The notes below the pieces were generated by a model, which searched no databases, was not told the origin of the DNA, and saw only the letters and a program-made list of their open reading frames with translations. Made by a program: the position numbers and the translations under genes. Of a stretch of DNA of 64,000 bases, positions 1 to 64,000 are shown in pieces; position 1 is the first letter of the stretch, and every line of letters begins with the position of its first letter. Origin of the DNA: Nostoc sp. PCC 7107 (GTDB lineage Bacteria > Cyanobacteriota > Cyanobacteriia > Cyanobacteriales > Nostocaceae). Where the stretch lies: assembly GCF_000316625.1 (NCBI RefSeq), contig NC_019676.1, positions 2,622,501 to 2,686,500 on the forward strand. The letters are read 5' to 3'.

Positions 1-1040
<1,040 letters not shown>

Positions 1041-1205
1041 GAATTGTTTGTTTAGCTCTTTTGCTGTTCTTTTATAACCTCAGCCTGGTTACTTTATTTT
1101 CTTGACGCAGGCTACTTGTGTTATTATTGCTTTCAAACTATAATTTTTTCATGGTTCGGTTCCCTCCGAGCTTCGCTTCGCAGCGCTCCTCTCAGGCACT
1201 TATCT

Positions 1206-1234
1206 AATCTATCTCACTCTCCTCTCTCTGTCAA
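1206..1234 (-). promoter_or_regulatory. Probable rRNA operon promoter
   Basis: On the minus strand there is TTGACA at 1234-1229, a 17-base spacer and TAGATT at 1211-1206, an almost ideal sigma-70 promoter pointing at the 16S gene. Transcription from about 1199 would give a leader of roughly 160 nt before the mature 5' end. The leader contains a GC-rich inverted stretch near 1165-1190 that may fold. The rest of 1041-1335 shows no gene. Confidence 0.7.
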
Positions 1235-1335
1235 CTACTTTCCAAAAATTATTTTTCCTTTTCTTATGACCGTTGGATAGTAAGGGGTTTGGGATATAGT
1301 AATTCTAGAAATAGCAAAGTAAGTAATTATAAGTT

Positions 1336-2199
1336 GTGAATAAAGTGGGTGTTTTACCGCCTTGGCTAGTGTTAGATCCGCTATTGCGTGGCTGGTTGCT
1401 AGAAGATATTGGTCGGGGCGATCGCACAACGAATCCCCTCTTCACCTCAAATTTGACACTGGGAACAGCAAAATTGTTCGCAAAAGCAACAGGAATAATT
1501 GCTGGCTTATCAGTTGCAGCAAGGGTATTTCAGCTTTTGAATGAAAAAACTAGCTTTACGATGATTGTTAATGATGGTGAATTTTGTCAGCCAGGACAAG
1601 TAATAGCGGAAATTCATGGGTCATTAGATACACTTCTCATGGGGGAACGGGTAGCACTAAACTTGGCTATGCGCTTGAGTGGGATTGCAACTTTAACTCA
1701 TAAATACGTAGAGAAAATTGCTGATTTCCCTGTTCAGTTTGTGGATACACGTAAAACTACACCAGGCTTAAGAATCTTAGAAAAGTATGCAACTGCTGTG
1801 GGAGGTGCGATCAATCACCGTATGGGATTAGATGATGCCGTGATGATTAAGGACAATCATATTGCTGCGGCTGGTGGGATCGGAGAGGCAATTACCCAGA
1901 TTCGGTCTCAAATACCTTATCCGTCGACGATTGAAGTGGAAACAGAAACGATAGAGCAGGTAAAAGAAGCATTAGAGTATAAAGCCGACATTATTATGTT
2001 GGATAATATGCGTTTGGATGTGGTTCTTGAGGCTGTGTCTCTGATTCGCCAGCAGAACACTCTAGTAAAAATTGAAGCTTCGGGGAATGTAACTTTAGAC
2101 AATATTCGTGATTTGGCTGCGACAGGTGTTGATTATATTTCTAGTAGTGCGCCTATTACTCAGTCTAAGTGGTTAGATTTGAGTATGAAGATGGTTTGA
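1336..2199 (+). CDS. nadC: Nicotinate-nucleotide pyrophosphorylase (carboxylating), quinolinate phosphoribosyltransferase
   Basis: This enzyme converts quinolinate and PRPP to nicotinate mononucleotide, CO2 and pyrophosphate in de novo NAD synthesis. The 287-residue length is normal. Family signatures seen are LLEDIGRGDRTT near the N-terminus, the ERVALNLAMRLSGIAT helix, the VDTRKTTPGLR active-site segment, the GGAINHRMGLDDAVMIKDNH segment, and the C-terminal barrel strands IEVETET, IIMLDNM, IEASGNVT and YISSSAPI. The start is a GTG, chosen because the family N-terminus (PPWLVLDPLLRGWL) begins about seven residues later. It is transcribed away from the rRNA operon. nadD, a later step in the same pathway, is at 36227-36850. 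Confidence 0.96.
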   Translation: MNKVGVLPPWLVLDPLLRGWLLEDIGRGDRTTNPLFTSNLTLGTAKLFAKATGIIAGLSVAARVFQLLNEKTSFTMIVNDGEFCQPGQVIAEIHGSLDTLLMGERVALNLAMRLSGIATLTHKYVEKIADFPVQFVDTRKTTPGLRILEKYATAVGGAINHRMGLDDAVMIKDNHIAAAGGIGEAITQIRSQIPYPSTIEVETETIEQVKEALEYKADIIMLDNMRLDVVLEAVSLIRQQNTLVKIEASGNVTLDNIRDLAATGVDYISSSAPITQSKWLDLSMKMV

Positions 2200-2363
2200 T
2201 CACAAGACTTATGCAAACATCGCCAGTAACATTAAGACATAATGCTTGAAAGCTTATTTATCGGTAAGAACGAGTGGTCTTTGAGTGAATCCTAACTTCT
2301 AACTACAACACTTTATGTAACGGTTGGGTACAGTAGTTGAGAAGATAAAAGTAAAAAATCAGA

Positions 2364-2747
2364 TGAAACCCTACTCAGTAGACCTGCGGTAAAAAATTAT
2401 TAGCGTTTACGAAGTAGGAAATACATCTATTCGCAAAGTAGCAGAAAGATTCAAGGTAAATAAAAATACAGTACAAGACCTAGTGAAGCGAAAACGAGAA
2501 AAAGGGACACTAGAGCCAAGTGTAGCAACTGGAGGAAAACCGAGCCAACTATCTGGTTATGAACAACAGATAGAGGAAGTGGTAGCAGAACATCTAGACT
2601 ATACCCTAGCCGAATACTGTGAGTATTGGGAAGAAAAGACAGGGGTAAGATTAAGTGAGAGTGCAATGTGCAGACTTCTTTAGAAACAGAAGCTCACCCT
2701 CAAAAAAAACAGCACGGAGCAGTCAAGAAGGAACAGAAATTACACAT
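2364..2747 (+). pseudogene. IS630-family transposase remnant (N-terminal part)
   Basis: Translation from the ATG at 2364 gives MKPYSVDLR, a stop (TAA at 2391-2393), then in the same frame KIISVYEVGNTSIRKVAERF, a helix-turn-helix typical of IS630/Tc1 transposases, and TLAEYCEYWEEKTGVRLSES. A second in-frame stop (TAG) follows at 2681-2683, after which the frame still reads LTLKKN-type transposase sequence up to about 2747, where the homology is cut off by an IS5-type fragment. The catalytic DDE domain is missing. The gene is dead: two nonsense codons and no C-terminal half. Confidence 0.85.
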
Positions 2748-3008
2748 GGCTATGATGCTTCGGAGCGAGTAAATAAGCGACTTCAGGCACAGGGCAAAAC
2801 CGCAGTTATTTCTCCCAAACGTAACCGTACCAGACCTCTTAACTACGACCGAGATTTATATAAAGCCCGTCATCTCATTGAAGACTTTTTTTGCCAAACT
2901 TAAGCAGTACTGAGCGCTCGCAACGCGCTATGACAAACGTGCTACAAACTTTTTAGGTGCTATTTATCTGGCTGCTTCTGTCATTTGGCTCAATTGATGA
3001 CACACCCT
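2748..3008 (+). mobile_element. IS5-family (IS427-like) transposase 3' remnant with terminal end
   Basis: From 2748 the translation reads GYDASERVNKRLQAQG, then YKARHLIEDFF, the C-terminal catalytic-Glu region of IS5-group DDE transposases. One extra T in the run near 2885-2892 shifts the frame. It continues in another frame as AKLKQY, a TGA stop where an Arg codon would be expected, then ATRYDKRATNF and SVIWLN with a stop at 2995-2997. The sequence directly after the stop (TGACACACCCT) matches the end of a second copy at 14266-14393, so it is probably the element's terminal inverted repeat. The 5' end is fused to an IS630-family remnant. Confidence 0.8.
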
Positions 3009-3440
3009 AGAAGTAGCAAAAGAAAAGTTTAAGAATGAAAGAAAAAATTAGTTAAGCCTTATACTTTTTGAAGTATAAGGTTTCTTGTTCTTTATTTTTG
3101 CTGACTAATTTTATATTTTCTCAATGCCTCGATATGTGGTAAATACTACTAAAAATTCCAGAAATTACTGTACATTTTTTGGCTCTAGGCTTTCTAAAGC
3201 ATCATATTTATGTATTATGAAAAATATTTCTTAGCAAATAGGCACATAAGACACTCCAATTAGCCATAATGCTTGTCAATATTGAGTTAGATAATTTTAA
3301 ATTTTGTATGAGAAAATTTTGGATTTGTTAGCAGAGACTAAAGCTATAGTGGATTTAGCAATTCTGCTGTTGGTATGGCGAAGGTTCAGTCATGCTGCCA
3401 GAATATTGGATGAATTAGTTTGGGAAGACACTCTAACTCG
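3009..3440. other. Gene-free AT-rich stretch
   Basis: No open frame with coding character is seen. An inverted repeat around 3054-3083 (CCTTATACTTT, then AAGTATAAGG) could form a hairpin. The part nearest 3441 presumably holds the promoter of the FHA-PrsW gene, but no clear -35/-10 pair was identified. Confidence 0.4.
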
Positions 3441-4820
3441 ATGACAGGCAAAAACGCAAGACATAACGCTTTTCTGCGGCTGGTGTCTGGTAATACAGCA
3501 GCTTTTGGTTCAGAATCTCGTTACGCACTACATGCAAGTAAAGAGATGGTAATTGGACGTGACCCCAGCTGTCAGATTGTCTTGGATGCCATGACATATA
3601 GAATGGTATCTCGTCGTCATGCTGCGGTTCGTCCTCTCTCTTCGTCTCCAGATAATAAATTTACTTGGGTAATTTGTGATTTAAATAGCGCGAATGGTAC
3701 TTATCTCAATGGTCAACGTTTTTATGGGTGCCAAGAATTACAATCAGGCGATCGCATTGCTTTAGGTAGTGATGGGCCACAATTTATTTTTGAGTATGAC
3801 TTAATACCTCAACCGACAATGATGACGAAACAAAACGCATCATTGCCTTCAGCCGCTAACTACCAGAATCACACCCAAATCAAGCAGGCTGATTCAGTTA
3901 GCTTTACACAACTTTTTCCGATTATTTCTACTGGTAAGGATTTAACAAGTAAAGCTTACCTTGTTCCAGGAATACTCACAGTAGTTTTTGTCGTGCTAAT
4001 GTTTGCGACTGTTGGTAGACCCCAGGCTAATCAAGTCATTGTCGCCAGTTATATCGCCTTTGTTGTTTACTACTTTGTTTATCAATTGTGTGGTAAGCAA
4101 AAGCCTTGGTGGGTACTGGTTGGTACAGCGCTGACGACAGCATTAATTTTACTCAGTCCTATCTTAGAATTATTTATTTTTGTGTTTCGTGGTATTCTGC
4201 CAGGTAATTTACCTTCACCTCAAGATTCTACTACATTGACTGAGCTACTAGTACGAATGTTCTTTGGTGCAGGGTTGATGGAAGAATTGCTTAAGGCCTT
4301 ACCTGTACTGGGAGCTTTTGTGATCGGCAGACAATTGCCTTCACCTTGGAGAGAACGCATAGGTGTGTGGGAACCGCTAGATGGCATTCTTTTAGGAACA
4401 GCTTCAGCTTTGGGATTTACTCTTTTAGAAACTCTGGGACAGTATGTACCGGATATTACCCAAAATGTTAGTCAACAGGTAGGTATTGGTGCAGCTGGTC
4501 AATTAGCAGGCTTACAATTGCTGATTCCTCGCGTGTTAGGCTCTGTTGCTGGTCACATGGCTTATAGTGGCTACCTGGGATATTTTATCGGTTTGGCTGT
4601 TCTCAAACCGAGTCAGAGTTGGCAAATTCTCTCGATTGGTTATCTAAGTGCGTCCGCACTCCACGCTTTATGGAACGCTACAGGTTCTATTAACGCTTTG
4701 TTGTTAGTAATTGTTGGGGTTTTATCTTATGCGGTTTTGATGGCGGCAATTTTAAAGGCAAGGGCATTGTCACCAACGCGATCGCAAAATTTTGCTACTC
4801 GCTTTCTCGGCCCTAAATAA
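3441..4820 (+). CDS. FHA domain fused to PrsW-type intramembrane glutamic protease
   Basis: Numbered from an alternative upstream TTG at 3420, residues 20-125 form an FHA phosphothreonine-binding domain (GRDPSCQIVLD, VSRRHA, DLNSANGTYLNG, SGDRIALG). After a linker, residues 180-450 form a multi-spanning membrane domain with the PrsW marks: EELLK at 288-292, GFTLLE at 332-337, RVLGSVAGHM at 371-380 and LHALWN at 414-419. PrsW in Bacillus performs a site-1 cleavage of an anti-sigma factor; here the substrate is unknown. The FHA domain suggests recruitment to a phosphorylated partner. The gene converges on a CHAT-FHA protease and a PP2C phosphatase. The ATG at 3441 is preferred over the TTG, but neither has a clear ribosome-binding site. 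Confidence 0.88.
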   Translation: MTGKNARHNAFLRLVSGNTAAFGSESRYALHASKEMVIGRDPSCQIVLDAMTYRMVSRRHAAVRPLSSSPDNKFTWVICDLNSANGTYLNGQRFYGCQELQSGDRIALGSDGPQFIFEYDLIPQPTMMTKQNASLPSAANYQNHTQIKQADSVSFTQLFPIISTGKDLTSKAYLVPGILTVVFVVLMFATVGRPQANQVIVASYIAFVVYYFVYQLCGKQKPWWVLVGTALTTALILLSPILELFIFVFRGILPGNLPSPQDSTTLTELLVRMFFGAGLMEELLKALPVLGAFVIGRQLPSPWRERIGVWEPLDGILLGTASALGFTLLETLGQYVPDITQNVSQQVGIGAAGQLAGLQLLIPRVLGSVAGHMAYSGYLGYFIGLAVLKPSQSWQILSIGYLSASALHALWNATGSINALLLVIVGVLSYAVLMAAILKARALSPTRSQNFATRFLGPK

Positions 4821-4842
4821 ATTTTTGATAAAATTATCCACT

Positions 4843-4886
4843 AAGGGGTAGAAGTAGAAAATTTACTTTCTGCCCATCTTTTCCTG
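4843..4886 (+). terminator. Probable intrinsic terminator after the FHA-PrsW gene
   Basis: About 20 bases after the stop, GGGGTAGAAGT pairs with ACTTTCTGCCC (one bulged base) across an A/T-rich loop, and a T-containing stretch follows. The stem is imperfect, so the call is moderate. The remaining gene-free sequence to 5143 shows nothing else recognisable. Confidence 0.45.
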
Positions 4887-5143
4887 TGATTCTGATACTA
4901 GGTTTTTTGAACTCAAAGATTGTTTCTGTCTAAAGATAGATTGCATAACTGTAAAAATTGCCTTAGCTTGTGAATACTCTAAGTATCTTCTATCTAAAGA
5001 AAGATATAGCAATCGAAGAATATATTAGGATAAAGACTGGTTGTTTACATCAGCAATACAAGTACTACACAAGAAAAAATAAAGTGGCACTGATTATTTC
5101 ATGATATCAGGCAATAATGTAGAGAATTAAGACAAATTTATAA

Positions 5144-5788
5144 TTAAGCTTCAGTTTCCAATTTGTCTAGCTGTCTGAGAGCATAGTAGGCGATCGCCAC
5201 ACTAACTTTAGCTTGCTCCATTTCTGATAAAGTTGCCCAATCCCGATTTTTAATCTTATTTACAACTGATGCTAGGTTTTGCTGTTCACTGCTACGCATC
5301 GCATAGGCATAAGGACGAGCGAAAACTGCTAGATCGTCAGTTTCCCATGTAGGTAATACAGTTTGAACACACTGCACTAACTGTTCGTTGATTGACTGCT
5401 GCACGGCTACTACTTCTGTCGCTTTCTGAGCGATCGCCTTTAGCCAGATTGTTGGTACTCCAGCCGCAAAAGTATGTAAAGTCTCACAAAGACTGTCTAA
5501 AATGCTGACATTTGTAGTACATTTATAATCATTGCAATTTGCCACTTGAGACCATAGATTGTCTAAATTACCATAAAAAGATTGCGCTTTAGTATGTAGT
5601 TCTTCCTCCAGAACATCCTGCATAGCAAACTGCTTTTCTAATTCATCAAAATATGTCTCTGCTTGATCATCAGCAGGATTCCAAGGATAAGCCGCATCTT
5701 CGGGCTGGAGTAGTAGTTCGAGGAATTCTAATTCCACTTGAGTTGGCGAGGATGGGATATTGTGGGAATTGTTGATTTTTTTAATCAT
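5144..5788 (-). CDS. Hypothetical protein of 214 residues, downstream of the CHAT-FHA gene
   Basis: I do not recognise a family. The protein is soluble, acidic in its first half and mainly helical in appearance, with no signal peptide, membrane segment or obvious catalytic motif. Residues 22-60 are rich in Glu, Asp and aromatic residues; the C-terminal third has ISYALR-like helices (VSVAIAYYALRQLDKLE). It lies 172 bases after the CHAT-FHA gene on the same strand and could be co-transcribed, which makes it a candidate partner or substrate of that protease. Codon use and a HIP1 site within it look native. It is most likely a real gene because it is long, uninterrupted and in operon-like order. 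Confidence 0.7.
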   Translation of the reverse strand: MIKKINNSHNIPSSPTQVELEFLELLLQPEDAAYPWNPADDQAETYFDELEKQFAMQDVLEEELHTKAQSFYGNLDNLWSQVANCNDYKCTTNVSILDSLCETLHTFAAGVPTIWLKAIAQKATEVVAVQQSINEQLVQCVQTVLPTWETDDLAVFARPYAYAMRSSEQQNLASVVNKIKNRDWATLSEMEQAKVSVAIAYYALRQLDKLETEA

Positions 5789-5960
5789 TTTTCGACTCCT
5801 GATGAATTATTTCGCAGTACTGACTGCTACAAGTTATAAATTACAATTTCCGCAAAAATTAAACTAATTTTATTTAGCAATTGAATCAGGAAAATTATGT
5901 CAGAGCCATTATAGGCCAGGGAGTATACAATTCACTGCCATTTTTATCCTGAAAGAATGC

Positions 5961-7538
5961 TTAATTTTCAATAACAAACTCCCAAGTTTCATTGCCAGAA
6001 TTCCCAAACTTTAACTTGCTTCCCGATTGTAATGGTACTTCCTCCCGAAGAATTTGTTGCCAACCATTAGAGCTTAAACACCAGGTTGTGCCGTAAGTTG
6101 AGAGATCTTGTAAATAATAAGTTTGTACTGGAGTAGTACCCGCAAAAGTATTTCGGCATAAAATTTCGGCATGACGCTTAGAAACTGATGGTTCGGGAAT
6201 TACAATATCATTGTCTTGGGTACGACCAATGCGAGTTACACCTGCTCGCAAAAACCAAGTTCTACCTCCTGGGGCGAGCGATCGCAAACAAGCTTTAGAA
6301 GTAGCAATATTTATATTGACAATTGAAATATCTGGTAACTCTGTAATTCCCTCATCAATGCTTTTAACAAGTTCGCCATTGAAATCTGGATGTAAATACA
6401 GAACTGGTAAAGTCCAAGCAGGTTGGTTGAACTTATACAGTGTTAACATTTCTTGTCGGGCTTCTGCCACAGCTTCATCAATTGGCTTGCGCGATCGCAA
6501 AGCTGCCGCAAAAGCCGTAATAAAACTGTGACTTTCATGGTCAGCAATTACATCTCGCATTCCCAAAACGGCTGGTACGCCATGACGAATTAGTACTTCC
6601 GCTAAACTACTAGCGGGTATTGCTTGGTGATTAACTGCTGCTGGTTGCGCTCCCCAACAAGCATTGAAAACAGCTAATTTTAGCCCACTCCGGGTTAATA
6701 CTTGCGCTAATTCTATGCCGTTGAGTGTCTTGCTAGGACGTAAAAACAACAGTCCTCCATCTGGGCCAGGCAATCCATGACCAGCGTAAAAAAAGACATT
6801 GTAAGCCTTAGTTTCTAATTCTTGAATCAATTCCTGCGGTGTTGGTTGAATTAGTGTTTTCACCATACAAGGAGCAAATCCTGGATAATTCCGATTTATT
6901 TGCGGTTTATTCTCCAGAATTTGTTGCAAAATAATTGCTTCTTTTTCGAGTTGCAAGTTTTCATCATGACCTAAAACCAGCAAGATATTTATAGCCTGAT
7001 CCGTTCGTAAAAAAGGCAACGGTTCAACTTCACTTGTGGTGCGGCTAAACAGCAAATCTTGGGCGAGAGAAATTGCCGATTGTCCGGGTTGGCGCTGCAT
7101 AATTTCCCAGGGCAAGGCGATCAAATCTGGGTCACGAATTTCCAGTTGAAAGCGCAAACGTGTATTCTGTCCCATCGCCATTCCACAACTGCGTTCAAGA
7201 CTGCTGAGGATTGGCCCATCAAATACCCAACGCCACAAATATAGCCCTAAGTATTGCATTAAACGACCACTGTAACCAGGCATGTGACCCGAAGTAGTCG
7301 AACCTAAGTTAAACGAGAGAGGGTTGGGAGGTTGAGGTGCTGTGTTGGCTGTAACATTTAAACCACTGTGTCCAGCAAACATTTGCTGCCACTCTTGCCA
7401 CATTTGATTTAGTTCTGAAGGCCATACACAGTCACGCAGAACATAGCCACTAGGGTAGGGTGCTTTGACCACCCAAATGGCAAAGCTATCTGTGCCAGTA
7501 TTGATGAGACGGGCGATCGCTAAGTTCAGGGATGGCAT
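5961..7538 (-). CDS. CHAT-domain (caspase-like) protease with C-terminal FHA domain
   Basis: Numbered from the ATG at 7538 (525 residues), the CHAT domain spans about 180-390. It carries the His-Cys dyad of this clan CD family: His254 in FFYAGHG and Cys294 in VFNACWG, followed by the ADHESHSFITAFAAAL helix. A C-terminal FHA domain (about 430-520) has IGRTQDNDIVI, SVSKRHAE and LQDLSTYGTTW. The N-terminal 170 residues contain LPWEIM, also common before CHAT domains. CHAT proteins are separase/caspase relatives, and several act in bacterial immunity or programmed death, but the role here is unknown. The frame opens earlier at a TTG (7550), but the ATG is the likelier start. It sits between a PP2C phosphatase gene and an orphan gene. 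Confidence 0.9.
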   Translation of the reverse strand: MPSLNLAIARLINTGTDSFAIWVVKAPYPSGYVLRDCVWPSELNQMWQEWQQMFAGHSGLNVTANTAPQPPNPLSFNLGSTTSGHMPGYSGRLMQYLGLYLWRWVFDGPILSSLERSCGMAMGQNTRLRFQLEIRDPDLIALPWEIMQRQPGQSAISLAQDLLFSRTTSEVEPLPFLRTDQAINILLVLGHDENLQLEKEAIILQQILENKPQINRNYPGFAPCMVKTLIQPTPQELIQELETKAYNVFFYAGHGLPGPDGGLLFLRPSKTLNGIELAQVLTRSGLKLAVFNACWGAQPAAVNHQAIPASSLAEVLIRHGVPAVLGMRDVIADHESHSFITAFAAALRSRKPIDEAVAEARQEMLTLYKFNQPAWTLPVLYLHPDFNGELVKSIDEGITELPDISIVNINIATSKACLRSLAPGGRTWFLRAGVTRIGRTQDNDIVIPEPSVSKRHAEILCRNTFAGTTPVQTYYLQDLSTYGTTWCLSSNGWQQILREEVPLQSGSKLKFGNSGNETWEFVIEN

Positions 7539-7692
7539 GGGTTCTTTCAATTAAAAGGTAGAAACCAAGGACTTGCGATAACAATTTTCCATGAGGAAAA
7601 CTTTTCGCCTGGAAGTTTTAAATCTGGTTATTAAATGTATTATTCCAGGCTTATACAAGTTTATCGAGTATTGGTCGCATTTTCACTGACTA

Positions 7693-9906
7693 TTATTTTC
7701 CCGAACTTGAGCGAGATGTAGGAGTTTCACTATCTAATGGTTGAGATAAATTATCACAACTACTAGTGTCTGTTGATTTTAGTACAGTGATGTCTGAACG
7801 TTGGAGTTGAGCTAAGGTGACACGCAGTGGTTTGTCAGATGGAAGAAATGTACTATTTTCTGAGGGGCAAAGCTGCAATTTGATCACCGATTCCGCAGAA
7901 TAGGATGTGTCCTTGGTTTCGATGTCAACCACTCGCATAAAACTACCAGGTTGTAACTTCTGATCGTCTAAGGTAATTTCTCGGCTATTGGTAATTACCC
8001 ACCCAAAAGCAAGGTTATTTAGCGATCGCCCGCTTGTTGAAGCTGGAGTTTGCTGTACATTAGGGCTAGAAACAGGAGGAACTGATGACATAAACAGTCC
8101 GCGCACCAGTAGTCCTAAAGAACCTGCGGCGATCGCGATAATCATTGGCACAATCAGATGGAGTGGTAGTTGCTGAAAAGAACTAGGCTTATTTTTAGGA
8201 ATTAAAGTTTTTTGCTCTGAAATGTCTTCTAGTAAGGTAGGTTGCAGCGGCTTAGGCGTAATGTTGGCGGTTGTGATGGTAGGAAGCTCAACAATAACTG
8301 CTTTGAGAGTTAGCTCTGGCTCAACATATTTAACTTGATAATGAACTAAAGCGATCGTCACATTATCATGGCCATTTTTGGTATTAGCAATTTCCAGCAA
8401 TTTGTCAGCCACGGTGACTAAATCCGTTTCTTCGGTCAAAATTGGTAAAATTTCTGTTTCCCAATATTCTTCTACACGGTCAAAATCACTTAAACCATCA
8501 GATGTCAACAGAAACACAGCATCTTCATCCAGAATAAATCGCTGTGCTGTTGGATGTAACGCTGCACTGGAACTCATCCCTAATGCTTGAACCAAAGAAC
8601 CAGAACCACTCTGTTGTACAGCTTCACGGTAAATGGCATATCCCAAACGTACTTCCCTAGAAGCAACATCATCATCAAGGGTGACTTGGTAGCAAGCATC
8701 TCGTGTAATCCAATAAGCGCGACTATCACCAACATGGGTAATATACATTTCATGGGCTACTGGCAATGCCATTACCAAAGTTGTACCCATACGTTTTCTA
8801 CCCTGGCGGTTTTCACTGTCATTGCGTTGGCTGATTTTATCATTGGCAACTGCTACAGCTTGCTCCAGATCTGCCAGCAACAGTGAGGGTTCTATATGGT
8901 TATAAGGAACTTTGGTGAGTTGTTGTACTTGCTGTTGAATTGTTTCAATTGCTAAATTAGATGCGACATTACCGCCTTCATGTCCACCAATTCCGTCACA
9001 GACAATAGCCAAGGCTGTGGCTTGTGGAGGTTTACTCAACAATGTGCCACTGGCTGGGTAACAGGCATCTTCATTGCGTTGTCGTTTCGGGCCAGTGTCA
9101 GTTTTAGTGATAATCTGAATTTTTGGCGATTGCAATTCCCCCAACTCTGCTAATCCTCGGTCTAAAACTGAGATTAATACTTCAGGTGAATTGATTTCTC
9201 CTTGAATTAGATAACTGCTGACTTGGTTAACAAATTCTGCGATCGCTGGTTTGGTATCTGGCAACAACTGCTGCCAAAAATCTCCTAAATGTGATAACTT
9301 TGGTGCTGTTGAGGTATCAGAACGTAATTCTAATAAGCGAACCAAAGACCCTTCTACTCTTAATAAGTGGGTATCAATTAAGCTAGAAGCAACACCTTCA
9401 CTTACCAAAGGTTGCCACAGATGAGCTAATTGCCATAACCAGTTCAGTTGACGCATGGATGTAGCTGTGCGCCAAGCATTAGTTAACTGGGGACACAACC
9501 TTAATTGAGAGTCTGTCGTCGGTTCTGTTAATAACGGCGGTTTTTCTAAAAGTAAAATTTCTTTGCGAGAGCGTCCATCCTTTAGAGACAGCACTCCATA
9601 CACCTGCGGTATATGTAAGCTGTAGGGGATTAGTCTCAAATAAGCTCTGATAGTTTGTACGTTTTCTGTTTCTAATCCTTGAGGGAGTAATCCAGGCTTA
9701 GTATCTAAAACCACAGATTTATTGAGGACTAAATAGCGATCGGCTAATATTTCTCCGGGACTACCCACATTGAGAACATCACCTACAACCCAGAGATATC
9801 GTTTGGGTATGGGTGTAGAACATCGTTGGCAAAACTTATGAGTCAGGGGATTAGCAGCCTGACAAAGTTCATTTGGGCAGTAGAGGGTTGCCGCATCATT
9901 TTCCAT
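7693..9906 (-). CDS. PP2C-type Ser/Thr protein phosphatase with N-terminal zinc ribbon and a membrane segment
   Basis: The 737-residue protein begins with a four-cysteine zinc ribbon (Cys10, Cys15, Cys26, Cys29). Residues 40-250 are a region I cannot assign; its opening (ILADRYLVLNKSV) faintly recalls a kinase N-lobe but no kinase motifs follow. Residues 268-523 are a complete PP2C domain with the metal-binding signatures RNEDA (277-281), DGIGGHEGG (304-312), GDSRAY (393-398), TSDGLSD (468-474) and GHDNVT (512-517). A single membrane helix follows at about 583-603, then a C-terminal domain of about 130 residues presumably on the other side of the membrane. It would remove phosphate from Ser/Thr and so oppose binding by the FHA proteins encoded next to it. 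It is the first gene of the minus-strand group. Confidence 0.92.
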   Translation of the reverse strand: MENDAATLYCPNELCQAANPLTHKFCQRCSTPIPKRYLWVVGDVLNVGSPGEILADRYLVLNKSVVLDTKPGLLPQGLETENVQTIRAYLRLIPYSLHIPQVYGVLSLKDGRSRKEILLLEKPPLLTEPTTDSQLRLCPQLTNAWRTATSMRQLNWLWQLAHLWQPLVSEGVASSLIDTHLLRVEGSLVRLLELRSDTSTAPKLSHLGDFWQQLLPDTKPAIAEFVNQVSSYLIQGEINSPEVLISVLDRGLAELGELQSPKIQIITKTDTGPKRQRNEDACYPASGTLLSKPPQATALAIVCDGIGGHEGGNVASNLAIETIQQQVQQLTKVPYNHIEPSLLLADLEQAVAVANDKISQRNDSENRQGRKRMGTTLVMALPVAHEMYITHVGDSRAYWITRDACYQVTLDDDVASREVRLGYAIYREAVQQSGSGSLVQALGMSSSAALHPTAQRFILDEDAVFLLTSDGLSDFDRVEEYWETEILPILTEETDLVTVADKLLEIANTKNGHDNVTIALVHYQVKYVEPELTLKAVIVELPTITTANITPKPLQPTLLEDISEQKTLIPKNKPSSFQQLPLHLIVPMIIAIAAGSLGLLVRGLFMSSVPPVSSPNVQQTPASTSGRSLNNLAFGWVITNSREITLDDQKLQPGSFMRVVDIETKDTSYSAESVIKLQLCPSENSTFLPSDKPLRVTLAQLQRSDITVLKSTDTSSCDNLSQPLDSETPTSRSSSGK

Positions 9907-10961
9907 AGTGTTCGCACTGATTAGCGATTGGCAATTTCTTCAAAAGCATAGGCAGTGAGCAGTAACTAGGCTGCTCTTAATTTCTGCAAACAGACGTATC
10001 CATCTGGGGATCATGATTCTAGCTGGGAAATACCAGCCAATGCTAATACTTGGTTTAGGGAATTTATGCAAATATCACACTCCTTGGCTAATTCTACAGC
10101 CTCATCATAACTTTTATTGTTCTATGACTTTCCGTTGCCATAACAACTAACTTTAAACCCTGTCAACAAAGCTTAACCTTTACTTATCTGTAATTGGTTG
10201 CTGAGAGTCAATTAGAGCATTAGAAAGCCACACATAATACAGATGTTTATTTAGTTTATAGGTCAATATCGTTTAATTAAAATTAAAAACATCCAACTTT
10301 ACGCATTGAATTGGGTTATAAACTTCAATTTAAACCAAGCTGATGTGCGCTACTGAACTATATTGGGTGATCAGTTACAAAGTTTAAATTAAATTTATTT
10401 AAGAATTAAAAAATTATTTGTCAACATAGCTAACTTGCAGTTATTACTCTGCTACAGCAAGGATAAAATTTCTAGTGTTTGTAAATTTTTGTTTACTGAG
10501 ATGAATCAGCCAGTTCTTGTAGCTGGCTTGTAAAGGTCAAAAATTATGCTTACTTCTAAAAATATGTAAGATAAGCTCAAATCAAGCATTTGAGCCAAAT
10601 TATTAGATGTAAAGTTTGTATTTTATATCAGGCGAGATATTTCAATTTTACTAAAACTTGAAAAAAAATATTAATTTTTTGCTTGGTTATCGCCAAACAA
10701 TTGACTGAATAATATATGTGGTAATCAAAACTGCGTCAGATAAAAGTAATATCACTTACCACACGTCAAAATAGCATTGACAACCTCATTTATCTAAATA
10801 GTTAGGAGTGATGTGTATTATCACTCCTAACTCATCACTATTGAATAAAGAGACTAATGCACAGACAAAAGTGAGTTTACAACTTCTGTTTAGGCTGCTG
10901 AGTTATAGGGAGTACCCGCAATTTCTGATTTGTACTTATGTGTTTCCCGTACATTTTGTTA
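9907..10961. other. Long gene-free AT-rich stretch upstream of the PP2C gene
   Basis: About 1 kb without a convincing gene. On the minus strand near 10025-10130 there is a short open stretch (reading DEAVELAKECDICINSLNQ) of about 36 codons ending in a stop, with no start or ribosome site; it may be the tail of a lost gene. The remainder, especially 10200-10800, is very AT-rich. No tRNA or conserved small RNA was recognised by eye. Confidence 0.4.
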
Positions 10962-11318
10962 CTACTTCTCGTCTAAGGCAACTTGGGGAACTCCCATACT
11001 GTAGTTGGCAACACGAGCAGACAGATTGTAGCTGATTTCGCCTTTTTGAAGGAGCGATCGCAGATAATGCTCCAAATCGGAACCAATGCGGCGTAAGTTG
11101 TAGTCTGTCAGGTCTCCACCACTAGAAGATTCGACCAATTCGTCAAACTTACGATAAATCTTCTGTAGAGCATCTTCATTCCAATTAAATTCGTTGTCTG
11201 GGTCAACATCCAACGTTAAAACTTGATTACTGGGAACTAATTCGCCATCCCGGTCAATTTCTGCCGCGAAAATGCGGATATGCCGGGTTGTGGACTTGAG
11301 CAGCATTAGATTGTCCAT
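10962..11318 (-). CDS. ndhM: NAD(P)H-quinone oxidoreductase subunit M
   Basis: NdhM is a small peripheral subunit of the cyanobacterial/chloroplast NDH-1 complex on the thylakoid membrane, used in cyclic electron flow and respiration. At 118 residues the length is right. The sequence shows the family's start (MLLKSTTRHIRIFAAEI), the LDVDPDNEFNW segment, the KFDELVESSSGGDLTDYNLRRIGSDLEHYLRSLL core and the NLSARVANYSMG end. There are no membrane segments, as expected for a stromal-side subunit. It stands alone, with long gene-free regions on both sides. Confidence 0.95.
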   Translation of the reverse strand: MDNLMLLKSTTRHIRIFAAEIDRDGELVPSNQVLTLDVDPDNEFNWNEDALQKIYRKFDELVESSSGGDLTDYNLRRIGSDLEHYLRSLLQKGEISYNLSARVANYSMGVPQVALDEK

Positions 11319-12221
11319 AGAATGGTGTAAGGTTTAAGTTGATTACACTGAAATCATTGTAGACGGTTGTCCAGTCCCTAAATCTGCTCTATCCATAAGC
11401 TTTCATTAATTAGTCAGTCGTTAATTATTATTAACCTTCTGCACCTGCCTCTTTCTAAATTAAATTTGGCTGAAACTCTTTAGTGTAAATGGAAAGAATA
11501 CTCCAAACCTTAGTTTTTGTGCAGATTAATCATTATCGCCTCAATTATTGATTTTTTATTTTTCTAACTAAATTCTTACTTGATTTTTGACTGCTTGAGG
11601 TTAACCCCAGCAGTTTCCATTTGTAGAATGCACAAAATTGAGAGTTTTTGATGGATATGAATTCTAAGTTTTGTACTTAATCTTAAGGTGTAAAATGCGG
11701 TATATTTTCCTACCAAAAATCACTATTCTCCTCTTAATCTATTTATTCATCAAAATCTCCTGAAATTGTTGATGAATAAAACTAACATCAAGTGTTTTTA
11801 CTTAATTATGGTGAAGCTTCCTCTACGTTTAATTAAATTGAAAAAAGACAGCGGATTTACTTACGTATAATTACTAAAAACTAAGTAAAAACTCGAACTG
11901 TTATTGACGTTAAGATAAAGTTGATGTAAAAACCTTTAAAAAGGTAGAACAACTTCTTACAGAAACTTTATTGTATAGAATCTTAAAAAATGAATAATAG
12001 TGATGGCTTACCTAAACTACTTCTGTCAGAAGAAGATCACAACTTAAGCCGTGAAAGACTAGCTAGAAAAAACACAGGAGATAGAAATGAAATCCATAAT
12101 GGGATGAATTGAAAAAATTCTTAATTGCAGCCCTATGGATTAAAAAAAATATAAAGTTATGTTCGCTAAGGATAATTGTCTCTCACCCTGATGACCACCA
12201 AGTAAAAAAATCCACAAAACC
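11319..12221. other. Gene-free stretch between ndhM and the heterocyst-regulator-like gene
   Basis: About 900 bases with no coding frame. It separates two divergent genes and so must carry both promoters. A candidate NtcA site is at 11701-11714 (listed separately). The part around 11820-12000 is AT-rich. No RNA gene was recognised. Confidence 0.4.
11701..11741 (+). promoter_or_regulatory. Candidate NtcA-dependent promoter
   Basis: GTA-N8-TAC (GTATATTTTCCTAC, 11701-11714) is followed 21 bases later by TAATCT (11736-11741), which fits the TAN3T -10 element of class II NtcA promoters. It points to the gene at 12222, about 480 bases away. The GTAN8TAC pattern alone is expected about 16 times by chance in 64 kb, so the spacing to a -10 box is what makes it worth listing. 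Confidence 0.35.
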
Positions 12222-12503
12222 ATGAACTCGAAAGCATTACCACGCCAAATAAATAATATTGAAGTAGGTGTTTATGAGTGCGAAATACATCTCAAATTTA
12301 GATTGATTGAGGAAAAGAGCCTCTTAGGCGATCGGGAACAATTGTTGCAGGTACTACTAGATGCTTTGACTGAAGGGTCTGATGACTTTTTAGAGACCCT
12401 ACAAGCTTCTGTTAAAGCTCAAGAGGTGTCGGAATTTAAAGCCTCACCTCAAATGCGTCGCCAACTAATGCGGTTACGTAATGCTGTTGATAACACTCAA
12501 TAG
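12222..12503 (+). CDS. Small heterocyst-differentiation regulator family protein (Asr1734/Npun_R1517-like)
   Basis: This 93-residue protein has an N-terminal stretch LPRQINNIEVGVYECEIHLKF, an acidic helix (LGDREQLLQVLLDALTEG) and a C-terminal basic part (SPQMRRQLMRLRNAVDNTQ). From memory it matches the small protein family of Anabaena Asr1734 and Nostoc Npun_R1517, found in heterocyst-forming strains and reported to act negatively on heterocyst formation. I could not align it here. It is isolated, with long gene-free flanks and a candidate NtcA site upstream, which would fit control by nitrogen status. No DNA-binding fold is evident by eye. Confidence 0.65.
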   Translation: MNSKALPRQINNIEVGVYECEIHLKFRLIEEKSLLGDREQLLQVLLDALTEGSDDFLETLQASVKAQEVSEFKASPQMRRQLMRLRNAVDNTQ

Positions 12504-13245
12504 TAGGCATTGCAACGGTGATTTTTGAAGTTTGCTCATTAACTTATGTTGTGCCATGTCATTATTAAGCTGTTTTCTTAACCTCACTACGAAGCTACAA
12601 GCTTGAATTTATGTTGCGCTGGTAAAAGCTTCATTAATTATCTCTGTTAGCTTTCCTCCTTATGCACTCAGGGTATATTTTGGTAGCTAACCAAATACAT
12701 TGATGTATTTGTTTTCAGGGCAAGTTACATTTTATGCAATTTTATCTATCGGTATGATTTTTCTAACCAGGGTGTTGCTTTGCGAGGAAAAGTATTCAGT
12801 ATTCACCATGTTTGTCAATTACCTAGATAATCCAAATATCTGGCAAATATTTATTGATGGCTAATGTATTTGAGCAATTTTAGTTTGAATCTTAACCAAA
12901 ATTCCGAGTTTTAATCTAGCAAAAGAATTTTTTGATACAGTGTCGGAATTAGTAGGTCAATATCTGCCAACAATCTATAAAAAAAGCTAGGAATTAGAAA
13001 CTTAGATCCTAGTATTTTTACTCAGCATCTTTAATTTAGTATTCTATGCTTTCAAGTCAGCAGTTTGCTGATAATCAATGTTTCTAGCTACACCGCGCTT
13101 GAGCGTGGTTTTGCTGTGCCTTCTGGCTTTCTAAGACTAGTCCTCGTAACCAATGCGGTATGTGCAAGTAGTTTTACTGGAGATAATTGAAATAGTGGTT
13201 GAGTTATGATGCTGAACCAAAAATCTAGAAATTATTATGAAGTGT
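12504..13245. other. Gene-free AT-rich stretch
   Basis: About 740 bases with no credible reading frame, lying between the ends of two converging genes (12222-12503 on plus and 13246-13941 on minus). A short GC-rich inverted motif (CCGCGCTTGAGCGTGG near 13095-13110) could form a small hairpin. Nothing else was recognised. Confidence 0.4.
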
Positions 13246-13941
13246 TTACTTAGCAAGACCGTGTTCTAGTGCAAAACGAACTAACTCTGTACGGCTGTTC
13301 GTACCAGTTTTACTGAACAAGCGGCTCACATATTTTTCTACATTACGAACACTTGTTTCTAAGCGACGGGCAATTTCTTTATTCATCAGCCCTTCAGCTA
13401 CTAAGTTTAAAACACTTTGTTCTCTGGGGGTCAAGTCAATTTTAAAGGGAGCCGGAGATTGAGTAATCGCACTTCTTTGCGTTAACAGTGCTTTGATTTG
13501 GGCAATCTGATTTGCCAGTTCAGCAATATCTGGAGTTTCATTCTCTTCGCCTGTAAAGGTAGGTTTAGCAGAACGACGAGAAAGCAAGTTTTCTACTATT
13601 GCTACTAACTCATCTGGGTCAAAGGGCTTAGGTAGATATGCGTCAACACCAGCTTGATAACCTTGAATGCGATCGCCTGTCATCCCTTTAGCAGTTAAAA
13701 AGACAACTGGTAGTGCTTGAAAACGGGGGTCTTCTCTCAATTGCTTGAGAAACTGATAGCCATCCACTTGGGGCATCATGATATCAGAAATCACCAAGTC
13801 AGGGGTGTTCTGCTCCATTAATTCCCAGCCGTCACGAGCGTTACTGGCAACTTGAACACTAAAGCCGCTTTCTTGTAAATAATCTTTCACCGCTTCTCTC
13901 AATCCTGGTTCATCATCTACCAGTAACAATTGTGTTGACAT
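13246..13941 (-). CDS. Two-component response regulator, LuxR/NarL type
   Basis: A receiver domain (residues 1-125) has the acidic pair DD at 9-10, phospho-acceptor Asp53 in VISDIMMP, Thr and Lys in FLTAKG, and the conserved KPFDPDEL. A LuxR-type helix-turn-helix follows at about 165-228 (LTPREQSVLNLVAEGLMNKEIA). The 231-residue length is typical. It binds DNA when phosphorylated by an unknown kinase; none is adjacent. A close paralogue of the same layout lies at 40913-41596. Both resemble the Ycf29-like regulators of cyanobacteria and algal plastids, but I cannot make that assignment firmly. Confidence 0.92.
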   Translation of the reverse strand: MSTQLLLVDDEPGLREAVKDYLQESGFSVQVASNARDGWELMEQNTPDLVISDIMMPQVDGYQFLKQLREDPRFQALPVVFLTAKGMTGDRIQGYQAGVDAYLPKPFDPDELVAIVENLLSRRSAKPTFTGEENETPDIAELANQIAQIKALLTQRSAITQSPAPFKIDLTPREQSVLNLVAEGLMNKEIARRLETSVRNVEKYVSRLFSKTGTNSRTELVRFALEHGLAK

Positions 13942-14090
13942 TTAACATTTCCTTAAGTCTATCTTTTTCCAATTTAGCGAAAGTTGGCAGTTAATGGTTA
14001 TTTATGATGATCAATAGTCATTGTTAAATTTCTTCACAAACACTTGTGAGATTCTGCCATAAATGAAAAACTGCTCATTTTTGAGCTTTA

Positions 14091-14265
14091 AGAGGTTGTT
14101 TGAAAAGTCTCATTTATTACTAGCCCTGGCGACTAGAAGTCGCGGCTATACAGACAAAACCCGTCTGCGCGGGTTAAAAATCTTAATTTTTCATTAGTCC
14201 ACTGAAGTGGACTTGGCCTGTGTAGTAGCAAATTATATTCGCCCAAAACTTTTCAAACATCCTCT
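14091..14265. mobile_element. MITE-like element with terminal inverted repeats
   Basis: The 18-base end at 14091-14108 (AGAGGTTGTTTGAAAAGT) is the reverse complement, with one mismatch, of 14248-14265. Inside are nested palindromes (GACTAGAAGTC, ACCCGTCTGCGCGGGT, AGTCCACTGAAGTGGACT) and no coding sequence. The interior matches, in reverse orientation, a segment at 29013-29103. It lies directly beside an IS5-type remnant. No target-site duplication was clear. Confidence 0.7.
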
Positions 14266-14393
14266 GAAGAATTTTTTGCCACACTTAAGCAGTACCGAGC
14301 GCTTGCAACGCGCTATGACAAACGTGCTACAAACTTTTTAGGTGCTATTTATCTGGCTGCTTCTGTCATTTGGCTCAATTAATGACACGCCCT
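14266..14393 (+). mobile_element. IS5-family (IS427-like) transposase 3' fragment, second copy
   Basis: The translation reads EEFFATLKQYRALATRYDKR, then AIYLAASVIWLN and a stop at 14380-14382, followed by the terminal sequence ATGACACGCCCT. It is almost the same as the end of the remnant at 2748-3008, but without the frameshift and nonsense codon there. Only about 39 codons remain. The right end overlaps the last codons of the DJ-1/PfpI pseudogene on the other strand. Confidence 0.8.
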
Positions 14394-14812
14394 ATATGTT
14401 CGATCTTAGTACCCAATACTTTCAGAAATTCTGCTAACCAACGGCAATGTGCGGGCCAAGCTGGTGCTGTTACTAGATTTTCATCTACTACAGCTGAATC
14501 AACTGGAATTTGCACATACATACCACCAGCAGCACGCACATCTGGAGTACAAGCTGGATAGGCTGTACAACTTTTAACTTTCAATACATCAGCAGCAGCT
14601 AATAGCTGCAAGCCATGACAAATGACCTCGATGGGTTTATTTGTTTGATCAAAGTGACGAGTAATTTCTAGCGCCTGTTGATTTAAGCCGATGTATTCTG
14701 GTGCGAGGACTCCAGGTACTACAAGCGCATCGTACGTGTTAACCTCTACTTCGGTAAAGGTAGCATTCAGAGTACAGTTGGCTTTTTTGTCGGGACAAAC
14801 AGCATTGCCATT
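14375..14812 (-). pseudogene. DJ-1/PfpI family protein, truncated at both ends
   Basis: On the minus strand the frame reads TEVEVNTYDALVVPGVLAPE, then NKPIEVICHGLQLLAAADVL, then CTAYPACTPDVRAAGG and VVDENLVTAPAWPAHC. These are the strand, nucleophile-elbow (ICHG, Cys) and C-terminal parts of the DJ-1/PfpI glutamine-amidotransferase-like family. The first third of the protein is missing: an in-frame TAA occurs just upstream of the preserved part and no start codon fits. The last residues (GRVIN) are encoded by the terminal repeat of an IS5-type fragment, so the original C-terminus was replaced by the insertion. Probably non-functional. Confidence 0.75.
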
Positions 14813-14881
14813 TTGTTATCCTCAGTTTTTAGTTATGGGTCAATAGTCTATTGAAGCTTGAATATTGACCATTGACTAAAA

Positions 14882-15334
14882 TTAAAGCAGATGAAATTCT
14901 GCGATGGCATTAGGAAAATTTTTATTTTCGTGGCTGGGACGGCTGAGTTTAATCAATGCAAATCGCTGTAGGGAAGTTAAAGCCATCCACTTTTCTAAAG
15001 TTAAGTTTACCCCTAGTTCTTGGGCTTTTTCTTGTAAAGTAACTGGTAAATTACTAGAGTCCATCCAAACAGGATAAGGATCTATAGGTAGTTGTACTAC
15101 AGGTGTACCTGTTCTCTCTAAAATTAGTTGCTGGAGATATTCTTTGTAAGTTTCAATTTCGGTTTGTGTGCTGCAAGGCAGTTCAAATAAAGCTTCACGC
15201 TCATCTTGAGTCATCTGTAACCAATCTGATAGCTTGAGCTTGATACCACAAGTATCTAATTTGTATCTCACCTGCATGGGTATACAGCGTAGAGAAGTAA
15301 CAAAGTCTGCTTCAAATTCAAAAAAGGTTTTCAT
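14882..15334 (-). CDS. narM: Nitrate reductase-associated protein NarM
   Basis: NarM is required for active NarB nitrate reductase in cyanobacteria and probably helps its maturation. The 150-residue protein starts MKTFFEFEADFVTSLRCIPM, then LDTCGIKLKLSDWLQM and, later, LGVNLTLEKWMALTSLQRFALIKLSRP, the characteristic duplicated lysine/tryptophan helices of the nitrate-reductase-associated family. The frame extends 12 codons further upstream, but the ATG at 15334 fits the family start. It lies on the same strand as nirA, nrtP and narB, downstream of narB and separated from it by a psiE-like gene. Its upstream region (15335-15530) has no exact GTAN8TAC site. Confidence 0.92.
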   Translation of the reverse strand: MKTFFEFEADFVTSLRCIPMQVRYKLDTCGIKLKLSDWLQMTQDEREALFELPCSTQTEIETYKEYLQQLILERTGTPVVQLPIDPYPVWMDSSNLPVTLQEKAQELGVNLTLEKWMALTSLQRFALIKLSRPSHENKNFPNAIAEFHLL

Positions 15335-15370
15335 ATTTGAGGTAATTTTAAAATCTACTACTAAACACAA

Positions 15371-15764
15371 ATTAATATTTGCGATATGGGGCTTCCGATT
15401 CTAGTGTAGTACAAATTTACCTCTCTCCTTACCAAAGTGATTCACTGCTTTGCTTCCCAAAGTTGTAGCAAGTGGCATTAGGGGGCGCGACAGCGAGGAT
15501 GGGGTATATTTTATATGCTTGGAAATTGCTATATAGCGATTTCCGGTGAAGTGAGGTACAGAACTAATGTTTTTTTGAACGCAGAGGGGCGCAGAGTCAG
15601 GCGCAAAGTTGAGGCAGAGAGAAGTTGCCAGGAGGGTTTCCCTCCAAGCAAACTTTGGTGGGGTTGGCTAATTTTATTAGCAATGTATTTAGTACTTCAG
15701 CAAATTAGGAAATGCCATAACATAAGAACATTTATATAAATATTTATAATCAAAAATTATAAAT
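15371..15764. repeat. Intergenic stretch with a dispersed GC-rich repeat
   Basis: The stretch between the psiE-like gene and narM contains a copy of a cyanobacterial dispersed repeat near 15580-15625 (AACGCAGAGGGGCGCAGAG and following bases), related to the motif GCGCCTCTGCGTG at 25550-25565. An open frame of 74 codons over it has repeat-derived sequence and no family resemblance, and is not called as a gene. Confidence 0.5.
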
Positions 15765-16223
15765 TTAGTGAGATTTATTTGAATTACTAGAACGAATTAT
15801 TAAATAGCTGATAGATAAAGCTAAAATTGCTATGCCTAAACCAATTATATCGATGCCTGTAACTTTTTCTAAATCAAGAATGATGATTTTTCGAGCAACA
15901 GCAATTAAAGAAGTTACAATAACCAACTCAACTTGAAAAACGTGCTTTCTTAAGTAAGCAGTGATATTTTCTAAGATTTCTAAAGCGATTAAAATATTTA
16001 GAAATAGACCAAATATTTTAAATAAGGTTGTGTTGAATTTGCCATAAGGAGTATCAAATAATTCTTTAATTAAGAAAGCTCCTAAATCACCGATCGCCAC
16101 CAAAATTACCAGTACCATTAACACAGATAAAACCTTGGAAACGATTACCTCAACGTTTTCGATAACGTACATAAAGTTTTCATCACTGGCAATGCCAAAG
16201 ATGTTCTTAAATAATTTTTTCAT
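15765..16223 (-). CDS. PsiE-family membrane protein
   Basis: A 152-residue membrane protein with four predicted helices (about 25-50, 70-95, 105-122 and 125-148) and the family's VIENVEVIVSKVLSVLMVLV start and HVFQVELVIVTSLIAVARKI motif. PsiE proteins are named for phosphate-starvation induction in E. coli; their biochemical role is unknown. The ATG at 16223 is preferred to one three codons earlier because AGGATG lies at a suitable distance. It lies between narB and narM on the same strand, so it may be read through from the nir operon, but no functional link is known. Confidence 0.85.
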   Translation of the reverse strand: MKKLFKNIFGIASDENFMYVIENVEVIVSKVLSVLMVLVILVAIGDLGAFLIKELFDTPYGKFNTTLFKIFGLFLNILIALEILENITAYLRKHVFQVELVIVTSLIAVARKIIILDLEKVTGIDIIGLGIAILALSISYLIIRSSNSNKSH

Positions 16224-16415
16224 CGGCTGCATCCTGGTGTTAACTTAATCAGAAATTGGTAAGAAAGGGGATATATTTAATTAAATATTCCGCCTTAATG
16301 GTATTCAAATAAGATGATAATTTCTAATCATCACCATTGACTTTTGTCTATTGATTAAACTACTCAATAGAAATTTTGAATTACCAATTTCTTGTTTAAG
16401 GATATACCAAGCAGA

Positions 16416-18635
16416 TCACCATTGCGACGACTGGAGTTGATAATTTTTGCTGGTAACTTCTACAGAAACTGTTGCTAGTTGGACTGCACAGGCTTTTAAT
16501 TCCGGTTGCAGAGAATCGGGACAAGATTCGGGATGGGTGAGGGCGTTAGCTTCGGCATCATTGGCCCAGAGTGCGCCCCAGTGCATGGGGACAAATACAG
16601 TACCAGGTGCGATCGCCTTAGTCACTTTTGCGGGAAAATGAGCTTGACCACGACGCGATCGCACTTCAACTACTTGGTTATCACTAATTTTCAATACCGC
16701 AGCATCACGAGGATGAATTTCAATAAATGGTTCCGGGTGCATTGAGCGAATTTTTTCAATGCGACCTGTGCGTGTTTGCGTGTGCCAGTGTCCGTAAAGT
16801 CGCCCCGTAGTTAATACAAAAGGATAATCGGGGTCTGGCGGTTCTGCCAATCCTTTAGAGTAATATGCCCCGAACCGCGCCCGACCGTCGGGAGTATGGA
16901 AGCGTAAATCAGTGTAGAGTCTTTTTGAGTTTTGAGTTACTTCTTTATACTCAGCACTCAGCACTTTTAACTCAGCACTTTTTTCTGGATGTGGCCATTG
17001 GGTTGCGCCTTGTTTTTGCAATTGTTCATGACTAATTCCTGACATATCGCATGGGCGATTTTTAGTAAGTTGGACAAACTCGGCGTAAACTTGGGCAGAA
17101 TTTTTAAAGTTAAACTTATCGGCAAAACCTAACCTTCGTCCAACTTCCGCGAAAATTTCCCAGTCAGCTTTGGCTTCTCTTGGTGGTTGGCGAAATGCTT
17201 GACACAGAGTTACCCGACGTTCGGAATTGGTCATGATGCCAGTTTTTTCACCCCACTGGGCAGCAGGTAACAGCACATGGGCATAAGCAGCGGTTTCGGT
17301 GGGGTAGTATGCGTCTTGGTAAATGGTAAAAGGCGATCGCAATAAGGCTTTCTTTGTCCGTTCCAAATCTGGCATACTTACAGCTGGGTTAGTAGCGGCA
17401 ATCCACAGTAAACCAACATCACCAGTTTCCAAGCTTGTAATCATATCCCAAGCAGTTAAACCAGGAGTAGGCGAAATTTGTCCCCGCTTCAGTCCCCAAA
17501 AATCTTCTACTTCAGCGCGATGCTGGTCATTTTTCACCAAGCGATAACCGGGTAATAAATGCGCTAAACCTCCCGCTTCTCTACCTCCCATCGCATTTGG
17601 TTGACCTGTTAGAGAAAACGGCCCCGCCCCTGGCTTACCGATTTGTCCTGTCATCAAGTGGAGGTTGATGATAGTTCTTACCTTAGCTGTCCCTTCACTT
17701 GATTGGTTGACACCCATCGACCACAAAGAAAGTACCTTTTGCGCTTGACCCCAATAACGGGCGGCTGTTTCTAAGTCTTCAATGCTGATACCACATTGAC
17801 ACGCTGCAACTTCTGGTGGATAGTGACGAATGACTTCTGCATAAGCCGAAAAATTACTGGTACAGTCATCGATAAACATCGTGTCAATGTATCCCCAACG
17901 CATCAATAAATGGGCGATACCATTTAACAAGTCGATATCTGTACCGGGACGAATTGCTAAATGTAAATCTGCGGCTTCGGCGGTGGGTGTGCGTCGGGGG
18001 TCAACCACCACCATTTTCATCTTGCGGTTTTTTTTGTGATATTTTTCTAGTCGGTTAAATAAGATGGGATGACATTCTGCTGTGTTAGTCCCAATTAAAA
18101 ATGCACAATCAGTTAACTCTAAATCTTCGTAACAGCAAGGCGGGCCATCAGCACCAAAACTTTGAATATATCCAGATACCGCACTGGACATACATAAGCG
18201 TGAATTCGCATCAAAATTGTTAGTTCCTAAACAGCCTTTTAAAAGTTTTTGAGCAATATAATAGTCCTCGGTTTGAAACTGACCGGAACCGTACATACAT
18301 ATAGCTTCTGTTCCTTGGTTGAAGCGCACAGTTTGAATGCGGTTGGTGATGAGTTCAAAAGCTTCCTCCCAACTAACTTGGCGAAACTCTTGATCTAAAG
18401 AATCCCGCACCATTGGGTAATGTAGTCTATTTTTATCTAAAGATTCGGCGATCGTTGCACCTTTCACACAAACCATACCTTGGCTGGATGGGTGCGATTT
18501 GTCGCCGCGTACTCGCCAAGTGGGATTTCCTTGACTATCTCGATTAGTTGCTTTATTAAGTTGGGCTGGCGGCGAAACTTCTAAACCACAGCCAACACCG
18601 CAATAAGGACAAAGAGTTTTAGTAAATTCAGTCAT
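16416..18635 (-). CDS. narB: Ferredoxin-dependent assimilatory nitrate reductase
   Basis: NarB reduces nitrate to nitrite with electrons from ferredoxin, using a [4Fe-4S] cluster and bis-MGD molybdenum cofactor. Cluster cysteines are Cys9, Cys12, Cys16 (CPYCGVGC) and Cys56 (GMVCVKG); Cys148 (SRLCMSS) is the expected Mo ligand. The C-terminal molybdopterin-binding domain has [17 protein letters not shown] and [10 protein letters not shown]. The length (739) is normal. An oddity is residues about 551-573 ([20 protein letters not shown]), which are encoded by seven-base intergenic-type repeats (AGTGCTG-AGTGCTG and AACTCAA-AACTCAA) inserted in frame just before the conserved [17 protein letters not shown]. 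Third gene of the nirA-nrtP-narB operon, 130 bases after nrtP. Confidence 0.97.
16921..16985. repeat. Seven-base repeat tract inside narB
   Basis: On the minus strand this reads as AAAGTGCTGAGT twice, with a double GTGCTGA unit, then AACTCAAAACTCAAAAAG. These heptamers are the kind normally seen between genes in Nostocales; the same GTGCTGAGT unit occurs between genes at 55001-55022. Here the tract keeps the narB frame open and encodes about 20 residues. Confidence 0.75.
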
Positions 18636-18765
18636 GTAGCTACACCTAATTTATCGGTGTTGATCAGCGGGTTTATTTTTTATTAACCGCCGATGCACGC
18701 GAATGAACGCAGATAAAAGAATCAGGATGAAATTATTTATCGCATTTCATCCCTGATTTGTTGGG

Positions 18766-20265
18766 TTATTCTTCAGCTAAAATAGCAGGCTTTTTCGCTG
18801 AATTTTCTGGTAATTCTTCAGCAGCGCCAGCAAAGGAACCTTGAGGTTCTTTGAGGAAGAAAGCACACATAAAAGCACAAATTATTGCTGCTATACCCAT
18901 TGTGCTAAATAGGGTTGGTGCATCGGTTAAGCTGAAAATTGTCAGGTAAACTACACCACCAAAATTACCGTAAGCGCCGACGTTACCTGCAATTTGTCCG
19001 GTGGCTTCTTTTTTGATGAGGGGAACAATACCGTAGGTTGCACCGCAGCCAGCTTGGGCAAAGTAGGCACAAAACATAGTGACTGCGATCGCCAGCGGAA
19101 TCGGCCAGTTACCATTAATAAAATGTGCCATCAAATAGCCAACACCAATGCCAGCCGAAATAATTGTCATTGTCCATTTGCGAGAGCCAAATTTATCAGA
19201 AATCACCCCACCACTAGGACGAGAAACTAAGTTTAAAAATGGGTATGTAGCAGCAATCATGCCTGCAACTACGTGTTCTAAACCAAAGGTTTTTTCAAAG
19301 AAAGCTGGCAACATGGAGACCGCTGCTAATTCGGAACCAAAGTTGGTTACGTAAGTAAATTCTAATATCGCAACTTGTCCAAATAGAAAACGCTGTGCCG
19401 GAGTGTAAGTTTTCTTGCCAATTAATAATTCTTTGTTGACTTCGTAAGCTTTATATGTTTGGTAAACAAATAATCCAGCTAATGCTAACCAAACTAAATA
19501 CATTTGGCTGAGAGTTAAAAAGTGAATATTCTTTTGTTCTAAGCGCCAAGCTAATAAACCTAGGGCAAATATCAAACCAAAATTTGAAACTATCATCGCC
19601 CAAAAACTTTTGATGCTGGTAACTTCTAAGGCACCATTTTTCTTGGGTCGTTTGTAAAGTTTGCCAGCAGGTGTATCTTGAACGGTGTTGAAATAAATTA
19701 CACCATAGATAGCGGTAATGATACCAGTAAGCGCGATCGCTAACCGCCAGTTAGAAGCTCCACCAGCCAAAAAGCTAGTAGCCACAGCAAGCATCGGTAA
19801 AGCAAATTCTGCACCAAAAGCCCCAAAATTTCCCCAACCGCCGTAAATACCCTGTGCGCTTCCCATTTCCTTCGGTGGGAACCATTCAGCCACCATACGA
19901 ATACCGACGACGAAGCCGGAACCGACAATTCCCATCAATAAGCGGCTGATGACTAATTGATTAAAATCTTGAGATAAGGCTGTAGCTAGACACGGAACAG
20001 CAGCAGACATCAACAATATCGAATAGGTAATTCTAGGGCCGAAACGGTCTAACAACATCCCAATAATTAGCCGCGCGGGAATTGTTAAAGCTAAGTTGCA
20101 GATTCCTAAAGTTTTAATCTGTTCAGGTGCTAAATGTAATTCCTTGCCAATGGTGGTAGCAAAAGGAGCAAAGTTAAACCAACAAACAAATGTAAGAAAA
20201 AAGGCAAACCAAGTCTGATGTAGGATACGATAACGATCCTTGAATGAAAATAAATTTTTTAACAT
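18766..20265 (-). CDS. nrtP: Nitrate/nitrite permease of the major facilitator family (NNP type)
   Basis: The 499-residue protein has 12 predicted membrane helices and the nitrate-permease signatures: an N-terminal WFAFFLTFVCWFNFAPF helix, LLDRFGPR in the loop between helices 2 and 3, GSGFVVGIRMVAEWFP in helix 4, and AEWFPPKEMGSAQGIYGGWG in the 5-region (nitrate signature). It would carry nitrate and nitrite across the plasma membrane. Many freshwater cyanobacteria use the NrtABCD ABC transporter in this operon position; NrtP is the alternative found in Nostoc punctiforme and marine strains. It lies between nirA and narB, with AGGA upstream of its ATG. Confidence 0.94.
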   Translation of the reverse strand: MLKNLFSFKDRYRILHQTWFAFFLTFVCWFNFAPFATTIGKELHLAPEQIKTLGICNLALTIPARLIIGMLLDRFGPRITYSILLMSAAVPCLATALSQDFNQLVISRLLMGIVGSGFVVGIRMVAEWFPPKEMGSAQGIYGGWGNFGAFGAEFALPMLAVATSFLAGGASNWRLAIALTGIITAIYGVIYFNTVQDTPAGKLYKRPKKNGALEVTSIKSFWAMIVSNFGLIFALGLLAWRLEQKNIHFLTLSQMYLVWLALAGLFVYQTYKAYEVNKELLIGKKTYTPAQRFLFGQVAILEFTYVTNFGSELAAVSMLPAFFEKTFGLEHVVAGMIAATYPFLNLVSRPSGGVISDKFGSRKWTMTIISAGIGVGYLMAHFINGNWPIPLAIAVTMFCAYFAQAGCGATYGIVPLIKKEATGQIAGNVGAYGNFGGVVYLTIFSLTDAPTLFSTMGIAAIICAFMCAFFLKEPQGSFAGAAEELPENSAKKPAILAEE

Positions 20266-20309
20266 TCTAATTTCCTAAATTTTTGGGAGTAGGGAATGGG
20301 AGAAGACAA

Positions 20310-20373
20310 AAGTGTGAAGCATGAAACCTTTCTGCCTTCTGACAAAGAAAATAAATTTTCAGACTTCACACTT
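20310..20373. repeat. Inverted repeat between nirA and nrtP
   Basis: AAGTGTGAAG at 20310-20319 pairs exactly with CTTCACACTT at 20364-20373, which overlaps the nirA stop codon. The arms belong to the ACTTCAC heptamer family found elsewhere in the window. The hairpin may weaken transcription into nrtP or stabilise the nirA messenger. Confidence 0.5.
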
Positions 20374-21947
20374 CAGACTTCAACCAAGGCTTCTTGTTTG
20401 ATATGTGCGCCAAAGTGTTTGATGAGTAGTTCTTGCAATACTGGTTGTAAGTCTTCGCAGGGTATACCTTTAATCGCACAGGTTCCTAAGTGCGCGTCTT
20501 TTCCGACTTTTCCACCCATATAGATATCTACGCCTTCTACTGCTTTGCCATCTTTCCGGGCTTTTGTACCCATTAAGCCGATGTCTGCAACTTGCGGTTG
20601 TCCGCAGGAGTTGGGACAACCTGTCCAGTGAATGCGAACTGGTTGGGTGAAAGTTAAGTCTGCTTCTAAAGCTTGAATGGTAGCTAGAGCGCGGTTTTTG
20701 GTTTCGATGAGGGCGAAATTGCAAAATTGTGCGCCTGTGCAGGAAACTAGCGATCGCTCCAATACTCCAGGATTGATGGAAAATCTTTCTAGTAAGGGTT
20801 CTGCCAAAAATGTTGCTAGGCTACTATCAGAAATATTGGGAATAATGATATTTTGTTCGACTGTTAGTCTAATTTCACCACTACCGTAAACTTCTGCGAG
20901 TCGCGCAATTTCAAACATATCTTCGGCATAAAACCGCCCAACCGGAATATGAAAGCCTACATAGTTGAAGCCTGATTGTTTTTGCTTGTATATACCAATA
21001 TGGTCGCGTTTTTCCCAATCAATTTCGTCTTTAGGCGCGGCAGGTAACAACGATTTACCCAAACGTTGTTCGACTTCTGCACGAAACTTATCTATACCCC
21101 ATTCATCAAGCAGCCACATCAAACGTGATTTTAGGCGGTTAGCGCGTGAGCCATTGTCTCGAAACACTTCTAAAACGGCTCTACATACCGCTACAACATC
21201 TTCTGGGGCAACCCACGCATTTAAGGGAATTGCCGCATCACAACGTTTAGCTGAGAAAAAACCACCCACCAAGATATTAAATCCGAATTGAAGTGCTGAG
21301 TCTTCTTCGTTGTTTCGTAACGCTGGAACGAATGCCAAATCGTTGATTTCAGCGTGAACTGAATTGTCCCGTCCACCTGTGATGGCGATATTGAACTTAC
21401 GAGGTAAGTTACTAAACTCTGGATTTCCTTCACCTTTGTTGGTGAGCATATCTTGAATTTGCTGCACCAAGTCTCGTGTGTCGAACAATTCATCTGCATC
21501 CAGCCCAGCTACAGGATCGCCTGTGATGTTACGCACGTTATCCATTCCAGACTGCACGCTTGTTAAACCAACGGCGTGAAATTTATTGAAGATATCTGGT
21601 AAATCTTCAATTCTAATCCCCCGCAATTGAATATTCTGTCGAGTGGTAATGTCAGCACTACCATCATCGCCATAACGCTGCAATACTTCTGCTAACACGC
21701 GCATTTGGTCGCTGGTAAGAATCCCGTTGGGCATCCGCATCCGCATCATGAATTTACCTGGGGTAACTGGGCGGAAAAACACTCCCAACCACTTCAGCCG
21801 ATGATCTCGGTCGGTTTCGTCCATTGCTTCCCAACCTAGGGCAGCAAATTTTTCAATTTCGGCTTTGACAGCTAGTCCGTCTTTTTCAGCTTTGAATTTT
21901 TCAAACTTATTGAGACTTGTTTTGGTAGTGGTTTCTGTATCTGTCAT
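20373..21947 (-). CDS. nirA: Ferredoxin-nitrite reductase
   Basis: NirA reduces nitrite to ammonium with six electrons from ferredoxin at a coupled siroheme and [4Fe-4S] centre. The 524-residue protein has the four cluster cysteines Cys403, Cys409 (SCTGAQFCNF), Cys444 and Cys448 (TGCPNSCGQ), and the siroheme-binding arginine/lysine segments ADITTRQNIQLRG and GEIRLTVEQN. The family start (FEKFKAEKDGL) is near residue 15. It is the first gene of the nirA-nrtP-narB operon. An NtcA promoter lies about 300 bases upstream, giving a long leader. The C-terminus is ordinary, without a ferredoxin extension. Confidence 0.97.
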   Translation of the reverse strand: MTDTETTTKTSLNKFEKFKAEKDGLAVKAEIEKFAALGWEAMDETDRDHRLKWLGVFFRPVTPGKFMMRMRMPNGILTSDQMRVLAEVLQRYGDDGSADITTRQNIQLRGIRIEDLPDIFNKFHAVGLTSVQSGMDNVRNITGDPVAGLDADELFDTRDLVQQIQDMLTNKGEGNPEFSNLPRKFNIAITGGRDNSVHAEINDLAFVPALRNNEEDSALQFGFNILVGGFFSAKRCDAAIPLNAWVAPEDVVAVCRAVLEVFRDNGSRANRLKSRLMWLLDEWGIDKFRAEVEQRLGKSLLPAAPKDEIDWEKRDHIGIYKQKQSGFNYVGFHIPVGRFYAEDMFEIARLAEVYGSGEIRLTVEQNIIIPNISDSSLATFLAEPLLERFSINPGVLERSLVSCTGAQFCNFALIETKNRALATIQALEADLTFTQPVRIHWTGCPNSCGQPQVADIGLMGTKARKDGKAVEGVDIYMGGKVGKDAHLGTCAIKGIPCEDLQPVLQELLIKHFGAHIKQEALVEV

Positions 21948-22243
21948 GAGCTAACTCTCATTATTGCTAATTCAGTGGTGGTAGTTAACCAATATCAATC
22001 AACCCGTAATTTAGATTTTGGTTTTACGAGTTTTAGCGACTTTAAATTGAATATTTATCTATTGCTAATTTTTAAGTGTGTTCTCAGGTGGTGTATCTGA
22101 TAGTTAATTGACAAACAAGAGTCTGTCTTTAACTAACTGAACGCGATTTTTTCAGTTCTGAGAGCAGATTTGGAATCTTTTATATTGGGGAAGTTCACCA
22201 AGTAAACACAACCATTGTTTATGTAACAATTTCGATACTTTTA

Positions 22244-22285
22244 AGGTTAGAGTTAGAGCTCTGCTAAAATCGTATAAATAGCTAC
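22244..22285 (-). promoter_or_regulatory. NtcA-activated promoter of the nirA operon
   Basis: On the minus strand GTAGCTATTTATAC (22285-22272) is an exact GTAN8TAC NtcA site. It is followed, after exactly 22 bases, by TAACCT (22249-22244), matching the TAN3T -10 box of the classic cyanobacterial NtcA-dependent promoter. Transcription would start near 22237 and leave a leader of about 290 nt before nirA. NtcA senses 2-oxoglutarate and switches the operon on when ammonium is scarce. A six-residue upstream frame (ATG at 22215 to TGA at 22195) lies early in the leader. Confidence 0.85.
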
Positions 22286-22491
22286 AAAATATGAGTGTAA
22301 TTGCTAATTAAGAATGGGATCAATGCGTTTTCTGCATTACACTGAGCAAATGAGTGATGCAAAACCATTGATTGATTACACAAGCATGAATAAAAAATTT
22401 TAGATTTTATGCCGAGAGTAAAGCCTATACCACCCAATAACCGTAGAGTAGGCGATCGCTGTTATTCTAATTACAAATAATTTCCACAACT

Positions 22492-22914
22492 ATGAAACGT
22501 CGTGATTTTATCAATTGGGTTGGTTTAGGTTTGATAGCTAGTAGCCTACCAGTGGCTATCGCTGCCTGTAATTCTGAGAAAAGTACATCAACATCTGCAA
22601 CATCGACAGATTGGCAAAAGGTCGGTACTACCAAAGATCTAGACCAAAAAGGTCAACTTTTGGTCAAAAGCTCCCCTGTCGGCAATGTGTTAGTAGTTGG
22701 TACATCTCAAGCCGGCAATTTAATTGCTGTTGATCCTACCTGCACTCATAAAGGTTGCACCGTAGATTGGAAAGCTGACGCAAAAAAATTTGCCTGTCCC
22801 TGTCACCGTGCAGAATATGGCACTGATGGTCAAGTGCAGAAAGGCCCGGCTGAAAAATCACTCAAAACTTACACCGCTAAAATTGAAGGCGATGCAATTT
22901 TAGTTAAGGGTTAA
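22492..22914 (+). CDS. Rieske [2Fe-2S] protein with twin-arginine-type leader
   Basis: The 140-residue protein starts MKRRDFINWVGLGLIASSLPV, a short twin-arginine leader, followed by a cysteine in AIAAC that could be a lipoprotein anchor. The cluster motifs CTHKGC and CPCHRAEYG are both intact. It is thus a small periplasmic or lumenal Rieske protein, but only distantly like PetC of the cytochrome b6f complex (no long N-terminal membrane helix region or usual length of about 180). It is transcribed divergently from nirA and is 34 bases upstream of the HEAT-repeat gene, so the two are probably one unit. Its electron partner is unknown. Confidence 0.9.
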   Translation: MKRRDFINWVGLGLIASSLPVAIAACNSEKSTSTSATSTDWQKVGTTKDLDQKGQLLVKSSPVGNVLVVGTSQAGNLIAVDPTCTHKGCTVDWKADAKKFACPCHRAEYGTDGQVQKGPAEKSLKTYTAKIEGDAILVKG

Positions 22915-22948
22915 CTGAAGTATTCAGATTTCAGGCTTCATACTTTTT

Positions 22949-24139
22949 ATGGAAAGTAATATCAACCAGCTTTTGATGCAGGCGCAGACAGCGTATGATG
23001 GCGCTAACTGGTCATTGCTGATTCAATATCTGCAACAGTTGATTTTGGTCAAGGATGATCAACATTCAGAATATTTGCTGAAATTAGCACTTCCTATTTT
23101 AGAAATGGGAGATTTTCAGGAACGCTGGGAGATTACCAAGGTGTTGCTTCGCTTGGGAAATATTGCCATTCCCCCACTGATTGAGATTTTAGAAGATACA
23201 GAAGCCGAGGAAGAATTGCGCTGGTATGCGGCGCGGACTTTGGGGGAGTTTCAACATCCAGAGGCGATCGCACCTTTGGTAGAATTGCTCAGAACTAGCG
23301 ATGATGAAGAATTAAAAGCGATCGCTGCTACAGCACTAGGACAAATGGGGAGTTTAGCAATTACTCAACTCTCTGAACTATTAAAACAAGATGATACCAG
23401 ACTTTTGGCAGTGCGATCGCTGGCTTATATCCGCACTCCAGAGACCATTTCACCGCTGTTGACAGTGGTACAAGATACTGAAGTTGCAGTCCGCGCCACC
23501 GCCCTAGAAGCCCTCAGCAGTTTCCATGATCAACGTGTACCACCTGTACTAATCAAAGCTTTAGATGATGTGGTGGCGACAATTAGACGCATCGCCGTAC
23601 TAGGTTTAAGTTTCCGTCCCGATTTAAATGTGGAATTAGATTTAGTCACCAAACTACGAACCAAGCTTTATGACTTCAATATAGATGTTTGTAGTGCTAC
23701 AGCCGTCGCCCTTTCTCGCCTTGGTGGTGATGAGGCTACCCAACATTTATTTTCCGTACTGATGTCTCCCCAGACACCCATAACCTTACAACTAGAAGTT
23801 ATTCGCGCTTTAGTTTGGGTAGGTACACCCTCTGGTTTGGAATATTTACAACAGGTGTTAACCCAAACTCAATCAGAAATTTTGTGTCAGGAAATTGTCA
23901 CAGTTTTGGGAAGAGTAGAAAAACCAGAATTAGTTACAACCGCTACAGAAATTTTATTAGAATTGTTAAACTCACATCATCCAGCCAAAGAAATTGCCTA
24001 TATCAAAAGTGCGATCGCCTTATCTTTAGGACAGTTAGGTAATCAACAAGCTATCCCATCACTAACTACTTTATTACAAGACCCAAACGAACAGGTAAGA
24101 TTACACGCGATCGCTGCACTCAAAAAACTCGCACCATAA
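22949..24139 (+). CDS. HEAT-repeat protein, probable NirB-type nitrite reductase accessory protein
   Basis: The 396-residue protein is an array of HEAT/PBS-lyase-type repeats (for example RWYAARTLGEFQHPEAIAPL, KAIAATALGQMGS, RLLAVRSLAYIRTPETISPL, VRLHAIAALKKL). Such repeats make protein-protein contacts and occur in phycobilin lyases such as CpcE. In Anabaena PCC 7120 a gene called nirB next to nirA is needed for full nitrite reductase activity and, as I recall, is of this type; it is unrelated to the NADH-nitrite reductase NirB. The position here, divergent from nirA, supports that role. It may also simply be a scaffold protein of unknown partner. Several HIP1 sites lie in the gene. Confidence 0.75.
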   Translation: MESNINQLLMQAQTAYDGANWSLLIQYLQQLILVKDDQHSEYLLKLALPILEMGDFQERWEITKVLLRLGNIAIPPLIEILEDTEAEEELRWYAARTLGEFQHPEAIAPLVELLRTSDDEELKAIAATALGQMGSLAITQLSELLKQDDTRLLAVRSLAYIRTPETISPLLTVVQDTEVAVRATALEALSSFHDQRVPPVLIKALDDVVATIRRIAVLGLSFRPDLNVELDLVTKLRTKLYDFNIDVCSATAVALSRLGGDEATQHLFSVLMSPQTPITLQLEVIRALVWVGTPSGLEYLQQVLTQTQSEILCQEIVTVLGRVEKPELVTTATEILLELLNSHHPAKEIAYIKSAIALSLGQLGNQQAIPSLTTLLQDPNEQVRLHAIAALKKLAP

Positions 24140-24195
24140 TTTATCCCATCCAGTTTTGATTAAAATTAAATTAATCCTCGATTCTTATAGCTTTT

Positions 24196-24774
24196 ATGAG
24201 TATCTCCACAGCTAAACGCTTCACCATATTTGAATATCACCGTTTAACTGAACTCGGCTTTTTTGCAGAAAATGACCGCGTTGAGTTAATCAAAGGACAA
24301 ATCATTGAAATGGCTGCGAAAGGTACACCACATTCTGTTTGTGAAACTCTTTTATTTAGAGAAGTGATTAAGCTTTTAGATAATCGTGCTTTGGCGAGGA
24401 GTCAGCAGCCCATCATCATAAATGATTACAGTGAACCCGAACCAGATTTAGTAATTGTTCGTAATGTAGATGATGATTATCTTTCCGCACATCCTAGCCC
24501 ATCTGATGTTTTACTGCTGATTGAGGTGTCTGATTCCTCTTTGAAATACGACCAAGAAACAAAATTATCTATCTATGCTGAACAGCTTATTCCCGATTAT
24601 TGGATATTTAATTTAGTAGATAATTTCTTGGAGTGCTACAGTGAACCTTATCAAAGCTCACATGGCCAATTTGGTTATCGTCGCAAACTCATATTTCTAC
24701 CAAATGAATCAGTCAATCTACCATGCTTCAATGATTTAGTTTTAGATTTATCTAAAGTATTCCCAGGTGTGTAA
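24196..24774 (+). CDS. Uma2-family (DUF820) putative nuclease
   Basis: The 192-residue protein has the Uma2 restriction-endonuclease-like fold marks: FTIFEYHRLTELGFF at the start, RVELIKGQI, then Asp in EPDLVIV, Glu in LLLIEVSDSSLKYD and Lys in TKLSIYAE. These give a PD-(D/E)XK-like site. Uma2 genes are expanded in cyanobacteria and their substrates are unknown. It is 57 bases after the HEAT gene but probably not functionally linked. Another family member is at 33401-33970. Confidence 0.88.
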   Translation: MSISTAKRFTIFEYHRLTELGFFAENDRVELIKGQIIEMAAKGTPHSVCETLLFREVIKLLDNRALARSQQPIIINDYSEPEPDLVIVRNVDDDYLSAHPSPSDVLLLIEVSDSSLKYDQETKLSIYAEQLIPDYWIFNLVDNFLECYSEPYQSSHGQFGYRRKLIFLPNESVNLPCFNDLVLDLSKVFPGV

Positions 24775-24797
24775 TTTATTTAAAATCTACATAAATT

Positions 24798-25499
24798 ATG
24801 AGTGCTGATCCAGTTTGGTGCTTGTTTAGAATAGAGCCTTCAGATGTACTCAAATTCTCTAAAGTTTTTAATCAAGCTGTAGAGCGATCGCAAATTGCAC
24901 ATCAGTTACAAAATTATCTTAAAATCAGAACTAAAATTATTAATCAGCTACCTTTCCAAACACTAGATGAATCGAATATTTATTTTCCTGATTGTCTGAT
25001 TGAAAGACAGCAAAATCCTGATGTGTTCGACTGGGAAGATTTACATCAAACTTACCATCTTTTTTTTCCAAAAGAATTTGTAGAAATGTTTGATACTCTG
25101 TTTGTAGGCGATACTCCAATTATTACTCAAAGAATTAGTCAAGCCCAACTAGAATTAATCGTAACTAATCGTGTATGTGCAACAGAAATGTTATGGGGCG
25201 GTTTAGGTTGGAAACGTGCAAGTAAACTTCCTGGCTATTTAGGAAATATGTTTGTAACACCAGAAAATACAGCAAATATTTTAGCAATTATAGAAGAAGT
25301 TTTTGCAGAAATAAGTGCTGATGAATTTATTCAAGGAGCGAAGTCAATCGGATTCAGAGGAAACTGTAATGAAGATGATGCAGAAACACTTCAATTAATC
25401 ATTCTGTCTTGTTTTCATACTGTTTTACAGGAAGGAAATGGGCTTCTATCTTTGAGCCATCCACATATAGGTATTATGCCATTTCCTGAAAATTATTAA
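24798..25499 (+). CDS. Hypothetical protein of 233 residues
   Basis: I do not recognise a family. The protein is soluble, has no signal peptide, and has a mixed alpha/beta look. Noticeable segments are FYPDCLIERQQNP-like residues near 65, FDWEDLHQTYHLFFPKEFVEMFDTLF, TEMLWGGLGWKRASKLPGYLGNMF and a C-terminal SLSHPHIGIMPFPENY. It lies 23 bases after the Uma2 gene on the same strand and may share its transcript. Length, codon use and a HIP1 site near 24889 support a real gene. Confidence 0.7.
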   Translation: MSADPVWCLFRIEPSDVLKFSKVFNQAVERSQIAHQLQNYLKIRTKIINQLPFQTLDESNIYFPDCLIERQQNPDVFDWEDLHQTYHLFFPKEFVEMFDTLFVGDTPIITQRISQAQLELIVTNRVCATEMLWGGLGWKRASKLPGYLGNMFVTPENTANILAIIEEVFAEISADEFIQGAKSIGFRGNCNEDDAETLQLIILSCFHTVLQEGNGLLSLSHPHIGIMPFPENY

Positions 25500-25539
25500 C
25501 CGACCTATTGCATAAATTAGACCATGTCCAATCAATAAC

Positions 25540-25570
25540 TCTCCTCGCCTCCGCGCCTCTGCGTGAAAAA
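25540..25570. repeat. Dispersed intergenic repeat (CCTCCGCGCCTCTGCGTG)
   Basis: A short GC-rich motif between converging genes, related to the sequence at 15580-15600. This type is scattered through Nostocales genomes; no function is known. Confidence 0.45.
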
Positions 25571-25579
25571 ATCTTCTCC

Positions 25580-26971
25580 TCATAAAATCAAACTTTGCAT
25601 CACTTGTTGTAAATCATTCGTAAAATCAGCAACCGCTTGCTTTGCACCTGCACGACTTTCTTTATATGCCGAATAATGCTCAGATATAGATAGCGGCTGA
25701 CCGATAGTAATTTTAACTTTTTGCTTGCCTAATTGCGGACGCTGAAAGTATTTATCACCTTTAATTTTGGCAATCATTTGCGATAAAATTAAAGTTGTTT
25801 CGGCAAACCTTTCAACTGAGGGTTTCGCTTTAATATAATTACCAGAAACTGCCACAAAACTTTCTACTAATCTCATGTGCCACATTCTCGCAGTCGCTTC
25901 TTCCGCAACGCGATCGCCTAAAGCTATCTCCACAGATGACAATGCTTTGATATCCTTAAAATCTTCCCTAAATATATAATTCCAACCAGCTTGTTCTACC
26001 CGCCGACAACGGTCTGTTAAAGTACCTTTTGGTTGCAAGTTAAAATACTGTTCAGATATTTGTAATGCCGCATTTAATAAAGCTTGTAACCGCACTGCTA
26101 AGGCTTCATTTCTATCTTTAATTTCCGCGACAGTTTGAGCATCCGCCAACTTTTGATGATAAAACCGCGTGTAAAATTGCTCCATCAAAGTTAATAAATG
26201 CTCTGCTAAACCTAATAATCGCGGATAAAGTAACTCCATTGAAGCAATATTATCGATTTTTCCCGCATTCACAGGCAAACCACTAGCCGCTTCTAAATCA
26301 CTTAATAATTGCGCGATCGCACTCCAAGGGGCAGCAGTATAACTATATTTCAGCCCAACTGGTACAATTAAAACCTGTTCCGAGCGTCCGGCTTTTTGTA
26401 AGTCTTCTGCACACCAAAAGCCTAACTGGGCAATACCAGGTTCTAATGGACTCATAATTTCAGATAATCCATTTGTCGCACCTTCTGGCGCAGCAGCCAT
26501 TGGGAATTTACCATTAGCAAACAAATCACGCGCTGAACGCAACCCTGTCCAGTCAGCCTTACCGCGTTGGATAGGAGTTCCACCCAACCGCGAAGCTACC
26601 CAGCCTGCATATTCACCTGCCCAGAGAGGAATGCCGCGATCGTAGATAAAATGAGCATGAATGGTCGATTGTAATGTTATACCCTGTTCTCGCGCGACCT
26701 TCGGCACAAGTTGAGACAGTAAGTAGCCCAAACAAAAGGGATCATCTGTTTTAGGATGACGAAACGCCAACAAAAAGCGCACCTTTCCCCCTTGAAACTG
26801 ACGATAAAGATCCGCCAAAATCTCAACATTGTCTGCTTCTATTTGGGAAATAGCAGTTCGCCATTGTATCCAACTAGGTAAAAACGTGTGAACAACTCGC
26901 AAAAACAAGGGATTAAACGCTGGCTGAATAAATTCTAGAGGTGGTTGCGCTTGATAAATTACGTCTGACAA
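25580..26971 (-). CDS. PlsC-type acyltransferase family protein
   Basis: The protein (463 residues from a TTG start) carries the glycerolipid acyltransferase marks HPKTDD (HX4D) in LLAFRHPKTDDPFCLG and APEGATNG, the substrate-binding EGT-like motif, with RGKADWTGLRSARDLF between them. It probably transfers an acyl group in membrane-lipid synthesis, but its large C-terminal half (helical, residues about 270-463) is unlike plain PlsC and its substrate is unknown. The open frame extends 29 codons upstream, but that part is low-complexity. The TTG at 26971 has AGGAG at good distance, so I place the start there. Confidence 0.82.
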   Translation of the reverse strand: MSDVIYQAQPPLEFIQPAFNPLFLRVVHTFLPSWIQWRTAISQIEADNVEILADLYRQFQGGKVRFLLAFRHPKTDDPFCLGYLLSQLVPKVAREQGITLQSTIHAHFIYDRGIPLWAGEYAGWVASRLGGTPIQRGKADWTGLRSARDLFANGKFPMAAAPEGATNGLSEIMSPLEPGIAQLGFWCAEDLQKAGRSEQVLIVPVGLKYSYTAAPWSAIAQLLSDLEAASGLPVNAGKIDNIASMELLYPRLLGLAEHLLTLMEQFYTRFYHQKLADAQTVAEIKDRNEALAVRLQALLNAALQISEQYFNLQPKGTLTDRCRRVEQAGWNYIFREDFKDIKALSSVEIALGDRVAEEATARMWHMRLVESFVAVSGNYIKAKPSVERFAETTLILSQMIAKIKGDKYFQRPQLGKQKVKITIGQPLSISEHYSAYKESRAGAKQAVADFTNDLQQVMQSLIL

Positions 26972-27126
26972 GGTAAGTTTCTCCTGAAGTATAAGGAAGA
27001 GGAAACGGGGCAGGGGAGAGGGAGCAAGGGGGAAAATATAACAAATGACCAATGACAATTGACCATTGACTAACCACTTTATACTTCATACTTGAAAAGA
27101 TTTGGAATTTGGAAAGGGATTAAACG

Positions 27127-28941
27127 ATGCGACTGTCACAAATTTTATTCGTTACACTTCGGGATGATCCTGCTGATGCGGAAATTCCTAGCCATAAGTT
27201 ATTACTGCGTGCAGGGTATATTCGTCGCATCGGTAGCGGTATTTATGCTTATCTCCCTTTTATGTGGCGGGTGTTGCAAAAGGTTTCTCAAATTGTGCGG
27301 GAAGAAATGAACACCACAGGCGCACAAGAATGTTTGTTACCCCAATTACAACCCGCTGATTTGTGGAAAGAATCAGGACGTTGGGATACTTACACCAAAG
27401 CTGAGGGAATTATGTTTTCCCTAATCGATCGCCGTGAGCAACAATTAGGGTTAGGGCCGACTCATGAAGAAGTGATCACAGCGATCGCTCGTGATATGAT
27501 TCGCTCTTATCGTCAGTTACCGCTACATCTCTACCAACTGCAAACCAAATTCCGTGACGAAATTCGCCCCCGCTTTGGTTTGATGCGCGGCCGAGAATTC
27601 ATCATGAAAGACGGTTATTCTTTCCACGTCGATGAAGAAAGCCTGAAAAAAACCTACCAAGATATGTATCAAGCCTACAGCAATATGCTGCGGCGGGCTG
27701 GGTTGGCGTTTCGTCCAGTAGAGGCTGACTCTGGTGCAATTGGTGGTTCCGGTTCTACCGAATTTATGGTGTTGGCGGAAGCTGGCGAAGACGAGGTTCT
27801 TTATACCGAAGATGGTAAATACGCCGCTAACGTCGAAAAAGCCGTGTCTTTACCTGCGGATGCAGAAACTTCACCGTTTACCAGTTATGAAAAGCGGGAA
27901 ACGCCAGGAACAGATACGATTGAAAAACTCTCTTCATTTTTGAAATGTTCTCCTACCCAAATAGTTAAAAGCGTTTTGTATCAAACAGTTTATGATAATG
28001 GGGTGACTGTATTGGTACTAGTAAGCATTCGCGGAGATCAGGAAGTCAACGAAGTTAAATTACAAAATGAATTGACGCGGTTAGCTGGTAATTACGACGC
28101 AAAAGCAATCATCGCCTTAACTGTACCCAACGCGGAAACACAACAAACCTGGGCGGTGAAATCGCTTCCTTTAGGTTACATCGCACCAGATATTAGCGAT
28201 GAATATATTGCAGGTAGTAAACAAGTCCACGCTAAATTTGTGCGGTTAGTCGATAAAACAGCCGTTGATTTAAAAAACTTTGTGACTGGTGCGAATGAAA
28301 CTGGTTATCACGTCGTTGGAGCAAATTGGAATGAGCAATTTAAGCTACCAGAAAGTATAGTAGATTTGCGGAAAGCCAGACCAGGCGATCGCGCCATTCA
28401 CAACCCCGAACAAACTCTTTCTAGTGCTAGAGGTATCGAGGTTGGTCACATCTTCCAATTAGGCACAAAATATTCCCAGGCTTTGGGTGCAACTTATACC
28501 AACGAACAAGGGGAAGAAAAACCCTTGGTGATGGGTTGTTATGGTGTGGGTGTGTCGCGGTTGGCACAGTCAGCGGTTGAGCAATCTTACGATAAAGATG
28601 GGATTATTTGGCCTGTAGCGATCGCACCTTATCACGCGATCGTCACAATTCCTAACATTAATGATGCTCAACAAGTGCAAATTGCCGAAAAAATTTATAC
28701 CGAACTTAATCAAGCTGGAATTGAAACATTATTAGATGACCGTGATGAACGTGCCGGAGTTAAATTTAAAGACGCTGATTTAATTGGTATACCTTATAGA
28801 ATTGTTACCGGACGTGCAATTGCCAACGGCAAAGTTGAAGTAGTAGAAAGAGCCACTCGGCAATCTCAAGAAATTGCCATTGATGAAGTCATCACTACAC
28901 TAAAACAATGGGTTACAGCAGCAATAGAAGTTAAAAATTAA
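27127..28941 (+). CDS. proS: Prolyl-tRNA synthetase (bacterial type, with editing domain)
   Basis: The 604-residue enzyme charges tRNA-Pro. The class II motif 2 region [20 protein letters not shown] and motif 3 [11 protein letters not shown] are present, along with the bacterial INS editing insertion at about 225-395 ([15 protein letters not shown] and later) and the C-terminal anticodon-binding domain ([36 protein letters not shown]). The start ATGCGACTGTCACAAATT matches the family MRLSQ start. It is divergent from the acyltransferase gene. Confidence 0.97.
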
Positions 28942-29401
28942 CATAAGAATTTAGCGGTAAGTTCCTGCGAGTTATTTGTAGTTAAAGGCAAGATAACTTT
29001 TCAAAACACCAAACACGGCTACACAGGCAAAACCTTAATTTTCTGTTAGTCCGAGCAGGCGGACTTTGTTTGTATAGCCGCGATTTCTAATCGCTAGTCC
29101 TAGGTGGAAAATATTTGTAAACAGGTAATAGATAAAAATTCTGTTCCCTGTTCCCTAATTCTTAATAATTTCCTAAATCTTACGAAACAATGAGATTTAT
29201 AGAATTTGGTAGATGACGGATTTCAATCACAAATTCTAGAATTAGATCAGGACTATTTAGATTTAGCGATCGCAGCGTTTAAGCGTATCGAGCTATTCAG
29301 GAAATCTCTGGAAACTCTCAACTTATAAGTATCGTCCATAACCAGGCTGCTCTTCACATAAAAATTATTTCAGCCCTCAGTCAATCAGGAAGGTTTTTAA
29401 T
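28942..29401. other. Gene-free stretch holding a palindromic repeat
   Basis: Contains the repeat listed at 29013-29103. The rest is AT-rich and shows no coding frame; a stretch near 29200-29330 reads for about 30 codons but has stops and no start. Confidence 0.4.
29013..29103. repeat. Palindromic repeat, second copy of the MITE interior
   Basis: ACGGCTACACAGGCAAAAC, an inner palindrome (AGTCCGAGCAGGCGGACT) and TTTGTATAGCCGCGA followed by TCTAATCGCTAGTC match the interior of the element at 14091-14265 in reverse orientation. The terminal inverted repeats of that element are not intact here, so only the core remains. Confidence 0.65.
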
Positions 29402-30022
29402 ATGAATAATGAACCAAGATCTAATCGCGTATCTTCAGGTGTCATTGCAGCCGTCTCAGCCGCTGTGATTGCAGTTAGTGGTGGGGTAGCTTGGTTGACA
29501 ACTACCCCGTCAAATAAAGCCCCTGTAACAACCAATCCCGCCAACCCTAATCAAAGCATTCAACAGCCAACACAGCCAACAACTACCCAACCAAATGAAA
29601 AAACTGCTCAAGTTTACTGGCTAAAACCTAAAGAAACAAATGTAGCTTTAGTTCCTCAACCCATTCAAGTAGCAGCTAACCAGCCTAACCAAGCTTTAGA
29701 AAGAGCTTTTCAGGCTTTATTAGAAGGGCCAAGCGACAGTACAGATTCCACAACTATTCCCAAAGGTACTAAGCTACTGAGCTTAAATGTCAAAGGTGAT
29801 GAAGTTCACGTCAATTTATCAGATAGCTTTACCAGTGGTGGTGGTAGTACCTCAATGGTGGGGCGTGTCGGACAAGTTGTATACACAGCCTCCAGCTTGA
29901 ACCCTAAAGCTAAGATTTACATTGACGTGAACGGCAAGCGTTTAGATGTATTAGGTGGCGAAGGCGTAGAGTTGCAACAACCCCTAACGCGTGAAAGCTT
30001 TGATAAAAATTATCCGCTTTAG
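29402..30022 (+). CDS. GerMN-domain membrane-anchored protein
   Basis: A 206-residue protein with one N-terminal membrane helix (about 14-34), a Pro/Thr/Gln-rich linker (40-70), then a GerMN domain (about 70-195) marked by QVYWL, the helix ALERAFQALLEGPSD, KLLSLNVKGDEVHVNLSDSF and VYTASSLNPKAKIYIDVNGK. GerMN domains occur in spore germination proteins of Bacillus and in envelope proteins of many non-sporulating bacteria; a cell-envelope role is likely, but unproven, here. It stands alone. Confidence 0.88.
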   Translation: MNNEPRSNRVSSGVIAAVSAAVIAVSGGVAWLTTTPSNKAPVTTNPANPNQSIQQPTQPTTTQPNEKTAQVYWLKPKETNVALVPQPIQVAANQPNQALERAFQALLEGPSDSTDSTTIPKGTKLLSLNVKGDEVHVNLSDSFTSGGGSTSMVGRVGQVVYTASSLNPKAKIYIDVNGKRLDVLGGEGVELQQPLTRESFDKNYPL

Positions 30023-30087
30023 TCAACTTTAAGCAATGGTCAAGAGTCAATGGTCAAAAGTAATTATTAAGACCAATGACACCTGAC

Positions 30088-30435
30088 CTAAATTTTTGTG
30101 TTGAGAACGCGAAAGTTACGAGCTTGCTGTTCTAACCTTGTAGCGATGCGATCGCACACCTGATTGCACAATTCAAAAATCATTTTGTCTTCCACCCGAT
30201 AGTAAGCGCAAGTGCCTTCACTGCGACGGCTGAGGATTCCGGCTTGCCACATTACTTTCAGGTGTTTGGAGACATTAGCCTGTGAAGTTTGTGTTGCCTC
30301 TACCAATTCTTGTACACATTTTTCTTCATCCCGTAATAAGTGTAGTAGCCGCAGACGCATCGGCTCACTTAATAGGCTGAAATATTCGGCTACTTGTTGC
30401 ACCACTTCCGGCGGTACAGGCAACGCTTGTTTCAT
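30088..30435 (-). CDS. ArsR/SmtB-family transcriptional regulator
   Basis: A 115-residue winged helix regulator (from the ATG at 30435): dimerisation helix VVQQVAEYFSLLSEPMRLRLLHLL, helix-turn-helix QELVEATQTSQANVSKHLKVM, wing ILSRRSEGTCAYYRV. Only a single Cys (EKCVQEL) is near the classic metal-binding helix, so metal sensing is not certain; it may sense another signal. The frame opens 13 codons earlier, but the family start fits the chosen ATG. No metal-transport gene is next to it; accB lies upstream on the same strand. Confidence 0.9.
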   Translation of the reverse strand: MKQALPVPPEVVQQVAEYFSLLSEPMRLRLLHLLRDEEKCVQELVEATQTSQANVSKHLKVMWQAGILSRRSEGTCAYYRVEDKMIFELCNQVCDRIATRLEQQARNFRVLNTKI

Positions 30436-30497
30436 CAGGAATGATCCGTAAAAACAGACAAGGTTAACAATCACTCATTTCATATATAGATTAATAC

Positions 30498-31022
30498 TTA
30501 ATCAGGGTTAATTCGCATCAAAGGTTGACCATATTCTACAGGTTCGCCATTTTGAAGAAGAATTTCCATAACTTGCCCGGAAATTTCGGCTTCAATTTCG
30601 TTCATTAACTTCATCGCTTCAATGATACACACCGTTTGTCCTTTACGGACGCGATCGCCTACTTCCACAAAAGGCGCTTCGCCTGGTGCGGGTGCGCGAT
30701 AAAAAGTCCCAACCATTGGTGAAGCAACTTCTACTAATCTTTGATCTATCGCTGAAGGCGCATTCGCTGACGTTTGTACACCAGCACCAGCCGCATTATC
30801 TAAAATACGCTCTGTGGAGAGCGTTGGTGCTACACCCGTTGCTGCAACTGTCGTTACTGCCGCCATACTACCAATAGTAGCTGGTGGTACAGCGTGATTG
30901 TTAAAGCTCACAGCTTTACGTACTGTTAACTCAAAGTCATCACTTTTAAGAGTTACTTCTGCAATATCTGTTTGTGCAATAGTCACCAATAGTTGGCGGA
31001 TTTCATTAAAGTCCAAAGGCAC
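30498..31022 (-). CDS. accB: Biotin carboxyl carrier protein of acetyl-CoA carboxylase
   Basis: AccB carries the carboxylated biotin between biotin carboxylase and carboxyltransferase in the first step of fatty acid synthesis. The 174-residue protein has an N-terminal domain (MPLDFNEIRQLLVTIAQTDI), an Ala/Thr-rich linker (45-95) and a biotinyl domain (97-174) with SPMVGTFYRAPAPGEAPFV and EAMKLMNEI, where Lys138 is the biotinylated residue. It lies downstream of efp on the same strand, a common cyanobacterial arrangement, but a repeat-rich spacer of 354 bases separates them here. Confidence 0.97.
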   Translation of the reverse strand: MPLDFNEIRQLLVTIAQTDIAEVTLKSDDFELTVRKAVSFNNHAVPPATIGSMAAVTTVAATGVAPTLSTERILDNAAGAGVQTSANAPSAIDQRLVEVASPMVGTFYRAPAPGEAPFVEVGDRVRKGQTVCIIEAMKLMNEIEAEISGQVMEILLQNGEPVEYGQPLMRINPD

Positions 31023-31108
31023 AGCTTTTATTACCTCAACCTGTCCGTAAATTAAGAATTTTTCAGTAATACCAATTTAAAAATGATTGAGACTGATGGA
31101 TTGATAGA

Positions 31109-31305
31109 ATTCAGACACAGATAGTCATTCCCAATCCAAAATCCGTCTTGAAAAGTCTGCTCAAGTCGGGAAACCCGCCCACGCAATGCCAGTTGCTTCT
31201 CCTAATTGGAGAGGCAACGCGTAGCTTGCTTTCCCGTAGGGATACAAGCCGGGGAACTCGTCCAACGCACTGGCTCAACTTTTCGCAAAATCTAAAATCC
31301 AAAAT
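31109..31305. repeat. Complex dispersed repeat between efp and accB
   Basis: The element contains hairpin-forming GC-rich pieces (GTCGGGAAACCCGCCCACGC; CTCCTAATTGGAGAG) and AATCCAAAATCC-type heptamers at both ends (near 31130-31142 and 31287-31305). Such mixed repeats are common between genes in Nostoc. No coding frame of interest is seen, so the 63-codon frame over it is not called. Confidence 0.55.
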
Positions 31306-31376
31306 GGTATAAAGGCAGGGATTTAAACCCTGTACAGGAATTTAAATCACAATTAGCTCTAAATTTAAGAGAAAAT

Positions 31377-31934
31377 TTATTCCCTGCCTAAATATTTATC
31401 TTCACGAGTATCAATCCGAATCCGTTCTCCTTGAGAAATAAACAAGGGAACCATAATCGTGGCACCAGTTTCTACTATGGCTGGTTTAGTGCCACCTGTA
31501 GCTGTATCGCCCTTGACCCCAGGATCGGTCTGAGTGATTTCTAATACTACAGAATTAGGTAATTCTACTTCTAAAACCTGCTCACCCCAACGAATCACAT
31601 TGACTTCCATACCTTCTTTGAGGTATTTAACGCGATCGCCGATTTGCGTTGCGCTGAGTCGTCCTTCTTCATAGGTTTCCATATCCATAAAGACAAACTC
31701 ATCGCCCTCTTTATAGGTATGCTGCATCGTGCTTTTTTCCAGAGTCGCTTGCGGCACAGTTTCCCCAGCCCGGAAAGTCCTATCCAGAACCTTCCCGGTT
31801 TGAACGTTTTTTAGAGTTGTTCTGACAAACGCCGAACCTTTACCGGGTTTAACGTGGAGAAAATCTACCACCCGCCATACAGACCCGTCTAATACAATTG
31901 ATACACCGGGTCGAAAGTCGTTACTAGAAATCAT
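31377..31934 (-). CDS. efp: Elongation factor P
   Basis: EF-P relieves ribosome stalling at proline runs. The 185-residue length is typical and the three beta-barrel domains are recognisable: [20 protein letters not shown] at the start, the loop [10 protein letters not shown] with Lys32 at its tip (the site modified in many bacteria), and the C-terminal signature [21 protein letters not shown]. It heads a likely efp-accB unit. Confidence 0.97.
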
Positions 31935-32007
31935 GAAGCTTTCAAATTTTGGAAGACAATCGGCATTTATTGTACCCTTCCAGCGGAGTAATTGGTTAAT
32001 TAAGTAG

Positions 32008-32037
32008 AAGGCAGGAGGCAGGAGGCAGGAGGCAGAA
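32008..32037. repeat. Heptamer tandem repeat (AGGCAGG)n
   Basis: About four direct copies of the seven-base unit AGGCAGG lie upstream of efp, in the divergent efp-cyclophilin region. It is a short tandemly repeated repetitive (STRR) sequence of the kind known from heterocystous cyanobacteria. Confidence 0.8.
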
Positions 32038-32133
32038 GGGAAAAAACAGCTTGTAGCAAGGCTTAACAGGTTAACACTCTACTTAGTTAATGGTCATTTG
32101 TAAGAATTAAGCAGGCAAAACGGCTCAATTTCA

Positions 32134-32173
32134 TACTTCACACTTCACACTTCACACTTCACACTTCACACTT
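32134..32173. repeat. Heptamer tandem repeat (ACTTCAC)n
   Basis: Five or more direct copies of ACTTCAC, the first with a variant (ACTTCAC after CATACTTCAC), just upstream of the cyclophilin gene. It is a different heptamer from the one 100 bases away. Confidence 0.85.
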
Positions 32174-32253
32174 TCTCCGCACTCCTACTATGGGAAGATT
32201 ATTGATGGGTTCTGCCCAGTGAACAATATTCATGCTGCATTTGAGCCATACTC

Positions 32254-33357
32254 ATGTTTAAGTTAATAAAATCCTGGCTAAAGTCCAGCCTAGTAACACT
32301 ACTGTTGGTAACTATATTTTTAGGCATCAATACAGCTGGCTGGACTCCCTCCAGTAATGCCGCCTTGCCCTCTGGCAATGCAATTACTGACGGCAAAGCT
32401 TTGTTGCGTTATGCACTCCCAATTAAAAATGAACCAATACGGCAACTACAAGCCAGTCTAGAAGACATATCAACCCAGTTGCGGGCTAATCGACGCTGGG
32501 GCGCTATTTCCAAAGACCTCAGCAAAGCCTCTCGTGTTCTCGATAAACCTTCACAAATCTTAGCAAGCGTCCCCGAAGAACGCCAACCCAAAGCCCAAGA
32601 ATGGGTTGATGAGATCAAATCTGGTGTAGCCAAACTGCAAGAATTGACACAATCCAAAGATAAAGAACAAATTCTGCAAGGGAGAAACAAACTACTGAAT
32701 TTAGTTTCATTACTAGAAGAGTCGATGGTCAAAGAATTTCCCTTTGAAGTGCCAGAGGAGTATAGTAATTTACCCCAACTCAAAGGTCGTGCCACCTTAG
32801 AATTTAAAACCAATAAAGGCAACTTAATAGTTGTTGTTGATGGTTATAGCGCACCAGTAACCGCTGGTAACTTTGTGGATTTAGTACAAAGAGGATTTTA
32901 TAACGGGTTAGAATTTACCCGTTCTGAAGAATCTTACGTCTTGCAAACTGGCGACCCACCAGGCAAAGAACAAGGGTTTATTGATCCAAAAACAGGCGAA
33001 TATCGGGCTGTTCCTTTAGAAATTTTAGTAGAAGGTGATAAAGCCCCAACCTACGGCATTACCTTAGAAGATGCTGGTCGTTATCTAGATATGCCAGTTT
33101 TACCTTTCTCATCCTTTGGTGCATTAGCAATGGCGCGTCCTGAAAGCGAAGTCAATGGTGGTTCTTCGCAAGTGTTCTTCTTCTTGTTTGAACCAGAACT
33201 CACCCCCGCCGGACGTAACTTGCTGGATGGACGTTACTCTGTTTTTGGTTATGTCACAGAAGGCAAAGATGTTTTAGATACACTTAAAGCTGGTGACAAA
33301 ATTGAATCAGCCACCGTAGTTCAAGGAATAGAAAATTTAGTTGAGCCACAGGCTTAG
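32254..33357 (+). CDS. Peptidyl-prolyl cis-trans isomerase, cyclophilin type (CYP38/TLP40-like)
   Basis: The 367-residue protein has an N-terminal signal peptide (hydrophobic residues about 10-28, cleavage near SSNAALP), a helical N-terminal domain (about 60-175) and a cyclophilin-like domain (about 188-360) with NLIVVVDGYSAPVTAGNFVDLV, GALAMARPE and SSQVFFFLF. This layout matches plant thylakoid lumen CYP38/TLP40, which helps photosystem II assembly and may lack isomerase activity. A lumenal or periplasmic site and a photosystem role are inferred by homology. It ends in a hairpin shared with the converging Uma2 gene. Confidence 0.9.
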   Translation: MFKLIKSWLKSSLVTLLLVTIFLGINTAGWTPSSNAALPSGNAITDGKALLRYALPIKNEPIRQLQASLEDISTQLRANRRWGAISKDLSKASRVLDKPSQILASVPEERQPKAQEWVDEIKSGVAKLQELTQSKDKEQILQGRNKLLNLVSLLEESMVKEFPFEVPEEYSNLPQLKGRATLEFKTNKGNLIVVVDGYSAPVTAGNFVDLVQRGFYNGLEFTRSEESYVLQTGDPPGKEQGFIDPKTGEYRAVPLEILVEGDKAPTYGITLEDAGRYLDMPVLPFSSFGALAMARPESEVNGGSSQVFFFLFEPELTPAGRNLLDGRYSVFGYVTEGKDVLDTLKAGDKIESATVVQGIENLVEPQA

Positions 33358-33360
33358 ATT

Positions 33361-33401
33361 AAGTATGAAGTGTGAAGTATGAAATTTCACACTTCATACT
33401 T
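33361..33401. terminator. Two-way hairpin between converging genes, made of heptamer repeats
   Basis: AAGTATGAAGTGTGAA (33361-33376) is the exact reverse complement of 33386-33401, with a 9-base loop, giving a 16-bp perfect stem right after the cyclophilin stop and overlapping the Uma2 stop codon. Its units (AGTATGA, AGTGTGA) belong to the heptamer family seen at 32134-32173. It lacks a strong U-run, so termination is probable but not certain. Confidence 0.55.
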
Positions 33402-33970
33402 TACAGATTTCCGGCTGTAAATACTTGATCAGGAGCGATCGCCACTTCTGGAAAAGTCTGCGATACAATCTTTTGGTCAGCCGTAAACACCGTTTCTTCG
33501 TAAAATCCTTCTTCCAGCAACAACACAGTAATTTTTAACTCCAACGGGTCGACAATCCAATATTCTGCCACTCCAACCGCCGCATATTCAGACCGCTTGT
33601 GGCGATAGTCTCGCTTGATCGAATCAGGACTAACTACCTCTATAATCAATAATGGTGCTGACTCAAACACAGCGGAAGCCTTCAGTAAGTCTCTTGCTTG
33701 CTCCTGTGTTACTACACATAAATCAGTTAACCTAGACTTATTTCTTCCTGTTCTCGTCCCAGTTTCCCGAAAAGTTAACCAAGGTAAACTTAAACGCAAG
33801 ATTTCCTCATCTAGCGTTTGCTCCAGAAATTTAGAAATTAGAAAATGTTCAATCGTTGGGGGATTCATTAATTCCAGTCTGCCATCCACTAACTCGTAGT
33901 GAAAACCACTGCCATCATCATAAGTTAAATACTCTGCAAATGTGAGTTTTGTTACTGGTGTAGTGACCAT
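33401..33970 (-). CDS. Uma2-family (DUF820) putative nuclease
   Basis: A 189-residue protein with FAEYLTYDDGSGFHYELVDGRL at the start, Asp in LTDLCVVT, Glu in LLIIEVVSPDS and Lys in DYRHKRSEY, the PD-(D/E)XK-like set of this family. The EYAAVGVAEYWIVDPL segment is typical. It is the second Uma2 gene in the window and is only distantly like the first (24196-24774). Biological role unknown. Confidence 0.92.
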   Translation of the reverse strand: MVTTPVTKLTFAEYLTYDDGSGFHYELVDGRLELMNPPTIEHFLISKFLEQTLDEEILRLSLPWLTFRETGTRTGRNKSRLTDLCVVTQEQARDLLKASAVFESAPLLIIEVVSPDSIKRDYRHKRSEYAAVGVAEYWIVDPLELKITVLLLEEGFYEETVFTADQKIVSQTFPEVAIAPDQVFTAGNL

Positions 33971-34056
33971 CCCAACATCCCCCTAGACGATACCATTATC
34001 GTAACTGAAGTGTGAAGTCTGAAGTGTCATCTTACCTTTCTCCTGACTATTGACTA

Positions 34057-35058
34057 ATGACAACAATTAAAGATATTGGCGAACAAGGCCTGTTAGCAAA
34101 ATTACAAAGCTTCTGTCCCACAGAGATGATTGGGGATGATGCAGCAGTTCTGGTAACTGTGCCAGAAAAATCTTTAGTAGTAACAACAGATGTCTTAGTT
34201 GATGGCGTACACTTCAGTGATGCTACCACTTCCCCAGAGGATGCAGGTTGGCGAGCCGCAGCAGCTAATTTATCAGATTTAGCCGCGATGGGGGCTGATC
34301 CTTTGGGTATTACCGTTGGGTTAGGGCTTCCTGGTGATTTACAAGTCAGTTGGGTTGAACGACTTTACCAAGGAATGACAGAATGCCTACAACAATACAA
34401 TACTCCAATTGTCGGCGGTGATGTGGTGCGATCGCCTGTGACAACTATTTCAATTACCGCCTTTGGTCAAGTCGACCCCCAAAGAATTATCCGCCGTTCT
34501 GCGGCTAAAGTAGGAGATGCGATCGTGGTAACAGGTGTTCATGGAGCCTCCTATGCTGGCTTACAGTTGCGTTTGCATCCTCAATTAGGGCATAACCTCA
34601 CTCCCGCAGAAAAGATGACTCTCATCAAAGCCCACCAACGCCCTCAACCACGATTAGATGTCTTACCAATTCTTTGGGATATTTTCAGCCCCTCCCCACT
34701 CCCTATCGCAGGGATGGATAGTAGCGATGGTTTAGCAGATGCTGTTTTACAAATTTGCCGCGTCAGTGGTGTTGGTGCTGTCTTAGAACGCCATCAAATT
34801 CCCTTACATCCATCTTTTGAGTGTTGGCTAAAACCAGAGCAAGCAATGGAATATGCTCTTTACGGTGGCGAAGATTTTGAATTAGTGCTGTGTTTACCAC
34901 AGGAACAAGCCAATGCTTTAGTCAACAAACTAAATCAAAGTGCAGCAATAATCGGAAGCATTACATCTGGTTCACAAGCACTATTGCATGACAAGCATGA
35001 AAAAATCCCTGACCAAGTTCTCAGCCTTGGTCAGGGATTTCAACATTTTGATCAATAG
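34057..35058 (+). CDS. thiL: Thiamine-monophosphate kinase
   Basis: ThiL phosphorylates thiamine monophosphate to thiamine pyrophosphate. The 333-residue protein shows the PurM-like fold motifs: GDDAAVL near the N-terminus, DVLVDGVHFSDATTSPEDAGWRA, GGDVVRSP, AKVGDAIVVTG, GMDSSDGLADA and YGGEDFELVL. Length is normal. The last 20 codons contain a perfect 15-bp inverted repeat that looks like the terminator of the converging gap2 gene. No thiamine riboswitch was seen in the short upstream gap. Confidence 0.95.
   Translation: MTTIKDIGEQGLLAKLQSFCPTEMIGDDAAVLVTVPEKSLVVTTDVLVDGVHFSDATTSPEDAGWRAAAANLSDLAAMGADPLGITVGLGLPGDLQVSWVERLYQGMTECLQQYNTPIVGGDVVRSPVTTISITAFGQVDPQRIIRRSAAKVGDAIVVTGVHGASYAGLQLRLHPQLGHNLTPAEKMTLIKAHQRPQPRLDVLPILWDIFSPSPLPIAGMDSSDGLADAVLQICRVSGVGAVLERHQIPLHPSFECWLKPEQAMEYALYGGEDFELVLCLPQEQANALVNKLNQSAAIIGSITSGSQALLHDKHEKIPDQVLSLGQGFQHFDQ
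35000..35040 (-). terminator. Intrinsic terminator of gap2, inside the 3' end of thiL
   Basis: AAATCCCTGACCAAG (35003-35017) is the exact reverse complement of 35026-35040, with an 8-base loop. For minus-strand transcripts arriving from gap2 the stem is followed by a run of six U, the form of a strong intrinsic terminator. It lies 57 bases after the gap2 stop and within thiL codons. Confidence 0.8.
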
Positions 35059-35096
35059 TCCAGAGTCAATAGTAATTACTGTGAACTACTGACAAA

Positions 35097-36110
35097 TTAT
35101 TGCCACTTCACGGCTACTAATTCTGCTAAATCGAGAACGCGTTGGCTGTAACCCCACTCGTTGTCATACCATGCCATAACTTTTACCAAGTCATTGCCCA
35201 TTACCAAAGTCAAACTGGCATCAACAATTGAAGAAGCATCAGTACCTTGGTAATCTGAGGAAACCAATTCGAGTTCACTGTAGTCTAAGATACCTTTGAG
35301 TGAACCTTCTGAGGCATCTTTGAGAGCTTGATTTACTTCTTCCGTAATAGTACGCTTCTCAACCTGAACAACGAAATCTACCATTGAGACGTTCGGGGTT
35401 GGTACACGCAAGGCAACTCCATTCAGCTTACCTTTGAGTTCTGGAATTACTAGCGCCACTGCTTTTGCTGCACCTGTTGAGGTGGGGACAATATTGATGG
35501 CTGCTGCTCTTGCCCGGCGCACATCACGGTGAGAAGCGTCTAGCAAACGCTGGTCTCCGGTGTAACTATGGGTTGTGGTCATTGTGCCTTTGATGATGCC
35601 GAATTTATCATTTAGCACCTTGGCAATAGGAGCCAAACAGTTGGTAGTACAGCTGGCATTACTAATAATGTGGTGTACATTGTGATCGTAATCGTGATGA
35701 TTCACGCCGATAACGAAAGTACCATCTTCATTTTTTCCAGGAGCAGTAATCAGAACCTTCTTGGCTCCAGCATTTACGTGCTTTAATGCTCCCTCTTTGC
35801 TAGTAAATACCCCAGTTGCTTCAATAATCAGGTCAATTCCCCATTCTCTCCAGGGCAAGTTTTCTGGATTGCGATCAGATACGCATTTAATGGTTTTACC
35901 GTTAACGATGATAGAGTTATCATCGGCAGTAATGTCAACATCCTTTAACTTCCCAAGCATGGAATCATACTTTAGGAGGTGAGCATTTGTTTTAGGATCT
36001 GATGTGTCATTGACAGCTATAAGGTCGATATTACTATTTTGACGACCTAGCCAACAACGTGCAAAGTTACGCCCGATGCGCCCGAAACCGTTGATTGCGA
36101 CTCTAATCAC
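35097..36110 (-). CDS. gap2: Glyceraldehyde-3-phosphate dehydrogenase, Calvin-cycle type (Gap2)
   Basis: The enzyme interconverts 1,3-bisphosphoglycerate and glyceraldehyde 3-phosphate; Gap2 uses NAD(P)H in carbon fixation. From the GTG at 36110 the protein has 337 residues and starts [20 protein letters not shown], the usual Gap2 start, with GAGGG upstream as ribosome site; the longer frame upstream is not conserved. The catalytic Cys154 is in [15 protein letters not shown], and STGAAKAV and [11 protein letters not shown] are present. In Anabaena PCC 7120 gap2 is also close to murC and murB, as here. Confidence 0.95.
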
Positions 36111-36226
36111 AGTGTCTTGCCCTCTGTATTTATGCCTATAAGTTGATATCTTTGACCCCAATCATATCGCAAAGGAGGGGAGTATTAATAACTATAAAGT
36201 GTTAGATCCAGAAAAAAATATATATT

Positions 36227-36850
36227 TTATTCAGATTTTTCTGAATAGAGGTTGTGAGTCGTGATGTAGAATCTGACCGGCTCAGGAACTAAAGACTTAA
36301 TAGATTTACTTTCGCAACAAAGTTTGCGAATATGACTTGACGAAACGCCTACTAAGGGTATATCCAAGAATTGCCAGCGAATCGTAGATGACATCTGTCT
36401 TAGTTGTTGCTCTACTTGTTGGCAAACTATATCGCTTTGAACTATATCAATATCTAATTGTCGGGGCGCAATCAACCAATCACACATTTGTGCTAGTTCG
36501 TGTCCACGGTACCAACGAGGTAAAGTTTGGAAAGTATCCAAACCCACAATCCAGTACCAGAGAGCATTTGAATAAATAGCAGATAAGTCAATGAAAGTGT
36601 TGATGGCATAAGAAGTTCCAGTGCGACTGGTCTCAACTAACGAGACAGTAAAAGCTGGGTTTTCTTGTGTTACTAGTTGCAGCATCTTTACCCGATGCTC
36701 AAATGGTGCTGCTTGTTTATGTGGAGGATTGAGCGATGGTACCCAAATTATTTGATCTAGGGGTAGTTGATGCAAAGCCGTTTCGGCTATAAGCAAGTGT
36801 CCCCAATGAATCGGATCAAATGTGCCACCAAAAATTGCCAGTTGCTGCAT
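36227..36850 (-). CDS. nadD: Nicotinate-nucleotide adenylyltransferase
   Basis: NadD joins nicotinate mononucleotide and ATP to form nicotinate adenine dinucleotide. The 207-residue protein has the nucleotidyltransferase signature GGTFDPIHWGHL at the N-terminus and the C-terminal ATP-binding VGVSSSHIRKL, along with WVPSLNPPHK, typical of NadD. It lies 117 bases upstream of gap2 on the same strand. Sequence near its C-terminus (CESKSIKSLVPEPVRFYI) is ordinary for the family. Confidence 0.94.
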   Translation of the reverse strand: MQQLAIFGGTFDPIHWGHLLIAETALHQLPLDQIIWVPSLNPPHKQAAPFEHRVKMLQLVTQENPAFTVSLVETSRTGTSYAINTFIDLSAIYSNALWYWIVGLDTFQTLPRWYRGHELAQMCDWLIAPRQLDIDIVQSDIVCQQVEQQLRQMSSTIRWQFLDIPLVGVSSSHIRKLCCESKSIKSLVPEPVRFYITTHNLYSEKSE

Positions 36851-37245
36851 TCAATCATGCCTAGGCTTATACATTTGAAACACAATTTCATTATCAATGT
36901 ATTATTGTACTCAATTCATGCCTTAGCTTGATGAAATTTAAAAGTGATTTGCTTACGAATGTATTATCGTAACTCTTACCAGTCAGGAATCTAAAAATAT
37001 GTATTTGTCATTACATGAATTTCTTTCCCGATGCAGTGGAAATTTTCAGAATAATCTTAAAAACAGTTCAGAAATAGCAAAAACCTCCTACAAAGGTAAA
37101 ATCATTCTCAATCCGCATAACGAAAGCGGAAAAGCTCTAAGACAACAAGCCTAAAAAAGCTGTAGAAAAATTTACGGTAAAAAACAAATTCCTGTTATGA
37201 TACGCGTGTCATTTGTGAATATGGTGTGGTGTAGAGGAGTAATCA
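36851..37245. other. Gene-free divergent promoter region of nadD and murC
   Basis: About 395 bases with no coding frame, between divergent genes. No clear regulatory motif was found beyond AT-rich sequence near both starts; AGAGGAG lies 10 bases before the murC ATG as its ribosome site. Confidence 0.4.
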
Positions 37246-38706
37246 ATGAGTAATGCTGTGGATTTTGGCGGTAGACCATTCCATTTCATTGGAATTGGTG
37301 GCATAGGTATGTCTGCTCTGGCTTATGTATTGGCAAAGCGTAAATTGCCAGTATCAGGTTCAGATGTTCGGCCGAATCATATTACGCGCAAGTTGGAATC
37401 TATCGGTACACATATTTTTGGTAAGCAAGAAGCAAGTAATCTTGAATTCTTTCATCCCAAGGTAATGACGAATGAAGCAGCATTAAGTTCACAAGAATTA
37501 TTAGCTGTTCCTGTGTCCTTACTACCTCAAGTAATTTGTTCAACTGCAATTAACACTAACAATTTAGAATATAAAGCTGCTTTAGAATTAGGTTGTCCGA
37601 TATTGCATCGCTCAGATGTACTAGCTGCTTTGATTGCTGATTATAAAAGCGTCGCTGTAGCAGGTACTCATGGCAAAACTACAACAAGTAGTATGATTGG
37701 TTATATGCTTCTGCAAGCTGGTTTAGACCCCACAATTTTGGTAGGTGGTGAAGTCAATGCTTGGGAAGGTAATGCTCGCTTGGGAGAAAGCCAATATCTA
37801 GTAGCAGAAGCAGATGAATCTGATGGTTCTTTAGTGAAACATGCGCCGGAAATTGGCATCATAACTAACATTGAACTAGATCACCCTGACCACTACGACA
37901 CATTAGAAGAAGTAATTGATACCTTCCAAACATTTGCGCGGGGTTGTAAGACCTTAATCGGCAGTATTGATTGTGAGACAGTACGCGATCGCCTGCAACC
38001 TACAATCAGCTACAGTCTACATCAAGATACTAATGCTGACTATAGCGTTACTAATATTGACTATCGTCATGATGGCACCACAGCGCTGCTTTGGGAACGA
38101 GGTAAAGCTTTAGGTGTGTTAAAGTTGCGCTTACTGGGTCGTCATAACCTTAGCAATGCTCTTGCCGCAGTTGCTGTCGGTCGAGTTTTAAATTTAGAAT
38201 TTGGTGAAATCGCCAAAGCTATTGCCACTTTTGAAGGTGCAAGACGACGCTTTGAATTTCGCGGAGAAGTTGATGGCATTACATTTATTGATGACTATGC
38301 CCATCATCCTAGTGAGTTGCGTGCTACTCTGGCGGCTGCACGTCTTCAGGCTAGACCAGGGCAAAGAGTGGTGGCTATCTTCCAACCCCATCGCTATAGT
38401 CGCACACTGACGTTTTTAGAAGAATTTTCTGAGTCGTTTGCCCACGCTGATTTAGTTGTACTAACTGATATTTACAGTGCAGGCGAACCTAACTTAGGGC
38501 AAATTAGTGGTGAGCAGTTAGCAGCAGAAGTGGGCAAATTCCATCCACAAGTGGTATACCAATCAACTTTGCCTCAAGTGCGCGAGTTCTTGCTGAAAAC
38601 TCTCCGCCCTGGAGACTTAGCACTATTCCTTGGTGCAGGAAATCTCAATCAAGTAATTCCAGAATTAATTGCTACTCTTTGCGAAGCTGCTACAGCCACA
38701 TCCTAA
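37246..38706 (+). CDS. murC: UDP-N-acetylmuramate--L-alanine ligase
   Basis: MurC adds L-alanine to UDP-N-acetylmuramic acid in peptidoglycan synthesis. The 486-residue protein begins with the Rossmann-like HFIGIGGIGMSALAYVLA, has the ATP-binding AGTHGKTTTSSM (140-150), the catalytic EADESDGSL, NIELDHPDHY, GRHNLSNALAA and FIDDYAHHPSEL motifs. Length is typical. It is followed closely by murB. Confidence 0.97.
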   Translation: MSNAVDFGGRPFHFIGIGGIGMSALAYVLAKRKLPVSGSDVRPNHITRKLESIGTHIFGKQEASNLEFFHPKVMTNEAALSSQELLAVPVSLLPQVICSTAINTNNLEYKAALELGCPILHRSDVLAALIADYKSVAVAGTHGKTTTSSMIGYMLLQAGLDPTILVGGEVNAWEGNARLGESQYLVAEADESDGSLVKHAPEIGIITNIELDHPDHYDTLEEVIDTFQTFARGCKTLIGSIDCETVRDRLQPTISYSLHQDTNADYSVTNIDYRHDGTTALLWERGKALGVLKLRLLGRHNLSNALAAVAVGRVLNLEFGEIAKAIATFEGARRRFEFRGEVDGITFIDDYAHHPSELRATLAAARLQARPGQRVVAIFQPHRYSRTLTFLEEFSESFAHADLVVLTDIYSAGEPNLGQISGEQLAAEVGKFHPQVVYQSTLPQVREFLLKTLRPGDLALFLGAGNLNQVIPELIATLCEAATATS

Positions 38707-38794
38707 GACCGTTAAGTAACTGCGCTATCAATCCATAATTATTGCTGTATTTTTGCGGCAGAAAAATGTAAAAAGTTCACAAATTGATCTCAAA

Positions 38795-39796
38795 ATGAAA
38801 ATCTCCCAGGCAGCTGGAAACATCTGCACAGTTTCTGCTACACCTACACAGAAACCAGAAACAGATAAATCATCAGATAGCAAAATAATTTATTTACCAG
38901 GCACAGATTGTATTATTAAGCCACAAGCTTCGTTGTCGGCATTCACATCTTATAGAGTCGGCGGAGCAGCAGAATGGTATGTTGCTCCCCGCAACTTAGA
39001 AGCATTGCAAGCCAGCTTGAATTACGCAAAAGAACATAATTTAAGAGTAACAACTTTAGGTGCAGGTTCTAACCTGCTAGTAAGCGATCGCGGTTTACCT
39101 GGTTTAGTGATTGCCACACGCCATCTTCGTCACAGCAATTTTGACCCAGAAACAGGTTTAGTAACACTAGCTGCGGGAGAATCAATTCCTAGCCTAGCAT
39201 GGGAAGCAGCACAACTGGGCTGGCAAGGTTTAGAGTGGGCTGTTGGTATTCCCGGAACCGTGGGTGGTGCCGTAGTTATGAATGCTGGCGCACATCATAG
39301 CTGCATCGCAGATATTTTGGTGAGTGCTGAAGTCTTTTCACCTGATGGTAAACTAGAAACTCTTACACCAGAGCAATTAGGTTATACCTACAGAACTTCA
39401 TTACTCCAGGGAAGCGATCGCATTGTTACACAAGCAACTTTCCAATTGCAACCAGGTGCTGATCCAGCCAAAATTTTAGCATTAACTAAACAACACAAAC
39501 AGCATCGGCTTTCTACTCAACCTTATAATTTTCCCAGTTGTGGTAGCGTATTCCGCAATCCCAAACCTTACACTGCTGGCTGGTTAATTGAACAAACAGG
39601 TCTCAAAGGCTATCAAATAGGCGGCGCACAAGTGGCACAACTCCACGCCAATTTCATTGTGAATCGAGGTGGAGCGAAAGCTAGTGATATTTTCTGCTTA
39701 ATTCGTCACATTCAAGAACAAGTGCAAGAACGCTGGTCAATTTTGTTAGAGCCAGAAGTCAAAATGATGGGTGAGTTTCAGGCAGCTTGTGGATAG
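38795..39796 (+). CDS. murB: UDP-N-acetylenolpyruvoylglucosamine reductase
   Basis: MurB, an FAD enzyme, reduces UDP-GlcNAc-enolpyruvate to UDP-MurNAc, the substrate of MurC. The protein (333 residues from the ATG at 38795) has [53 protein letters not shown], the active-site [12 protein letters not shown] and the ending [12 protein letters not shown]. The first 45 residues form a variable extension; a TTG 14 codons earlier is possible but less likely. It follows murC in what looks like one operon. Confidence 0.95.
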
Positions 39797-39972
39797 TACA
39801 CAAAAGTATGAAGTCTGAAGGTTAAAATATGGAGTTTTATCCTTTAGTCTTCTTACTTTATTCTTAAGTCGCTTCACGACCTATTAATTATTAGTAACAA
39901 AAGTGGCAAATTGCCACCCGCATCTATAATTGAATTTGATTTGTTATTGAAAGCACACGCGGACAATCAATT

Positions 39973-40320
39973 ATGACAGGTAAAGGACAAGGATTCGGCT
40001 TTGGCTTAGGAAAAATGAAAGAACTAGCCGAAGCCTTTAAAAAAGCGCAGCAAGTTCAAGAAGGCGCAAAGCGACTCCAAGAAGAATTGGAGCAAATGGA
40101 AATTCAAGGAGAAGCTGGCGGTGGTCTAGTCAAGGTGATTGTCAGCGGAAACCAAGAACCGAAACGGGTAGAAATTTCTCCCGATGCCTTAGCACAAGGA
40201 TCAGAACTACTTTCTGATCTCATAACAGTGGCAATGAAAGATGCTTATAACAAGTCCACAGCAACAATGCGGGAACGCATGGAAGAATTAACCAGTGGAC
40301 TCGAACTGCCTGGATTTTAA
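39973..40320 (+). CDS. YbaB/EbfC-family nucleoid-associated protein
   Basis: A 115-residue protein with a long N-terminal coiled-coil helix (about 10-50, [29 protein letters not shown] split over its length) and the family core [17 protein letters not shown] and [15 protein letters not shown]. YbaB/EbfC proteins are dimers that bind DNA without strong sequence preference and shape the nucleoid. It follows murB by 176 bases and precedes a phosphatase gene. Confidence 0.95.
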
Positions 40321-40321
40321 T

Positions 40322-40384
40322 TAGTAGTCATTGGTCAATAGTCATTAGTCATTGGTTTGTACAAATGGCAAATGACTAATGACA
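40322..40384. repeat. Heptamer-type repeat (AGTCATT)n
   Basis: AGTCATTGGTCAATAGTCAT and the following bases are built from variants of the seven-base unit AGTCATT, partly inverted (AATGACTAATGAC). Similar tracts occur at 14835-14880, 27043-27072, 30040-30085, 34035-34058 and 42540-42565. Confidence 0.65.
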
Positions 40385-40408
40385 AGTGACAAAGAACAAA
40401 AAATACCT

Positions 40409-40894
40409 ATGTCCTACAAACTATTGTTTGTCTGTCTGGGGAACATTTGTCGTTCACCATCGGCGGAAAACATCATGAATCATCTGATTGATCAGGTTGG
40501 ATTAAGTAGCAGCATCTTCTGTGATTCTGCTGGGACATCTAGCTATCACATTGGTAGTCAGCCTGACCGTCGGATGAGTGCGGCTGCGGCTGCTAAATTG
40601 GGAATTCAACTGCGTGGTCGAGCCAGACAGTTTGCCAAGTCTGATTTTCAAGAGTTTGATCTGATTTTGGCAATGGATCGAGATAATTATGAGGATATTC
40701 TCACCCTTGACCCAACTGGCAAATATCACGACAAAGTACGCTTAATGTGTGATTTTTGTACTCGACATAGCCTGAAGGAAGTTCCTGATCCCTACTACGG
40801 CGGCGTAGAGGGATTCAATCAAGTTATTGATTTACTAGTTGATGCTTGTGAAGGGCTACTTCAAGAGATTAATAATCAGCAATTAAAAGCTTAA
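40409..40894 (+). CDS. Low-molecular-weight protein-tyrosine phosphatase
   Basis: The 161-residue protein has the CX5R loop VCLGNICRS (Cys9, Arg15) at its N-terminus and the general-acid segment VPDPYYGG near residue 130, both needed for catalysis. Partners in bacteria are often Wzc-type tyrosine kinases; one such kinase is encoded at 51892-54084, though not adjacent. The frame opens ten codons earlier within a dispersed repeat; the ATG at 40409 (MSYKLLFVCLG) is the likelier start. Confidence 0.93.
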   Translation: MSYKLLFVCLGNICRSPSAENIMNHLIDQVGLSSSIFCDSAGTSSYHIGSQPDRRMSAAAAAKLGIQLRGRARQFAKSDFQEFDLILAMDRDNYEDILTLDPTGKYHDKVRLMCDFCTRHSLKEVPDPYYGGVEGFNQVIDLLVDACEGLLQEINNQQLKA

Positions 40895-40912
40895 TTGAAA
40901 TAGCGTCAGCAG

Positions 40913-41596
40913 CTATTCTACTAAACCATGTTTGATGGCAAACCGCACCAGTTCAGCCCGGTTACTGGTAGCGGTTTTTCTTAATAAACTACTAACATAT
41001 TTTTCTACTGTTCTCGAACTCAGGTGTAATTGTTGACCCATTTCGACATTTGACAAGCCATGAGTCAGTAGTTCGAGAACTTCTTGTTCTCTAGAAGTCA
41101 GAGATGAGAAAAACTCAGGTTTTCCCAAATGGGTAAATACAGAGTTATGAGTTTCTAGTGTTGTTACTGGGGTTGAAGTAGTGACATTTTCTTTATGAGA
41201 AACCCGGTACTCTGATTGAATAATTTGCGATCGCTCCAACAAATTGCGAATCGCCGCTGCTAACTCCTCCAACTCAAACGGTTTTGGTAAATATAAATCA
41301 CACCCCGACTGATAACCTAGAATTCTCTCTTGGGTTTTGATACGTGCCGTTAATAAAATTACAGGCAATAAGCGGAATCCTGCTTGTTGGCGCACCCGAC
41401 GCACCAATTCATAGCCATTCATCCTTGGCATGACAATATCGGTCACAATTAAATCAGGACGGTATTCTTCTACCATTGCCAAAGCCTCTTGACCGTCATT
41501 AGCCGTGATCACCGAGTAGCCAGACAGTTCAAGATAATCACTAATAGACAGACGAGTGCCCAGGTCGTCATCCACCACAAGGATCGTCAAGGGCAT
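40913..41596 (-). CDS. Two-component response regulator, LuxR/NarL type
   Basis: From the ATG at 41596 (227 residues): receiver domain with VVDDD at 7-11, phospho-acceptor Asp53 in VTDIVMP, LLTARI and LPKPFELEEL, then a linker and a LuxR helix-turn-helix (SLTSREQEVLELLTHGLSNV and following). The 24 codons upstream of the ATG are not family-like. It is a paralogue of the regulator at 13246-13941; both end in a conserved NRAELVRFA-KHGL type tail. It converges on the phosphatase gene. The cognate kinase is unknown. Confidence 0.92.
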   Translation of the reverse strand: MPLTILVVDDDLGTRLSISDYLELSGYSVITANDGQEALAMVEEYRPDLIVTDIVMPRMNGYELVRRVRQQAGFRLLPVILLTARIKTQERILGYQSGCDLYLPKPFELEELAAAIRNLLERSQIIQSEYRVSHKENVTTSTPVTTLETHNSVFTHLGKPEFFSSLTSREQEVLELLTHGLSNVEMGQQLHLSSRTVEKYVSSLLRKTATSNRAELVRFAIKHGLVE

Positions 41597-42071
41597 GGAC
41601 AGTACACCCCTAGCATTTTTGTTACTTAGAAATTTGCATCTACGAACTGTTTCTGTGAACACAGGCAATAATAGTGTTCTTATGTTTCATACTACGACAG
41701 GATTACTAGCTAATGACTGTCCGATAGGGAATTTCTAAAGAAAATCTTAAATCATTAGGAGTAGCTCAAGCAGTTTAACTTAGGTTTAATAGCTAGTGCT
41801 TGTCAGGCATAGAGACTTTTGTAATTCTTAACAACACGCAATTAATATAAAGTATTTACTCACCATAATGTAAATAATATTGCCTTTATCAATCATAATG
41901 CCGCAACTAGTTGGCAAATAACATTTTAATTGATGGCTATAAAAAGTTAGAATAATAGGATAACACTGATATTCAACAAATAATTAATTTATAGTAGTTT
42001 AATGTGCCTCTATAAATTCACAAAGTAGCCTAAACAATTTTGGCAACACATTTAAAGTCATAAAAATATCA
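41597..42071. other. Gene-free divergent region between the response regulator and smpB
   Basis: About 475 AT-rich bases with no coding frame. No tmRNA gene or other RNA was recognised despite the nearness of smpB. Confidence 0.4.
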
Positions 42072-42539
42072 ATGAGTGAAAAAAGCGACAGTTACAAAGT
42101 TATTAGCGACAATCGTCAAGCCCGTTATTTGTATGAAATCTTGGAAACCTATGAAGCTGGCGTTCAGTTGACTGGAACAGAGGTTAAGTCTATTCGTGCC
42201 GGCAAGGTAAATCTACAAGATGGTTATGGTTTGATTCGTGATGGGGAACTATGGCTACTCAATGTACATATTTCTCCATACAATGCCAGTGGACAATATT
42301 TCAATCATGAACCAAGGCGGACGCGTAAGCTATTGCTGCATCGTCAAGAAATTCGTAAGTTAATTGGCAAAGTCGAACAACAGGGCTTGACACTAGTACC
42401 TTTAAAAATGTATCTCAAGCGAGGTTGGGTAAAAATTAGCCTTGCACTAGGTAAAGGTAAAAAAATTCATGACAAGCGAGATGATATCAAACGCCGTCAA
42501 GATCAACGCGATATTCAAAGAGCAATGAAAAATTATTAA
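42072..42539 (+). CDS. smpB: SsrA-binding protein SmpB
   Basis: SmpB delivers tmRNA to stalled ribosomes. The 155-residue protein has the oligonucleotide-binding barrel with YEILETYEAGVQLTGTEVKS, GYGLIRDGELWLLNVHISPY, LLLHRQEIRKL and a C-terminal basic tail (KKIHDKRDDIKRRQDQRDIQ) that mimics tRNA in the decoding site. Length is normal. It stands alone. Confidence 0.97.
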   Translation: MSEKSDSYKVISDNRQARYLYEILETYEAGVQLTGTEVKSIRAGKVNLQDGYGLIRDGELWLLNVHISPYNASGQYFNHEPRRTRKLLLHRQEIRKLIGKVEQQGLTLVPLKMYLKRGWVKISLALGKGKKIHDKRDDIKRRQDQRDIQRAMKNY

Positions 42540-42732
42540 ATTGTCAATAGTCATTGGTCATTAGTTTCTCCTCTGCTTTTTCGCACTCCCCATTCCCTAC
42601 CCACAACTCCCTAGACTATATATCCTCAGCGTGAGTTGAGAAAAAACCTAGTTTATAGCTACAGATTGATTCTGGTTGCGTTAGGACTCGATACAGTGGT
42701 GAGTAACTTTGGAAGCAATGAGGAACTTTATC

Positions 42733-43011
42733 ATGAAAAGCAACCTTACTAAAGCTCTTGGCGCTGGAGTACTAACATTAGGGATGGCAATTATGCCTTT
42801 AACAACATTGCCTGTACAAGCGCAGGACAATACTACTACCACTGGTGATGCACCACGGACAACTACTTACGATCGCAATGATTTTGATTGGGGTTGGCTA
42901 GGATTACTCGGTCTGCTTGGTTTAGCTGGTTTAGCTGGTAGAAAGCATAACGATGAAACTACTCGTTACCGTGATCCTAATGCTCCTGGTGCTACTAGCT
43001 ATAGAGACTAA
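42733..43011 (+). CDS. Small exported protein with WGxxGxxG-type C-terminal tail
   Basis: The 92-residue protein has a signal peptide (MKSNLTKALGAGVLTLGMAI, likely cleaved after VQAQ), a short Thr/Asp-rich region, then DFDWGWLGLLGLLGLAGLAG followed by RKHND and a 20-residue hydrophilic end. The WG, Gly-rich hydrophobic run and following basic residues match the WGxxGxxG family of small secreted proteins, which look like sorting signals. The start is set by GAGGA nine bases before the ATG at 42733. An exosortase gene lies 5 kb away, but no link is proven. Confidence 0.85.
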   Translation: MKSNLTKALGAGVLTLGMAIMPLTTLPVQAQDNTTTTGDAPRTTTYDRNDFDWGWLGLLGLLGLAGLAGRKHNDETTRYRDPNAPGATSYRD

Positions 43012-43048
43012 CGCCACAATATAGAATGCAGAAAAATCAAGAACAGAG

Positions 43049-43083
43049 ATGGGCAAGTGAGAGTAGAAACTTGCCCATTTATT
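43049..43083 (+). terminator. Intrinsic terminator after the WGxxGxxG gene
   Basis: ATGGGCAAGT (43049-43058) and ACTTGCCCAT (43069-43078) form a perfect 10-bp stem with a 10-base loop, followed by TTATTC. It may also serve the converging IctB-family gene ending at 43089. Confidence 0.7.
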
Positions 43084-43088
43084 CAGAA

Positions 43089-44516
43089 TTAATTAGTAGC
43101 AGAATCTGGATTAGATGAATTAATCAGTTGGCTATTGTTTTGATTTAGCGGCATCCAGTAGCTGGCAATTATAGCCACCATTAACCACCATAGGGTATTA
43201 ACTTCCGGCCGGAACCAAATTGTATCTACTGTGCCGTGAGCTAACATCCCCAGCAAAGTAGCACAAGCACCAATTAACCAAAATCCTTGGATATTTCTCG
43301 ATTCTCGCAATCTTCGCAGTTGTAACAGTGCTGTATTAAAGGTGACTAAAATTAGCCATAAAAAACAAGCTAAACCAATAAAGCCAGTTTCAACAGCTAC
43401 CTCTAGCAGAATTGAGTAAGCGCTTAAAGCGCTATAACGAGGACGTTGATAAAGTGGGTAGATTTTATTAAAAGCATTATGACCAGGGCCAATGCCGATA
43501 ATGGGGCGATCGCGGATCATTTCAAAGACAGCATCCCAAACATTGCGGCGATAATTATTACTGCTATCTTGGCGATCGGCAAAAATACTAAAAACTCGCA
43601 GACGGACTGGCTCCACAAAGATAACGGCTAGGAGCAATAATACCAGTGTACCTCCCAAAATTATCGGCAGTGACCAAGTACGCCAAAAAGGAGGTAGTTC
43701 TAGACTCCGCCAATAAACTAATAATGCGATCGCAGCTAAAATTGCTACTACTAGCCCTATCCACCCACCACGGCTAAAAGTCAAAATTAAGCAGGCACTA
43801 TTTACAACTAGCATTGTCAATGCTAAAGCTTTTTTGATCCAACCTTGCCAAGCAAAAATAGCTACTAAACTCAAAACAACGGCTGGCATTAAATACCCAG
43901 CTAACAAATTAGGATTACCCAAATAACTATAAACTCTGGTTGTTTTAGACAAAGGTGATTCTGGATCTACCCATGTAGCCAATTGGGCCGCGCCAAAAAA
44001 CCATTGCCGTAATCCATATACACTAACAATTAGCGATATATGTAGATATAAGGTAATAATCCAAGTTCGGAGACGTGGCAACCTGAGTACCCTGGCACAC
44101 AGGGCAAACAGCAACAAATATAGTGTTAATGTCACCAAATCGTTCAAAGCGGCCTTTTTCACTGGTGATAGTGCTGTAGCAACTACAGCAATTCCCCAAT
44201 AAAGCAATACCAACAAGTGAATAGGAGTAACTAATGGCACATTGGCTGGTACGGGTTCATCCGATAAAGTCAATAACAGCCAAAATCCTACACATGCTAT
44301 CAGCAGTACCCCGATCAATGTACTCGAAACAAAAGGAGCCAGAGCATAAATTAAGCTGATTAAAGCAGCTGCAATTATGTCTCCCCATTGAATCAAAATG
44401 CTGCTTTGCCGCCATGAATTGAACAAACCAACCAAAAAACGGCGTAAGTAGCTAGTAGCGAGGTATTCTTTGAGTGGTAAATCAGATAAAGTAAATCGTT
44501 GCCAGGCTAAATTCAT
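43089..44516 (-). CDS. ictB: IctB-family membrane protein (O-antigen ligase fold)
   Basis: From the ATG at 44516 the protein has 475 residues and about 10-12 membrane helices. It starts MNLAWQRFTLSDLPLKEYL and carries WRQSSILIQWGD, GLRQWFFGAAQLATWVDPES, YSYLGNPNLLAGYL and the Wzy/WaaL-type GIGPGHNAFNKIYPLYQRPR loop. IctB was named as a putative inorganic-carbon transporter, but its fold is that of O-antigen ligases, so the true role is open. A 16-codon upstream extension is not conserved. Confidence 0.9.
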   Translation of the reverse strand: MNLAWQRFTLSDLPLKEYLATSYLRRFLVGLFNSWRQSSILIQWGDIIAAALISLIYALAPFVSSTLIGVLLIACVGFWLLLTLSDEPVPANVPLVTPIHLLVLLYWGIAVVATALSPVKKAALNDLVTLTLYLLLFALCARVLRLPRLRTWIITLYLHISLIVSVYGLRQWFFGAAQLATWVDPESPLSKTTRVYSYLGNPNLLAGYLMPAVVLSLVAIFAWQGWIKKALALTMLVVNSACLILTFSRGGWIGLVVAILAAIALLVYWRSLELPPFWRTWSLPIILGGTLVLLLLAVIFVEPVRLRVFSIFADRQDSSNNYRRNVWDAVFEMIRDRPIIGIGPGHNAFNKIYPLYQRPRYSALSAYSILLEVAVETGFIGLACFLWLILVTFNTALLQLRRLRESRNIQGFWLIGACATLLGMLAHGTVDTIWFRPEVNTLWWLMVAIIASYWMPLNQNNSQLINSSNPDSATN

Positions 44517-44815
44517 AAAACACGCTGCATTTAATGAGCAAATCTGCACAGGCAGAACTTGCACTTAATCATCATGCCGGTGATTATAAACAGGCCACAA
44601 CGGAGATGGCAAATTTAGTAGAGAAACTTGCGTGCAAAGACACTAGTGTATCTGGGCAAAAATAGGAATATCACAGCTAAAAATTGGCAAAAAATCAAAA
44701 TTTAAGGTTTTTATATTTTTACTTATGCCTCTTCATACTAGTTATGATTCATCAGGTGATGCTGATTGAAGGGGAAAAATTAATAGTTGGGTAGATTTAA
44801 AAAAGTAGCTTGTGA

Positions 44816-46378
44816 CTAAATCTCGTTAACGGCTTCAGTATTAGTAGTAGCAGTTTGTAGTGGCAAAGAAAGTACATAACGGTGTCCTGATTCTGTTGAA
44901 CCTTGGATCGAAATTTGCCCACCATGTAATTCTGCTAACTGACAACTTAGTAACAAACCTAAGCTTTCACGGGATAAACTATTATTACTCTTAACTAACT
45001 CCAGATTGTGGTTTACACTTAACAAATCTGAGTAGGAATCACTTAAGTTTGGTGATTGTTCTAGTGTGATTGATAAACCTCCTAACTCATCTTGGTTTGT
45101 GGAATAACTACTGTATGAAGCTGCTTCGTTGGCAAGTTCCAGTAGAGATAGAGGATGAAGACGAAAATAGGGATCAACCTCAGTAATCCCGTCTCCTAAC
45201 CAAGGATGTGAAACCCAAACAGTAATATTGAGTATATTTTCTTTGTAAGAGACGTGAATTCTTACAATACTACCTGTCGCAGATAATTGAATAACACTGA
45301 AAACCATGTGGTAAAGTATTTGTCGCACCTTGTCTTTGTCTAAAGGCCAAATGCGACCACGCCCAGGTTCTATTGACAGGCGAATATCTTGCTCCCGACG
45401 GTTAGCTGGTTCTTCTAGACTATTAATAGCTTGTTGACACAACATTTCAATGTCTACCGGAGCTATGTTTAGTACTAGTGAATTTTCATCTACTGTACCT
45501 AATTCAGTAATTTCATTAACTAAAGACAGTAAGTAACGTCCGCTGTGTTGGATAATTTCCAGATATTCTCTTTGCTTAGTTGTCAAAGGCCCATAAATTT
45601 CTCTACCTAAGACACTAGCCATACCTAGTACAGATGTCAAAGGAGTGCGTAATTCTTGAGTAAGTTGCCCTAAAAGTTCTAGTTTTAATTGTCTAGTAGA
45701 ACGTGATTCTTTTTCTAAGGTCGTTGATGTTAGTTTTAAGCTATTGTTAGCTTCTTCATTAATAAACAAAGTAGACGCGCTTTTATGATTGTTCTTTTCT
45801 GATCTACTTTGCAGGAGTCGATTCCGCTCAAATTCACTCATGCTCCAACGAGCTATGATTTGTAAAAATTCAATATCTCGATTTTTAAATTCGCGCGGTA
45901 CCAAATCCATAACTGCCAAGGCACCTAAACAATGCCCTGAAGAATCAATTAATGGCACTCCCAAATAAGCGCGAATGCCATATTCTTGAACTAATTTACT
46001 AGTAATAATACTATTATTACTGTATTTTTGGGTATCATTAATTACTAGCTCTCTACAGGATTCTACAACTTGGGTGCAGAAAGATTCTCGACGCAACAAC
46101 TGACGGTTTTGCGCTAAATGATTCATCAATCCTAGTCTGGATAAACCTACAGATGACTTGAACCAATGGCGCTCCTGATCTACAAATCCCAATATAGAAA
46201 TTGGCGCTTCCAAAAAATGGGCAGCCGTTTGAGTAGCTTCCTCAAAGACTGGGATTGTTTCAGGTTGCCGCAAACCTAGTTCAGATAATACTGTGAGGCG
46301 TTGTTGTTCTCTCGTTTCCTGAGAAGCCCAACCATCCTTAAGAGCAAATAATTTGTTTTCAGGCTCTACCATTGCCAC
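44816..46378 (-). CDS. GAF-domain histidine-kinase-like protein lacking the phospho-acceptor histidine
   Basis: Residues 20-185 form a GAF sensor domain (ISILGFVDQERHWFKSSVGL, YLGVPLIDSSGHCLGALAVMD). Residues 230-295 correspond to the HisKA dimerisation helix, but where kinases read H-E-L-R-T-P this protein has Gln241-ELRTP (codon CAA). The ATP-binding domain (about 345-515) also lacks the usual Asn of the N box (YHMVFSVIQLS, 356-366) and has a weak G2 box (ESLGLLLSCQLAELHGG). It therefore probably does not autophosphorylate, and may act as a sensor or scaffold. No adjacent response regulator is present. Confidence 0.88.
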   Translation of the reverse strand: MAMVEPENKLFALKDGWASQETREQQRLTVLSELGLRQPETIPVFEEATQTAAHFLEAPISILGFVDQERHWFKSSVGLSRLGLMNHLAQNRQLLRRESFCTQVVESCRELVINDTQKYSNNSIITSKLVQEYGIRAYLGVPLIDSSGHCLGALAVMDLVPREFKNRDIEFLQIIARWSMSEFERNRLLQSRSEKNNHKSASTLFINEEANNSLKLTSTTLEKESRSTRQLKLELLGQLTQELRTPLTSVLGMASVLGREIYGPLTTKQREYLEIIQHSGRYLLSLVNEITELGTVDENSLVLNIAPVDIEMLCQQAINSLEEPANRREQDIRLSIEPGRGRIWPLDKDKVRQILYHMVFSVIQLSATGSIVRIHVSYKENILNITVWVSHPWLGDGITEVDPYFRLHPLSLLELANEAASYSSYSTNQDELGGLSITLEQSPNLSDSYSDLLSVNHNLELVKSNNSLSRESLGLLLSCQLAELHGGQISIQGSTESGHRYVLSLPLQTATTNTEAVNEI

Positions 46379-47051
46379 CGCTACCTTGATAATTCGTCGA
46401 TATTGTAATATATATAACCACTGTCGCCGGGTTATGATTTCCTATAGTTAAGCATTCCCCAATTTTGCCCTCGACAAACAATAATCGCACAGAAATTTTA
46501 TACAACTGTGGAAAATACAGTGATCTATTAGGATGTTCTGATTAAGCGAAATTTTAATGTCAGATAACGTTAGTTTCCAAATTTATCTGGGTAAAATAAT
46601 ATTAAGACTGGTATAAAAGTATTTTTCCCTAGTCGATTTTATACATAGAGTAAAAACTAGGAGTTTCTGACATATATACGCAATGATTGTTAACTTAAAA
46701 TTTGCTTTTTACGTAAAAATACTGTTACTTAGTTAATGAAACTGAAAGCCATATCTTAATTGCTACTAAAACAGAATCTAAAGTTGTTCAGTATTTAGCA
46801 ACTAATAAAAAATGCCATTTTGTAAGACTATTAACAATGTAAATTTAATGAAAATCAAGACAAGTTGTATGTATAACAGGCTTTATAAATACGTGATATT
46901 TCGCCTAAAAATACTTAGAATTAAAAGCAGATTTTATCAAATATTCACTGAGTTTTTACAAAATATTGTTGTTTAAATATTATGGTTAAACAACAGGACT
47001 AATTTTAATTGTTGGCAGGTTTAATATTTAAATTTTGAGGCACAATAATAA
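46379..47051. other. Gene-free divergent region upstream of the exopolysaccharide locus
   Basis: About 670 AT-rich bases between the GAF protein gene and the aminotransferase gene. No coding frame, repeat array or clear promoter motif was recognised. Confidence 0.4.
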
Positions 47052-48218
47052 ATGAATAAAATGGTTGCTCGAGTCCCTTTTGTAGACCTGAATTTACAAC
47101 ATCAACCAATTCAAAATCAATTAGAACAAGCAATCAATAGTGTATTACATCGAGGAGATTTTGTCTTAGGTAAAGCAGTTGCAGATTTTGAGACAGCGTT
47201 TGCCGCAGCATCAGGTGCAAACTATGGTGTGGGTGTAGCATCAGGAACAGATGCGATCGCGCTTGGTTTACAAGCTTGTAATATTGGTGTGGGTGATGAA
47301 GTAATTCTGCCAGCTAACACTTTTGTTGCCACATTAATAGGCGTATTACGTGTAGGGGCTAAACCAATTCTGGTTGATTGTGATCCTCAGACAGCCTTAA
47401 TTGATTTAAAAGCAGCAGCTAAAGTAGTTACATCTCATACCAAAGCAATTATTCCCGTACATCTTTATGGGCAGATGGTATCACCAAAACAATTATTAGA
47501 TTTTGCTGCTACCCACAAATTATTAATTTTTGAAGATGCAGCCCAAGCGCATTTAGCAGAATGCGAAGGTTATCGGGCTGGTTCTGTGGGTATAGCCGCA
47601 GCTTTTAGTTTCTATCCCAGCAAGAATTTAGGTGCTTTTGGCGATGGTGGAATGCTAATTACCAAAGATCCAGAGATTGCCCAAAAAATGGTGCGCTTAC
47701 GCAACTACGGTGCAGCCCAAAAGTACGTCCATGTAGAATCAGGGACAAATAGTCGCTTAGATACCTTGCAAGCAGCAGTGTTACTGGCAAAGTTACCTCA
47801 TTTACAAAAGTGGAATGGCGATCGCCATTCTATCGCCCAACAGTACGATACTCAACTAGCCCCCTTAGCATCTGCTGGCATTATCCCCATGCAAAATCAC
47901 AGCAGTGCAGGACACGTATATCACCTCTACGTGATTAAAATTGATGATGCTTGTGCGGTTGAACGCCAGCAAATTCAGGACAAACTCACAGCAGCCGGAA
48001 TTCAAACTGGAATTCACTACCCCATTCCTTGTCATCTGCAACCAGCATTCACCTATTTGGGTTATCAACCAGGAGATTTCCCCCAATCGGAAAAACTAGC
48101 AAAGCAGATATTATCTTTACCCATGTATCCTGGTTTAAGTAGTAATCAAATTAAAGAAGTCGTGACAGAGATTACATCAATAATGAGTGGTGAACAACAA
48201 CAGTTGTTATCTGTTTAA
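47052..48218 (+). CDS. DegT/DnrJ/EryC1/StrS-family sugar aminotransferase
   Basis: A 388-residue PLP-dependent aminotransferase: VPFVDLNLQHQPI at the start, GVASGTDAIALGLQA, LPANTFVAT, EDAAQAHLAE with the PLP-binding Asp162, and FSFYPSKNLGAFGDGG with the PLP lysine Lys191. Such enzymes make amino sugars from nucleotide-linked keto sugars, for surface polysaccharides. It opens the region with exosortase, Wza and Wzc genes, which fits a role in exopolysaccharide building. The exact sugar cannot be told. Confidence 0.92.
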   Translation: MNKMVARVPFVDLNLQHQPIQNQLEQAINSVLHRGDFVLGKAVADFETAFAAASGANYGVGVASGTDAIALGLQACNIGVGDEVILPANTFVATLIGVLRVGAKPILVDCDPQTALIDLKAAAKVVTSHTKAIIPVHLYGQMVSPKQLLDFAATHKLLIFEDAAQAHLAECEGYRAGSVGIAAAFSFYPSKNLGAFGDGGMLITKDPEIAQKMVRLRNYGAAQKYVHVESGTNSRLDTLQAAVLLAKLPHLQKWNGDRHSIAQQYDTQLAPLASAGIIPMQNHSSAGHVYHLYVIKIDDACAVERQQIQDKLTAAGIQTGIHYPIPCHLQPAFTYLGYQPGDFPQSEKLAKQILSLPMYPGLSSNQIKEVVTEITSIMSGEQQQLLSV

Positions 48219-48229
48219 AAACCAAGAAT

Positions 48230-48256
48230 TCAGGAGTCAGGAGTTAGGGGCGAGAA
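48230..48256. repeat. Short heptamer repeat (CAGGAGT)n
   Basis: CAGGAGTCAGGAGTTAGG contains two to three copies of the seven-base unit CAGGAGT, between the aminotransferase and exosortase genes. A short inverted pair (CAGGAG / CTCCTG) could form a weak hairpin. Confidence 0.5.
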
Positions 48257-48357
48257 TTCAGCATTGAATTTTTTGCTCCTGATGGTTGAATAAGTAAAAT
48301 ACTTGCCCGTCATCTTTTGATTTGATAGTCTTCTGAATTCTTCAATACTTTAAAATC

Positions 48358-49257
48358 ATGGCACTTCCACAACAAATTCAAATTAGAAGCATACAACAAT
48401 CACTGAGCATAGCAATTTTAGGCGTTTTGGGATTATTGTATGCCCCTCTGTTGCTTCACTGGCTTGATGGTTGGTTAAATAAAAGTATCAGTATAGAACA
48501 CGAATATTTTAGCCACGGGATTATCGGTCTACCGTTTGCAGCTTACCTGAGTTGGTTGAGTCGCAAACAGTGGCAACGTTTACCAGATAGCACTCATCCC
48601 GTGGGTGCTTTTTTGCTTTTAATCGGCGGCGTGTTCTATCTTAGCGGTATAACTGATTGGGTTAATCTTTCGTTGCCAATCATCTTAGCCGGATTATGCC
48701 TGTGGTTTAAAGGTGTGGCAGGTTTGCGCTTACAAGGCTTTCCAATGGTATTGGTATTTTTAGCAACCCCCACTTTTGTTCCATATCTATTAGTTCCCTA
48801 CACCTTACCCTTGCAAAGTTTTATTGCTGGCACCGCAGGATTTATTCTCAATCAAATTGGGATGCAAGTCACTGTTGACGAAATCAATATTTACGTCAGC
48901 GGACGCATTGTGGAAGTAGCACCCTATTGCGCGGGGCTAAAAATGTTATTTACTACTCTCTACGTTAGTTTGATGCTGCTGTACTGGACTGGTGCTTTAG
49001 TTTCCCGACGCATTAGTGCTTGGTTTATATGTATGGCTGTTGTCATTAGCGTTACTGCCAATATTATTCGTAACACTTTGCTGAGTTACTTTCACGGCAC
49101 AGGCAACGAAGCTGCATTTAAATGGTTACACGATAGTTGGGGCGGTGATTTGTATTCTGCTTGTATGCTTTTACTATTGGTACCATTACTCAATTGGATG
49201 CAAAGCAATTTTTTAGCAGAGCCAGCAACTGTAGAAGCAGTAGACGAGCAAAACTAA
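48358..49257 (+). CDS. Cyanoexosortase (probably the B type)
   Basis: Exosortases are membrane transpeptidases thought to cleave PEP-CTERM-type tails of exported proteins. The 299-residue protein has about eight membrane helices and the three conserved catalytic residues: Cys191 in VEVAPYCAGLKML, Arg238 in NIIRNTLL and His258 in FKWLHDSWGG. HEYFSHGIIGLPFAAYLSW near the N-terminus is characteristic. It is followed by a partner gene and by polysaccharide export genes, the usual context for exosortases. The B subtype is inferred from memory of the family and the partner's type. Confidence 0.9.
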   Translation: MALPQQIQIRSIQQSLSIAILGVLGLLYAPLLLHWLDGWLNKSISIEHEYFSHGIIGLPFAAYLSWLSRKQWQRLPDSTHPVGAFLLLIGGVFYLSGITDWVNLSLPIILAGLCLWFKGVAGLRLQGFPMVLVFLATPTFVPYLLVPYTLPLQSFIAGTAGFILNQIGMQVTVDEINIYVSGRIVEVAPYCAGLKMLFTTLYVSLMLLYWTGALVSRRISAWFICMAVVISVTANIIRNTLLSYFHGTGNEAAFKWLHDSWGGDLYSACMLLLLVPLLNWMQSNFLAEPATVEAVDEQN

Positions 49258-49438
49258 CAAAAAAGCTATGTTTGGTAAAAAGCAACCAGAACAATCAAGC
49301 CAATCTTAGCTTTAAATACTTGCGACATATAGCTTTGCCATCGATTTTAGCCTATTCTTCTCCAAAGCCCCATCAACAGAGACTGCTACTTTTACTGAAC
49401 TCAGAGTGCCATTTTTTCAGTAAAATTTTGCGTAAATA

Positions 49439-50176
49439 TTGCAAATTTTACTGATGATTTCCTTTTCTAAGGTTCTCAAAGAAAAACAGGTGACATATAT
49501 AGTAGCTCTGGCATTGTTGCTGCTGCTATTGGCAATGGGTGGAGTTCCCAGCTACTTCAGTGGACGCTGGGAATGGAAACAGCCACCACCTGTTACCACC
49601 CTCAAAGAATTAAGAAAAATACGTAAAACCGGATTAACCATTCCTGGTTGGCAAACGGTTCAACAAAGCGAACAACAAATTGGTGAGCATAAATGGTCGC
49701 TGCAAATTCTCAAACAAGCCAGTTCCCAAACTCAGATAATCTTGCTATTACTCCCACAGAATGGGCCAAAGGATCAACCGGAAGTGGAATGGACAGAGAT
49801 TAACGGCTGGGGTAGGTTGCGTTGGGGAAAATGGGATATGGCTCAAGAACGTTCTCTGAAATTTCCAGTGAAACAGTCCCAAACTTCAACTTCCCATCCA
49901 GAAGCGCGAGTCAAAGCTAGATTTTTTCGGATTTCGACACAACAAGATACTTTTGCTGCCTTGCAATGGTATGCTTTCCGCAATGGTGGAGACCCATCAC
50001 CTTTAAGCTGGTTTTTTACAGATCAGTTGGCTCAGTGGCAAAAACATCGGACGCCTTGGGTAGCTGTAAGTATTTTGATACCAATAGAGCCTTTTGGAGA
50101 AGTAGAAAATACTAGGTCTTTAGCTCAGTCTCTGGGTGAAACGGTGCAAACTACATTGATGGCAAACGCTTTATAG
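49439..50176 (+). CDS. Cyanoexosortase system-associated protein (EpsI-like)
   Basis: A 245-residue protein with an N-terminal membrane helix (about 14-34), then a soluble domain with TIPGWQTVQQSEQQIGEHKW, INGWGRLRWGKWD, ARFFRISTQQDTFAALQWYAF and DPSPLSWFFTDQLAQW. This looks like the companion protein found beside cyanoexosortase genes, related in idea to EpsI. Its function is unknown; it may help the exosortase or the polysaccharide machinery. It lies 181 bases after the exosortase gene, with an additional upstream frame that appears non-coding. Confidence 0.82.
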   Translation: MQILLMISFSKVLKEKQVTYIVALALLLLLLAMGGVPSYFSGRWEWKQPPPVTTLKELRKIRKTGLTIPGWQTVQQSEQQIGEHKWSLQILKQASSQTQIILLLLPQNGPKDQPEVEWTEINGWGRLRWGKWDMAQERSLKFPVKQSQTSTSHPEARVKARFFRISTQQDTFAALQWYAFRNGGDPSPLSWFFTDQLAQWQKHRTPWVAVSILIPIEPFGEVENTRSLAQSLGETVQTTLMANAL

Positions 50177-50380
50177 TCAAGTATGTTTGAAAATATCGGA
50201 AATCAACTAGTAGCGTGGATAAACTGCTATCTTTGATCCAATAATTTCGGAGAATGGCAAGATAAAAATTTTCCTGCTTTTCTATAATCAATTCTGCAAC
50301 TCAAAACCAATATAGAAGTTATTTCCAACGTCAAATAACGACTCGGCAGAACCAATTCTCAACACAGCTTTACTGCACCG

Positions 50381-51790
50381 ATGTTTATAGCTTCCCATCC
50401 TTATGTACGTGCATTTAGCACTTTATGTTTTGTCAGTTTTCAGGCAGGTGTTTGGCTGACAAACTCTGTACAACCTGTTGTCGCTCAATCTTTACCATCT
50501 TCTGAAACTTCACCAGGACAAAAATTTCCGTCGCTACCACCTGCAAATCCGGCGACTGAAGAATCACCGCTACAACCTCCTTCCCCACCACCCAATGCTG
50601 ATAGTATTCCTGGTGAAAGCGGCGGAGTTTCTTCCCAACTCAACCGTTACCTGTTAGGGCCAGGAGATGTAATCAGTGTGACGTTTCAACGTCCTCCGGG
50701 TGCTTATCGCTTGGGGCCGGGAGATTCTATTAATGTTGTGGTTCAACGCTTCCCAGACTTAAGTTTTGCCGCTTCTGTTAATCCAGAAGGTAATATTGCA
50801 GTGCCACTACTAGGTACAGTGCCACTACAAAGTTTAACTTTGCTAGAAGCTCAAGAAAAAATTCGGTTGTTATTTAATCGTTATGTAGTTAATCCTGTAG
50901 TAGTTCTGTCATTGACGGGTTTACGCCAGGATTTGAGTTTTCAGGCGCAAATTAGTCCTGAAGGTAATATTGTTGTGCCACAGGTGGGAATATTATCTAT
51001 ACAAGGCTTGAGTTTGGCAGAAGCTCAAGAAAAAATTCGCTTGAGTTTAAGTCGCGTCATGGTTGATCCAGCGATCGCAGTATCTTTATTTTCACCACGA
51101 CCTGTACAAATTACGATTAGCGGTGAGGTTTTTCGTCCAGGGATTTATCCTGTCGCTTCTGCCACACCTAGAGTCGCTGATGCTTTACTGATAGCTGGCG
51201 GTTCGACTATGAGCGCCGACCTCCGACAAGTACAAGTGCGTCGGACATTAATGGATGGTTCTGTAATTTCCCAAAATATTGACCTATACGCAGCGTTACA
51301 AAATGGCGGTTCTGTGCCGAATTTACGTTTGCAAGATGGAGATGCAGTGATCATCCCCCGTCGAGAAGTCGGCAACGATGATGGTTATGACCGCAATTTA
51401 ATTGCGCGTTCATCCTTAGCGGTACCGCAGATTCGCGTCCGCTTGTTAAACTATGCGGCTGGTGGACTCGTAACACAAACCTTGCCGAATGGCAGTACTT
51501 TTATTGATGCTTTGGGAGGGATTAATTTAGATACAGCTAACCTGCGAGATATTGCGTTAATTCGATTTGACCCAGAACGAGGTCGGGCAATTACACAAAA
51601 ACTGGATGCCAAAAAAGCACTTTCTGGTGATATCTCTCAAAATGTCCCCTTACAAGATAATGATGTTATTGTTGTTGGTCGCAACCTAATTACTAGAATC
51701 ACTAATATCTTTAGTACAATTACTCGGCCGTTCTTTGATGTTCAAAGTTTTATTCGCTTCTTCCAATTTTTTGGCGGTGGCTCCAATTAG
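50381..51790 (+). CDS. Polysaccharide export protein, Wza-like with duplicated export domain
   Basis: The 469-residue protein has a signal peptide (about 1-35), a Pro/Ser-rich linker (36-85) and two consecutive polysaccharide-export (Poly_export) units: LGPGDSINVVVQRFPDLSFA with NPEGNIAVPLLGTV, and SFQAQISPEGNIVVPQVGIL, each ending in EAQEKIRL. SLBB-type units follow (ITISGEVFRPGIYPV; RLLNYAAGGLV). Wza forms the outer-membrane channel through which exopolysaccharide leaves. It has a Wzc-like kinase downstream. Duplication of the export unit within one protein is noteworthy. Confidence 0.92.
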   Translation: MFIASHPYVRAFSTLCFVSFQAGVWLTNSVQPVVAQSLPSSETSPGQKFPSLPPANPATEESPLQPPSPPPNADSIPGESGGVSSQLNRYLLGPGDVISVTFQRPPGAYRLGPGDSINVVVQRFPDLSFAASVNPEGNIAVPLLGTVPLQSLTLLEAQEKIRLLFNRYVVNPVVVLSLTGLRQDLSFQAQISPEGNIVVPQVGILSIQGLSLAEAQEKIRLSLSRVMVDPAIAVSLFSPRPVQITISGEVFRPGIYPVASATPRVADALLIAGGSTMSADLRQVQVRRTLMDGSVISQNIDLYAALQNGGSVPNLRLQDGDAVIIPRREVGNDDGYDRNLIARSSLAVPQIRVRLLNYAAGGLVTQTLPNGSTFIDALGGINLDTANLRDIALIRFDPERGRAITQKLDAKKALSGDISQNVPLQDNDVIVVGRNLITRITNIFSTITRPFFDVQSFIRFFQFFGGGSN

Positions 51791-51891
51791 TGCATCTTAT
51801 TTGTTTGGTTTGGCGAAACACAAATGACAGTTGAATCTTGACCATTGATTATTAACCAGCTTTCTCTCGCTTATTTCTATATGCCTCTGCT

Positions 51892-54084
51892 ATGACCCCA
51901 CCAATTGTTAAGCGTTATCTAATTGCATTCGAGAAGTACAAGTGGATTGGACTAGGTAGTTTTGCGCTAGTTGTCGCTGGGTCAACAGTGGTAGCTGTAC
52001 AACCAGATCCACCTATTAACTACATAGCAGATGGCGCACTGACTTATAATCGTCCACCAGTTTCATTTTCGCTGACGGGGAATGAGATTCAGCAGCAAGG
52101 GCAAGAATTAAGCGAGGGTGCTTTGCTGTCAGATCAGATTATTGAAACTGTCGCCACAAAAGTTAATGTTAAACCAAAAACAATTGGTTTAAATGTTGCT
52201 CTGAAATTACCCGAAAAAGCTAAGGCTGGAGAAGTTGCATCCACAGTTATTGATTTGAAATATAAAGATACTGATCCTAAACGCGCCCAAGAGGTGCTTC
52301 AGGAATTAATGCAGGCAATGATCAAGCTGAGTGGCGAAATTAACACGGGAAGGCTAAAAGCAATTATTCAAAAAATTGAAGAACGTATACCCCAGGCGAA
52401 AGCGGAATTGCAAACAGCAGAAAAAAGATTAGAACAGTACGATCGCCGAGAACGACCGGCAATCTTATCCGCAGAGAATGGTAGTTTATTGGCAGGAATC
52501 ACTAATAGCCAAAATCAACAACGATTAATTCAACTAAATATTGCGGGGATTGATGCCCAAATTCGCAGTTTGCAAGCAAAGTTAGGTTTAGATGTCAATA
52601 AAGCTTATATTTCTTCGGCTTTAAGTGCTGACCCCATTTTGGGTAGTTTGCGAACACAGCTATATCAAACAGAATCGCAAATTGCCTTGCTACGCAAAGA
52701 TTTGCGACCTGAACATCCCACAATGATTCAGTTACAGCGCCAAAAAGAAGCAACAGAACTATTAATCCAACAGCGTGCTAACGAAGTTATCGGTGGTGGT
52801 GGTGCAGCCGCACCTTTTTCAGGAGATATTTCGGGAATTCGCGCCCAAAGTAACTTAGATCCAGCCAGACAAGGGTTAGCAAATCAGATGGTGACTTTGC
52901 AAACCCAACGAGATACGCTGCAACAACAGTTAGCACAGCAAATCCGCGAAGAAGTCCGACTACGGCAAGAGTATTCTTTAATACCAAATAAACAGTTAGA
53001 GCGATCGCGATTAGAACAGGAAGTTGGGCTGAAAAAAGCAGTTTATGACCAAATGCAGGCTAAACTCACAGACTCTAAAACCGCAGAGGCAGAAACTGTT
53101 AGTAGCTTGACTATCGCCCGGACACCGAGTATTATTCCCGAACCCACGAAAGTCAAAAGTGTGCCAACAACTTTAGGAATTGGTGGTTTCTTAGGTTTGT
53201 TAGTAGGTGGTGGCGTGATATTTTTGCTGGGTTCTCTAGAAGGTGTTTTCAAAACCCAAGAAGATATCCGCGACAGCTTGAAGCAACGGGAAGTGGTGTT
53301 ATTGGGCGAAATACCTTTAATGCCAGTAGATGATTTAGCGGCTGAAGCAGTTCCAGTGGTATTTTCTGTTGATTCACCATATTTGGAGTTTTATGAAAAG
53401 TTTCGTAGTAATTTACGCCGTCTAGCAGGTAAAGACGTAAAAATTCTCTTAATTGCTAGTACTGGCGCTCAAGAAGGAAAAACAGTCAGTGCTTACAACT
53501 TAGGTGTAGCTTGCGCTCGTGCTGGCAAACGTACCTTAATTATTGAAACTGATTTGCGATCGCCTTCGCGGGCTGCATCCCTAAAAGTGAATCTTGACCC
53601 TGACGCGACTATAGAACCTTTACGTTATTATGCCAGCTTGAGTGATTGTATTCGCTTAGTACCTGATGTAGAAAATTTATACATTATTCCCAGTCCCGGC
53701 CCTGTGCTGCAATCACCAGCTATTATTGAATCTAGCGAAATGCGGCGACTCATGGAAGATGCCCGTGAGCGTTATGATTTAGTAATTTTAGATACTAGTC
53801 CTTTAAGTTACTCTAATGATCCGTTACTTATTCAACCCTACAGCGATGGCATAGTATTGGTAGCACGACCGAACTATACCCAAGAAAGTATGTTAGGTGA
53901 AGCGATCGATCAATTACAAGAAGCTGAACTAGGATTATTGGGTGTAATCATCAATGGTGCTGATATTGAAGTTACTGTACCAGAAACAGCAGAACCTCTA
54001 CCAACATCTTCATCAAAACCAGAACCAGTAATTGCGGAAGAATCTGATCAAGTTTCCGCAGGCGTAAATAACACCTACAACTAG
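51892..54084 (+). CDS. Wzc-like polysaccharide chain-length protein with tyrosine autokinase domain
   Basis: The 730-residue protein has two membrane helices (about 15-35 and 425-445) flanking a periplasmic Wzz-type domain with coiled-coil stretches (about 145-400). The cytoplasmic BY-kinase domain follows, with Walker A STGAQEGKT (near 523-531), Walker A' IIETDLRSP and Walker B LVILDTSPL. It controls polymer length and export with Wza. The usual tyrosine cluster at the C-terminus is almost absent (only one Tyr, near the end), so autophosphorylation there may be limited. It lies about 100 bases after the Wza-like gene. Confidence 0.93.
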   Translation: MTPPIVKRYLIAFEKYKWIGLGSFALVVAGSTVVAVQPDPPINYIADGALTYNRPPVSFSLTGNEIQQQGQELSEGALLSDQIIETVATKVNVKPKTIGLNVALKLPEKAKAGEVASTVIDLKYKDTDPKRAQEVLQELMQAMIKLSGEINTGRLKAIIQKIEERIPQAKAELQTAEKRLEQYDRRERPAILSAENGSLLAGITNSQNQQRLIQLNIAGIDAQIRSLQAKLGLDVNKAYISSALSADPILGSLRTQLYQTESQIALLRKDLRPEHPTMIQLQRQKEATELLIQQRANEVIGGGGAAAPFSGDISGIRAQSNLDPARQGLANQMVTLQTQRDTLQQQLAQQIREEVRLRQEYSLIPNKQLERSRLEQEVGLKKAVYDQMQAKLTDSKTAEAETVSSLTIARTPSIIPEPTKVKSVPTTLGIGGFLGLLVGGGVIFLLGSLEGVFKTQEDIRDSLKQREVVLLGEIPLMPVDDLAAEAVPVVFSVDSPYLEFYEKFRSNLRRLAGKDVKILLIASTGAQEGKTVSAYNLGVACARAGKRTLIIETDLRSPSRAASLKVNLDPDATIEPLRYYASLSDCIRLVPDVENLYIIPSPGPVLQSPAIIESSEMRRLMEDARERYDLVILDTSPLSYSNDPLLIQPYSDGIVLVARPNYTQESMLGEAIDQLQEAELGLLGVIINGADIEVTVPETAEPLPTSSSKPEPVIAEESDQVSAGVNNTYN

Positions 54085-54178
54085 TGAGAAATAGAAGTTT
54101 GGGGATACAAGGGTGTGGAAAATGAAACCTTGATACCCCAAATCCCTTGAGACTCAGCACCCAGTACTTTGTCAAAGC

Positions 54179-54856
54179 TTATTCATAGTCGCGTTTAAAT
54201 AGACCAAACAAGGGCGCAAGTATAACTCCGAAAACAAAGCCACCGATATGCGCCCAATAAGCAACTCCCCCAGATTGGACGCTCATATTAGCAGCAGCTT
54301 GGAGGCTGGCGAGACCAGATATCACATTCTGCACAAAGAAAATGCCAATGACTACCAGTGCCGGAACACTAATTGTAGTTGCAAAAAAACCTAAAAATAT
54401 TAAGGTCGTAATTCTGGCATGAGGAAAGCGGATGAGATATGCGCCCAAAACCCCAGAAATTGCTCCACTAGCGCCCAAGGAAGGAATTGGAGAATTCATT
54501 CCAATCGCCCACTGACACAAAGCCGCTAAAGCGCCGCATGTCAAATAAAAAATTAGATATTTGAAATGACCCAAACGATCTTCGATATTGTTGCCAAAGA
54601 CCCAAAGAAAAACCATATTCGAGATCAAGTGCCACCAACCGCCGTGGAGAAACTGTGATGTAATTAAAGTTATCCATTCTCCATCAAAGTTGTAGGTTAA
54701 TTCTCTGGGTACTACAGCATACTCACTGAAAAAGAAATTTAATCGGGCATTAGACAAACTCACTTCATGAAGAAAAACTAAAACATTCATACCAATCAAA
54801 CCGTAAGTGAAATACGGCGTGATTCGCGTCGGATTTTCGTCATAGAGTGGAAACAC
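54179..54856 (-). CDS. Rhomboid-family intramembrane serine protease
   Basis: The 225-residue protein has six predicted membrane helices and the rhomboid marks FLHGGWWHLISNMVFLWVFG (His76, Asn80), the catalytic GASG (Ser130 in SLGASGAISGVLGAY) and the catalytic His203 in YWAHIGGFVFG. Rhomboids cut within membrane helices of their substrates. A closely similar gene is 225 bases upstream on the same strand, so the two arose by tandem duplication. Substrates unknown. Confidence 0.95.
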   Translation of the reverse strand: MFPLYDENPTRITPYFTYGLIGMNVLVFLHEVSLSNARLNFFFSEYAVVPRELTYNFDGEWITLITSQFLHGGWWHLISNMVFLWVFGNNIEDRLGHFKYLIFYLTCGALAALCQWAIGMNSPIPSLGASGAISGVLGAYLIRFPHARITTLIFLGFFATTISVPALVVIGIFFVQNVISGLASLQAAANMSVQSGGVAYWAHIGGFVFGVILAPLFGLFKRDYE

Positions 54857-54953
54857 AGGTGTTTTTCCTAATTATCAATTAACTGCAATATAGCTTGTGT
54901 GACTGGCAGTTGAAAAATTTTGATAATTGCACCTGTGATAAAGTGCTGTAAAG

Positions 54954-55022
54954 CCCTGCGGGCATGGCTGCGCTTAGAGCGGTAGCGGGGCGTTTAGCCC
55001 GTGCTGAGTTGAAAGTGCTGAG
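54954..55022. repeat. Dispersed repeats between the two rhomboid genes
   Basis: A GC-rich motif (GCGGGCATGGCTGCGCTTAG, GGGGCGTTTAGCCCG) that recurs in Nostocales genomes is followed by GTGCTGAGTTGAAAGTGCTG, a heptamer tract of the same family as the one inside narB. Confidence 0.55.
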
Positions 55023-55081
55023 TATAAATTCTCTTACCTCAAAGCTTTGAGCAATGCTTTAACTGCTAAATTTACCAGCAC

Positions 55082-55801
55082 TTAGCTGTACCATGATTCG
55101 TCGGGAGATTTGTCACTAAACAAACCTAACACTGGGCCGAGAATTGCGCCAAAGATGAAACCGCCTGCGTGCGCCCAGTAAGCAATACCACCGCTTTCCA
55201 TCCCAATATTAGTAGGAGTTTCTAAACTGACAAATCCGTAGAAAGATTGTTGGAGAAACCAAAATCCTAAAAAGAAATAGGCGGGAACCCGGAAAGTTGG
55301 GAAGAAAATTCCTAAAGGTACAACACCGAGAATTTCTGCTTTGGGGAAGCGGAGGATATATGCACCCATAACTCCCGCGATCGCACCACTAGCACCCAAA
55401 GACGGAATGTTAGAATTTTGAGAGAAATACCATTGGGTCAAAGACGCTAAAATACCGCAAGCTAAATAAAACAGCAAATATTTGGCATGACCTAATTTAT
55501 CTTCAACGTTATTACCAAATATCCATAAAAACAACATATTGCCAGCTAAGTGCAAGAAGCCACCATGCAAAAATTGCGAGCTAATTAAAGTTGCCCATTC
55601 TGGTACTGGTTGATGCACAGAAACACCAGCAAAGCTTAAGCTAAGTTCGCGGGGAACTACAGCAGCCAGGTGTAAAAAACCATCTAATGCTTGTGGTGGA
55701 AGGCTACTTTCATAAATAAATGCCAGAACATTAGCGGCAATTAAACCGTAAGTTACATAAGGGGTAATTTGCGTAGGATTATTATCTCTAATGGGAACCA
55801 C
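55082..55801 (-). CDS. Rhomboid-family intramembrane serine protease, second copy
   Basis: From the GTG at 55801 (239 residues, with AGGAAG at suitable distance) the start MVPIRDNNPTQITPYVTYGL aligns with MFPLYDENPTRITPYFTYGL of its neighbour; the longer frame is not conserved. Catalytic Ser138 is in SLGASGAIAGVMGAY and His210 in YWAHAGGFIFG. It has an extra loop (residues about 58-70) and a longer C-terminus (SDKSPDESWYS) than the first copy. The two are tandem paralogues. Confidence 0.94.
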   Translation of the reverse strand: MVPIRDNNPTQITPYVTYGLIAANVLAFIYESSLPPQALDGFLHLAAVVPRELSLSFAGVSVHQPVPEWATLISSQFLHGGFLHLAGNMLFLWIFGNNVEDKLGHAKYLLFYLACGILASLTQWYFSQNSNIPSLGASGAIAGVMGAYILRFPKAEILGVVPLGIFFPTFRVPAYFFLGFWFLQQSFYGFVSLETPTNIGMESGGIAYWAHAGGFIFGAILGPVLGLFSDKSPDESWYS

Positions 55802-55980
55802 GGACTTTCTTCCTGATTTTTGAGAAACTAGCCTCAAATTACCGAATATTGCCTATAATTTCTTCTATCTCTTGGCTAGATATTTAGTCTCTGCCTTTTA
55901 AAATACTTGATTTTCTGGTTGATATGATTTTAAAGGAGGGACTTTTAGTAAATGAATCAGCCCTGCGTACCTTTGGAGAA

Positions 55981-58900
55981 CTAAAATCGAGTTTCATACT
56001 CAAATAACAGAAAATTTTCGCTACCTAAATCAGTTGCACCACGCACCAAAATTTCATCATTCAGCCGATAAAGGACGTTATAACGAAAAGACGCATCACT
56101 ACTAAATAAAGGACGGGATAAACTAACAGAAAAATCTCGATTAACGTTGAACACTCCCTCTGCTGACAAATCAAGAACAGATGAGCGTCTTGATGTTTGA
56201 TCAGTAATGGGAGTGGGAAATATGCGAAATTCACTAAAGCCAACAGCCTGACCGATCGCCGTAATAGTTCCTTGCAAACCACCTAAAATAGTAGTGCCTG
56301 CAAAATTGGTTAATCCTTGCGTTATATCTCCGGTTTGAGCAAAATTATTCAAAATTGACCCACCTAGCAAAGCGACAATTTCTCCCTGACTGCGGCGAGG
56401 TTGACTGGTAAGTTCTAAATTTTGATTTAATTCACTGGCTCGTCCTGTGGCTCTGGCTTGTACGCGTACAGTCCGTAAAGTGCCAAAATTGGTAGTAGAA
56501 ATATCGCTGATTTCAGACGACAAAGGTGATTCTAAAATTCGGTTGCTGGTTGCTGATGTCTCCGGTACGATCGCCAACAGTCGCACATCCACGGTAGGAT
56601 CAAGTCCTTGGCTGGGAATAAATGTGGCTGTTTGTTCATAGCCACGTTCTAAGGTGAACTCGGTGCTAAATAAGCTGACTCGTCCTCCGGTTAAACGAAT
56701 CACTCCTTCTGGGAGAGGCTTGGCTAAGGTTCCATTAATTGTCAAATCGCCTTTAGCGTTAAAGCTAAGTATGGGTTGACTAAAGGCTCCCGGTACAAAG
56801 CTAAATAAAGATTGACTCGTCACTTTTACATCGTTACCCAAAGTCAAGCGTAAATCGGCAAACTCTACAGGTAAATTAGGTCTAGTTACGGTGTTATTGA
56901 CAGCGTTAGTCGGTTCTGGTGTAGCGTTGGGGTTAACTTCTGTTATGTTTACAGCACTAATATTGATGTTATTATTATCTGTCGTTGCTGGTTTTGAATT
57001 AGCCGTGGTGGAATTTCCAATAATAACTTGTCCGTTATTCAGTTCAATTTCCCCACCAATTCGCGGTTTGAGTGCGGTTCCACGAATCACAGCATTCCCA
57101 CTCACACCACCTTCATACAATCCTGGAACCTGAAAATCTAATTGTTTTTCTATTAATACTGTCAGGGGATTAGATGCAGCAGACTGAGGGGTAAAAATTG
57201 GCAAGATTCCCGCCGCAGTGACTAACCCTTGATTATAGTTACCTTGAATCCCTTCGACATTAACTGTATTACCGTTAAATTGCGCTGTTCCCGTCACATT
57301 GGTTAATGGTGCTGATAAAGCTTGAGCGCCGATAGTTGCATTATTAAATGTGGCAGTTCCATTGATAATTGGCTGGTTTAAAGTACCACCAACATTGACA
57401 GCGACTTGTCCTTGTCCATCTAACCAAGCAACTTGATTGTTAGTCAGCAGATTTAACAGTGTTAAACCTTCGTTACTCACATTCGCGTTAACGCTGATTT
57501 GATTGCTCTCTGGTTGTATGGCGACAAAAGGTAAAGGTGCGGGAACACTACCTGTAATTGTGATGGGTTGAGTTCCTGTCAACAATAAAGCACTGTCAAA
57601 ATTTACGCGAGCATTATTATAGGCAAATTTTACCTGTCCTGTTTGTACAGGTTCCTGGTTGAGAGTTGCATTCGCCAGAGATACTTCACCATTTACTTTA
57701 GGGTCTTGTAAACTACCTTGCAAATTAGCAACAGCATTCACTTGACCTGTAATATCTAGAGGATATTGTTCGATGAAAGGCTGAAACACAGATAAAGGTA
57801 AACTAGCTACATTCAACTGTCCCGAAAGTTGGTCAAAGCCTAACTGTCCGGTAAAGGCTACTAATCCTTGATTGATGCCAATACTCAAAGGTGAGAGCGT
57901 CACAACACCATCAGCAAAATTACCTTGAGCAATCACTTGACTAATAGCATATTGTCCCCATTGCCAATTAGCGCCTTGAAGATTAAATCCTGCATTCAAC
58001 CCAGATTTTAATGAACCACTGGCGGTAATTGTGCCATTTAACGCACCTGTTAATTCTGCCAAACTAGGTAAAGGCGGCGCTTGTTTTTCCTCTTGCTGTT
58101 GTTGTTGCGTTACGACTGTGGCAATTTTCGAGAAATATTCTAACTGGGTTTGTAAGTCTGCATTGGGTAAGCTAAGAGGTGTAGTGTTTAGTGCTTCTGC
58201 GCCTGCTAGGGTTGGCGGTTCTGTTCCTGTACTCAAATCTTGGAAATCGTAGATATTAAACGCTTGTAAAATTTCTTGGATTCTAGTTTGGGCTAAATTA
58301 GCTTGGACTTGAAATTGCGGATTATTCCCTGTTTGCACACTACCACTTAAAGCAATGCTACTATCTCCAAGACGCAATAGACCGTTAGTTAAATTGGCAG
58401 CACCATTAGCATAATTGAAACTACCGCGAAATTCCGCGGCTGAAACTCTAGCAACCCGCGGTTGAGAAATGGCTACGTCTCCAGCCAAAGCATAATTATT
58501 CAGATTAACAACTAAGTTTCCTGATAATTGTCCCCCCAAGGGTTTCAATCTATTGTCAGGGATAAAGCCGCCAACTAAAGCGATGGGAAACTGTTGGGCG
58601 TTGATGATTAGATTATCGCCCTCAGTTCTACCTGTGCTAATTGCTTGACCGCGCTTGAGTAAAAATGAAGTTGGGCGATAATTTCCATCCAGGTTCAAGG
58701 CTATTCTATCTTGCACCCCAGCCAGTCGCAGACTTCCCCCTTGTCCGCCTTGAAAGTTGACATTACCTGCTAAAACACGGTCAAAGGCCAAGTTACTCAC
58801 ATTGAAATTCCGCAGGCGAATATTACCTGTAGCTTGGGGAGTTTCTAGAGTACCTGTAACTTGCCCATTAAAATCGAGAAAGCCTGATAGGGCAATGTCT

Positions 58901-61539
58901 CTGGGTACTTGCACACCTGTATTGTTAAGGTTGAAATTCTGCGCCAGGACATTGAAATTAAAGCCAGCAATTTTCGGTGTACCTGTTTCTGGTAATTGTA
59001 CTGCGATCGCACCATTAGCACTAATTCCCGGTGTCGTTGCTCGTGGCACAATAATCTGCTTACCATTCCACTGAAATTGGGCTGTCAATGGTTGTGCTAA
59101 CTGCGCCACACCTTGGTTAGCGCGAAGTTGTCCCGCAGCGCGAATATCTGCAAGCGCAAAAGATTTGGTATTACCAGCCAACTGCACATTACCATTGAGT
59201 TGTCCTCGCAGTTGTGGTGAAAAACGATTAAGTTGAATCTGCGAAGCATTAGCAACGGCTTGCCAGCGACCATTATTTAAATTAGCATCCCGGATGTTAA
59301 CTCTCCCGCCTGCCACACTCAAGTTTGCTTGTGCTGTGGCGCGAATAGCTTCCAGTTGCAAAGCTTTAGTGCTTCCAGATAAATTAACCGACGCACTATT
59401 AACAACTCCTTGAAATTGCTCTGGAACTTGCGGAAAACGATTAAGTTGAATCTGCGAAGCATTAGCAACGGCTTGCCAGCGACCATTATTTAAATTAGCA
59501 TCCCGGATGTTAACTCTCCCACCTGCGACACTCAAGTTTGCTTGTGCTGTGGCGCGAATAGTAGCCAGTTGAAAAGATTTCGTGCTTCCTGACAAATTCA
59601 CCGATGCACTATTGACAACTCCTTGAAATTGCGGTGGAATCTGTTTAAAACGGCTTAACTGAACTTGTTCGGTATTGACAAAAGCTTGCCAACGGTTCTG
59701 TACAACCTGACCCTTAGCCCTAATTGTATTACCTGCCACATTAAACACCGCCGTGGGCAAAATAATCTTCTGCCCTTGTTGAGTAATTACCGCTGCGCCG
59801 ATGGTGGGATAAGTTGCATTAGGCGCTTGCACCTGCGCCACCGCCCGCAAATTCCCCAACGCGCCAGAAACCATAGTATTTACTGATACATTCCCAACTT
59901 TGATTGTGGAGGAAGAGTTGTTGGTTTTAGCGATGACATCCCCTGGTAAATTTTGGGCAATAACATTCAACGATACTCCACCTTGGGGTGCTAGTTGCAC
60001 TTGACCACGCCCGACAATTTGCCCACCGGCTGGCGGGTTTACTTGAATGCTGGCAACATTGAGTATTAAAGGTTGTTTGCCCAAAGATCCAGTAATTTGT
60101 GTATTAGCTGAGACATTACCAATGTTAATTGGGGGAGTGAAACCGTAATTTCGTGCCAGTATATCTCCTGATATTCCCTCGGCTTGCACGTTAAATTTTA
60201 CCCGCCCACCTACTATTGCTTGACCACCGCCTGTAATTACTCCACCGGCTGCGGGAACTAAGTTGAGATTTGAGACGGTGATTTGCGAAGCATTTTTATT
60301 GACATTCAAGCGAAAATTAGTGTTGACCGATTTAAACTGCACCCGGTCAACTTGAATAGGTTTGGTGTTACTTGCACTACCGCTGAGAACTGGTTGCTGA
60401 AGGGAACCTTGAACTTTAACGTTGGCTTGAATTTCCCCAGTAGCGACAACTGGCGATTTAACGTTGAAAGTATCTAATAAGTTTTTTGTAGTGACTGGTT
60501 TTACCTGCGCTGAGAGGTTGAAACCTGTTTTAAGATTAACTATGCCATTAGCCAGAATGGGAACCTTACCCAAGTTTGTGGTGAGATTATCTAATGCGAT
60601 CGCCTGACCTTGAAATACTAATCTACCGTTAGCATTGACAAACTTTTGCGGAATATTTTGAATTTGCGCCGTCACCTGACGCGGAATAGCTGTCCCAGTA
60701 ATTGCTATATCGGAAACATCTGCGGGAATCTGCACACCCAAATCAGCATTTACCCTTCCTGCTTGCAAAACAATCGGTAACTGAATTAATCGGCTAACAT
60801 CTGATGCTTGTAAATCTTGCGCCACAACCTGAAGATTAGTTTGTTGTGTTTTTGGTTGTGTATCACCAGTAATTTTAACCGCACCGCCTCTAGCTAGTTG
60901 ACCATTTATTTCATAACCAATCTGTGTGTTATCTGGTGAAAATCGGGCTACTCCACCGAATTGATTGATAACTACAGAACCTTTCGGTTTAGTTGGTGCA
61001 GAGGCTGGTAATAATTCTACATTGCCATCAACAATCTCAAGTGTTTGTAACTGTGTTTGAATAATACCTTGCCCTTCTTGAGACTTCACAGCCGCCGTTA
61101 CCCAACGACCATCTTGATCTTGTTGGATAAAGACACGGGGTTGCACCACTGTGACATTTAACGGTAGTGTGCGGCTGAAAATAACTGGTAACAGAGAAAA
61201 GCGCACATCAACAGCTTTGGCTGTCAGTTGGTCAGAATCGGTAGGCGTTGCTGGTATCGCCAGAGAACTAAATCTCAGACTCGAAAGTGAAAAAGCCTCA
61301 ACTTGACCTAATGTTATCGGTCGCCCCAGTAATTGTTCAAGATTTGTCTCGACTAACGGGGCTAAATCGTTATATACATAATTTCTCGCCCACCAAATTC
61401 CCCATGCAATTCCAGCAAGCAAAAAAATTCCTACTACCAAACTAGTACGTCTTAAAAGCAGAAGATGTAATAAACGTCGGTTAGTAGGCTCCTGATCATT
61501 GCCTGAATTTGGAGAGCGCGTCATTTTCGTTACCAGCAA
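55981..61539 (-). CDS. TamB-like translocation/assembly module protein (DUF490 C-terminal domain)
   Basis: A very large (1,852 residues) envelope protein with one N-terminal membrane helix (about 27-49), a long beta-strand repeat region and a C-terminal TamB_C (DUF490) domain (about 1,500-1,852, with LTGGRVSLFSTEFTLERGYE, VRVQARATGRAS, EIVALLGG and the final FLLFEYETRF strand). TamB spans the periplasm, bridging to the outer membrane, and is thought to move lipids or help outer-membrane protein assembly; it works with TamA/BamA-like Omp85 proteins. Residues about 695-840 contain nearly identical 71-residue repeats. It is one gene, with no frameshift. Confidence 0.92.
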   Translation of the reverse strand: MLVTKMTRSPNSGNDQEPTNRRLLHLLLLRRTSLVVGIFLLAGIAWGIWWARNYVYNDLAPLVETNLEQLLGRPITLGQVEAFSLSSLRFSSLAIPATPTDSDQLTAKAVDVRFSLLPVIFSRTLPLNVTVVQPRVFIQQDQDGRWVTAAVKSQEGQGIIQTQLQTLEIVDGNVELLPASAPTKPKGSVVINQFGGVARFSPDNTQIGYEINGQLARGGAVKITGDTQPKTQQTNLQVVAQDLQASDVSRLIQLPIVLQAGRVNADLGVQIPADVSDIAITGTAIPRQVTAQIQNIPQKFVNANGRLVFQGQAIALDNLTTNLGKVPILANGIVNLKTGFNLSAQVKPVTTKNLLDTFNVKSPVVATGEIQANVKVQGSLQQPVLSGSASNTKPIQVDRVQFKSVNTNFRLNVNKNASQITVSNLNLVPAAGGVITGGGQAIVGGRVKFNVQAEGISGDILARNYGFTPPINIGNVSANTQITGSLGKQPLILNVASIQVNPPAGGQIVGRGQVQLAPQGGVSLNVIAQNLPGDVIAKTNNSSSTIKVGNVSVNTMVSGALGNLRAVAQVQAPNATYPTIGAAVITQQGQKIILPTAVFNVAGNTIRAKGQVVQNRWQAFVNTEQVQLSRFKQIPPQFQGVVNSASVNLSGSTKSFQLATIRATAQANLSVAGGRVNIRDANLNNGRWQAVANASQIQLNRFPQVPEQFQGVVNSASVNLSGSTKALQLEAIRATAQANLSVAGGRVNIRDANLNNGRWQAVANASQIQLNRFSPQLRGQLNGNVQLAGNTKSFALADIRAAGQLRANQGVAQLAQPLTAQFQWNGKQIIVPRATTPGISANGAIAVQLPETGTPKIAGFNFNVLAQNFNLNNTGVQVPRDIALSGFLDFNGQVTGTLETPQATGNIRLRNFNVSNLAFDRVLAGNVNFQGGQGGSLRLAGVQDRIALNLDGNYRPTSFLLKRGQAISTGRTEGDNLIINAQQFPIALVGGFIPDNRLKPLGGQLSGNLVVNLNNYALAGDVAISQPRVARVSAAEFRGSFNYANGAANLTNGLLRLGDSSIALSGSVQTGNNPQFQVQANLAQTRIQEILQAFNIYDFQDLSTGTEPPTLAGAEALNTTPLSLPNADLQTQLEYFSKIATVVTQQQQQEEKQAPPLPSLAELTGALNGTITASGSLKSGLNAGFNLQGANWQWGQYAISQVIAQGNFADGVVTLSPLSIGINQGLVAFTGQLGFDQLSGQLNVASLPLSVFQPFIEQYPLDITGQVNAVANLQGSLQDPKVNGEVSLANATLNQEPVQTGQVKFAYNNARVNFDSALLLTGTQPITITGSVPAPLPFVAIQPESNQISVNANVSNEGLTLLNLLTNNQVAWLDGQGQVAVNVGGTLNQPIINGTATFNNATIGAQALSAPLTNVTGTAQFNGNTVNVEGIQGNYNQGLVTAAGILPIFTPQSAASNPLTVLIEKQLDFQVPGLYEGGVSGNAVIRGTALKPRIGGEIELNNGQVIIGNSTTANSKPATTDNNNINISAVNITEVNPNATPEPTNAVNNTVTRPNLPVEFADLRLTLGNDVKVTSQSLFSFVPGAFSQPILSFNAKGDLTINGTLAKPLPEGVIRLTGGRVSLFSTEFTLERGYEQTATFIPSQGLDPTVDVRLLAIVPETSATSNRILESPLSSEISDISTTNFGTLRTVRVQARATGRASELNQNLELTSQPRRSQGEIVALLGGSILNNFAQTGDITQGLTNFAGTTILGGLQGTITAIGQAVGFSEFRIFPTPITDQTSRRSSVLDLSAEGVFNVNRDFSVSLSRPLFSSDASFRYNVLYRLNDEILVRGATDLGSENFLLFEYETRF
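59221..59646. repeat. Tandem 213-bp repeat within the TamB-like gene
   Basis: Two consecutive copies of a 213-bp unit (71 codons) with few base changes begin at 59221 and 59434, each starting AAAACGATTAAGTTGAATCT and including TTAACTCTCCC. A partial third unit follows the second. The near identity at DNA level indicates recent duplication or gene conversion. Confidence 0.8.
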
Positions 61540-61707
61540 CGCTATCGAGTAACAAAGTTATTATTACCCGAAAACAACATAGTTGTTTTTACTAGCTACG
61601 AAAAACTTTTCCTAGATAGATTCGTAGTTCATTCTACTAGGGGATGACAATTGATCGCGATCGCCCAGATAGCTAAGACATCCGTAAAAGTCTCTTAACT
61701 CTGTAAC

Positions 61708-61733
61708 CTATCCCCTATCCCCTATCCCCTACT
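61708..61733. repeat. Heptamer tandem repeat (CTATCCC)n
   Basis: Three direct copies of CTATCCC, then a partial one, just after the stop of the DUF4335 gene. Another example of the seven-base repeat families. Confidence 0.75.
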
Positions 61734-61737
61734 ATAT

Positions 61738-63204
61738 CTACTGATACCCTTTCCAAGGAGTCACGTCTAGTTTGCCATCTGGATTAAACACTACTTGGAA
61801 ATGAGCCAGCGGTTCTTGATTATTGGGCGCTGCGCCATTAGAACCATAAACAGTTTGAAACATACTTGGCAATGGTGTTTCCCGGAAATAATCGAAAGCA
61901 ACCTGATTTAATGGTTCATAATCAGCAATCACGCCTTCTTTATTCACGGCGACTCGATAACGCAAATCTTTTGTGTAGGTGGGAGTACCTTTCCAATTTT
62001 GGCGAATTGTATTATATAGCTTTTGGTTTAAAGTTTTAACTGTATTAGCATCTGTAATTTTACTGCCAATTACCTGTGGTGTACTAGCGTAACCGCGCCA
62101 AGGACTAACTTGTAACACACCTTTGTTAGTAAAGACGACTTTAAATTGAGCTATTGGTTCATTAGTAATTACAGAACGTTTAGCCGGATTGTAAAGTACT
62201 TTGGGTAGTGGGGTTAACTCTATACCGTCATTTGACCCTTGATTAACCGCCTTATAACCAACGATCGCACCATCACCAGCCACACCTACACGATAAACTA
62301 AATCATCTTTGATTGCCGAACGGTTACTCCACGCGGGATCAAGTTGATTCCATACCTGACGATTCAAAACACGTAGTTGAGATGGGTCGGTGATTTCGGA
62401 CACTGTATTTAACAGTGCTTCTAAATCTTTGGTCGGCGGTGTTGCTGCTGTCGTTGCTGGAGTCGGGTTGATAGTAGCAGCTATGGGTGTTGCACTAGCT
62501 AAGGGAGAGTTCACCGCTGAGGGTGTTGTAGTTGGAGTCGCCGCCGTAGCACTGGGTGTTGGTGTGGCGCTACTCTGCGTTTCTGGTTGTGGTTCTGGTG
62601 TCCGAATTTGGGGAGGTGGAATCAAACTAAAAGCAACAGCTGCAACTGCTACACTCGCAACTCCAATACTTGCTGGTACTGCTTGCTTGATGAGAATTTC
62701 ATTAGCACTACCATAACGTCGAGCAACTGGTTGTAACTCTAATGATAATTCCGCTAAGGTTTGGGTATCAGCAAAAAACTGATCTACAGCTTCTACCAAA
62801 TCAAATAACTGCACTGTGTTCAGATCAATTTGAATCGGTGATTTGGCCTGGTTAGCATTCGACTCCAAACCTTCTGTTATGCTTTCAGCATGAATAATTA
62901 GTCTATGGCGGTTATGGTCAATTTTTTGTAGTTCTACTAATTCCGAATCTTGGTTATGAGCTTGGGGATTCTGCACATTACTTAAAAATTCTTGGGCGTA
63001 GCCACTCACTGCCCTGACCAAACTTTCAAAAAATTCTCGGCCTCCAACCAGAGGCTGCTTATAACCAGATATATAGCATTCTACATTTACCAATATTGAT
63101 AATTCTGGGCGTAGCTCTTGTAAATGTGCTGCCCTCGAAGCATCACTTAAACCCTCTAAAAGCAATGTACAGTTAGGTAAACTGTACTTCCGTTGAATAT
63201 TCAT
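61738..63204 (-). CDS. DUF4335-family membrane protein with duplicated C-terminal module
   Basis: The 488-residue protein has an N-terminal DUF4335 domain (MNIQRKYSLPNCTLLLEGLS and on to about 160), a single membrane helix (177-196), a Pro/Thr/Ala linker (200-258) and two tandem copies of a module of about 110 residues (LNRQVWNQLDPAW, VYRVGVAGDG, FKVVFTNKGVLQVSPWRGY; and LNQKLYNTIRQNW, RYRVAVNKEG, FQVVFNPDGKLDVTPWKGY). The function is unknown and the family is restricted to cyanobacteria. Its ATG overlaps the stop of the DUF3038 gene by four bases (ATGA), so the two are translationally coupled. Confidence 0.88.
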   Translation of the reverse strand: MNIQRKYSLPNCTLLLEGLSDASRAAHLQELRPELSILVNVECYISGYKQPLVGGREFFESLVRAVSGYAQEFLSNVQNPQAHNQDSELVELQKIDHNRHRLIIHAESITEGLESNANQAKSPIQIDLNTVQLFDLVEAVDQFFADTQTLAELSLELQPVARRYGSANEILIKQAVPASIGVASVAVAAVAFSLIPPPQIRTPEPQPETQSSATPTPSATAATPTTTPSAVNSPLASATPIAATINPTPATTAATPPTKDLEALLNTVSEITDPSQLRVLNRQVWNQLDPAWSNRSAIKDDLVYRVGVAGDGAIVGYKAVNQGSNDGIELTPLPKVLYNPAKRSVITNEPIAQFKVVFTNKGVLQVSPWRGYASTPQVIGSKITDANTVKTLNQKLYNTIRQNWKGTPTYTKDLRYRVAVNKEGVIADYEPLNQVAFDYFRETPLPSMFQTVYGSNGAAPNNQEPLAHFQVVFNPDGKLDVTPWKGYQ

Positions 63205-63827
63205 TCCACTTCACCGTCAAAAAGACTAATCCAGAACCGCTGCATTCCGGCCGTACCAGTACAAAATAGTAGTTTTTCTAACAAATTAATAGCTAACTCA
63301 TCTAATTTCTCATCAGAAGTTAAGGCTAGTAAACCAGAACGACGGGCGTTCATTCTACTTTTAAAATGCGCTCGAAAGCGTTCTAAATAGTTAGATAAAC
63401 GCAAATTTTGTTCTAGAGGTATCTGCTTGTCATTCATTTGTTGATATATCATAAGCATTTGGCGAATGACAACAGTTAACCGCCGCGCAATGTAGCAAGC
63501 AATGACTACTAAAGCCTTTGCTTCCATAATAGTTAAAGGTCGGCGGATATTTGCTCGGCGCATCGGGTTAGAGCTACGCATCCGCCATAAATTCACCCGA
63601 TTTTTAATAATCTCTTTTAAATCTAGTTCTTCAGCAAAAGCCAAAATTGCTTCGGAACCACCTAGTTCTAAAGCTTCAATGGCCAATAAGATGAGGTCGA
63701 TTTGTAACCTGGTTCTGGGCGGACATCCTTGTCCTGCGATCGCCGGATCTGGTAAGGTATCCAGAATCATTGGCGTTGATGCAGGTGCGGGACTGTTGAA
63801 CGGCGTTAAGCTCGCGGAGACATTCAT
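63201..63827 (-). CDS. DUF3038-family protein
   Basis: A 208-residue soluble protein from the ATG at 63827: GQGCPPRTRLQIDLILLAIE, LELGGSEAILAFAEEL, NPMRRANIRRPLT and AHFKSRMNARRSG are typical of DUF3038, a cyanobacterial family of unknown function usually next to DUF4335. It overlaps the DUF4335 start by four bases. The frame opens nine codons earlier at a TTG without support. The short remaining sequence to 64000 shows no further gene. Confidence 0.9.
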   Translation of the reverse strand: MNVSASLTPFNSPAPASTPMILDTLPDPAIAGQGCPPRTRLQIDLILLAIEALELGGSEAILAFAEELDLKEIIKNRVNLWRMRSSNPMRRANIRRPLTIMEAKALVVIACYIARRLTVVIRQMLMIYQQMNDKQIPLEQNLRLSNYLERFRAHFKSRMNARRSGLLALTSDEKLDELAINLLEKLLFCTGTAGMQRFWISLFDGEVE

Positions 63828-64000
63828 TCGATAAATTACCTTGTGCGCTTCCAACAGACTAGATACAACTAGTACAACTAAATTTAAGATAAGTAGCCAA
63901 AAAATAACATTAAACTTGTGGCAGTAGCCATAATACTTGACGTATACATGACTTAACTTGTTCTACGGCAAAGTTTGCATATACTTATAATTTCAGTTTT

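Follow-up and report, generated by a model that had tools for sequence, protein, structure and literature searches.

The locus and its four genes

Four genes lie together in the window, by which we mean the whole stretch of 64,000 nucleotides that was analysed, as an earlier note on this DNA had described. They are real and intact, as judged by the open reading frames, the Pfam matches and the conservation of catalytic residues. FHA-PrsW (3420-4820, plus strand, with an ATG at 3441; PF00498 and PF13367) stands convergent to three genes on the minus strand, namely an orphan gene (5144-5788), a CHAT-FHA protease (5961-7550, with a TTG start at 7550 and an ATG at 7538) and a PP2C phosphatase with a four-Cys ribbon (7693-9906). 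In the Pfam searches CHAT-FHA scored 65.2 bits against PF12770 (gathering cut-off 24) and its FHA domain 54.3 bits against PF00498 (cut-off 20.7), and the phosphatase scored 45.8 bits against PF13672 (cut-off 24). Promoter and terminator scans gave results at about chance level. The genome holds dozens of kinase matches (57 to PF00069), none of which falls inside the window, in keeping with the earlier observation that no kinase gene is present there.

CHAT-FHA is presumably a caspase-like cysteine protease. Its catalytic His254 (6777-6779, minus strand) and Cys294 (6657-6659, minus strand), counted from the ATG (the numbering of the open reading frame list is 4 higher), are each found in 68 of 68 diverse homologues including that of the window, and among the aligned homologues His is kept in 110/110 and Cys in 109/110, the remaining sequence having a gap; the dyad is thus as intact as had been proposed. 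No hydropathy peak for a transmembrane (TM) segment was seen in CHAT-FHA, and a search of its profile against PDB sequences returned four rows at E 0.01, all within the FHA part. The FHA domain (6003-6236, minus strand) carries Tyr in place of the Asn of the SxNGT motif, with Tyr or Phe at this position in 106 of 108 readable homologues, and Tyr, Phe or Trp in 66/68 of the diverse set, where Asn occurs in 2. The Arg and Ser, which we take to be phosphothreonine contacts, are both present in the window protein; the role given here to the Asn is likewise our assumption. Complete FHA motifs had been claimed for both proteases, and loss of the Arg, Ser and Asn contacts had been named as evidence against the proposal. 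The claim stands for FHA-PrsW, whose FHA domain has its Arg, Ser, His and two Asn in every one of the 91 readable sequences and whose PrsW part (PF13367, 136 bits) keeps E281, E282, K285, E330, H372, H408 and N412 in 92/92. It stands only in part for CHAT-FHA, which is without the Asn and where Arg is lost in 11/68 (kept in 57) while Ser is kept in 68/68.

In the linker of CHAT-FHA, Thr399 (403 in the open reading frame list; 6342-6344, minus strand) is a candidate phosphosite within a T-x-x-P motif and is the sole fully invariant position among 45 linker positions (68/68). In ten aligned HetF-type paralogues inspected by eye there was no conserved Thr at this site, with one partial case. A role for Thr399 purely as an FHA ligand was considered and is weakened, as the Thr stays in homologues where the FHA Arg is lost.

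The orphan protein gave no Pfam match at E 0.01 and no NCBIfam match, and when Pfam was run over 63 orphans, none of the families among the 25 of 37 listed occurred in more than two members. Its best PDB match by sequence was ZorA (E 0.042) and its only PHROGs match was phrog_30199, of unknown function (E 0.028), both of which were taken as chance. The AF2 model of the orphan is all-helical and of moderate confidence (pLDDT 75, pTM 0.49).

CHAT-FHA and the orphan occur together

The distribution of the two genes was determined in 242 genomes of the class, where full-length CHAT-FHA is found in 116. Both genes are present in 115 genomes, each occurs alone in 1 and neither in 125 (phi 0.98), which makes the orphan a near-obligate partner of CHAT-FHA; in the single genome with CHAT-FHA alone, the gene lies 142 bp from a contig end. 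The pair is adjacent in 94/115 genomes, with a gap of up to 1145 bp, and in all 94 the orphan is downstream on the same strand, while the 21 non-adjacent pairs lie on different contigs (18) or far apart on one contig (3). For these counts HetF-type CHAT rows with E above 1e-66 were excluded, which kept 116 of 119 genomes (G139, G217 and G243 had only such rows). In the order set, where HetF-type rows of 34-39% identity were excluded and 89 of 100 matching genomes kept, the orphan is present in 86/89 CHAT genomes; of the other three, one is 61% complete (G030) and two have CHAT genes with stops (G044, G123). Because 10 of the 96 orphan genomes of the order set are without CHAT-FHA, the orphan probably has another job as well.

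A Met-Arg pair in the orphan has decayed in CHAT-less genomes of one family

Helix 150-166 of the orphan model ends at Met164-Arg165 (5294-5299, minus strand), beside a variable loop, and we propose this pair as a cleavage or recognition site. After removal of two fragments (L197, L132) from the orphan alignment, which reduced it from 75 to 73 sequences (an 80-residue piece from G023 being too short), R165 was found in 73/73 and Met-Arg in 70/73 orphans from CHAT-bearing genomes. Met-Arg was likewise kept in 81/81 sequences comprising the best 80 of 469 relative loci and the window.

One family, f18 in its extended form, includes genomes with and without CHAT-FHA. Here Met-Arg is present in 8/8 orphans with CHAT and 0/6 without it (Fisher p = 3.3e-4, which overstates the significance, as the six CHAT-less genomes may share one loss). 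In two genomes a remnant of the CHAT tail lies between the orphan and PP2C (E 1.2e-7 and 4.8e-4), and a deletion of CHAT is therefore indicated. In five of the CHAT-less orphans, out of 28 conserved positions, only L104, M164 and R165 are lost in three or more; L104 is also altered in all six. Only the Met of the motif is lost in G017 and G360, which keep the Arg, and G360 is also without the nearby R158. The CHAT-less orphans are still under purifying selection (dN/dS 0.13-0.46, five pairs), with a range reaching above that of CHAT-bearing orphans (0.14-0.22, three pairs), so that relaxation may be broader than Met-Arg. Outside this family, CHAT-less genomes vary: G051 keeps the Arg (as LR), G070 (77% complete) keeps MR, and G024 and G080 have decayed broadly, at 10 and 8 of the 28 positions. 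Decay of Met-Arg after deletion of the protease, together with the near-perfect co-occurrence, suggests that the orphan is probably a dedicated target.

Proposed mechanism and alternative explanations

On these comparative data we put it at slightly better than even that CHAT-FHA cuts, or docks on, the orphan as a dedicated partner, most likely its substrate, at Met164-Arg165. Cleavage there would yield an acidic part of about 165 residues and a helical tail of about 49 residues, and one of these fragments may carry the output. More tentatively, the FHA domain and Thr399 may together act as a phosphothreonine latch under the control of a Hanks-type kinase, of which the genome has many, such that the invariant linker Thr399 may gate the protease through FHA. 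Two observations were counted against such a latch, namely the FHA domain without its Asn and the loss of its Arg in 11/68 homologues though Thr399 stays. The entire chain, in which a Hanks-type kinase phosphorylates Thr399, the FHA domain reads the mark in cis, CHAT cuts its dedicated helical partner once at Met-Arg and the fragment serves as the signal, is offered as a doubtful though specific model. If true, it would describe a phosphothreonine-controlled bacterial caspase-like cascade, class-wide in cyanobacteria and beyond heterocyst-formers, and could tie Hanks-type kinase signalling to irreversible proteolysis. To our knowledge, natural substrates of bacterial caspase-like proteases have been established for few families; here a candidate protease, partner and residue pair can be named across a class, and evolution appears already to have run one knock-out.

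The orphan could instead be a regulator of CHAT-FHA, whether activator, adaptor or pseudo-substrate inhibitor, with Met-Arg fitting the active site without productive cleavage. This would account for the same co-occurrence and motif decay, and agrees with the finding that none of the frames listed is long enough for a CHAT-orphan fusion. However, selection that persists after the loss of CHAT suits a substrate with a job of its own better than a dedicated inhibitor, and we regard a regulator as possible but distinctly short of an even chance.

The earlier note had joined the two FHA proteases and PP2C in one phosphorylation-controlled proteolysis circuit, a switch that we now judge unlikely. 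In its favour, all four genes fall inside 12 kb in 22 of the 60 genomes of the order having all of them, near pairs keep a constant relative strand, and FHA-PrsW is near the orphan in 36/61 genomes outside the window's own family; FHA-PrsW proteins have also been suggested as signalling peptidases (PMC3482391). Among the best 80 of 469 relative loci, some of them clipped by contig ends, the orphan adjoins CHAT in all 80, while PP2C is no more than a few kb away in 78 of them and PrsW in 74. However, PP2C follows ndhM, not CHAT: outside the own family it is near ndhM in 60/112 genomes and near CHAT-FHA in 34/79, and among the 42 genomes in which CHAT and PP2C lie apart or fall on separate contigs, ndhM is near PP2C in 25 and near CHAT in 0. 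FHA-PrsW, found in 150/242 class genomes (a count that includes seven f49 rows matching the PrsW part alone), is missing from 28/116 CHAT genomes, and its phi with CHAT is 0.27, or 0.33 once those seven rows are removed. The order count of FHA-PrsW, with FHA-only rows excluded, kept 76 of 86 genomes, and that of PP2C at least 123 of at least 126 matching genomes. On this comparison the interpretation given in the earlier note is supported in part. After the ndhM control and the class search for FHA-PrsW, the four-gene island was rejected as a functional unit, since PP2C tracks ndhM rather than CHAT. Judged from these neighbourhoods, the gene order at the locus is old synteny, and PP2C and FHA-PrsW look like neighbours through ancient gene order; a role for either in resetting the proposed latch is no more than a possibility.

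A programmed-death or phage-defence module, also raised previously, is very unlikely. What speaks for it is that the Craspase CRISPR system makes use of a CHAT protease (PMC11106740). PADLOC gave it no support, matching PP2C to PDC-M21C only (14.4 bits) and CHAT, the orphan and PrsW to nothing at E 0.1, and in many families the genes occupy a conserved housekeeping neighbourhood, so this explanation was set aside. That the co-occurrence reflects shared ancestry alone, with no functional link, would suit an old syntenic block and yet is scarcely credible given that FHA-PrsW in the same block is far less coupled (phi 0.27 versus 0.98) and that both genes are retained in the 21 genomes where no adjacency was found.

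Relation to known systems

Our preferred reading, of CHAT-FHA acting on the orphan, has a parallel in Craspase, where the TPR-CHAT protease of a type III-E CRISPR system cuts a partner protein, Csx30, at one site; according to PMC11106740, CHAT cleavage sites there are L|D, M|K and A|S, of which M|K may be set beside the Met-Arg of the orphan. By the same article the Craspase cleavage sites are not conserved, whereas Met-Arg is. TPR-CHAT carries TPR, whereas CHAT-FHA has an FHA domain and no TPR by Pfam, and no Cas families were found by Pfam among seven proteins scanned. HetF, a protease of heterocystous cyanobacteria, shares the CHAT family, and the His/Cys region of CHAT-FHA aligns with it, but CHAT-FHA scores 140.3 bits against NF045509 (HetF), far below the curated cut-off of 1200. 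HetF has TM and TPR parts (PMC8406250), in contrast to the FHA domain and missing TM peak of CHAT-FHA, and its proposed role is the limitation or degradation of PatU3 (PMC12288457). In the FHA-PrsW signalling peptidases FHA is fused to PrsW (PMC3482391), whereas here that protein is a neighbour of the CHAT-orphan pair. Searches of the open-licence literature found nothing joining CHAT domain, FHA domain and cyanobacteria, or CHAT, FHA, Anabaena and phosphatase, and no article uniting HetF, CHAT and PatU3, or cyanobacterial metacaspase and CHAT domain; within that literature, the putative phospho-gated CHAT-FHA/orphan pathway of cyanobacteria was not found in print.

Domain composition of the PP2C protein

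The PP2C domain is intact, as had been stated earlier, with its metal-binding residues kept in 108-109 of 110 aligned homologues; D280, D304, D470 and D514 are the conserved PP2C Asp residues, to which we presume metal-binding roles. The protein scored 252.7 against PRK14559 in NCBIfam, below the cut-off of 374. Its model (pLDDT 82.3) matched PstP and tPphA by Foldseek and VIA over about residues 258-528, and the matches listed (the best 50 of 805 from Foldseek and 50 VIA entries) cover the PP2C domain; no kinase is among them, which bears neither way on the N-terminal part. The preceding region (residues 50-262; 9121-9759, minus strand) may be kinase-like and is apparently inactive, as judged by hhalign and the order of secondary structure. 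Against the genome's own ribbon kinases, hhalign gave a probability of 93% with the ribbon included, colinear through the HRD position, and less than 1% without it; the HRD catalytic residues are replaced, the aligned residues being S-S-L. A search of this N-terminus against PDB by sequence gave no match at E 5. One TM stretch is predicted, with a hydropathy peak near residue 583. Compared with PstP and tPphA, the protein has an extra ribbon and putatively kinase-like N-terminus, a TM stretch and a C-terminal domain.

Organization of the locus

The host replicon is a complete cyanobacterial chromosome of 6.33 Mb. The four genes are flanked on one side by nadC and a bacterial 16S rRNA gene (window 1-1040, minus strand; Rfam RF00177, 1059.5 bits; partial at the window edge) and on the other by ndhM. 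FHA-PrsW, an FHA-linked intramembrane protease (3420-4820), is encoded on the plus strand, while the PP2C phosphatase (7693-9906), the caspase-like protease CHAT-FHA (5961-7550) and an orphan (5144-5788) are transcribed in this order from the minus strand. Open reading frames and Pfam bear out the earlier note's description of these genes, and the catalytic residues of all three enzymes are conserved. The orphan had no Pfam match at E 0.01 and no NCBIfam match.

CHAT-FHA and the orphan occur together

Profile searches of one set of 242 genomes of the class Cyanobacteriia found the orphan in 116, full CHAT-FHA in 116 and both in 115. The sole orphan-only genome is G017; in the sole CHAT-only genome, G296, CHAT lies 142 bp from a contig end. 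The two genes are adjacent in 94 of the 115 genomes (median gap 207 bp), always in the same orientation, CHAT-FHA preceding the orphan; 18 of the remaining pairs are on different contigs and 3 are distant on one contig. FHA-PrsW is present in 150 of the 242 genomes: 88 of these have CHAT and 62 do not. It is missing from 28 CHAT genomes. Phi was 0.98 for CHAT-orphan versus 0.27 for CHAT-PrsW (0.33 once seven rows matching the PrsW part alone are excluded), these counts and coefficients being descriptive because the genomes are related. Single-protein queries of 130 genomes of the order Cyanobacteriales gave softer values (0.76 and 0.37); the orphan occurred without CHAT in 10 genomes and CHAT without the orphan in 3. 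The proposal that all four genes form one phospho-switch is partly supported: the linkage of CHAT-FHA with the orphan stands, but not that of FHA-PrsW, given its low phi with CHAT, or of PP2C, which tracks an ndhM block.

Neighborhoods were compared for the best 80 of 469 CHAT-FHA relatives in named genomes, whose titles point mainly to Nostoc, Anabaena and their relatives. The orphan adjoins CHAT in all 80 loci, and PP2C and PrsW lie within a few kb of CHAT in 78 and 74; since ndhM is likewise present in 74, four-gene linkage within the family is little proof. Outside the window's own family, among genomes of the order with both genes, pairs lay within 10 kb in 47/79 (CHAT-orphan), 36/61 (PrsW-orphan), 34/79 (CHAT-PP2C), 24/56 (CHAT-PrsW) and 60/112 (the control pair PP2C-ndhM), all counts being lowered by split contigs. 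Where CHAT and PP2C are separated or on different contigs (42 genomes), ndhM has PP2C nearby in 25 but never CHAT. Because its proximity to ndhM persists where CHAT is apart, PP2C is a member of an older housekeeping block. Several other families show the order def-like, prsW, orphan, chat, pp2c, ndhM, leuD-like, the def-like and leuD-like genes being presumptively named from a reading of the sequences. A gene so read as peptide-deformylase-like lies near FHA-PrsW in 15 of 31 neighborhoods (L121-L151); FHA-PrsW itself is present in 17 of the 31, a group that includes all 15.

A candidate site in the orphan

The boldest part of the interpretation, and one open to testing, pairs the protease CHAT-FHA with a near-obligate partner, the orphan, and predicts a site at Met164-Arg165 in that partner. 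Of 84 aligned orphans, 75 come from CHAT-bearing genomes and 73 of these were used, two fragments being excluded; 28 positions are conserved (at least 85%). R165 is found in 73/73 and Met-Arg in 70/73 (FR in 2, LR in 1), followed by G (35), S (23), D (11), N (3) or E (1) and a variable, gap-rich loop. In the all-helical AlphaFold model (pLDDT 75, pTM 0.49), helix 150-166 terminates at Met-Arg.

In family f18, five CHAT-less orphans were compared at the 28 conserved positions: 25 are kept in at least four of the five, and the positions lost are L104 (in 5), M164 (5) and R165 (4). When the search was extended to 19 f18 genomes, Met-Arg was present in 8/8 with CHAT-FHA and in 0/6 with a full orphan and no CHAT-FHA. 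Two of these six (G017, G360) keep the Arg, and G360 has also lost R158. Two further genomes without CHAT-FHA (G362 and G363, loci L275 and L276; 84% and 73% complete) have an orphan truncated after ~80-90 residues, and three have neither full CHAT-FHA nor orphan, two of them 65-74% complete. CHAT was probably deleted in G102 and G067, because the gap between orphan and PP2C still encodes roughly the C-terminal 43 residues of the protease (E 1.2e-7 and 4.8e-4, respectively). The CHAT-less orphans are still under purifying selection, with dN/dS of 0.13-0.46 (5 pairs) versus 0.14-0.22 (3 pairs) for CHAT-bearing ones. Outside f18 the picture is mixed: CHAT-less orphans have lost Met-Arg together with wider decay (G024, G080), kept the Arg alone (G051) or kept both residues (G070, 77% complete).

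FHA domains and a kinase-like region

The complete phosphothreonine-binding motif claimed earlier for the FHA domain of CHAT-FHA held for its Ser (68/68 diverse homologues, as for Gly), but less so for Arg (57/68) and not for the Asn of SxNGT (2/68). Thr399 is the one fully invariant position of 45 in the CHAT-to-FHA linker, with Pro at +3 in 66/68; the ten HetF-type paralogues, one partial, have no conserved Thr there as judged by eye. An invariant Thr399 beside an FHA domain would suit a phosphothreonine latch. A different role for Thr399 is possible, because it persists in the 11 homologues that have lost the FHA Arg (L214, L191, L217, L222, L192, L221, L224, L220, L219, L212 and L218).

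The PP2C N-terminus probably contains a dead kinase-like domain (window 9121-9759, minus strand) behind its four-Cys ribbon, a ribbon that also precedes several Ser/Thr kinases of the same genome. Over residues 4-183 the PP2C protein gives a colinear alignment to these kinases (hhalign 93%), S-S-L occupying the HRD position, and the kinase match is gone once the ribbon is omitted. The strand and helix order of the model at 58-256 resembles that of the kinase fold; in fold searches the PP2C domain took all of the matches listed. A second PP2C of similar layout elsewhere in this genome (G000:C1:2768353-2770152, L160) is 41% identical, and two such genes are present in many genomes of the order.

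The C-terminal tail of FHA-PrsW (window about 4770-4817) is highly conserved, all 26 aligned proteins having both Thr446 and Thr453, and is a possible ligand of its own FHA domain.
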